Shown piece after piece: positions 1-34,319 of a DNA stretch of 34,319 bases. This DNA comes from Caulobacteraceae bacterium. Lineage in GTDB: Bacteria > Pseudomonadota > Alphaproteobacteria > Caulobacterales > Caulobacteraceae. The stretch is from contig CANJMO010000024.1 in NCBI GenBank assembly GCA_947475845.1, positions 1 to 34,319 on the forward strand. The letters run 5' to 3'. The notes under the pieces are model-generated. The model did not search any database, was not told the DNA's origin, and worked only from the letters and a program-made list of their open reading frames with translations. Position numbers and translations under genes: made by a program. Position 1 is the stretch's first letter; the number at the start of each line of letters is the position of its first letter.

Positions 1-1670
<1,670 letters not shown>

Positions 1671-1729
1671 CGATAGAGCCTCGCCGGGCGAAACGCCCTG
1701 CCAAGGTCTACCGTGTGTCGGCTGAGGAC

Positions 1730-1767
1730 AAAAGGGCCGGGCCGATCACAATCGGATGCCCGGCCCT
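1730..1767 (-). terminator. Intrinsic terminator of katG
   Basis: A perfect 10-bp inverted repeat, AGGGCCGGGC at 1733-1742 and its complement at 1758-1767, lies just past the katG stop. Read on the minus strand it is followed by TTTT. The loop contains a smaller CGAT/ATCG stem. This is a textbook intrinsic terminator and would separate katG from the PBP1A gene downstream. Confidence 0.8.
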
Positions 1768-1773
1768 GTCGCT

Positions 1774-3975
<2,202 letters not shown>

Positions 3976-3992
3976 TCAGCCGGAGCGTAAGT

Positions 3993-4004
3993 AAAATCGA
4001 TTTT
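3993..4004. promoter_or_regulatory. 12-bp palindrome upstream of katG
   Basis: A perfect palindrome AAAATCGATTTT lies 78-89 bp upstream of the katG start, in the only AT-rich patch of this intergenic region. The position suits a regulator site or promoter element, but it does not match the OxyR pattern of four spaced ATAG/CTAT elements. Its function is unproven. Confidence 0.3.
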
Positions 4005-4053
4005 TGTTGTCGTCCGGATCGAGAAAATCCATGGAACCGGCTTCGTTTCATCG

Positions 4054-4071
4054 AAAAAGCCGATCCGGCCT
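4054..4071 (-). terminator. Probable terminator of the frameshifted GHWEG gene
   Basis: On the minus strand, directly at the stop codon of the gene ending at 4070, a short GCCG-GAT-CGGC hairpin (plus a G-U and an A-T pair) is followed by TTTTT. The stem is short, so efficiency is doubtful, but the T run is clean. Confidence 0.45.
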
Positions 4072-4865
4072 AGCCGCCCGGCAGCTGGATGCCCGACCAT
4101 CCCGCTTCATCCGGTCGATTGCGGTCGTTGGTGCAGATGTATTCGGTAAGCCGCAGCCGCGGCACCCTCTGGAACGAGTCCCTCAGCACCCACGGGCCGT
4201 CGAAGGTCTTGGCGTCGTCCGCCGTCACCTCGATCTCTAGCGTCCCAGGCCCCGAGCGGCGGATGCGCTCGACCAGGTGCAGCTTGTCGGAGTGCGGGAT
4301 CACCCCGCGCAGCGTCGTCTCCTGGCTCACCGCCACCGTATCCACCACCAGGGTGTCGCCCTCCCAGTGACCGACGCTATCGCCCATGAAGCTCGGGTCG
4401 GCATCTGGATCGTGCGCTTCGTTCATGCGGATGATGCGGAACACGCTGAATTCCTCGAACAGCACGGTGATCTGGTTCGGCTCCTCGATGATCTGGAACG
4501 GCAGCTGCGGCGGCGTGAACATCGCCGACGGCATCCCCGCCGGCAGGCAGCGCGACTTGGTGAAGGCGTAGGGGTGGCCGTCCTTGGCGTCCTGGGTCCG
4601 CTTGGCCACCAGGTCAGCTGCCCACGGCAGCAGCGGCGCGATATCGCCGTCGCCCCCCGGTCTCGACCCCGCCCAACCCCTCGTCGGCCTTGAACACGTT
4701 GGAGAAGCGCGGGCTCACCCACACCCCCGACAGACTGCCGGGTCCCTTCGGGATCGCGGCCGAAGCCTTGCTTTGAGCCAGAGCGGGCGTCGATACGAGG
4801 CAGCTGGCCGCCAGCACCGCGCCGCAGCCGAGCAGCGCCCTAAGGCTCCCGGAAAGTTTGGTCAT
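4070..4865 (-). pseudogene. Frameshifted secreted GHWEG-family protein
   Basis: Two minus-strand reading frames together make one protein of the same family as the two genes at 5044 and 5867. The N-terminal frame (4865 down to about 4655) has a signal peptide ending ALAQ and a GVWV segment, but runs into a stop at 4614. The C-terminal frame (about 4655 to 4070) carries RCLPAGMP, GDSVGHWEGDTLVVDT and the closing GPW motif. Removing one base from the six-C run at 4653-4658 joins them into about 264 residues, reading through GGDGDIAPLLPW. The start at 4865 is preferred because AGGGG lies six bases before it; another ATG is at 4871. The lesion could be a genuine mutation, phase variation at the homopolymer, or a sequencing error. 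Function of the family is unknown. Confidence 0.8.
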
Positions 4866-4926
4866 TTCCATCCCCTGCGCCCTTCATCGAGAGGGCTCTT
4901 GTCGGTCTTGGCGATGCTCGCTCTTG

Positions 4927-4947
4927 TATGCATCAATGTATTGCATA
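4927..4947. promoter_or_regulatory. Inverted repeat TATGCA-N9-TGCATA in a divergent promoter region
   Basis: Perfect 6-bp arms at 4927-4932 and 4942-4947 sit between the divergent GHWEG-family genes starting at 4865 and 5044. The same segment can be read as a direct repeat of TGTATGCAT and TGTATTGCAT. A dyad of this size in a shared intergenic region is typical of a dimeric repressor site, and GntR-type sites can look similar. No regulator gene lies next to it. Confidence 0.4.
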
Positions 4948-4958
4948 GGCGCGCGGCA

Positions 4959-4989
4959 TTGCCAGGGCCCAGGTCATGGCGTCTATTAT
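4959..4989 (+). promoter_or_regulatory. Weak sigma-70-like promoter candidate for the GHWEG operon
   Basis: TTGCCA at 4959-4964 and TATTAT at 4984-4989 are separated by 19 bases, which is longer than ideal. The -10 matches the consensus at five of six positions. It lies 55 bp before the start codon at 5044 and just downstream of the inverted repeat at 4927-4947. Low confidence. Confidence 0.25.
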
Positions 4990-5043
4990 CACTCATACTC
5001 CGCGCCTCTCAGACCGACGGAGCACCAGTGGAAGGAAGCGATC

Positions 5044-5853
5044 ATGGCGCCGTATCGCGCAGCAAGACGATTACTCACACCCGCATTGGCCCTCGGGCTG
5101 TTGGCCGCCGGCGCCGCGAGCGCCGCCACCCTGCCCAAGCCTGAATCCCTGCCCGACTGGGTCGGCACCTGGCAAAACCAGGGCGGTCCGGAAAACAACG
5201 ATGTGTTCGACGGGTCCACCAGCGAGCCGCGCGGCTGTACCGCCACCCGTCCGCCCTGCCGCGAACACCCGCCCTACAACAAGGTTTGGGAAGCCAAGTA
5301 CGAGACCAACCTGAAGCGGGCCCTGGCCGGCACCATGCCCGACCCCCTGACCAAGTGCTATCCGCGCCAGACCCCCGGCAACATGCGCACGCCTGAGACC
5401 ATCGAATGGGTGGTGCGTCCGGAAATGACCGTGATCTTCGTCGAGGACGGCAGCCATGTTCGCCGCATCTTCACCGACGGGCGCAAACATCGCACCGGCA
5501 AGGGCGGGTTCCTCAGCTTCAGCGGCGACAGCATCGGTCACTGGGAAGGCGACACCCTGGTGGTCGAGACCATGAACGTCCTCGGCGAGCAGATGCTCGA
5601 CCGCTCCGGCGCCGTGGTCTCCAGCAAGGCGGTGTTCACCGAGCGCATGCGCCGCCTGTCGCCGGTGCAGATGGAAGACATCATCACCGTCACCGACCCG
5701 GTCTCCCTGACCAAGCCGTGGGTCGTCCGCCGCCTCTACAAGAAGGTCAACGGCGACGTCTACGACTACGCCTGCTCGGAGAACAACCGGGCCAAGGTCG
5801 ACGCGGAGGGCACCACCCACCTGCTGAAGACCGACGGCCAGATCCTTAAGTAA
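5044..5853 (+). CDS. Secreted GHWEG-family protein A, function unknown
   Basis: A 269-residue exported protein. A signal peptide (residues 1-28, ending GAASA) is followed by LPDWVGTW, a Cys-containing segment TKCYPRQTPGNMR near 103-115, and the family hallmark GDSIGHWEGDTLVVET at 161-176. Near the end, a TVTDP...TKPW segment aligns with matching stretches in both neighbours. Homologs of this pattern are common in soil bacteria such as Acidobacteria, to my recollection without an assigned role. The upstream open frame begins at 4858, but the start at 5044 is supported by GGAAGGAAG before it and by the signal peptide. It lies 13 bp before its paralog and probably shares an mRNA with it. No catalytic residues can be named; conserved His and Asp/Glu residues in the motif would be the first to test. 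Confidence 0.85.
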   Translation: MAPYRAARRLLTPALALGLLAAGAASAATLPKPESLPDWVGTWQNQGGPENNDVFDGSTSEPRGCTATRPPCREHPPYNKVWEAKYETNLKRALAGTMPDPLTKCYPRQTPGNMRTPETIEWVVRPEMTVIFVEDGSHVRRIFTDGRKHRTGKGGFLSFSGDSIGHWEGDTLVVETMNVLGEQMLDRSGAVVSSKAVFTERMRRLSPVQMEDIITVTDPVSLTKPWVVRRLYKKVNGDVYDYACSENNRAKVDAEGTTHLLKTDGQILK

Positions 5854-5866
5854 GGGGAACAGAACA

Positions 5867-6532
5867 ATGCGAAAGAAAATCCTGCCCCTCGCCCTGGCCG
5901 CCGCTCTGCTCAGCGCCGCTCCCGCGGCCCTCGCCGCCGACTGGAAAGACCTGCCCGACTGGTCCGGCCTGTGGACCCTCGTGCCCGGCAAGGCCGATCC
6001 GCCCGTGGTCTACAAGGCCGGCGTCAAGCCGGCGCCCAGGGCCGACGACCCGCTCAAGACCTGCGGTCTGCACGCCGGCATGCCGCGCCAGTTCGCCGAG
6101 CCCGGCGCGCACGAGTTCATCCTGCGGCCCGACAGCGTCCGTCTGACCACCGAAACCCGAGACTCCGTGGCTCGGGTGAAGACCGACGGCCGCGGCCACG
6201 CCCAGGGCGATGACCTGTTCGACACCTATACCGGCGACAGCATCGGCCACTGGGAAGGCGAAGGCGCCGGCAAGACCCTGGTGATCGACACCGTCGGCCT
6301 GCGCGACGACACCTGGCTGGACGGCCGCGGCTCGATCCACAGCAACAAGGCCCATGTGATCACCCGCATCCGCATGGTCGGCAAGCAGCTCGTCGCCAAC
6401 ATCACCGTCGACGACGCGGACGTCCTGGCCAAGCCGTGGTCGGTAACCCGCACCTACGCCCGCATGCCGGCCGGCAGCATCGCCCACGACTGGGCCTGCC
6501 GTCTGGTCAAGAAGACCTCGGACACCAACTAA
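5867..6532 (+). CDS. Secreted GHWEG-family protein B, function unknown
   Basis: A 221-residue paralog of the upstream gene, 13 bp away and with its own AAGGGGA ribosome site. It has a clean signal peptide (residues 1-23, ending ALA), then LPDWSGLW, which repeats the LPDWVGTW start of its neighbour. The Cys segment reads KTCGLHAGMPRQF, close to RCLPAGMP in the frameshifted gene. The hallmark is interrupted by a short insertion: GHWEGEGAGKTLVIDT instead of GHWEGDTLVVDT. It ends with TVDDADVLAKPW. The three tandem or divergent copies point to local duplication followed by divergence. No enzyme function can be assigned. The protein is probably periplasmic. Confidence 0.85.
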   Translation: MRKKILPLALAAALLSAAPAALAADWKDLPDWSGLWTLVPGKADPPVVYKAGVKPAPRADDPLKTCGLHAGMPRQFAEPGAHEFILRPDSVRLTTETRDSVARVKTDGRGHAQGDDLFDTYTGDSIGHWEGEGAGKTLVIDTVGLRDDTWLDGRGSIHSNKAHVITRIRMVGKQLVANITVDDADVLAKPWSVTRTYARMPAGSIAHDWACRLVKKTSDTN

Positions 6533-6547
6533 GACGGATTGCTGTTT

Positions 6548-6578
6548 CACCGGATGGACCATCGCGGCCCGTCCGGTG
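6548..6578. repeat. Hairpin between convergent genes
   Basis: A perfect 7-bp inverted repeat (CACCGGA and TCCGGTG) with a 17-base loop lies between the stop of GHWEG protein B and the stop of amiC. It lacks a T run on either strand, so it is not a standard intrinsic terminator, but it may protect or end both transcripts. Confidence 0.35.
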
Positions 6579-6588
6579 GGGCGGCGGC

Positions 6589-7956
6589 CTACTGCGACGC
6601 GACCTGCGCCGCCGCCGGTTCGGCGAAGTAGCCTTCGATGGCGTCGCCGACCGCGCCCATCATCTTCTCGCGGCGATCGGGATCGGTCAGGGCTGCCTCG
6701 TCGTCGGGGCTGGTGATGAAGCCCATTTCCAGCAGCACGGCCGGCACGTCCGGCGCCAGCAGCACCATGTACCCGGCGTCGCGATGGCTGCGACGCAGCA
6801 AGGACGTCTCGGTCGAGATGTGCTCCAGCAGCGTCTCGGCGAAGGCGCCCGAGCGGTTGCGCGTGGTGCGTTGGGTCAGGTCCAGCAGGATCTGCTTCAC
6901 CGACAAATCCTTGCCGGGCAGCTGCACATTGATGAAGCCGCCGTTGAACACGCTCTTGGCCGTGCGGTCCACGCCGTGGTCCGACAGGGTGTAGACCGTC
7001 GCGCCCTTGACCTTGGGATCGCCGCCGCTGTCGGCGTGCAGCGAGATGAACAGGTCGGCATTGGCCCCGCGGGCGATCTTCACCCGGCTTTCCAGCGGGA
7101 TGTAGACGTCGCTGTCGCGGGTCAGCACCACGCGGAACCGCCCCGTGCGCTCCAGTCGTTCCTTCAGCGCCTTGGCCGCGGCCAGGGTCACGCTCTTTTC
7201 CTGCGAACGCCCGCCCAGGGCGCCCGGATCGTGCCCGCCATGGCCGGCGTCGATCACGATCACCTTGCGCGCGGACGAGGTCGATACAGCGCGGACGACG
7301 GGCTTGGCCACGGCCTTGCGAGCGGCCAGGTTCAGCCCCTGCGCCGTGGACGGCGCCGCTTCGGTCAACGAGATTTTCTGCAGGCTGGTCTTCAGGTCCG
7401 CCGGCTGCGCCTCGGGATCGTTGAAGATCATCGGCCCGTTCGGCAGCACGTTCGACGGCGCGGTGGAGGCTCGCAACAGCCTAGTGTTGGCCGGCGCCAG
7501 TTGCGGCGGTGCGGCGGTCCCGCTTTCGGCTTCGATATCCATCACATAGCGGTAGACCGTGACCCCGTCGCTCGGCGGCAGCAGGAAGCGGCGCTTGATC
7601 CGGCCCCGGCGCTGCAGGTCGAAGCTGAGCTTCACCTTGCCCAGGCCCTTTTCCATGCTCCACGCCTTGACGATGCCCTTGCCCTGCCCGTCCAGGTCGT
7701 CGCCGACCTTCAACTGGCTGAAGGTCAGAACCACATGGCCGTCGGCGGCCCCGTCGGAAATCAGATCGGCCTTGGCCGCCTGGTTCAGTTCGAGCACGAC
7801 ACGGGTCGAGGACTGATCGCCGCCGAACCTCAGCTTCAGCGGCGCGGCGCTCTCGGCGCCATGCGATGCGGCCACGCCGGCCAGGCTCAGCACGGCCGCG
7901 CAGGCGACCACCCGCCCCCGCCACGAGCCCAAAAAGCCAGCCAACCGCATGCGCAT
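6589..7956 (-). CDS. amiC: N-acetylmuramoyl-L-alanine amidase (AmiC type)
   Basis: Periplasmic zinc amidase that cuts the bond between muramic acid and L-alanine, splitting septal peptidoglycan during cell division. It has 455 residues: a signal sequence (about 1-35), an AMIN domain that targets septal wall (about 38-140), a linker, then an Amidase_3 domain from 230. Zinc and catalytic residues are visible: His239 in DAGHGG, Glu253, His307 in SLHADS, and a Glu in LLEMGF near the end. Two starts are possible, ATG at 7956 or at 7950; GAAGA lies six bases before the second. The frame extends further upstream but without coding character. In Caulobacter I recall this gene between rne and the PBP1A gene. 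Here other genes intrude on both sides. Identification is firm. Confidence 0.95.
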   Translation of the reverse strand: MRMRLAGFLGSWRGRVVACAAVLSLAGVAASHGAESAAPLKLRFGGDQSSTRVVLELNQAAKADLISDGAADGHVVLTFSQLKVGDDLDGQGKGIVKAWSMEKGLGKVKLSFDLQRRGRIKRRFLLPPSDGVTVYRYVMDIEAESGTAAPPQLAPANTRLLRASTAPSNVLPNGPMIFNDPEAQPADLKTSLQKISLTEAAPSTAQGLNLAARKAVAKPVVRAVSTSSARKVIVIDAGHGGHDPGALGGRSQEKSVTLAAAKALKERLERTGRFRVVLTRDSDVYIPLESRVKIARGANADLFISLHADSGGDPKVKGATVYTLSDHGVDRTAKSVFNGGFINVQLPGKDLSVKQILLDLTQRTTRNRSGAFAETLLEHISTETSLLRRSHRDAGYMVLLAPDVPAVLLEMGFITSPDDEAALTDPDRREKMMGAVGDAIEGYFAEPAAAQVASQ

Positions 7957-8053
7957 TCTTCGCAAGCCGCCCTTAATGATTACCGATCCAAGCGGGGCTC
8001 TTAACCCTGAGGCCGTAGACAAATCGTTAAGGACGAGTCGATTTTTGGTTTTT

Positions 8054-8071
8054 ATTCGTTGGATTCGTTGG
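8054..8071. repeat. Tandem 9-bp repeat upstream of amiC
   Basis: ATTCGTTGG is repeated twice with no gap about 100 bp upstream of the amiC start, in an AT-rich part of the intergenic region. It could be a paired regulator site or chance. Several TTAA half-sites lie nearby at 7973, 8001 and 8027. Confidence 0.3.
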
Positions 8072-8107
8072 GATTTAGACCGCGCGGCGGCCGCCAATCC
8101 CGAGGCC

Positions 8108-8437
8108 TCAGCCGCCCGTGGCGTCAACGACGATGGTAACCGTCTTGCCCCTGGACAGCGGCTCCCATCCGGCCACGATCGCGGACGCGATGGCTTTGGC
8201 CACCAGCTGCGGTTGGATGTGCGACGGCTGTAGTTGCGCCGCGCCGTACCGGGACTGCTGACCCGGCGGGAACTCCAGCACGGCTTCGCGCTGTCCCTCC
8301 TTGTGCCGCACGGCCAGCGCCATGCCGCGCCAATCGGCGGTGTCGCTGGACCACTGCGGCTGGCGCTGAAGGCGCCAGACGTAAGGCTGGCCACCGACCG
8401 TTATATCGAACTCGGGGATCTGCTTGTTTCGCGCCAT
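8108..8437 (-). CDS. Small conserved-looking hypothetical protein
   Basis: A 109-residue soluble protein with no signal peptide or membrane segment. The sequence opens MARNKQIPEFDITVGGQPYVWRLQ-like and closes GKTVTIVVDATGG, with a mixed beta-rich composition. Codon choice (G or C at third positions) matches real genes of the window, and the opposing frames look poorer. It is on the amiC strand, about 150 bp upstream of amiC, so the two could share a transcript. No family is recognised and no function is proposed. The ribosome site is weak. Confidence 0.6.
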   Translation of the reverse strand: MARNKQIPEFDITVGGQPYVWRLQRQPQWSSDTADWRGMALAVRHKEGQREAVLEFPPGQQSRYGAAQLQPSHIQPQLVAKAIASAIVAGWEPLSRGKTVTIVVDATGG

Positions 8438-8608
8438 GGGCAGCAGTTAGCCCTTCGAGCCCGCCCAAGCCACCCCGCGCATCCCGGATCAGGTTGGGAA
8501 TAATCAATCTTGCGGACATCGAGCCCGCGCGCCGGGGCTGTTACTGTTAGCCGCAATCGGGCCAGAACCGACGTTGCTCGGTGATCGCGCTCGGCATAAG
8601 AGGGCGCC

Positions 8609-9346
8609 ATGCAGGCCAGGCATATCCCGACTATCAACGCCCGTTACTGGGCCGCCATCGCCCTGGCCAGCGTCTTCGGCACCAACCTCGGCGACCTGTA
8701 CGCGCACGACAGCGGGCTCGGCCTGATCGGCGGGGTGCCGATCCTCGTCGCCCTGTTCTTGCTGGTCTATGTGGCCGAGCGGTTCGATCGGCTGGGGCAC
8801 GAGGCCTACTATTGGCTGTGCATCATCATCATGCGCACCGGCGCCACCAACATCGCCGACTTCATGGCCGGGCGGCGCGGATGGGCCATCGACCGCTGGC
8901 TGCTGAGCGTGGTGCTCGGCCTGGCCATGGCCGGCCTTGCTGTCTGGGCCGCCCGGGACGATCATCGCATCAAAGGCCCCAATGCGGCCAAGACGGTGCC
9001 GGACACCGATCCCCGCTACTGGGTCACCATGCTCCTCGCCGGCGTGTTCGGGACGGTGCTCGGCGACGCCCTGCAGCACCTGTTCGGCCAGGGCCAGGCC
9101 GCGGCCGGTCTGGCTGTCGTCCTGGCGCTGGCCCTGGTGGCCTATGGCAGTGGCGTGTTGACCTCGGTTCTCGGCTACTGGCTGGTGGTCGCCGTCGCGC
9201 GCACGGCGGGCACCGCCATCGGCGACTGGGGCGCGGAATCCGACATCCTCAAGCTTGGTCTGCCGCTATGCACCCTCTTGACCGGCATCGCCTTCGCTGC
9301 GGTCCTGCTCCTGTGGCGCAGCCGCAGAACCACCGTCCAGCTCTAG
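8609..9346 (+). CDS. DUF347/COG4705-type membrane protein with four internal repeats
   Basis: A 245-residue integral membrane protein of about eight helices. Four copies of a motif Y-W-(10 residues)-T-x-x-(G or A)-D occur at residues 13-29, 68-84, 137-153 and 190-206, with identical spacing, so the protein is an internally quadruplicated unit. This matches the DUF347 repeat family as I recall it. It is the first gene of the efflux locus, 25 bp before the TolC-family gene, with GAGGG six bases before its ATG. The repeated acidic residue at a membrane edge would suit cation binding, and homologs have been seen near metal-resistance genes, but a role in metal handling is inference from context. 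Confidence 0.8.
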   Translation: MQARHIPTINARYWAAIALASVFGTNLGDLYAHDSGLGLIGGVPILVALFLLVYVAERFDRLGHEAYYWLCIIIMRTGATNIADFMAGRRGWAIDRWLLSVVLGLAMAGLAVWAARDDHRIKGPNAAKTVPDTDPRYWVTMLLAGVFGTVLGDALQHLFGQGQAAAGLAVVLALALVAYGSGVLTSVLGYWLVVAVARTAGTAIGDWGAESDILKLGLPLCTLLTGIAFAAVLLLWRSRRTTVQL

Positions 9347-9371
9347 TGCTGGGGGAAGCGGAGAACAGGAC

Positions 9372-10751
9372 GTGATTGCCGCTCTCGGCGTCGGATCGAA
9401 GGCCAGGCTGACCGTGCTCGCGGCGGCGCTCGCCGCCCTAGGCGCCTGCGTCCACTACGAACCCCAGCCGTTGCAGCCAGACCGGCTGGTCGCCGCCCAC
9501 GATGCCCAGACCTTGCCCGGCCCGCCCCAGGGCCGCTGGACCGACGCCGACCTGCTGGCCGCCGCCATCCAGCGTTCGGCCGCCGTGCGCCAGGCCGAGG
9601 CCAACTACCGCGCCGCCCGCGCCGCCGCCCAAGCCTCGCGTACGCCCCCGCCCCTGTCCCTGACGCTGGTGGCCGAATATTCCCGTGACGCCGGCGGGAC
9701 GACGCCATGGCTGTACAGCGGCCTGCTCGGCATCCCCCTGGACTTCGGCTCCAAGCGCGAGGCCCGGCTCGGAATCGCCGATCTCGGCGCCGTGCAGGCT
9801 CTCTACGATTACGCCGAGGCCCTGTGGACCGTGCGCAGCGTGGTGGTCCACGCCCACATCGAGCGGCTCGCCGCCGAGCGCGAGGCCGTGCTGGCGCAGC
9901 AGGCGGTGCAACTGCGCGCCGACCGCGCCGCCAAGCTAGAGAACCGCATTCGCTCGGGCGAGGACGCGCGACCCGCAGGGGTGACCGCCGCCACCGAACT
10001 GGCCGCCGCCCAGCGCCGGGTGCAGGACCTGATCAACCGCCGCTCCGTGGCCGACGCGACCCTGGCCGGTGCGCTCGGTGTCCCGGTCGGTCTGGTGCAG
10101 ACGATTAGCCTCGACGCCCTGCCCAATGTCATCGACCTGCCGCCCACCGCCAACCTCGTGATCTGGCGCCAGGAGGCGGCGCTGCGCCGGCGCGACGTGC
10201 TGCGCACGGTGGCCGACTACGCCGTGGCCGAGCAGACCCTGCGCCTGGAAGTGGCCAAACAGTACCCGGACGTGCAGTTGGGGCCCGGCTACACCTTCGA
10301 GCGCGGCCAGCACAAAATCCCCTTCGACCTTACTCTGACGCTACCGCCGCGCGATCTGAACCGCGCCAACATCCGCTCGGCGGAGGCCAAGCGCGCCCAG
10401 GCCGCGGCCAAGCTCGACGCCGTGCAGACCGCGGTCCTGGCCGGGGTCGATCAGAGCACCATCGCCCTGATCGGCGCCAAGGCCGGGCTCGATCGCGCGA
10501 TCAATCAGGACATCCCTCTCGCTCAACGCGCGGACGAGGCGGCCCGCCGGGCGCTGGGGGCGGGCGAACTGGACCGACTGGATAAGCAGGCGGCGCAGGC
10601 CGCCGCCATCGACGCCGAGATCACCGCCCTGGAGGGCTGGCGGACGGTGTGGCTCGCCGTGGCCGACCTCGAAGACGCCCTGAGACGCCCCAGCCCCGCC
10701 GAAAGCGCCATTCTCGAAGCCGCGGTCGCCCGCGCCGGAGACAGCCGATGA
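9372..10751 (+). CDS. TolC-family outer-membrane efflux lipoprotein (CzcC-like)
   Basis: Outer-membrane channel component of a tripartite RND efflux pump. It has 459 residues. The N-terminus has a lipoprotein signal with lipobox LGA-Cys26. The rest is rich in long Ala/Arg/Glu/Leu helices with two related halves, as expected for the TolC alpha-barrel (ATELAAAQRRVQDL in the first half and NIRSAEAKRAQAAAKLDAVQ in the second). The start is GTG at 9372, close behind AGGA. The stop overlaps the adaptor start (ATGA at 10748-10751), so translation is coupled. Substrate cannot be read from this component; the RND partner suggests metal cations. Confidence 0.85.
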   Translation: MIAALGVGSKARLTVLAAALAALGACVHYEPQPLQPDRLVAAHDAQTLPGPPQGRWTDADLLAAAIQRSAAVRQAEANYRAARAAAQASRTPPPLSLTLVAEYSRDAGGTTPWLYSGLLGIPLDFGSKREARLGIADLGAVQALYDYAEALWTVRSVVVHAHIERLAAEREAVLAQQAVQLRADRAAKLENRIRSGEDARPAGVTAATELAAAQRRVQDLINRRSVADATLAGALGVPVGLVQTISLDALPNVIDLPPTANLVIWRQEAALRRRDVLRTVADYAVAEQTLRLEVAKQYPDVQLGPGYTFERGQHKIPFDLTLTLPPRDLNRANIRSAEAKRAQAAAKLDAVQTAVLAGVDQSTIALIGAKAGLDRAINQDIPLAQRADEAARRALGAGELDRLDKQAAQAAAIDAEITALEGWRTVWLAVADLEDALRRPSPAESAILEAAVARAGDSR

Positions 10752-11674
10752 AAGCCTTCGCCCTGACCGGGGTCGCCCTCGCCATCCTCCTGGCCGCGCC
10801 CGCGGTCGGCAGGGCCGACGACACCATGACCGTGACACTGCCGCTGGCGACCCAGCAAAAGCTCGGCCTGGCCGTGCGCACCCTGACCGCGGCCACCCGT
10901 GCGCCGGCCCTGCCCGGCTACGTCCGCGTGATGGACATCGGCCCGCTGGCCCAGTTGGACGCCGACATCCAGGCCGCCGAGGCCGCCGCCGCCGCCTCCA
11001 CCGCCGAGGCCGCCCGCGCCAAGGCTCTCAACGGCGCCGATCAGGCCGTATCGACCAAGGTGCTGGAAGCCGCCCAGGCCCAGGCCCGGACCGATGCCTC
11101 TAAGCTGACCCTGCTGCGCCGCCGGGTCGGGCTGGAATGGGGCGCGGGCATCGCCCGCCTGTCGGCAGGCCAGCGCGGGGCCCTGATCGCCGACGTCGCC
11201 GCCGGCCGCGCCGCCGTGGTGCGCATCGACACCGCCTCGGGCAAGGGCCTCGCCGCCCTGCGCACCCTGACCCTGGACCTCGGCGAACTCGGCACGGTCC
11301 GCGCCACCGTCCTCGGCCGCGCCCGAGCCGCCGATCCCAGACTGTTATCCCCCGGGGTGATCGCCAGGGTCACCGGCGCCAATGTCGGGGCGCTCGGCGC
11401 CGGTCTGACCCTGCCGGTCACGCTGACGGCCTCGGGTCCGGTCCAGGGCGTGATCGCCCCGCGCGCCGCCCTGTTGCGCAGCGGCGGCAAGACCTGGGTC
11501 TATGTCCGCACCGCCGGCGAGCAGTTTCAGCGCAAGGTCGTCGAGGGCGGCCGGGTCGAACCCGACGGCCTGTTCGTGTCGGTTGGGTTCAAGCCCGGCG
11601 AGCAGGTGGTGACCACGGGCGCGGCGGCCCTGTTCGCGGCGCAGACCAACATCTCCGAAGACGGCGGCGACTAA
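10748..11674 (+). CDS. Short periplasmic adaptor (membrane fusion protein) of an RND pump
   Basis: The adaptor should link the inner-membrane RND pump to the TolC-like channel. It has 308 residues with a signal peptide (1-23). Residues 66-127 form an Ala/Glu/Arg-rich helical stretch that fits the adaptor hairpin, and the C-terminal part (about 145-300) looks like the beta-barrel and membrane-proximal domains, ending GFKPGEQVVTTGAAAL as CzcB-like proteins do. The protein is clearly shorter than CzcB relatives. The two half-motifs of the lipoyl domain that normally flank the hairpin are not visible. The start at 10748 overlaps the previous stop, and the longer open frame from 10649 is rejected. 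The position between channel and pump supports the role. Confidence 0.8.
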   Translation: MKAFALTGVALAILLAAPAVGRADDTMTVTLPLATQQKLGLAVRTLTAATRAPALPGYVRVMDIGPLAQLDADIQAAEAAAAASTAEAARAKALNGADQAVSTKVLEAAQAQARTDASKLTLLRRRVGLEWGAGIARLSAGQRGALIADVAAGRAAVVRIDTASGKGLAALRTLTLDLGELGTVRATVLGRARAADPRLLSPGVIARVTGANVGALGAGLTLPVTLTASGPVQGVIAPRAALLRSGGKTWVYVRTAGEQFQRKVVEGGRVEPDGLFVSVGFKPGEQVVTTGAAALFAAQTNISEDGGD

Positions 11675-11678
11675 CGCC

Positions 11679-14600
11679 ATGCTGAGCCACATCGTCCGCT
11701 GGTCGCTGCGCCGCCCACGGCTGGTGGCGGCCCTCGCCCTGGTTCTGCTGGTCTACGGCTGCGTGGTCCTGCGTCAGGCCAAGTTCGATGTGTTCCCCGA
11801 TTTCGTGCCGGCCCAGGCCGAGATTCAGACCGAGGCGCCGGGCCTGGCCGCCGAACAGGTGGAGCAACTGGTCACCAGCGTCGTCGAACAGGCGGTCAAT
11901 GGCGCGGCGGGCGTCACCGCGGTGCGATCCGAATCCATTCCCGGACTGTCCATCGTCCAGGTGGTGTTCGCCGAAGGCTCCGACCCCTACCGCGCCCGCC
12001 AGGTCGTCGCCGAAGCGGTGGCCGAGACCATCGCCGATCTGCCGCAGACCGTGAAGGCGCCCAAGGTCGCCCCCCTCACCTCCTCGACCATGGACCTGCT
12101 CAAGGTCGGCTTCACCAGCGACCGCATGAGCCCGACTGACCTGCGCGCCCTGGTCGACACCGTGATCCGCCCGCGCCTGCTGTCGACCCCCGGCGTTGCC
12201 CGCGCCACCGTCTACGGCGGCCAACTGCGCCGGCTCGAGGTGCGGGTCCGGCCCGACGATCTGGCCGCGCGCGGCCTGGCCTTCACGGATCTGGTCAATG
12301 CCGTCAAAGCCTCGACCGGCATAGCCGGTGGCGGCTTCATCGACACCGAGCAGCAGCGCATCCTGGTCACTCCCACCGGCCAGCCACGCACCGCCGCCGA
12401 CGTGGCCGGCGCCCCGATCGCCACCACCGACGGCTCGATCCTGCATATCGGCGACGTCGCCCAGGTGCTCGAAGCCACCGCCCCGCTCAACGGCGACGCC
12501 CTGATCATGGGCAAGCCCGGGGTGCTGATCTCCACCTCCAGCCAGTACGGCGCCAACACCCTCCAGGCCACGCATGCGGTAGAGGCCGCCCTGGCCGACC
12601 TGAAGCCCTCGCTCGACGCCCAGGGCGTGGTCATGAACGCCGGCCTGCACCGGCCCGCCAACTTCATCACCAGCGCGCTCGGCGGCATCGCCGAGGACCT
12701 GCTGATCGGCGCTGTGCTGATCGGCATCGTCCTGTTCCTGTTCATGCGCGACCTGCGCACCGTGCTGGTGTCCTTCGTCAGCATTCCCCTGTCGCTGCTG
12801 ACCGCGATCGTCGTCATGAACGGGCTCGGCTGGACCATCAACACCATGACCCTCGGCGGCCTCGCCGTGGCGCTCGGAGTGGTGGTCGACGACGCGGTGA
12901 TCGACGTGGAGAACATCGTCCGCCGCCTGCGCGCGGCCAAGCCCGGCGAAGCCCCCGAGGCGGTGATCCTGGGCGCCTCGCTGGAGGTCCGCGCGCCGGT
13001 GATCTACGCCACCCTGGTGGTCGCCTTCGTGCTGCTGCCGGTGCTGCTGCTGCACGGCTTGCAGGGGGCGTTCTTCTCGCCCCTCGCCGCCGCCTTCATC
13101 ATCGCCACCATCGCCTCCCTGGCCGTGGCTCTGGTCGTCACTCCGCCGCTGACCTTGCTGCTGCTGCGCAACGCCCGCCTGCACGACGAGGCCGGGCCGC
13201 TGGTGCGGGCCAAGGACTGGCACGACCGGGTGCTGGAGCGCATCTGCGGCGCCCCCAACCTAGCGGTGATCGCGGCGGTTGCCGCCACCGTCATCGCCGG
13301 CGCCGGACTGATGCTGTTCAAGTCCGAGCTTCTGCCCGCCTTCAAGGAGAGCCACTTCGTGCTCGGCGTGTCCGGTCCGCCCGGGGCGTCGATGACGACC
13401 ATGCGCAGCTATGGCGAGGCGATCACCAAGGACCTGCTGGCCATTCCCGGGGTGCAGACCGCCGAGCAGCAGATCGGCCGCGCCGAGGGCGGCGAGGACA
13501 CCTGGGGGACCAATAAGAGCGAGTTCCATGTCGAGCTGAAGCCCAAGCTTCGCGCCGCCCAGCAGGACCGCATCGAAAAGGGGATCCATCAGGTCCTGGC
13601 CGGCTATCCCGGCCTGAACACCGAGGTGCTGACCTTCCTTGGCGACCGCATCGGCGAGAGTCTGACCGGCGAGACAGCCGCCCTGACGGTCAATGTCTAC
13701 GGCCAGGACCTGGATCAGATCGACGAGTCGGCCGCGCGGATCGCCCCCGTGCTCAAGACCGTGCCCGGGGCCGTAGACGTGCAGGTGCAGACCCCGCCGG
13801 TCACGCCTTCGGTGCGCATCGATCTGCAATTCCCCAAGCTGGCGCAGTACGGCCTATCGGCGTCCGAGGTGCTCGACACGGTGCAGACCGCCTATGAGGG
13901 CGCCGCGGCCGCCCAGATTTACGAGAATGCCCGCGTGGTGGCGATCGCCGTCACCACCCCGCCAAACCTGCGCCAGGATCCCGAGGCGGTCGGCGACCTG
14001 CTGCTGCGCGGGGCCGGCGGCGCCATCGTGCCGTTGAGCCGCGTCGCCAAGGTCTATCTGGCGGACGGGCGCACCAGCATCAGTCACGAGGGCGGCCTGC
14101 GCCGTCAGGTGGTCACCGCCAACCCCGCGCCCCAGGACGTGCAGGCTGTGACCAAGGCCGCATCCCAGGCCATCGCCGCCAGGGTCAAGCTGCCGGCGGG
14201 AATCTACATTGCCTATTCCGGCACGGCCCAGGCGGCCGCGGGCGCCCGGACCGAGCTGCTGTTCAACATCGCCCTGGCGGCCGGCGGCGTGGTCGCCCTG
14301 CTGCTGCTGGCCTTCGGCAGCGGCCGATCGGTCGGGCTGATCCTCGGCTCCGCGCCCTTCGCCCTGGTCGGCGGGGTCGTCGCCGTGGCCCTCACCGGCG
14401 CCAGCCTGTCGCTGGGCTCCCTGGTCGGCTTCGTCACCCTGTTCGGCATCGCCGCGCGCAACGCCATCCTGCTGGTGTCCCACGCCGAGCACCTGGTCGA
14501 GGTCGAAGGCCAGGCCTGGTCCCTGGCGACGGTTATCCAGGCCACCCGCGAGCGTGTCACCCCGATCCTGATGACCGCCCTCGTCACCGCCTTGGGCCTG

Positions 14601-14753
14601 CTGCCCCTGGCGATCCAGACCGGCCAGGCCGGGCGCGAAATCCAGGGGCCGATGGCCATCGTCATTCTCGGCGGCCTGGTCACCTCGACCGCCATGAGCC
14701 TGTTCCTGCTGCCGTCCCTGGTGTGGCGGTTCGGACGCCGGGCCGCGCCATGA
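11679..14753 (+). CDS. RND efflux pump, heavy-metal (CzcA/NrsA-like) type
   Basis: Inner-membrane proton-driven pump. It has 1024 residues with the RND layout: TM1 at about 15-32, a large periplasmic loop, TM2-6 at about 340-495, a second loop, and TM7-12 at about 875-1015. TM4 carries the proton-relay motif GVVVDDAVIDVENIVRRL with Asp404, Asp405, Asp409, Glu411 and Asn412. This differs from the DFG-DGA form of CzcA and from the AIGAMVDAA form of CusA, and is closest to what I recall for the nickel/cobalt NrsA-like subgroup, so the metal is uncertain. The start lies 4 bp after the adaptor stop. The stop overlaps the response-regulator start by ATGA. Heavy-metal efflux is an inference; drug export is less likely given the motif and the sensor pair. 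Confidence 0.88.
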   Translation: MLSHIVRWSLRRPRLVAALALVLLVYGCVVLRQAKFDVFPDFVPAQAEIQTEAPGLAAEQVEQLVTSVVEQAVNGAAGVTAVRSESIPGLSIVQVVFAEGSDPYRARQVVAEAVAETIADLPQTVKAPKVAPLTSSTMDLLKVGFTSDRMSPTDLRALVDTVIRPRLLSTPGVARATVYGGQLRRLEVRVRPDDLAARGLAFTDLVNAVKASTGIAGGGFIDTEQQRILVTPTGQPRTAADVAGAPIATTDGSILHIGDVAQVLEATAPLNGDALIMGKPGVLISTSSQYGANTLQATHAVEAALADLKPSLDAQGVVMNAGLHRPANFITSALGGIAEDLLIGAVLIGIVLFLFMRDLRTVLVSFVSIPLSLLTAIVVMNGLGWTINTMTLGGLAVALGVVVDDAVIDVENIVRRLRAAKPGEAPEAVILGASLEVRAPVIYATLVVAFVLLPVLLLHGLQGAFFSPLAAAFIIATIASLAVALVVTPPLTLLLLRNARLHDEAGPLVRAKDWHDRVLERICGAPNLAVIAAVAATVIAGAGLMLFKSELLPAFKESHFVLGVSGPPGASMTTMRSYGEAITKDLLAIPGVQTAEQQIGRAEGGEDTWGTNKSEFHVELKPKLRAAQQDRIEKGIHQVLAGYPGLNTEVLTFLGDRIGESLTGETAALTVNVYGQDLDQIDESAARIAPVLKTVPGAVDVQVQTPPVTPSVRIDLQFPKLAQYGLSASEVLDTVQTAYEGAAAAQIYENARVVAIAVTTPPNLRQDPEAVGDLLLRGAGGAIVPLSRVAKVYLADGRTSISHEGGLRRQVVTANPAPQDVQAVTKAASQAIAARVKLPAGIYIAYSGTAQAAAGARTELLFNIALAAGGVVALLLLAFGSGRSVGLILGSAPFALVGGVVAVALTGASLSLGSLVGFVTLFGIAARNAILLVSHAEHLVEVEGQAWSLATVIQATRERVTPILMTALVTALGLLPLAIQTGQAGREIQGPMAIVILGGLVTSTAMSLFLLPSLVWRFGRRAAP

Positions 14754-15427
14754 AGCTGCTGCTGGTCGAGGACGACGCCGAGGCGGCGGACTATCTGAAG
14801 CGGGCCCTGATTGAAGCCGGCCACGCCGTCGACCATGCCATGGCCGGCCGCGACGGCCTGCTGCTGGCGGCGGGCGAAACCTACGACGTGATCATCATGG
14901 ACCGCATGCTGCCTCAAGTGGACGGCCTGGCGATCGTGCGCACCATCCGCGCGGCCAAGGTGCGCACCCCGGTGCTGCTGCTGACCGCCGTGGACGGCAT
15001 CGACGACCGGGTCGAGGGCCTCGACGCCGGCGCCGACGACTATCTGGTCAAGCCCTTCGCCTTCGTCGAACTGCTCGCCCGCCTCAACGCCCTCGCCCGC
15101 CGCCCGCCGCCGCAGGACGTGGCCACCGCCCTCGACGTCGGCGATCTGCGCATGGATCTGCTCAAGCGCACGGTCACCCGGGCCAGCGTCCGCATCGAGC
15201 TGCAGCCGCGCGAGTTCCAACTGCTCGAATATCTGATGCGCCATGCCGGGCGGGTGGTGACGCGGACCATGCTGTTGGAGAACATCTGGAACTTCAATTT
15301 CGAGCCGCAGACCAACATCGTCGAGACCCACATGAGCCGCCTGCGCTCCAAGGTCGATCGCGGCTATCCGCGCGAACTGATCCATACGGTGCGCGGATCC
15401 GGCTACATCATGCACGAGCTCCCGTGA
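14750..15427 (+). CDS. OmpR-family response regulator (CzcR/CusR-like)
   Basis: DNA-binding response regulator of 225 residues. The receiver domain shows the acidic pair in VEDD at 7-9, phospho-acceptor Asp51 (IIMDRMLP), Thr79 and Lys101 (VKPF). A winged-helix DNA-binding domain follows (about 128-222), with the typical ELQPREFQLLEYL and TNIVETHMSRLRSKVD segments. The start at 14750 overlaps the pump stop (ATGA), and a longer frame from 14723 is rejected. The position inside the pump operon makes self-regulation of the efflux genes the natural reading. No clear binding-site repeat was found upstream of 8609. Confidence 0.93.
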   Translation: MKLLLVEDDAEAADYLKRALIEAGHAVDHAMAGRDGLLLAAGETYDVIIMDRMLPQVDGLAIVRTIRAAKVRTPVLLLTAVDGIDDRVEGLDAGADDYLVKPFAFVELLARLNALARRPPPQDVATALDVGDLRMDLLKRTVTRASVRIELQPREFQLLEYLMRHAGRVVTRTMLLENIWNFNFEPQTNIVETHMSRLRSKVDRGYPRELIHTVRGSGYIMHELP

Positions 15428-16752
15428 TGTTTGGATCCACAAGCTTGCGTCTAGCGGCCATCTACACAGCCGGCTTCGCCGTCGCGGTCGCCCTGCTAGG
15501 CGCGGTCACGGTGCTGACCACCCGCAGCGCCCTGGCCGATCAGTTCGACAACCGCATGCTCACCGAGATGAACGCGATCCGGGCCGACTACATCGAGGGC
15601 GGCTACAAGGGCCTGATCCTCGAGATCGGCGAGCGCAAGGGCCACCCCGGCGAACTCAGCTTCGGCGTGCAGAGCGCCGACGGCAAGCCGCTGGAAGGCA
15701 CGCTCAGCGCCATTCGCGCGCCGACCGGCTGGTCGACGATGCGGCAATTGGTCGATGGCGAGATGCACACCCTGCGCATCCTCACCGAGGACCTGCACGG
15801 GGGCTACCGCCTGATCCTCGGCGACGACGAAGCGCGCATGCGCATCCTGGAGCAGAGCGTGCAGCGGGCGTTCGGCCTGGCCCTGGCCGGGGTGATCCTG
15901 ATCGGCGCCATAGGCGGCTTCGCCCTCAGCCGGGCGATGCAGCAGCGGATGCAGGCTATCTCGGGCACCGCGGAGGCGATCATCGACGGCGACCTGGCCC
16001 GCCGCGTCCCGGTCAGCGGCGGCGACGACGACCTGGCCCGCCTGGCCCAGACCATCAACCGCATGCTCGACCGGATCGGCGGCCTGATGGACAGCCTGCG
16101 CCAGGTGTCGAGCGATATCGCCCATGACCTGCGCACGCCCCTCACCCGTCTGCGTCAACGGCTCGAACTGAACCTGCGCCAGGCCGACGACCCCGACCGC
16201 AAATCCGAGATCGAGGGCGCCCTGCGCGATGTGGACGCCATCCTCGCCACCTTCTCGGCCCTGCTGCGGATCGCCGAGGTCGAAGCCGGCGCCCGGCGCG
16301 CGGCTTTCCGCGAGGTGGACCTGACCGACCTCGTCCGCACCGTCGTGGCCGATTTCGCCCCCGCCGCCGAGGATGCGGGCCAAAGCCTCGGCATGTCCAA
16401 GACCCCGCCGACCTGGATCCAAGGCGACCCGCACCTGGTCACCCAGATGGTCGTCAATTTGGTGGAAAACGCCCTGCGCCATTCCCCGCCCGGGGCTTGG
16501 GTCCAGGTCGGTATCGAGCGGGGCGGCGGCTTGGTGACCCTGACTGTGCGCGACAACGGCCCCGGCATCCCCCTCGCCGAGCGCGACAAGGTGTTCGACC
16601 GCTTCTATCGCCTGGAACAGAGCCGCTCGTCCCCCGGCAGCGGCCTGGGTCTGGCCCTGGTCGCCGCCGTGGCCCGGCTGCACCGCGCCGAAGTTCATCT
16701 GGTCGACGCCAGGCCAGGCCTCGAAGTCAGGGCCGCCTTCCCCGCCGCCTAG
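15427..16752 (+). CDS. Membrane sensor histidine kinase (CzcS/CusS-like)
   Basis: Partner kinase of the upstream regulator, 441 residues. TM1 is at about 8-30, a periplasmic sensor loop at about 33-148, TM2 at about 150-168, then HAMP. The dimerisation box DIAHDLRTPLTRLRQRLE holds the phospho-accepting His233. The ATPase has the N box LVENALRHS (Asn348), DNGPGIP (Asp376) and GSGLGLAL. The sensor loop has only scattered His residues and no His/Cys-rich metal cluster. The start codon is ATG at 15427 in a TGATG overlap with the regulator stop; GTG at 15424 is the alternative. It is the last gene of the efflux operon. The ligand is unknown; a metal ion is inferred from the neighbours. Confidence 0.93.
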   Translation: MFGSTSLRLAAIYTAGFAVAVALLGAVTVLTTRSALADQFDNRMLTEMNAIRADYIEGGYKGLILEIGERKGHPGELSFGVQSADGKPLEGTLSAIRAPTGWSTMRQLVDGEMHTLRILTEDLHGGYRLILGDDEARMRILEQSVQRAFGLALAGVILIGAIGGFALSRAMQQRMQAISGTAEAIIDGDLARRVPVSGGDDDLARLAQTINRMLDRIGGLMDSLRQVSSDIAHDLRTPLTRLRQRLELNLRQADDPDRKSEIEGALRDVDAILATFSALLRIAEVEAGARRAAFREVDLTDLVRTVVADFAPAAEDAGQSLGMSKTPPTWIQGDPHLVTQMVVNLVENALRHSPPGAWVQVGIERGGGLVTLTVRDNGPGIPLAERDKVFDRFYRLEQSRSSPGSGLGLALVAAVARLHRAEVHLVDARPGLEVRAAFPAA

Positions 16753-16872
16753 AGGCCGACGGCCTTCAGCTCGGTTCGCGCCAGCGCCAGATCGTGCTCC
16801 ATTTTCGGGCTGTGCAGCAGTTGCACCGCGATGGCTGTGCCCAGGCTACGCCGGAAAATCCGACAGTCTCAA
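16751..16872 (-). pseudogene. 3' remnant of an unidentified gene
   Basis: On the minus strand, a frame of about 38 codons ends at TAG 16749-16751, overlapping the kinase stop codon. It reads RIFRRSLGTAIAVQLLHSP then KMEHDLALARTELKAVGL, an amphipathic, gene-like sequence with G/C third positions. Upstream it loses coding character near 16860, exactly where the DNA turns AT-rich, and hits a stop near 16870. No start codon or ribosome site precedes it. It looks like the tail of a gene whose front was deleted or replaced. I do not recognise the family. Confidence 0.45.
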
Positions 16873-16939
16873 TATCCAATCTCACTATACGGGATTTTAT
16901 ATCTCTAGGCTGTTGCAATATCGCCATCGACCTCGCATT

Positions 16940-16980
16940 GCCGAAGCTATTTTCGGCTCATTGGGCGACTGTTTTTCTTT
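16940..16980 (+). terminator. Possible terminator of the efflux operon
   Basis: A GCCGAA-N6-TTCGGC hairpin (16940-16957) is followed, after a 13-base gap, by GTTTTTCTTT. The distance between stem and T run is larger than in a standard intrinsic terminator, so this is a weak call. Confidence 0.3.
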
Positions 16981-17302
16981 ATATCATTTTGATTTTTCTC
17001 ATCAATATTCTCCAGAACCGCTCCCATTCTCCCTTATCCAACGATTTTCTCCATTCGGGATTCATGCCGGCAATGCAAAGCTTGGCTTTCCCGGGCCCGG
17101 TACCGCCGGCGCCGGCCTTCCCGCTCAAGACAGAAGGCTAACCACAAGCGGCGCTTTCCTTTTCCGGCGGCATGCTGCACATTCCCCAGGCGTATTGGAC
17201 GACCCGTGTATCGGGGGTCCGGTGACGCAACTTGGACGGCAAGCTTGGCTTCCGCCCATGGACCCCGACGCCGCCCCATGGCGCGTCTGACAACTTTAAA
17301 CC

Positions 17303-17331
17303 CCAGCCGTTCCACAAACGGATCCGGCTGG
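17303..17331 (+). promoter_or_regulatory. Leader hairpin 1 upstream of rne
   Basis: The 7-bp arms CCAGCCG and CGGCTGG enclose a 15-base loop, about 215-240 bp before the rne start codon. It would be in the mRNA leader if transcription begins upstream. In E. coli, rne leader hairpins mediate feedback control by RNase E itself; a similar role here is inference. Confidence 0.35.
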
Positions 17332-17415
17332 AATTCAACCGATCGCGACCGTTGTGGGCGCGAAGGATCATCGATGGGCAGCCTCGCACCGACCACCAAC
17401 GGGTCAGTTACCGCC

Positions 17416-17439
17416 TGCGCCGCGACTTTCGCGGCCGCA
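17416..17439 (+). promoter_or_regulatory. Leader hairpin 2 upstream of rne
   Basis: A very stable stem: GCCGCGA-CTT-TCGCGGC, extended by TGC/GCA across a single bulged C, giving ten pairs with a three-base loop. It lies about 105-125 bp upstream of the rne start. Its GC-rich form and position suggest a structured leader element; function is unproven. Confidence 0.4.
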
Positions 17440-17542
17440 GCGGGTGCGCGCGCGCCCTTTCAACAGCGGCCCCCGATGCAGAGCGCCCAGGCCTCATACG
17501 CCATGTCGCCCGACGTCCGCGAAGGCCGCGGAGAAATACCCC

Positions 17543-20215
17543 ATGACCAAAAGAATGTTGATCGACGCCGCTCACGCCGAAGAGACGCGTGTGGTGGTCG
17601 TCGACGGGACCCGCGTCGAAGAGTTTGATTTCGAGAGCCGATCCAAGAAGCAGCTACGCGGCAATATCTATCTGGCCAAGGTGACCCGGGTCGAACCCAG
17701 CCTCCAGGCTGCGTTCGTCGAATACGGCGGCAACCGCCACGGCTTCCTGGCCTTCAACGAAATCCACCCCGACTACTACCAGATTCCCCTGGCCGACCGC
17801 GAAGCGCTGATGCGCGACGACGGCGACGACGAGGACGATCATCACCGCGCCCATCACGACTCCGAGGACGGGGACGAGGTCTCCCACACCGGCGGCGACG
17901 ATGAAGACGACGTCATGGAAGAAGAGCTGGCGCGCCGCCGCCGCCGGCTGATGCGCCGCTACAAGATCCAGGAAGTGATCAAGCGCCGCCAGATCATGCT
18001 GATCCAGGTGGTCAAGGAAGAGCGCGGCAACAAGGGCGCGGCCCTCACCACCTACCTGTCTCTGGCCGGCCGCTATTGCGTCCTGATGCCCAACACCGCC
18101 CGCGGCGGGGGCGTCAGCCGCAAGATCACCTCGGCTACCGACCGCAAGCGTCTGAAAGGCATCACCCAGGCCCTGGAAACGCCGGAAGGAATGGGCCTGA
18201 TCGTGCGCACCGCCGGGGCCAAGCGCACCAAGGCCGAGATCGGCCGCGACTACGAATACCTGATGCGCCTGTGGGAGAATATCCGCGACGTCACCCTGCA
18301 TTCGGTGGCCCCGGCGCTGATCTACGAGGAGGAAGACCTCGTCAAACGCGCCATCCGCGACATGTATGACAAGGACCTCGACGGCATCGTCGTCGAAGGC
18401 GAGGCCGGCTACCGCGAAGCCAAGGACTTCATGCGGATGCTGATGCCTTCGCAGGCCAAGAAGATCACCGCCTATCGCGAACCGACCCCCCTGTTCATCC
18501 AGGCCAAGGTCGAGGATCACCTGGCCCAGATCTACACCCCCACGGTGCCGCTGAAGTCCGGCGGCTATCTGGTGATCAACCAGACCGAAGCCCTGGTGGC
18601 GGTCGACGTCAACTCCGGCAAGGCGACGCGCGAGCGCAACGTCGAGGCCACCGCGCTCAAGACCAACATGGAAGCGGCCGAGGAAGCCGCCCGCCAGCTG
18701 CGCCTGCGCGACCTGGCCGGCCTGATCGTCATCGACTTCATCGACATGGAAGAGGCTAAGAACAACCGGGCCGTCGAGAAGAAGCTGAAGGACTGCCTCA
18801 AGGACGACCGCGCCCGCATCCAGATGGGCAAGATCTCCCAATTCGGCCTGATGGAAATCAGCCGCCAGCGCCGCCGCTCGGGCGTACTGGAAGGCACCAC
18901 CCACGTCTGCCCGCACTGCCAGGGCGTCGGCCGGGTGCGCTCGGTGGAATCCAGCGCGCTCAGCATGCTGCGTGCGGTCGAGCTGGAATCGGCCAAGAGC
19001 GGCCCCGGCGTGGTCGCCCTTCGCGTCCCGCGCGAGGTCGGCCTCTACATCCTCAACGAAAAGCGCGCCTACCTCGTGCGCCTGCAGGAGATGCAGGGCC
19101 TGCAGGTCAATGTCGTCGTGGTCGACGCCATGATGGAGGGCGATCACGAGATCGAACGCATCTCCACCCTGGATCCCGATGAAGCCAAGGTCTTCCTCAA
19201 GGCCGCGCCCCAGGTGCGGCCCGAGCCCGAGGACGACGATCTCGACCTGATCGACGAGGACGAGGAAGACGACGAAGAGGTCATCCTCGACGACGAGGAC
19301 GAAGACTCCGAGGACCGTCCGCAATCGCGCGAACCGCGCGAAGCGCGCGGCGAGCCGCGCGAAGGCCGTGACGGCGCCCGCGAGGGTGGCCGTGGCCGCC
19401 GCCGCCGCCGAGGCGGTCGCCGTGACGAGGAAGGCGCCGAACCGCGTCCCGCCATCGCCGCCGGCGAAGCCGATGACGACGCCGACCGCGACGGTCCCGA
19501 AGGCGATATCGACGACGACAGCGAAGAGGGCCGCGCCCGCCGCCGTCGCCGCCGTGGCCGCCGTGGCGGTCGCCGGGCCCGCGAGGACGTGCGCGTCGCC
19601 GATCCCTACAGCTGGACCCGCGTCCGCGTGCCCCACGTCGATGGCGTCTACAGCTGGTACGACCCGGCCCTGGCCATCGCCCAGCCGCGTCCGCCCGAAG
19701 GCCGCCCCGAGCGGTCCGAGCGTCCTGAACGGTCCGAAGCCTCCGCCGCGCCCGCCCGGGCCCCGGCGGCCGAAGGCGGCGACTACATGTGGGTCGAACT
19801 GCCCACCGCCGAAGAGACCGCGCCCCGCGCCTCGCGTTCGCGCCGTGGACGCGGCCGAGGCCGTGGCCGCGACGGCGAGCGTCAGATGACCGAGGAAACC
19901 GCGGTGATCGAGCTCGGCCAGCCGGAAGCTATCCTCGAGGTCGAAGCCCCCGTGGCCGAAGCCTTCGTCGAACCGGCGCCGGTGGAGGCCGAAGCCGCGC
20001 CGGTCAAGAAGGCTCGCCCCTCGCGCGCCAAGGCCAAGCCGGCCGCCGTCGAAACGCCCGTTGAAGCGATCGCGGAAGCAGTGATCGAAGCCCCTGCTCC
20101 CGCCCCGGCGCTCGTCGCCGTAGCGCCGCCTGAGCCCGTGGTTCCCGCCGCGCCCGATCCGGCCGAAATCTCGACCCCGCCAGAAGCGCCCAAACGCGGC
20201 TGGTGGCGTCGATGA
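17543..20215 (+). CDS. rne: Ribonuclease E, core of the RNA degradosome
   Basis: Endoribonuclease that starts mRNA decay and matures stable RNAs. It has 890 residues. The RNase H-like start is followed by an S1 domain (about 35-185) interrupted by an Asp/Glu/His-rich insertion at about 92-128, as in other alphaproteobacterial RNase E. The catalytic DNase I-like domain shows Asp355 (AVDVNSG) and Asp398 (VIDFIDM). The zinc-link CPHC (456-459) joins the tetramer. The C-terminal half is disordered: an acidic block, Arg-rich blocks (RRRRRGGRR type, RNA binding), and Ala/Glu/Pro-rich linkers. The last residues, RGWWRR, match the segment that in Caulobacter RNase E binds PNPase. The start at 17543 follows GGAGA; the longer frame from 17354 covers the structured leader and is rejected. 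Confidence 0.97.
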   Translation: MTKRMLIDAAHAEETRVVVVDGTRVEEFDFESRSKKQLRGNIYLAKVTRVEPSLQAAFVEYGGNRHGFLAFNEIHPDYYQIPLADREALMRDDGDDEDDHHRAHHDSEDGDEVSHTGGDDEDDVMEEELARRRRRLMRRYKIQEVIKRRQIMLIQVVKEERGNKGAALTTYLSLAGRYCVLMPNTARGGGVSRKITSATDRKRLKGITQALETPEGMGLIVRTAGAKRTKAEIGRDYEYLMRLWENIRDVTLHSVAPALIYEEEDLVKRAIRDMYDKDLDGIVVEGEAGYREAKDFMRMLMPSQAKKITAYREPTPLFIQAKVEDHLAQIYTPTVPLKSGGYLVINQTEALVAVDVNSGKATRERNVEATALKTNMEAAEEAARQLRLRDLAGLIVIDFIDMEEAKNNRAVEKKLKDCLKDDRARIQMGKISQFGLMEISRQRRRSGVLEGTTHVCPHCQGVGRVRSVESSALSMLRAVELESAKSGPGVVALRVPREVGLYILNEKRAYLVRLQEMQGLQVNVVVVDAMMEGDHEIERISTLDPDEAKVFLKAAPQVRPEPEDDDLDLIDEDEEDDEEVILDDEDEDSEDRPQSREPREARGEPREGRDGAREGGRGRRRRRGGRRDEEGAEPRPAIAAGEADDDADRDGPEGDIDDDSEEGRARRRRRRGRRGGRRAREDVRVADPYSWTRVRVPHVDGVYSWYDPALAIAQPRPPEGRPERSERPERSEASAAPARAPAAEGGDYMWVELPTAEETAPRASRSRRGRGRGRGRDGERQMTEETAVIELGQPEAILEVEAPVAEAFVEPAPVEAEAAPVKKARPSRAKAKPAAVETPVEAIAEAVIEAPAPAPALVAVAPPEPVVPAAPDPAEISTPPEAPKRGWWRR

Positions 20216-20295
20216 CGGGGACGCGTTAAGGTCACCGGGTCGATGATCTGCCGGGGGGCGGTCGGCGCCGTGCGCGCCGCATCAGGAGTGTTTGC

Positions 20296-21708
20296 ATGAA
20301 CGCCCTCTCGGCGGCCCCCAAGGCGATCACAAAGCGACGCCGCAAGCCTGTCTGGCTTGCGGCGGTCGCCTTCATCGCCCTGTTTCCGACCCTAGTCCCG
20401 GCGACCGCCAGCGCCCAGATGGGCGGCATCCCGATCGTCCGCGACACCGAGATCGAGGCCATCCTGCACAAGGACGGTGAGCCCGTGTGGCGGGCCGCCG
20501 GGCTCAACCCGGACGCCATGCGCGTGATCCTGGTCGGCGACAAGGAACTGAACGCCTTCACGGCGGGCGGATTGGCCATCTACGTCAACACCGGCTTGAT
20601 CCAGCAGACCCAGAACCCGAACCAGCTGATCGGCGTCCTGGCCCACGAAACCGGCCACATCACCGGCGCCCACATCGCCCGCGACACCGGCGGCCGCCCG
20701 GCCCTGGCCACCTATCTGCTGACGATGGGTCTGGGCATCCTCGCCGCCGCTGCTGGCGCGCCCGACGCCGCCGCCGGCCTGCTCTACTCGTCCGACTACT
20801 TCGCCACCCTCACCTATCTCGGCTACTCCCGCGTGCAGGAAGCCTCGGCCGACCAGGCCGCCGCCACCTCGCTGGAAAAGGCCGGTCTGTCGGGCAAGGG
20901 CCTGGTCGAGTTCTTCGACAACTTCCGCTACCAGGAGGTGTTCGACGACGCCCGCAAGTATCGCTTCTTCCAGAGCCATCCGATCAGCTCGGACCGTATC
21001 GACTCCCTGCGCAACCGCGTCGAGAAGTCCAAGTATTACAACGACGTGGACTCCCCCGAGGCCCTGGCCCAGCACGCCATCATGGTCGCCAAGCTGAAGG
21101 CGTTCATGAACGCGCCGCAGACCACCTTCATCGAGTTCAAAGAAAGCGACACCAGCTTCCCGGCCCGCTACGCCCGCGCCATCGCCTACTACCGCGCGCT
21201 TGAGACCGATCACGCCCTCAAGGCCGAAGACGCCCTGATCGCCGACTATCCGGACAACCCCTACCTGTGGGAGCTCAAGGGCCAGACCCTATTCGAGTCC
21301 GCCCGGGTCAAGGAGGCCGAGGCCGCCCACCGCCGCGCGGTCGAGCTGAAGCCCGACGCGCCCCTGTTGCAGATCCTGCTCGGCCAGGCGATCCTCGCCT
21401 CGGAAGACAAGACCCGCGTCGACGACGCCATCGGCCACCTGCGCAAGGCGATGCTGATCGAAAACGACAACGCCATGGGCTGGCGCCTGCTGGCCGAGGC
21501 CTACGACATGAAGGGCGACGCCGGTCAGGCCCGCCTCGCCATCGCCGAACAGGATTTCAACCTCGGCCAGATGAAAGACGCGCGCACCTTCGCCATGCGC
21601 GCCCGCGACCTTCTGCCCAAGAATTCCGCCGAATGGCGCCGCGCCACCGACATCGTCCTGGCCTCGGCCCCCTCGGAAAAGGAAATCCAGGAAATGGCGA
21701 GGAAGTAG
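20296..21708 (+). CDS. M48-family metalloprotease with TPR-like tail (BepA/YfgC-like)
   Basis: Periplasmic zinc protease of 470 residues. A signal sequence is at about 1-40. The peptidase domain carries HETGH (His117, Glu118, His121) and the third ligand Glu182 in QEASADQ. From about residue 300 the chain becomes helical repeats (EAEAAHRRAVELKPDAP, IGHLRKAMLIENDNAMGWRLLAEAY), typical of TPRs. Relatives such as BepA degrade or help assemble misfolded outer-membrane proteins. An AGGAG site lies seven bases before the ATG. The stop is followed after two bases by the start of the DsbA-type gene, so the two are likely co-translated. The exact substrate is unknown. Confidence 0.92.
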   Translation: MNALSAAPKAITKRRRKPVWLAAVAFIALFPTLVPATASAQMGGIPIVRDTEIEAILHKDGEPVWRAAGLNPDAMRVILVGDKELNAFTAGGLAIYVNTGLIQQTQNPNQLIGVLAHETGHITGAHIARDTGGRPALATYLLTMGLGILAAAAGAPDAAAGLLYSSDYFATLTYLGYSRVQEASADQAAATSLEKAGLSGKGLVEFFDNFRYQEVFDDARKYRFFQSHPISSDRIDSLRNRVEKSKYYNDVDSPEALAQHAIMVAKLKAFMNAPQTTFIEFKESDTSFPARYARAIAYYRALETDHALKAEDALIADYPDNPYLWELKGQTLFESARVKEAEAAHRRAVELKPDAPLLQILLGQAILASEDKTRVDDAIGHLRKAMLIENDNAMGWRLLAEAYDMKGDAGQARLAIAEQDFNLGQMKDARTFAMRARDLLPKNSAEWRRATDIVLASAPSEKEIQEMARK

Positions 21709-21710
21709 GC

Positions 21711-22448
21711 TTGATCCGACGCCTCTTCATCCTGGCCGCCGCCCTGACGGTCGGCCTCGCCGCCTGCTCAAAACCCGGCCCCACCGCGTCGGACGCCGCC
21801 TTCGGCAAGCAGGTCCGCGCCTATCTGCTCGAACACCCCGAGGTGCTCGAGGAAGCCTCAGCCAAGCTCAACGAGCAGCGCCGCAAGCAGGCCCTGGCCC
21901 AATCCGCCACAGCCATCCTCGCCCAGAAGGCGTCGCTGGAGGCTGATCCCCACGACTTCGTCGCCAATCCGGCCGGTAAGGTCACGGTGGTCGAGTTCTT
22001 CGATTACCGCTGCCCCTACTGCAAGGCGTCACTGCCCCAGGTCGAAGCCCTGATCCAGAACAACAAGGACGTGCGCTTCGTGTTCAAGGAGTTCCCGATC
22101 CTGCCCGATTCAGACGGCCGCATCGGCGTCTCCCTGCGCGCCGCCCGCGCCGCCATGGCCGCCGTCCAGGCCGGCAAATATCCGCAGGTCCACCACGACC
22201 TGATGGAGCGCAAGCCGCTCGACGACGCCGCCATCGCTCAGGTGCTGATGAACAACGGCATCGATCCGATGAAAGCCATCGCGACGACCGACTACGACAA
22301 GCACCTCAAAGAGGTCCACGACCTCGCCCTGGCCATCAGCGCCAACGGCACGCCCGCCTTCGTCGTCAATGGAACCCTGATCGAGGGCGCCCGCATGGAT
22401 GAACTCGCCGCCGCCATCGCCGCGGCCCGCAAGTCGGCTAAAAGCTAG
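21711..22448 (+). CDS. DsbA-family thiol oxidoreductase, lipoprotein
   Basis: Periplasmic disulfide oxidoreductase of 245 residues. A TTG start at 21711 is chosen because GAGGAAG lies just upstream and the following sequence is a lipoprotein signal, LTVGLAA-Cys19. A helical N-terminal region (residues 30-75, EHPEVLEEASAKLNEQRRKQ) is typical of the Com1/ScsC-like subgroup and may drive oligomerisation. The thioredoxin fold has the active site CPYC (101-104) and a cis-Pro in GTPAFVVNG. It is coupled to the M48 protease upstream, suggesting a joint role in folding and quality control of exported proteins. Partners such as DsbB are not in the window. Confidence 0.9.
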   Translation: MIRRLFILAAALTVGLAACSKPGPTASDAAFGKQVRAYLLEHPEVLEEASAKLNEQRRKQALAQSATAILAQKASLEADPHDFVANPAGKVTVVEFFDYRCPYCKASLPQVEALIQNNKDVRFVFKEFPILPDSDGRIGVSLRAARAAMAAVQAGKYPQVHHDLMERKPLDDAAIAQVLMNNGIDPMKAIATTDYDKHLKEVHDLALAISANGTPAFVVNGTLIEGARMDELAAAIAAARKSAKS

Positions 22449-22483
22449 GCGCCCAAAAGCTCCCAATAGCTAGCGTATCGGCA

Positions 22484-22505
22484 GGTGATACATAAATTCA
22501 TCACC
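22484..22505. promoter_or_regulatory. Palindrome GGTGAT-N10-ATCACC, candidate antitoxin operator
   Basis: Perfect 6-bp arms at 22484-22489 and 22500-22505 lie 14 bp upstream of the -35 element of the putative higA promoter. A dyad of about 22 bp in front of a helix-turn-helix antitoxin gene is the expected form of a self-repression site. Binding is not shown. Confidence 0.4.
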
Positions 22506-22518
22506 TTCTCGCCCTATG

Positions 22519-22547
22519 CTGACGCTTGTCAGGTCTTGCGCTATAAA
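22519..22547 (+). promoter_or_regulatory. Sigma-70-like promoter of the HigA-like gene
   Basis: CTGACG at 22519-22524 and TATAAA at 22542-22547 are separated by exactly 17 bases, matching the consensus at four and five of six positions. This is the best promoter-like pair seen in the window. Transcription would begin near 22554, leaving a leader of about 120 bases to the ATG at 22677. Confidence 0.5.
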
Positions 22548-22676
22548 GACCGGGGAAAAGACGGGGCTTCGAATGTCATATCTAGGTTTGCCAGCTTCCT
22601 GAACGGTCTGGGCGGATCGCCCGCCAGACCTGCCGACACCAGCCGGTCCTCGCGCGACGAACAGCGCCGCCAACGC

Positions 22677-23033
22677 ATGGCCGACGCTGCGGTCAGCCTC
22701 GACGACCTGCGCGCCATCGCCGCCGAACACGACGGCGAACCCGAACCGGCCCGTCCGATCCATCCCGGCGAGATCCTCTGGGAAGATTTCATGAAGCCGC
22801 TCGGCCTCAAGGCGCCCGCCAAGGCCATGGGCGTGCCGCGCACCCGCATCGAGCGCCTCGTGGCGGGTCAGACCGCCCTCAGCCCCGACACCGCCCTGCG
22901 CCTCTCCCGCGCCTTCGGCAAGCCGCCGATGTTCTGGATTAACCTGCAGGCCGCCTACGACGTCGAGGTGGTCGAACAGGAGATGGGCAAGACGCTGGCC
23001 GGCATCCGGCCTCTCAGAGCCCGCATGGCTTGA
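22677..23033 (+). CDS. higA: HigA-family antitoxin-like XRE regulator, without toxin partner
   Basis: A helix-turn-helix protein of 118 residues from the ATG at 22677; the frame is open upstream to a GTG at 22485, so a longer form (up to 182 residues) cannot be excluded. The core reads IHPGEILWEDFMKPLGL, then AKAMGVPRTRIERLVAG (DNA-recognition helices), then DTALRLSRAFGKPPMFWINLQAAYDVE. These are the hallmarks of HigA/VapI antidotes. A HigB toxin gene normally sits directly upstream, but only a promoter, a palindrome and about 120 bases of leader are present, and the gene downstream is a membrane protein. It may therefore be a solitary regulator. An N-terminal extension DDLRAIAAEHDGEPEPARP precedes the HTH. 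Confidence 0.82.
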   Translation: MADAAVSLDDLRAIAAEHDGEPEPARPIHPGEILWEDFMKPLGLKAPAKAMGVPRTRIERLVAGQTALSPDTALRLSRAFGKPPMFWINLQAAYDVEVVEQEMGKTLAGIRPLRARMA

Positions 23034-23053
23034 AATCATCGTAGGCACCAGCG

Positions 23054-23344
23054 ATGCGCCTAGCGAATGTCTTTGCTGCTCTGATGGCCCTAGTTTGGGC
23101 ATATTTGCTTTACGCTGGCGTTGACGGAGTGCGGGGAATAGCGGCTCAACACGTCACCGGGTATCCAAACGAAAGCCAAATCCTGTTTTACATTGCCGCC
23201 CCCGCGGCAGCGGTTATCTGCCTGTTGGCGTTGGTAGGATTTTTCAATTTCAAAAAACGGTCCGCGTCGACGCTGGGATTGGCCGGTGTTGTCGCCCTAA
23301 TCCTCCTGCTCCCGTTCTTGTTTTTGTATGGCGGTGGCGTTTGA
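23054..23344 (+). CDS. Small three-helix membrane protein, function unknown
   Basis: A 96-residue hydrophobic protein. Membrane segments are at about 3-22, 43-65 and 72-92, with a KKR stretch on the presumed cytoplasmic side between the second and third. It lies 20 bp after the HigA-like gene and may be co-transcribed with it. Its codons are visibly less GC-biased than those of the neighbours (for example TTTGCTGCTCTG, TTGTTTTTGTATGGC), which suggests recent acquisition. No family is recognised, and its size and hydrophobicity do not by themselves make it a toxin. Confidence 0.65.
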   Translation: MRLANVFAALMALVWAYLLYAGVDGVRGIAAQHVTGYPNESQILFYIAAPAAAVICLLALVGFFNFKKRSASTLGLAGVVALILLLPFLFLYGGGV

Positions 23345-23354
23345 CCCACCAACG

Positions 23355-23384
23355 AAAAAGGCGCGGCCCTCGCGGACCGCGCCC
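23355..23384 (-). terminator. Terminator of the outer-membrane protein gene, possibly bidirectional
   Basis: The stem GGCGCGG (23360-23366) pairs with CCGCGCC (23377-23383). Read on the minus strand it is followed by TTTTT, which ends the outer-membrane protein transcript. On the plus strand it lies 16 bp after the small membrane-protein gene, but without a T run. Confidence 0.75.
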
Positions 23385-23426
23385 TTCCCTACGCAACGCT
23401 ACTGGTACGCTTACTGGTACTGAACC

Positions 23427-23984
23427 CTAGAAGCGGCGGACGTAGCTGACCGACCAGGTGTCGGAATCGGTGACGCCGTTCTTCTGGAAGTCGTAGCGGG
23501 TGTAGTCGACCCGCACGCCGTTCTTGCCGTCGAAGAAATACTTGCCGCCGACGCCGTAGTTGACGCTGTCGTAGCCGGCCGAGGCCGAGGCGCTGACGCC
23601 CTTGAGGCTGGCGGTGGCCTTGATGTCGCTGTGGCCGTAGCCGACGCGGGCGAACAGTTCGGCGTTCGGGGCGACCGGCAGTCGAGCGACGCCGTAGGCG
23701 GCGTATTCGCTGTTCAGGTGCAGCTTGGTCGAGACCGAGCCGACGTTGCCGTTCTGGTCATTGACGCCAAAGGCGCCTTCGCCTTCGATGGCCGCGAACT
23801 TGCCGAAGTTGGCGGCGGCGCGGATGTCGATGGCGCCGAGGTCGGCCCCGTTCAGGTGGATGCCCGTGTAGCCGACCGTGCCCTCGTAGCTGACGGGGGA
23901 GAAGGTGGAGGCGGTTTGGGCGAAAGCAGGCGCCGCGAGGGCGCTGACGGCCGCGATGGCGGCCACGGCGATGAGAGTTTTCAC
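23427..23984 (-). CDS. Outer-membrane beta-barrel protein (OmpA/OprF-type barrel)
   Basis: A 185-residue outer-membrane protein. A signal peptide (1-22, ending AFA) is followed by alternating short amphipathic strands typical of an eight-stranded barrel (YEGTVGYTGIHLNG, FARVGYGHSDIK, YGVGGKYFFDG, GVRVDYTRYDF). It ends in Phe (SVSYVRRF), the usual signal for BAM-dependent insertion. The start codon is GTG at 23984, with AAGGA nine bases upstream. A strong terminator follows. The upstream region carries repeats and a hairpin and is likely regulated. It resembles small porin-family adhesion or stress barrels, but a specific role cannot be assigned. Confidence 0.82.
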   Translation of the reverse strand: MKTLIAVAAIAAVSALAAPAFAQTASTFSPVSYEGTVGYTGIHLNGADLGAIDIRAAANFGKFAAIEGEGAFGVNDQNGNVGSVSTKLHLNSEYAAYGVARLPVAPNAELFARVGYGHSDIKATASLKGVSASASAGYDSVNYGVGGKYFFDGKNGVRVDYTRYDFQKNGVTDSDTWSVSYVRRF

Positions 23985-24003
23985 TTTATTTATTCCTTAC
24001 AAA

Positions 24004-24027
24004 CGTCCCGCTTACTGGCGGGGGACG
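24004..24027 (-). promoter_or_regulatory. Leader hairpin before the outer-membrane protein gene
   Basis: CGTCCCGC and GCGGGGGACG form a stem with one bulge and a six-base loop, 20-43 bp upstream of the GTG start. In the mRNA it would stand just before the AAGGA ribosome site and could affect stability or translation. Confidence 0.3.
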
Positions 24028-24090
24028 CTTACCTAATTGGCGACTCGGTTGGGCGAAAGGGGCCCGGCGCCGGTTATGCCGCAGTGCGGT

Positions 24091-24195
24091 ATTTGCGTTA
24101 CAGCTACGCTTTTGGCCCTTGATTTCGCTGGCCAATCACCTACAGGCGCGAAAATCTGACGCAGGCCTGTATGCGATTTTGCGTTACAGGCACGC
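24091..24195. repeat. Direct repeat TTGCGTTACAG, two copies 86 bp apart
   Basis: The 11-mer occurs at 24093-24103 and 24179-24189. With flanking similarity it extends to ATTTGCGTTACAGCTACGC and ATTTTGCGTTACAGGCACGC. Both lie between two divergent genes, the outer-membrane protein (minus) and the membrane protein at 24240 (plus). Paired regulator sites are a plausible reading; a small duplication is the alternative. Confidence 0.45.
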
Positions 24196-24239
24196 GCCGC
24201 CGTCGCAAGGTGTCGCCAACGAATAACAAGGGTGAGGAA

Positions 24240-24743
24240 ATGACCAGCGACACAATGACCGGCTTTGGCGGCGTCAGCCGCGCCGAAACCATCAAGATCG
24301 GCGCCCTCGCCGGCCTGATCGGCGGCGTCAGTATCTGGATCTACGAGATCGTCGTCTGGGTGAACATCCAGCACATCATGGCCCTGTCCGGCCTGGCCCA
24401 GAACGCGGTCGGCCTGGTGTTCGGCAACCCGATGAAGGTCCAACTCGGCTTCCCGGTCGCCTCGGCCCTGGGCGCCGCCATCCACTTCGGCTTCTCCGCG
24501 GCCTGGGGCGCGCTGTTCGCCTTCATCTGGCCGTTCTTCCGCAAGCGCGGCTTTGAGGCGACCCTGGTCGCCCTGTTCTACGCCGTGTTCGCCTGGATCG
24601 TGATGCACCTCGCCATCATGGTCGCCGGCCCCGACCACCCCAACTACGGCGATCAGCTGGTGATCCTCAACGGCTTCATGTCCCACTTCTTCTTCACCGT
24701 GCCCATGGCGTTGATCGTGAAGAAGCGTCTGGGCGGGGCTTAG
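24240..24743 (+). CDS. Four-helix membrane protein, function unknown
   Basis: A 167-residue integral membrane protein with hydrophobic helices at about 22-45, 70-98, 105-128 and 140-158. The start at 24240 is chosen over an upstream frame because GTGAGGAA precedes it directly. Notable residues are two His-containing membrane-edge segments (AAIHFGFSAAWG and VMHLAIM) and SHFFFTVPMAL near the end. It transcribes divergently from the outer-membrane protein gene, sharing the repeat-containing region, and its last bases overlap the convergent ASCH gene by four bases. No family is recognised. Confidence 0.75.
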   Translation: MTSDTMTGFGGVSRAETIKIGALAGLIGGVSIWIYEIVVWVNIQHIMALSGLAQNAVGLVFGNPMKVQLGFPVASALGAAIHFGFSAAWGALFAFIWPFFRKRGFEATLVALFYAVFAWIVMHLAIMVAGPDHPNYGDQLVILNGFMSHFFFTVPMALIVKKRLGGA

Positions 24744-25015
24744 TCCCGGTACTCGAACTCCACCAGGTACACCCGCTCGCCCGGCCCATGCTTGGCGATC
24801 TTCAACAGGTCGACCACGCCCTCGAAGCCTGACTCCCGCGCCAGTTCCGGCGTCACCCCGCCAAGGCCGATCTCGCGGATGCCGGTCACATGCACGGCGC
24901 CGGGCCCCAGCGGGTAGCGCCCGCCGACCTTGACCCGCGGGCTTTGCCAGATGCGTACGCTGCAGGTGATCTCGCCGCGCATGATCGGTTCGCGCAGGCG
25001 CTTGCTGAACACCAT
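24740..25015 (-). CDS. ASCH-domain protein
   Basis: A 91-residue cytoplasmic protein. It begins MVFSKRLREPIMRGEITCSVRIW and continues KVGGRYPLGPGAVHVTGI and TPELARESGFEGVVDLLKIAKHG, the pattern of ASCH domains (PUA-like fold that binds RNA or modified nucleotides). The domain covers the whole chain. Some ASCH proteins are amidohydrolases on modified cytidine, others may act in translation; nothing here decides between these. It lies 15 bp after thiG on the same strand and may be read from the thiSG transcript. Its 3' end overlaps the convergent membrane-protein gene. Confidence 0.75.
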   Translation of the reverse strand: MVFSKRLREPIMRGEITCSVRIWQSPRVKVGGRYPLGPGAVHVTGIREIGLGGVTPELARESGFEGVVDLLKIAKHGPGERVYLVEFEYRD

Positions 25016-25030
25016 CGCGCGCCGCCGCCG

Positions 25031-25834
25031 CTAGATCAGCCCGGCCAGGGGCGAGGACGGATCGGCGTACATCCGCTTGGGCATGCGCCCGGCCAGATAG
25101 CCTTCGCGCCCGGCGATCACCGCGTGCTTCATCGCATTGGCCATGCGGATCGGATCCTGCGCCTGGGCGATGGCCGTGTTCATCAGCACCGCGTCGCAGC
25201 CCAGCTCCATCGCCAACACCGCGTCCGACGGCGTGCCGACGCCGGCGTCCACCAGCACCGGCACCTTCGCCTGCTCGACGATCAGCCGCACATTGACCCG
25301 GTTCTGGATGCCCAGGCCCGAGCCGATCGGCGCGGCGGCGGGCATGATGGCGGCGGCCCCCGCCTCCTCCAGCTTCTTGGCGTAGACCACGTCGTCGGTG
25401 CAGTAGACCATCACCTGGAAGCCTTCGCTGACCAGCAGCTTCAGCGCCCGCAGCGTCTCTTCCATGTCGGGATACAGGTGCGCGGTGTTGGACAGCACCT
25501 CCAGCTTGACCAGGTCCCAGCCGCCGGCCTCGCGCGCCAGCCGCAACGTGCGCACCGCTTCCTCGCCGGTGAAACAGCCCGCCGTATTGGGCAGGTAGGT
25601 GAATCGCTTGGGGCTGAGGAAGTCCACCAGCATCGGCTGGCTCGGGTCCGACAGGTTCACCCGCCGCACCGCCACGGTCACGATTTCGGCGCCGGATGCC
25701 TCGGCCGCCGCCGCGTTCAGGGCGTAGTCCTTGTACTTGCCGGTGCCGATGATCAGGCGCGACGAGAACATGCGCCCCGCGACGGTCCAGCTGTCGTCAG
25801 AGGTTTCCACAGTAGGCTTAGCCGGAGCGTTCAT
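25031..25834 (-). CDS. thiG: Thiazole synthase ThiG
   Basis: Makes the thiazole phosphate of thiamine from deoxyxylulose phosphate, dehydroglycine and the sulfur carried on ThiS thiocarboxylate. It is a 267-residue TIM barrel of normal length. The Schiff-base lysine is Lys110 in WDLVKLEVL. Phosphate-binding segments are visible: [19 protein letters not shown] and [11 protein letters not shown]. The ATG follows the thiS stop with no gap (TAG-ATG), so the two are translationally coupled. The chain ends PSSPLAGLI. No TPP riboswitch was found upstream of the operon. Confidence 0.96.
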
Positions 25835-26035
25835 CTAACCGCCTCCAATAAAATGCACGATTTCAATACGATCGCCCTCGGCCACCGGCGTCCGGCCATA
25901 GGTCGAGCGCGGCACGATCTCGAAGTTGCGCTCCACCGCCACCTTGCGGCTGTCGAGCCCCAGCGCGGCCACCAGCCCAGCCACGTCACTGACCGCCTGC
26001 ACCGCCCGTTCCTCGCCGTTGACCCACAGCTTCAT
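25835..26035 (-). CDS. thiS: Sulfur carrier protein ThiS
   Basis: Small ubiquitin-like protein whose C-terminal glycine is adenylated and thiocarboxylated to donate sulfur to ThiG. It has 66 residues, reading MKLWVNGEERAV at the start and ending IEIVHFIGGG, with the essential di-glycine tail. The internal ATG at 26035 is preferred over 26077 because MKLWVNGEE is the usual N-terminus and the extension is not conserved-looking. It is the first gene of thiSG and is divergent from aroQ across 103 bp. thiF, thiO and thiE are not in the window. Confidence 0.92.
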   Translation of the reverse strand: MKLWVNGEERAVQAVSDVAGLVAALGLDSRKVAVERNFEIVPRSTYGRTPVAEGDRIEIVHFIGGG

Positions 26036-26138
26036 CGCCGCTCCAGACGCCAAATACCCTTGAGCTTGTGACCCCACCCCGCCGAAGATACAAGACGGAC
26101 CAATTGCCGGCCCAGATTCTCGGCCCTAACGGACGCAC

Positions 26139-26588
26139 ATGCCTAAACCGATCTACGTCCTCAACGGCCCCAACCTCAACCTGCTTGGGGTCCGCGAGCC
26201 GCACATCTACGGCAAGACCACCCTGGACGACGTGCGCGGCCTTTGCGAGGTGCGCGCCGCCGCGCTCGGCCACGCCATCGATTTCCGCCAGACTAATTCC
26301 GAGGGGACCCTGGTCGACTGGATTCAGCAGGCCCGCACCGACGCGGCCGCCGTGGTCATCAATCCCGCCGGCTACGGCCACACCTCCGTGGCGGTGCTGG
26401 ACGCCCTCAAGGCCCTCACCATCCCAATCGTCGAGTGCCACCTGTCGCACCTGGCCACTCGCGAAGACTTCCGCCGCAAGACCTACGTTTCGTTGGCCGC
26501 CACCGGCCTCGTCTCGGGTTTCGGCGCCAAGAGCTATGAACTCGCCATCGAAGCGGCGGCTGATCTGATCAGCCGCGCCGCGTCGTAA
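26139..26588 (+). CDS. aroQ: Type II 3-dehydroquinate dehydratase
   Basis: Third step of the shikimate pathway, 3-dehydroquinate to 3-dehydroshikimate, by a dodecameric cytoplasmic enzyme. It has 149 residues, normal length. Visible active-site elements are [18 protein letters not shown] with Arg19 and catalytic Tyr24, [12 protein letters not shown] (substrate binding), His101 in VECHLSH, and [10 protein letters not shown] near the end. The gene stands 26 bp before accB, an arrangement I recall from other Caulobacterales, so it is likely part of an aroQ-accB-accC operon. Confidence 0.96.
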
Positions 26589-26614
26589 AAGCAGCAACTA
26601 AGGGACTCCCCCGT

Positions 26615-27088
26615 ATGTCTGACGGTCCTTCCGAAGCCATCGATACCAAGCTCGTGCGCAAGCTGGCCGCGATCCTCAAGGACACCGGCCTGTCCGAGAT
26701 CGAGGTCGAGCACGAGGGCCTCAAGATCCGCGTGAAGCGCGAAATCAGCGCCGCGCCGCAGGCCGTGCATTACGCGCCCGCCCCGGCAACTGCCGCTCCC
26801 GCTGCCGCACCTGCCGCCGAAGCCGCGGCCCCCGCCGCCGCCGCCCTGCCCGCCGGCGAACAGGTCAAGTCGCCGATGGTCGGCACCGTCTACCTATCGC
26901 CCCAGCCGGGCGCCGCCGCCTTCGTCAAGGTTGGCGACAGCGTCTCCGCCGGCCAGACCCTGATGATCATCGAGGCGATGAAGACCATGAACCCGATCCC
27001 CGCCCCCAAGGCGGGCGTGGTCCGCGCCCTGCTGGTCACCGACGCCGACCCCGTCGAATTCGGCGAGCCCCTCGCGATCATCGAATAG
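26615..27088 (+). CDS. accB: Biotin carboxyl carrier protein of acetyl-CoA carboxylase
   Basis: Carries carboxybiotin between biotin carboxylase and carboxyltransferase, the first step of fatty-acid synthesis. It has 157 residues: an N-terminal helical and beta region (1-45), an Ala/Pro-rich flexible linker (about 46-82), and a biotinyl domain with [13 protein letters not shown] and the biotinylated Lys123 in EAMKTM. An AGGGAC site precedes the ATG. It is followed after 8 bp by accC. Confidence 0.97.
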
Positions 27089-27096
27089 TCATCCCA

Positions 27097-28455
27097 ATGT
27101 TCGACAAGATCCTGATCGCCAATCGCGGCGAGATCGCCCTGCGGGTCCACCGGGCCTGCAAGGAGATGGGCATATCGACCGTCGCCGTGCACTCCGAGGC
27201 CGACGCCTCCGCCATGCACGTTCGTCTTGCGGATGAGAGCGTCTGCATCGGCCCGGCCAGCGCCGCCAAGTCCTACCTCAACATCCCGTCGATCATCGCC
27301 GCGGCCGAGATCACCGGCGCCCAGGCCATCCACCCCGGCTACGGCTTCCTGTCGGAAAACGCCCGCTTCGCCGACATCGTCGAAGCCCACGGCATGACCT
27401 TCATCGGCCCCAAGGCCGAGCATATCCGCGTCATGGGCGACAAGATCAGCGCCAAACAGACCGTCAAGGACGCCGGCATCCCCGTCGTGCCCGGCTCGGA
27501 CGGCGCCGTGGTCACCGAGGAAGAAGCCATGGCCGCCGCGGCCGAAATCGGCTTCCCCGTCCTGATCAAGGCCGCCGCCGGCGGCGGCGGGCGCGGCATG
27601 AAGGTCGCGCTCGACCAGGCCGGTCTCTACGAAGCCGTCTCCACCGCCCGCAGCGAGGCCAAGGCCGCCTTCGGCGACGACGCGGTCTACATGGAGCGCT
27701 ACCTCCAGAAGCCCCGCCACATCGAAATCCAGGTCATCGCCGACAGCTACGGCAACGTCTGCCACCTGGGCGAGCGCGACTGCTCCCTGCAGCGCCGCCA
27801 CCAGAAGGTGCTCGAGGAATCCCCGTCTCCGGTGATCGACGCCGCCGCCCGCGCCAAGATCGGCAAGGTCTGCGTCGACGCCATCAAGGCCATCGGCTAC
27901 CTCGGCGTCGGCACCATCGAGTTCCTGTACGAGGACGGCGAGTTCTTCTTCATCGAGATGAACACCCGACTTCAGGTCGAGCACCCGGTCACCGAGGCGG
28001 TCACCGACATCGACCTAGTGCGCGAACAGATCCGCATCGCCGCCGGCCTGCCGCTCTCCTTCACCCAGGACGAGATAATCTTCGAAGGCCACGCCATCGA
28101 GTGCCGGATCAACGCCGAGAACCCGAGGACCTTCACCCCCTCGCCCGGTCTGATCACCGACTTCCACGCCCCCGGCGGCCTGGGCGTGCGCCTCGATAGC
28201 GCGATCTACACCGGCTATACGATCCCCCCCTACTACGACAGCCTGGCCGGCAAGCTGATCGTCCACGGCCGCGACCGCACCGAATGCATCGCCCGCCTGC
28301 GCCGCTGCCTCGGCGAGATGGTCGTCGGCGGCATCGAGACCACCATCCCCTTGTTCCAGGACCTGCTCAACGAGCCCGACATCCTGGCCGGCGACTACAA
28401 CATCCACTGGCTGGAAAAGTGGATCGCCGCCGAGCACGCCAAGGGCGCGCAATAG
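27097..28455 (+). CDS. accC: Biotin carboxylase subunit of acetyl-CoA carboxylase
   Basis: ATP-dependent carboxylation of biotin on AccB. It is a 452-residue ATP-grasp enzyme. The N-terminal fold starts [16 protein letters not shown]. The ATP-binding glycine loop is [12 protein letters not shown] (near 165-175). [37 protein letters not shown] and the C-terminal [11 protein letters not shown] are all typical. The gene is intact with no odd residues. It is the last core gene of the aroQ-accBC operon; the next gene begins 8 bp later. Confidence 0.97.
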
Positions 28456-28463
28456 CTCACCCG

Positions 28464-29135
28464 ATGACCGACTTTCCCGACGACATCTTCACCGAGCCGG
28501 AAGACGTCGATCCCGACACCCTGGCCAACCCCGGCCCTCTGACCCCGCTCGCCGGCGTCTGGGAAGGCCGCAAGGGTGTCGATCTCAATCCCAAGGCCGA
28601 AGGGCCCGAACGGCGCGACTTCCTCGAACGCATCGAGATCCAGCCGATCGACCCCCAGGCCAACGGCCCGCAACTGCTGTACGGCCTGCGCTACCACATC
28701 CACATCCTGGCTTCTGACGAGGACGCCACCTTCCACGATCAGATCGGCTACTGGCTCTACGAGCCCGCCACCGGCCTGGTCATGCAGACCCTCGCCCTGC
28801 CCCGCGGCCAGACCGCCCTGGCCAGCGGCCGCGCCGCGCCCGACGGCTCCAGCCTCACCATCCGCGCCGAACGCGGCGGCCCCGGCTACGGCATCTGCTC
28901 CACCGACTTCCTGGACTGGGCCTTCCGTACAGACTCCTATGAGCTGGCCGTAACCTTCCATGACGACGGCGGCTGGAGCTACGTCTCCACCACCATGCTC
29001 CAGGTCCGCGGCCGCACCGAACCCTTCCGCCACCTGGACCGCAACACCCTGACCAAGGTCGCCGAGCCGACTCCCAACCCCCTCGCCCGCATCCGCGCGG
29101 GCCAAGCGAGCAAGCTCGAAGCGCACGGGTTCTGA
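28464..29135 (+). CDS. Nitrobindin-like heme-binding beta-barrel protein
   Basis: A 223-residue cytoplasmic protein with the pattern of the THAP4/nitrobindin heme-binding beta-barrel family (former DUF1794). LTPLAGVWEGRKGVDLNP gives the G-x-W-x-G motif. Antiparallel strands follow (LLYGLRYHIHI, QIGYWLYEPATGLVMQTLALPRGQTAL). The end FRHLDRNTLTKV contains the His that would be the proximal heme ligand by family analogy. Relatives bind ferric heme and react with nitric oxide or peroxynitrite; this is family knowledge, not shown here. It starts 8 bp after accC and is probably co-transcribed. A possible terminator follows. Confidence 0.75.
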   Translation: MTDFPDDIFTEPEDVDPDTLANPGPLTPLAGVWEGRKGVDLNPKAEGPERRDFLERIEIQPIDPQANGPQLLYGLRYHIHILASDEDATFHDQIGYWLYEPATGLVMQTLALPRGQTALASGRAAPDGSSLTIRAERGGPGYGICSTDFLDWAFRTDSYELAVTFHDDGGWSYVSTTMLQVRGRTEPFRHLDRNTLTKVAEPTPNPLARIRAGQASKLEAHGF

Positions 29136-29177
29136 GGCGCCTGGCGGTCGCTAAGCGTCCGCTAACCGCGCCGTTTT
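29136..29177 (+). terminator. Possible terminator after the acc operon
   Basis: GGC-GCGGT pairs with ACCGC-GCC across a 16-base loop with a small bulge on the left arm, and GTTTT follows at 29173-29177. It begins directly after the stop of the heme-barrel gene. The bulge makes it imperfect. Confidence 0.4.
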
Positions 29178-29467
29178 CGCACCTGGCGAGGCGGGCTCTT
29201 CCGCTTGGCGGTCACTGCCCTCTTCGACGTGACGCATGGCGCGGACTGCGCGCTGGCGTCGGCCTGGCAATTGGCGACAGCGGTCGATCGCTGCCCGGCG
29301 GACGACCCGTCCGACGCGGTCAAGCCGCCCGGACTAGGCGCCACGCAGGCCTGCAGACCTCTCATCCGTCGGTTCATGTCGGCCTGGGCGCTGCTGGGAC
29401 ATGGCAGCGCCGCCGCGGCGGACCCGGCCGCCCCAAGGACGAGGATTGCAAAACCGACGCGGATCAA
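29162..29467 (-). CDS. Putative small secreted protein with four cysteines
   Basis: From a TTG at 29467 the minus frame gives 101 residues: a convincing signal peptide (IRVGFAILVLGAAGSAAAA), then a mature part with Cys residues in ALPC, LQAC, VANC and SAPC, and a strongly basic tail (KRKSPPRQVRKRRG). The frame is open further upstream, but that part has no coding character. The opposite-strand frame (29205-29591) lacks both a signal and a ribosome site. Start codon and ribosome site are weak, and base composition at 29.3-29.6 kb is less biased than in neighbours. Four Cys residues could form two disulfides. No family is recognised. Confidence 0.4.
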   Translation of the reverse strand: MIRVGFAILVLGAAGSAAAALPCPSSAQADMNRRMRGLQACVAPSPGGLTASDGSSAGQRSTAVANCQADASAQSAPCVTSKRAVTAKRKSPPRQVRKRRG

Positions 29468-29477
29468 TGGGTTGCGC

Positions 29478-29591
29478 CTAACTGAGCAAGCGCGAACCCG
29501 TTCCGACAATTCGGACCAATGCCGGGCGCTGCGCGTGGAGGCCGATAGCGTCGGCCAGCAGCTTTGCAGTAACCCCACACGGCTCAGTTAG
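29478..29591. repeat. 114-bp element bounded by 10-bp inverted repeats
   Basis: CTAACTGAGC at 29478-29487 is exactly inverted as GCTCAGTTAG at 29582-29591. Inside are two more dyads: TCCGA-TCGGA near 29501-29514 and the perfect GGCCGA-TAGCG-TCGGCC at 29540-29556. No open frame inside is credible. It could be a miniature mobile element or a structured RNA. No clear target-site duplication is seen. Confidence 0.4.
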
Positions 29592-29710
29592 TTGCGGTCC
29601 GACGGCATGACGCCTCCACAACCTTTCAGCTTGCGCGCAACACACCCCGGCCCAACACTCCGCCCCAAGCGCAGCCTCGAATGCTGCCGATCAAGGGTAG
29701 GAAAACCGCC

Positions 29711-30193
29711 ATGAAGACCGCCTGGGCCATCACCGCCGTCTCCCTCAGCCTGACCGCCACAGCCGCCCACGCGGCCGCTGATCCGCAAACCGGCCATTGG
29801 GTGCTCGACCTCAAGCGGTCGAAGTACGTCACCGCCACCCTGCCCAAGATGTCCGAAGCGACCCTGGTCCCGGCCGGCGCCGACGGCGTGTCCCTCAAGG
29901 TCAACATGATCACCGCCAAGGGCGAGGAAGCCCACATCATGTACAGCGGCCAGTACGACGGAAAACCCAACCCCCGCACCGAAACCGGCGCCGGCGCCAT
30001 CACCGGCCAGACCGTCACCCTCAAGCGCGTGGGCCCCCGCGCCGTCGAGCGCGTCGTCTACCTGAACGGCAAGAATGTCGGCGCCGAAGTCTGGGAAATC
30101 TCCGCCGACGGCAAGACGCGCACGGTCCACCAGTCGGGCACGGACTCCAAGGGCAAGCCGATCAACAACCTGCAGATCTATATCAAGCAGTGA
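29711..30193 (+). CDS. Secreted protein of unknown function
   Basis: A 160-residue exported protein. A signal peptide (1-22, ending AHAA) precedes a beta-rich mature part beginning DPQTGHWVLDLKRSKYVTATLP, with VSLKVNMITAKGEEAHIMYSGQYDGKPNP in the middle and VWEISADGKTRTVHQSGTDSKGKP near the end. The pattern (short beta strands, GxWxLDLxxSKY start) recurs in small periplasmic proteins of soil bacteria, to my recollection without a name. AGGAAAA lies before the ATG at 29711; the open frame starts at 29681. It is followed by another exported protein 97 bp on. No enzyme motif is visible. Confidence 0.72.
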   Translation: MKTAWAITAVSLSLTATAAHAAADPQTGHWVLDLKRSKYVTATLPKMSEATLVPAGADGVSLKVNMITAKGEEAHIMYSGQYDGKPNPRTETGAGAITGQTVTLKRVGPRAVERVVYLNGKNVGAEVWEISADGKTRTVHQSGTDSKGKPINNLQIYIKQ

Positions 30194-30290
30194 GGTTGAC
30201 GGCTGGCGGGCAAGCTCGGCTTAGTCCACCATCCCCCCAACAGGCTACCCGGCGCAGACCGGCCACGCCCCACCACGGAGGGAACCACCT

Positions 30291-31001
30291 ATGCGCCACA
30301 TCACCCGCGCCGTCGCCACCACCGCCCTGCTCGCCACCCTCGCCTGCGCCGGCGGCGTCCTGGCCCAAGACACCTTCAAGCCTGATCCCAAGACCAGCTT
30401 CTTCGTCACCAGCGCCGGCCTCGGCAAGGGCGGCGATCTCGGCGGCCTCGCCGGCGCCGACGCCCACTGCACCGCCCTGGCCAAGGCGGCCGGGCTGCCG
30501 GCTCACACCTGGAAGGCTTACCTCTCCACCACCACCGGCGTGAACGCCAAGGATCGCATCGGCAAGGGCCCCTGGTACAACGTCAAGGGCGTGATGGTGG
30601 CGTCCAGCGTCGACGACCTGCACAGCCCCAACAACAAGCTCAACAAGGACAACTCGCTCACCGAGAAGGGCGACGTGGTCAACGGCGTCGGCGACACCCC
30701 CAACACCCACGACATGCTGACCGGCACCAACGACCAGGGCACGCTGCAGACCCCGATGCCCGTGCCCCCGCCCCCGGGCTCGCCGCCCGGCACGGCCAAC
30801 CTGCCGGCCCCCGAGAACATGACCTGCAACAACTGGACGAGCTCGGGCCCCAACCGCGCCATGCTCGGCCACCTCGACCGCAAGGGCGCCGGCCCGGCCG
30901 GCCCGTCCTGGGTCGCCGCCCACCCCTCGCGCGGTTGTAGCGGCCCCGACCTCGTCCTCTCGGGCGGCGCCGGCATGTACTACTGCTTCGCGTCTAACTA
31001 A
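30291..31001 (+). CDS. Secreted C-type-lectin-like (DUF1554-like) protein
   Basis: A 236-residue exported protein. A signal peptide (1-25) is followed by FFVTSAGLGKGGDLGGLAGADAHCTALAKAAGL and TWKAYLSTTT, the opening typical of DUF1554/lectin-like domains. The C-terminal part has four cysteines in CNNW, GCSGP and YYCF contexts, likely forming the C-type-lectin disulfides, separated by a Pro-rich loop (MPVPPPPGSPPG). GGAGGGAA lies before the ATG and a strong terminator follows. Ligand and role are unknown; surface or periplasmic binding is an inference from the fold. Confidence 0.7.
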   Translation: MRHITRAVATTALLATLACAGGVLAQDTFKPDPKTSFFVTSAGLGKGGDLGGLAGADAHCTALAKAAGLPAHTWKAYLSTTTGVNAKDRIGKGPWYNVKGVMVASSVDDLHSPNNKLNKDNSLTEKGDVVNGVGDTPNTHDMLTGTNDQGTLQTPMPVPPPPGSPPGTANLPAPENMTCNNWTSSGPNRAMLGHLDRKGAGPAGPSWVAAHPSRGCSGPDLVLSGGAGMYYCFASN

Positions 31002-31006
31002 GCGGC

Positions 31007-31037
31007 AGGGCGGGGAGCGATCCCCGCCCTCCATTCT
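31007..31037 (+). terminator. Strong hairpin terminator after the lectin-like gene
   Basis: Perfect 9-bp arms AGGGCGGGG (31007-31015) and CCCCGCCCT (31022-31030) with a six-base loop stand 5 bp after the stop codon. The following bases are only moderately T-rich (CCATTCT), but the stem is very stable. Confidence 0.7.
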
Positions 31038-31140
31038 AACAAGCTTGGCCCTGCGGCCGGGCGCTGCATTGCAACACGCCTGATAGGCGAGTACACGGCG
31101 CGTCCCTGGCGGGTCCAGCCCGCGCCGACGCCGATGTTTG

Positions 31141-31335
31141 ATGTCCTCGAACCGCCTCATAGGCCGCAGCCTGATGACCGCCGGCGCCATCGCCGCGCCC
31201 CTCGCCTTCATCCAGGAACTGTTCCAGCACGACAACGCGTCCCTGCCGGTCCAGCTCGGCCTCGGCCCGGCTCTGTTCGCCGTGATTGGAGGCGCCGCGG
31301 CGGTCAAGGTCGGCATGAAGATGAGCGCGGCCTAA
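31141..31335 (+). CDS. Small hydrophobic protein, function unknown
   Basis: A 64-residue protein starting at the ATG at 31141 (a TTG lies one codon earlier). Two hydrophobic stretches ([18 protein letters not shown] and [21 protein letters not shown]) suggest two membrane helices separated by a short charged loop ([10 protein letters not shown]). No clear ribosome site is seen. It lies 44 bp before aat. Codon bias is consistent with a real gene, but its size keeps confidence modest. Confidence 0.5.
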
Positions 31336-31379
31336 CCCGCCCCTCCCCAAGCGCAGCGACGTCCCCTACACTCCCCACG

Positions 31380-32042
31380 ATGAAGGACACTCCCGACGCG
31401 CTCACCGTCGAAGATCTGCTCACCTGGTACGAGCAGGGCGTGTTCCCCATGGCCGACGCCCGGGAAGATGAGAACATCTACCTGATCGATCCGGAGGCGC
31501 GCGGCGTCATCCCGCTGGGCGGCTTCCACGTCCCCAAGCGCCTGGCCCGCACCGTGCGCCACGACCCCTATCAGGTGCGCATCGACACCGCCTTCGAGGC
31601 CGTGGTCGCCCAGTGCGCCGCCCCGCGCCCCGACCGCCCCGACACCTGGATCAACCGCCCGATCCAGCGCCTCTACCGCGAGCTGTTCGCCCGCGGCTTC
31701 GCCCACAGCGTCGAGTGCTGGCTGGACGGCGAGCTGGTCGGCGGCCTCTACGGCGTGTCCCTCGGCGCGGCCTTCTTCGGCGAGAGCATGTTCTCCACCG
31801 AACGCGACGCCTCGAAGATCGCCCTGGTCCACCTGATCGCCCGGCTCAAGGTCGGCCGCTACCACCTGCTGGACACCCAGTTCCTCACCGATCACCTGCA
31901 GCAGTTCGGCGCCGTCGACATCGCCCGCGTCGACTACCGCCGCCGCCTGGCCACGGCCATGGAGCGCACAGCCGACTTCTACCTGTTCCCCGCCTACGCC
32001 GACGGCGAAGCGGCGCTGCAGGCCCTGGGGCTGCAGGACTAG
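31380..32042 (+). CDS. aat: Leucyl/phenylalanyl-tRNA-protein transferase
   Basis: Adds Leu or Phe from charged tRNA to proteins with N-terminal Arg or Lys, marking them for ClpAP through the N-degron pathway. It has 220 residues, normal for the family. Conserved segments are [81 protein letters not shown] and the end of the fold [16 protein letters not shown]. The start is ATG at 31380; the long upstream frame overlaps another gene and is rejected. In related genomes I recall aat close behind accC; here about 3 kb of small secreted-protein genes separates them. Confidence 0.95.
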
Positions 32043-32112
32043 CCTCTCCCTCCGCGGCCGGCTTGACTTTCAACCTGCGCGAGAATCTTCTGCGGCCACG
32101 CTAGTTCATAGA

Positions 32113-32136
32113 GGCGGCCCGTCGCCGCCCTGTTTT
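32113..32136 (+). terminator. Terminator of aat
   Basis: GGCGGC (32113-32118) and GCCGCC (32124-32129) with a five-base loop are followed by CTGTTTT. The position, 70 bp after the aat stop and 30 bp before the next gene, suits an intrinsic terminator. Confidence 0.6.
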
Positions 32137-32164
32137 GCTCAACGCACTGCAGGAGTGAACCATC

Positions 32165-32689
32165 ATGAAGCCGATCCCCCTCATCGCCCTGACCGCCCTC
32201 GCCGTGCTCGCCGGCGCCCAGTCCCCCGCCGCCCAGGACCGCTCCGCCCTCAAGGTCCCGGACGGCCTCTCCGTCGCAGAGTTCAAGGGCTACGACGCCT
32301 GGCAACCGGTCGCCGTCAGCCAGACCGAGGGCAGCCTCAAGGTGATCTCGGCCAACCCCGCCATGATCGCCGCCTACCGCCAGGGCCTGCCCGCCGCCGG
32401 CAAGACCTTCCCCGAGGGCTCGCGCGTGGTGAAGATGGAATGGAGCCAGAAGAAGGACGCCGCCTCGCCCTACTTCGCCATGGTCCCGGACAAGCTCAAA
32501 TCCCTGGCCTTCATCGTCAAGGACAGCAAGCGCTTCCCCAAGACCCACGGCTGGGCCTACGCCATCTTCAAGGCCGATCCGGTCACCGGCGAGCTCAAGC
32601 CCGACGGCAAGGGGGCCGAGTGCGGCTACGCCTGCCACACCCGGGTGGCGGCGCGGGACTACATCTTCACGGCCTATCCGCCGCGCTAG
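32165..32689 (+). CDS. Cytochrome P460-family protein with CX3CH motif
   Basis: A 174-residue exported protein with a signal peptide (1-23). The fold pattern matches the P460 family: GYDAWQPVAVSQ, ANPAMIAAYRQGLPAAGKTFPEGSRVVKMEW, TLKSLAFIVKDS-like strand, THGWAYAIFKADP, and the C-terminal heme motif followed by ARDYIFTAYPP. The heme motif here is Cys153-Gly-Tyr-Ala-Cys157-His158, i.e. CX3CH rather than CX2CH. Family members such as N. europaea P460 oxidise hydroxylamine through a Lys-crosslinked heme, and others have unknown roles. AGGAG precedes the ATG. The gene stands alone between the aat terminator and the convergent transporter operon. Confidence 0.82.
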   Translation: MKPIPLIALTALAVLAGAQSPAAQDRSALKVPDGLSVAEFKGYDAWQPVAVSQTEGSLKVISANPAMIAAYRQGLPAAGKTFPEGSRVVKMEWSQKKDAASPYFAMVPDKLKSLAFIVKDSKRFPKTHGWAYAIFKADPVTGELKPDGKGAECGYACHTRVAARDYIFTAYPPR

Positions 32690-32695
32690 CCGCGA

Positions 32696-32908
32696 TCATT
32701 CGATCAGAGCTGTAACCCGAGCGAAGCTGGCGCAGACCGCGCTGGCCCGCACATAGCGGTCGTGCAGCGCGCACAGCCCGTCGTCGGCCCGGTTGGCCCC
32801 ATGCGCCGAGCTCAGCGACGCCAGCGCCGGCATGGCCCGCTCCAACGCCGCCGCCTCGCCTTCGAAGTGGCGGCAATCGCGGCAGGCTGCGTCCCGTTCC
32901 CCGCTCAT
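32696..32908 (-). CDS. Small cysteine-rich protein coupled to the YeiH-type transporter
   Basis: A 70-residue cytoplasmic protein with Cys9-x-x-Cys12 at the front (ACRDCRHFEGEAAALE), and Cys46 (DGLCALHD) and Cys59 (SAVCASF) behind. The four Cys residues could bind zinc or an iron-sulfur cluster. Its ATG overlaps the transporter stop (ATGA at 32905-32908), so its translation depends on the transporter gene. The RDCRHFE start resembles small uncharacterised zinc-ribbon-like proteins. No function can be assigned from sequence. Confidence 0.68.
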   Translation of the reverse strand: MSGERDAACRDCRHFEGEAAALERAMPALASLSSAHGANRADDGLCALHDRYVRASAVCASFARVTALIE

Positions 32909-34302
32909 TGTCCCAACGTCGCCCAGTAACCGCCGAACACATAGACCGACAGCACCAGCCCCAGGATCACATTCACCAGCACCCCGACGCTGAACGCCGC
33001 CAGCGGCCGCCCGCCGATCCCCGACAGGTCGCGCAGCCGCGTAGTCAGACCGATCGAGAGGAAGCCGAAGGTGAACGCCCACACCCGCAGGCTCTTGATC
33101 GGCGTCACCAGCCCCGGATCGGCCAGCTTGGTATAGGCCGCGTGGCCCACGCTCTGCGCCACCAGGGTGATGATCAGCGACGCCACCAGGAACCCGATCA
33201 CGAACTTGGGGAACCGGCGCCAGATTTCTCCGGCGCTCGGCTTGTTGTCGATGCCGGTCGAGTCCCACCGCGTGGTCGCCACGATCGACAGCACGATCGC
33301 CCAGATGCCGATCCACATGTCGCGCCCGATCACCTTCATCAGGGTGAAGGCCGCCACCGCCTGATCCGCCGCGCCCGGCAGAGCGCCCGGGAACTTGGCC
33401 GCCATCCCGCCGTAGGCCTGCGCCGCCGCGATCCCCGCCGCGTCGGCGAATTCCGAGGTCCCGATCCAGGCTCCGCCGACCCCCGCCGGCAGATGCAGGG
33501 CCGCCGCCGCGAACGGCAGGGCGAACACCATCACGATCGCCCACAGGATGACGATGGAGATCACCGAGGCCGCGTCCTGCTTCTTACCGCCCACGGCGGC
33601 CGAGATGGCGATGGCCGCCGACACCCCGCACACCGCGCCGCCCACGCCGAGCGTCGCGGCGAACCGCGGATCGATCTTCAGCGCCCGCGCCACCCAGAAG
33701 ATCACGCCGAAGGTCACCACCGAGACGATGGTCGCCTGCAGCAGCGCCACCGGCCCGGCCCACACGATCAAGGTGAAGGGCAAGGTCGCGCCCAGCAGCA
33801 CCACCCCCAGCTTGATGTAGAACTCCACCCGAAACCCGGCGTCGAACGCCCGGGGCAGCACATTCAGGTTGGCCAGGAGCAGGCCCACGATCAGCGCCAC
33901 CAGCGGCGGCTCCAGATTCAGCGGCACCGCCTGCGCCCACTGCCCCAGGGTGTAGATCAGCACCGAGGTGACATAGAGGAACAGGAACGCCGGCACGGTG
34001 TCGCGCAACCTGTGCCCCAGGGTCAGCAGCACCCCGGGGATCAGCGCCAGCCACAACACCAGCTGCGCCAGATAGCGCGGCCACTTAGCGGCGAAATCAG
34101 CGCCAAGCTGACCCAGGTCCGCCCACTTGGCCGGGGTCACCGCGATCCAGGCCAAGCTCGATCCGCCGAGGAACAGGCCGCAGCCGACGATCACCAGGCA
34201 GAGGCCCAGCACCACCGCCCACCAGTCCTCCTTGGTCCACCACGGCGCCCGGCCGCCGGAAGACGAGGCGGTCGGCGCCCCTGTGATCGCCTGCTCAGTC
34301 AT
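32905..34302 (-). CDS. YeiH-family putative sulfate exporter
   Basis: A 465-residue inner-membrane protein with about ten to twelve helices and the family core: LGVVLLGATLPFTLIVWAG, GGAVCGVSAAIAISAAVGGKKQDAA, and FLSIGLTTRLRDLSG near the end. The family (YeiH, Cons_hypoth698) is annotated as putative sulfate exporter, but substrate evidence is thin. An unusually long N-terminal section (about 30-110) with extra hydrophobic helices precedes the common core. A GGGGGG run stands a few bases before the ATG. Overlap with the 70-residue cysteine protein indicates a two-gene operon. Regulation is not visible because the upstream region leaves the window. Confidence 0.85.
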   Translation of the reverse strand: MTEQAITGAPTASSSGGRAPWWTKEDWWAVVLGLCLVIVGCGLFLGGSSLAWIAVTPAKWADLGQLGADFAAKWPRYLAQLVLWLALIPGVLLTLGHRLRDTVPAFLFLYVTSVLIYTLGQWAQAVPLNLEPPLVALIVGLLLANLNVLPRAFDAGFRVEFYIKLGVVLLGATLPFTLIVWAGPVALLQATIVSVVTFGVIFWVARALKIDPRFAATLGVGGAVCGVSAAIAISAAVGGKKQDAASVISIVILWAIVMVFALPFAAAALHLPAGVGGAWIGTSEFADAAGIAAAQAYGGMAAKFPGALPGAADQAVAAFTLMKVIGRDMWIGIWAIVLSIVATTRWDSTGIDNKPSAGEIWRRFPKFVIGFLVASLIITLVAQSVGHAAYTKLADPGLVTPIKSLRVWAFTFGFLSIGLTTRLRDLSGIGGRPLAAFSVGVLVNVILGLVLSVYVFGGYWATLGQ

Positions 34303-34319
34303 GGTGTCCCCCCGGCTTC

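Follow-up and report, generated by a model that had tools for sequence, protein, structure and literature searches.

The question raised by this locus is what three neighbouring, related genes of a Caulobacteraceae bacterium encode, and whether they form a unit of their own. The genes, here A, B and C, lie in a stretch of 34,319 nucleotides that was analysed whole (the window). The original prediction described them as a three-gene cluster of an uncharacterised secreted family around a shared dyad. That observation is partly confirmed, being real but too small, and its interpretation is partly supported.

Genes A, B and C at the locus

Sequence searches with gene B matched gene C at E 1e-21 and the C-terminal piece of gene A at E 9e-18, each with 38% identity, and the three reading frames are thus homologous. 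B and C are both on the forward strand, 13 bases apart, and A is divergent, on the reverse strand. The motifs GDS(V/I)GHWEG, TLV(V/I)(D/E)T, (K/G)PW and a Cys leading into a G/P-rich turn are present in all three. Signal-peptide-like N-termini were found in B and C by scoring and in A by eye.

4070–4871, reverse strand: gene A, a two-piece family member by homology, split by a frameshift
4614–4871 and 4070–4609, reverse strand: pieces of gene A, the signal-peptide half and the family-domain piece
4653–4658, reverse strand: six-C run, site of the gene A frame change (decay or sequencing/assembly error)
4337–4384, reverse strand: gene A GDSVGHWEGDTLVVDT motif
5044–5853, forward strand: gene B, cassette first member, predicted secreted calycin-like protein of 269 aa
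5356–5358, forward strand: gene B Cys105, putative disulphide partner of Cys244 (cysteine conservation)
5524–5571, forward strand: gene B GDSIGHWEGDTLVVET hairpin, the family signature
5773–5775, forward strand: gene B Cys244, putative disulphide partner of Cys105 (cysteine conservation)
5867–6532, forward strand: gene C, cassette second member, short form of 221 aa
6233–6292, forward strand: gene C GDSIGHWEGEGAGKTLVIDT motif, with a four-residue insertion in the hairpin

Tandem duplication with divergence had been proposed for the cluster. B and C fall inside one 13-member clade of the family tree (support 95), whereas gene A has nearer paralogues elsewhere in its own genome (57, 49 and 46% identity, the first at G000:C16, against 38% to B). 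Duplication in tandem therefore fits B and C and not A, a distant paralogue. The supposed decay of one copy corresponds to a single frameshift in gene A at the six-C run. The site is a homopolymer and the motifs of the family persist in the frame downstream of it, which makes genuine decay indistinguishable from an error in sequencing or assembly.

The intergenic region

4927–4947, no strand assigned: TATGCA-N9-TGCATA dyad
4959–4987, forward strand: promoter-like TTGCCA-N17-TCTATT

The dyad exists where it had been described, but a regulatory role for it is not supported. Dyads of 6 bp with gaps of 3–20 bp occur at 9.7 per kb across the window and one lies in the 172-bp intergenic stretch, so its presence is not above chance; it was also not found in the 300 bases upstream of the closest orthologue of gene B (81% identical) at locus L059. 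On these two grounds the dyad was set aside as an unsupported operator. The element TTGCCA-N17-TCTA(T/A)T is common to the regions upstream of gene B and of its L059 orthologue, and the copy at 4959–4987 may act as a promoter.

Family size and catalogue status

Although the three neighbours are homologous, the family is not local to them. Computed membership gives 58 matches in the own genome (2.65 Mb), of which some five are fragments cut off by the end of a contig; a relative with a 3.0 Mb genome has 78. Four genomes picked for having matches carry from 89 to at least 150 copies, three of these counts being lower bounds (at least 150, 129 and 95, with 150 candidates scored). The high-copy sample (15 loci in 14 genomes) was selected throughout for having matches and hence says nothing on frequency. 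The family was found in at least 49 of 199 genomes of the same bacterial family (best 13 candidates per genome scored), and in at least 13 of 397 (best 6) and at least 13 of 149 (best 18) genomes of a second and a third set, the centre genome being included in each count.

The description as an uncharacterised family has held. When profile searches were carried out, Pfam and NCBIfam gave no family for gene B, and at E ≤ 0.1 none of their families matched more than a single protein among 105 diverse members. For A, B and C there was no Pfam match at E ≤ 10, and the single NCBIfam match, of gene A at E 0.22, is a chance match under the cut-off. No lipocalin profile appeared among the Pfam matches of A, B, C or the 105 members, and family members match neither DUF6152 (PF19649) nor DUF6644 (PF20349), two frequent genomic companions. 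Sequence searches of solved structures returned no significant relative: the 105-member profile met ASCL1 (E 1.4) and streptavidin (E 2.7; itself a calycin), both non-significant, and no FABP at E ≤ 10. Literature searches, short of a full survey, gave no account of the family, its motifs or similar expanded families, and we therefore call it undescribed; they likewise gave nothing on DUF6152, on DUF6644, or on a lipocalin with TonB in sphingomonads. A search on Solibacter paralogues led to PMC3174227, whose consulted passages contain no reference to such a family.

Paralogues align to gene B with 22–45% identity. For the 105-member alignment, 149 family ORFs were reduced by 25 that were incomplete or from a plasmid locus and by 11 more than 75% identical; ten of the remaining 113 were excluded by hand, and two window proteins were added to the 103 kept. 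Genes in the loci were called with our own codon-score script, not a standard gene finder. On a 171-member tree, which excludes 26 of 197 family genes (shorter than 180 aa, longer than 450 aa, or identical in the last 120 residues), the own-genome copies require 21 changes against 44 expected and thus cluster, a result biased by the sampling of other genomes with a B-like motif. The nearest neighbour is from the own genome for 38 of 51 own leaves and from another genome for 13, so that a single recent expansion is too simple a description.

Predicted fold, conserved residues and export

The AF2 model of gene B (pLDDT 83.3, pTM 0.79) is a single antiparallel β-barrel of nine strands, with a helix between strands A and B. 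The best Foldseek rows were FABP1 (E 5.6e-4, target TM 0.57) and CRBP1 (E 1.5e-3, target TM 0.48); the top row had a query TM of 0.31 and an rmsd of 7.2 Å. VIA-align placed CRBP1 at Z 8.9 over 124 residues at 3.3 Å, and the 50 rows listed (Z 8.2–8.9) were all FABP-family proteins or NanoLuc, although best Z values of 7–8 are common for models without relatives. The match to FABP/retinol-binding folds, the nearest solved ones, is thus moderate. Avidins, nitrophorins, thioesterases and pallilysin also appeared with Foldseek, in weaker rows than FABP, CRBP and NanoLuc.

A GxW in the first strand is a calycin hallmark. It lies in the strand at residues 41–45, where G41 is present in 105/105 members and W43 in 99, with Tyr in the other six. 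An R-x-Y in the last strand is a feature of FABPs. Gene B has R230-L231-Y232, and among the 105 members position 230 is Arg in 28 and Lys in 22, and position 232 is Tyr, Phe or Trp in 81; the putative equivalence to the FABP motif relies on alignment end points. Cys105 and Cys244 occur together in 103/105 members (both are missing in one), and 86/105 have exactly two cysteines beyond residue 25. This computed pairing suggests a Cys105–Cys244 disulphide.

Signal-peptide-like starts were scored in 88/105 members and 30/34 own-genome rows, compared with 88/416 size-matched other genes. A looser heuristic, which passed 121/172 family genes and 383/873 controls, proved too permissive, and this stricter scoring took its place. 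Lipobox-like starts were seen in 7/172 members by a crude test. The family proteins are probably located in the periplasm.

Two-gene cassettes

Pairs of the B–C type number 24 usable overall, 11 of them in the own genome, where the gaps run from −1 to 25 bases (last sense codon to next start); about 36 of the 58 own copies are outside any pair. Separating first from second members takes 2 changes on the tree, where shuffling gives 7.9 on average (minimum 4 in 1000), and the two are mostly separate lineages. L032 and L033 overlap and hold one and the same pair, the second gene of which stands twice on the tree. Distances within firsts and within seconds are correlated (r 0.92; with the window's pair left out, 0.78; 0/5000 permutations in each case). 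From this co-evolution, joint action of the B and C products is probable, a heterodimer being the simplest arrangement.

Genomic neighbourhood

The genes immediately next to A–B–C in the window encode a catalase-peroxidase and a cell-wall amidase, with no TonB receptor and no DUF6152 beside A–B–C. At other family genes both recur. DUF6152 accounts for 71 of 197 genes adjacent to the family in other genomes and for 0 of 264 distant ones. TonB receptors there make up 18/338 genes at distance 1–2 and 0/264 at distance 5 or more (p 3e-5); the own-genome figures are 9/148 near and 3/232 far (p 0.014), and 9 of 26 own receptors have a family gene no more than 2 kb away, compared with 2.4 expected (p 4e-4; 56 family places). 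Among directly adjacent genes, receptors are 7/82 in the own genome and, in other genomes, 12/197 by a local profile or 16/113 (genes of at least 100 aa) by Pfam, which indicates that the local-profile counts are too low. At locus L021 (G000:C23) a relative from the B clade stands in a same-strand row of receptor, calycin and amidohydrolase. On a plasmid of Novosphingobium humi (locus L056), a cultured relative with few copies, DUF6152 comes after a family gene and DUF6644 lies close by.

Co-occurrence was computed across the 199 genomes of the same bacterial family. At E ≤ 1e-20, a cut-off set after the scores were seen, a DUF6152 match is found in 46 of the 49 genomes with calycins and in none of the 150 without them; all 46 strong-match genomes carry the calycins. 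At E ≤ 1e-8, 47 genomes have both, 2 the calycin alone and 23 DUF6152 alone.

Function of the family and its alternatives

Taken together, we give about an even chance to the reading that the family of A, B and C serves TonB-dependent uptake as ligand-binding calycins of the periplasm, some of them in pairs. Genes B and C, like the broken A, would encode exported, probably periplasmic, disulphide-stapled single-barrel proteins resembling FABPs and lipocalins, each binding a small molecule inside, probably hydrophobic or amphipathic. A TonB-dependent receptor would carry the ligand through the outer membrane and hand it over to the calycin. B and C would form a fixed two-gene cassette with jointly active products, the dozens of diverged copies kept per genome would handle many ligands, and the family would work alongside the small OB-fold protein DUF6152, itself secreted. 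Several points count against the carrier reading: the searches met no relative whose ligand is known, the structural match is moderate, A–B–C has neither a receptor nor DUF6152 beside it, most own copies stand outside pairs, and few of the genes adjacent to own family genes are receptors.

Among known systems, the intracellular FABP/CRBP proteins share with the family the predicted single antiparallel barrel, the first-strand GxW and the helical segment between strands A and B. The family differs from them in being secreted and bacterial, with a putative disulphide, nine modelled strands, long insertions and no detectable sequence relationship. Blc and YxeF, as well as Tp0751 (Foldseek row at E 0.05), are secreted bacterial calycins that combine export with such a barrel; unlike them, the family has no Pfam lipocalin match, few lipobox-like starts and dozens of copies per genome. 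The periplasmic calycin-like heterodimer VtrA/VtrC, which binds bile salts, resembles the proposed B–C pair in its barrel, its two proteins and its amphipathic ligand (PMC4933562). VtrA and VtrC are described there as mutually unlike and anchored in the inner membrane, whereas B and C are both full members of one family with no transmembrane part seen. DUF6152 and DUF6644 are distinct from the family, being an OB fold and a membrane protein, respectively.

Siderocalins hold metallophores, and the same set of genes might instead be a metal-handling module, although this is rather unlikely. Calycins and DUF6152 would jointly capture metals or metal complexes: DUF6152 would bind metal through an N-terminal histidine freed by signal-peptide cleavage, DUF6644 would be a CopD-like membrane partner, the calycins would hold a metallophore, haem or a chelate, and the TonB receptor would import the cargo. 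Besides the co-occurrence in the 199 genomes, this agrees with the DUF6152 model, an OB fold (pLDDT 90.1), with the P52-H53 pair invariant in 50/50 DUF6152 rows, and with weak CopD matches in 6 of 23 DUF6644 proteins (best E 1.3e-6). That alignment also has an invariant A-H-H directly ahead of the mature start, but its presence was a condition for choosing the rows; across the full set of 90 DUF6152 proteins, AHHS is found in 62 and HH within the first 60 residues in 69, several of the others having a called start downstream of the motif position. Late starts also explain in part the low stricter signal-peptide score of DUF6152 (50/90). Neighbours in the own genome (124 of 125 scanned, with window positions 3–1670 included separately) contain three HbpS-like and two FecR genes. 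A further point in favour is DUF4198, a secreted nickel-binding protein that has a histidine at its N-terminus and TonB receptors in its gene neighbourhood (PMC12537917). Against such a module, the calycins have no conserved set of metal ligands (H166 is Arg in 18/105 members and Trp or Lys in five more), only 6 DUF6152 genes adjoin family genes in own-genome stretches (compared with 16 DUF6152 and 58 calycin matches), A–B–C has no adjacent DUF6152, and many neighbours are catabolic enzymes.

Those neighbours, which include amidohydrolases, PQQ dehydrogenases, short-chain dehydrogenases and esterases, are in keeping with catalytic barrels (isomerases, cyclases or hydrolases, for example) whose copies would differ in substrate, with terpenoids and lignin-derived or humic compounds as candidates. 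We consider this improbable, to a similar degree. Polar residues are strongly kept (E168 in 101/105, E200 in 94, R201 in 98, D218 in 99), and the top-conserved W-E-G-D-T, E200-R201 and D218-P219 could be a catalytic or a structural set. Similar barrels can be catalytic, as in the NanoLuc rows (Z 8.3–8.7, VIA-align) and the spirocyclase OlmO (E 0.029, Foldseek). The conserved set, however, lies mostly in the hairpin and strand ends of the model, as expected for a structural signature, and none of the enzyme families turns up next to the calycins with the regularity of DUF6152 and the receptors. Envelope structural or surface proteins diversifying by duplication without ligand binding would also be secreted, numerous and as strongly divergent as these paralogues, but are very improbable given the conserved barrel signature, the tie to receptors and DUF6152, and the purifying selection between the window genes and their L059 orthologues (B: 81% identity, dN 0.13, dS 0.39, dN/dS about 0.33; C: 75%, 0.19, 0.49, about 0.38).

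The periplasmic-carrier reading can be extended. The family might be one of the largest unnamed secreted families in Gram-negatives, a counterpart to odorant- and lipid-binding proteins, in part obligate two-subunit calycins, with DUF6152, an OB-fold protein bearing an N-terminal histidine, as a new kind of secreted metal protein tied to it and CopD-like DUF6644 and TonB receptors completing a module that captures small molecules; so broad a picture is unlikely to hold. The counterpart meant is the animal odorant- and lipid-binding repertoires. The metal would be copper or another, and the tie to DUF6152 both physical and evolutionary. Such a module, undescribed, would carry out periplasmic capture, perhaps oxidation, of hydrophobic or metal-bound molecules.

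At such copy numbers the family would make up about 2–3% of the genes in these genomes (an estimate at one gene per kb), yet is unnamed in Pfam and NCBIfam. Its fixed pairs and its cysteine signature, along with the shared occurrence with DUF6152, are testable handles on two uncharacterised families. If its members are ligand carriers, they would perform a large part of the sorting of dissolved organic molecules in these mostly uncultured bacteria.

Genes A, B and C are members of a homologous family

In the original prediction, three genes around a shared dyad formed a small cluster of secreted proteins. Three reading frames are present where it placed them, at 4070-6532:

4070-4871, minus strand, gene A, diverging from B across 172 bp
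5044-5853, plus strand, gene B, 269 aa
5867-6532, plus strand, gene C, 221 aa

B and C are spaced by 13 bases. With B alone as query, C was matched at E 1e-21 and A at E 9e-18, and the profile iterated from B matched all three (3/3). A frameshift in a run of six C (4653-4658) interrupts gene A. The reading frame beyond it still encodes the family signature, the two cysteines and PW. The break is present, but the decay proposed for this copy is not established, because an assembly error may account for such a lone slip in a homopolymer.

The TATGCA-N9-TGCATA dyad is located at 4927-4947. Across the window, comparable 6-bp dyads have a density of 9.7 per kb, and this one is absent upstream of the closest orthologue, at locus L059 of an uncultured Caulobacteraceae genome; a regulatory role for it is not supported. 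A promoter-like TTGCCA-N17-TCTA(T/A)T is common to the upstream regions of the window and L059. B and C are adjacent there too (identity 81% and 75%), and the values of dN (0.13 for B, 0.19 for C) and dS (0.39 and 0.49) indicate that both genes are under purifying selection. In the 8 kb flanks of L059, gene A was not seen, and nor were the genes that flank the three in the window. A three-gene local regulatory unit is unsupported, and the family is far larger.

Two other features of the window were recorded. A perfect 12-bp palindrome, AAAATCGATTTT, occupies 3993-4004, in the gap that separates gene A from the catalase-peroxidase gene (ORF 1774-3933, minus strand), upstream of the latter. An AcrB-type efflux pump gene, unrelated to the family, lies at 11679-14750 within a same-strand gene run.

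Copy number and distribution

The window makes up an entire contig. Its genome measures 2.65 Mb, is 98.7% complete and probably belongs to the Caulobacteraceae, judging by the nearest named relatives. Search with B alone found 58 places in this genome at E <= 1, and a profile of 105 members (103 diverse family proteins and two from the window) likewise found 58 at E <= 0.001, about five of them contig-end fragments. Two genomes of the same genus hold 78 copies (3.0 Mb) and 30 copies (3.1 Mb, 79% complete). In 14 further genomes, chosen for having family matches, 7 to at least 150 copies were found, including 89 in a gammaproteobacterial genome (2.8 Mb) and at least 129 in a Bryobacterales genome (6.7 Mb); at least one of the 14 (77 copies) is probably the 78-copy genome again, size and best match being equal. 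Presence is patchy: 49/199 genomes of the own taxonomic family, 13/397 of the own phylum and 13/149 from the phylum to which the Bryobacterales genome belongs (centre genome included; best 13, 6 and 18 candidates per genome scored, respectively).

No Pfam or NCBIfam family was matched by more than one of the 105 members, and the family, its pairing and its association with DUF6152 (PF19649, a genomic companion) were not found in these catalogues or the literature searched. The family is real, under-described and much larger than the three genes first noticed.

At own-genome contig ends (G000:C3:2-148 with C66:2-148; G000:C35:1-87 with C78:1-87), the breaks interrupt family and DUF6152 genes whose scores are equal or nearly so, which suggests near-identical recent copies unresolved by the assembly. 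Locus L118 (CAMDML010000033.1), from a metagenome bin labelled Klebsiella pneumoniae, holds several family copies and one DUF6152 gene; the bin is probably mislabelled or contaminated.

Predicted fold and export

The AlphaFold2 model of gene B (105-row alignment; pLDDT 83.3, pTM 0.79) has strands at 41-45, 119-124, 128-133, 139-143, 162-168, 171-177, 197-206, 209-217 and 226-235; a helix (80-94) follows the first strand and precedes the second. The top two Foldseek matches were human FABP1 and CRBP1, with low query TM (0.31, 0.27). VIA-align placed CRBP1 first (Z 8.9, 124 residues, 3.3 A), then FABPs and NanoLuc, which is moderate evidence by its own caution. A GxW motif, its W kept in 99/105 members, sits in the first strand and supports a calycin-like fold. 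The fold is probably of a known type, the FABP/lipocalin-like calycin barrel.

In 103/105 members Cys105 and Cys244 occur together, and 86/105 have exactly two cysteines past residue 25, which argues for a putative disulphide between them and hence an oxidising compartment. Signal-peptide-like starts were seen in 88/105 members vs 88/416 size-matched control genes.

Two-gene cassettes

The 197 called family genes contain 25 runs of adjacent same-strand members (one pair counted twice, one run a triple). The own genome holds 11 distinct pairs, with -1 to 25 bases from the last sense codon to the next start. A CEENNRN-type tail closes the first member in 10 of the 11, the window's B (CSENNR) being the exception, and no second member. 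On a 171-member tree, sorting firsts from seconds takes only 2 changes in the own genome, against a mean of 7.9 and a minimum of 4 in 1000 shufflings, and 9 over all 49 leaves (shuffled 16.7, minimum 11). Distances between first members correlate with those between second members (r 0.92; 0.78 when the window's pair is left out; 0.87 for 24 pairs), 0/5000 permutations being as high in each set. From this separation and correlation, the cassette seems to duplicate and diverge as one unit. The window's pair is set apart from other own pairs: B and C share a 13-member clade (support 95), within which the B-type branch has support 99 and the C-type branch 97.

Neighbouring genes

At other-genome loci, DUF6152 accounts for 71/197 directly adjacent non-family genes vs 0/264 at five or more genes away (p 9e-31, such p-values being inflated by shared ancestry). 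Over all fetched loci, 80 of 90 adjacent family-DUF6152 pairs share a strand, 50 of these 80 being no more than 50 bases apart. Gene examples are L109:7291-7674 and, in the own genome, those on G000:C1, C33, C9 and others. Among the 199 genomes, all 46 with a strong DUF6152 match (E <= 1e-20, set once scores were seen) carry calycins; such matches occur in 46/49 calycin genomes and 0/150 calycin-free ones. At E <= 1e-8, a weak relative appears in 23 calycin-free genomes and none in two calycin genomes. Of 16 own-genome DUF6152 matches, six adjoin family genes in fetched stretches and none lies beside A-B-C, which speaks against a simple two-part system of calycin and DUF6152.

TonB receptors make up 18/338 genes at distance 1-2 in other-genome loci vs 0/264 at five or more; in the own genome 9/26 have a family gene no more than 2 kb away (expected 2.4). 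In other genomes, DUF6644 (PF20349) makes up 16/557 genes one to four places away vs 0/264 at five or more. These membrane proteins occur as tandem pairs near family and DUF6152 genes, e.g. L027:6762-7793 and L056:7011-7983. The 124 own-genome neighbours include three HbpS-like proteins, three ECF-type sigma factors and two FecR (counts without background).

Possible role of the family

DUF6152, modelled as an OB fold, holds A-H-H at its likely cleavage site (AHHS in 62/90 proteins) and an invariant P-H (50/50 alignment rows, chosen for holding AHH). It seems to be a secreted protein of OB-fold type in which removal of the signal peptide would leave an N-terminal histidine, and is a candidate metalloprotein. 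A metal-linked role for its association with calycins, which we consider unlikely, is supported by the resemblance of these motifs to those of DUF4198, DUF6702 and similar metal proteins with an N-terminal histidine (PMC12537917), and by weak matches of 6/23 DUF6644 proteins to CopD.

We favour small-molecule uptake. Family proteins are predicted to be periplasmic calycins binding small molecules, and some may act as two-subunit units. VtrA/VtrC is a two-protein bacterial calycin binding an amphipathic ligand (PMC4933562), a precedent for the family pairs. In the clearest own-genome example, on contig C23 (L021), three successive same-strand genes encode a TonB receptor, a B-clade calycin and an amidohydrolase. 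The calycins would serve TonB-dependent uptake and downstream catabolism.
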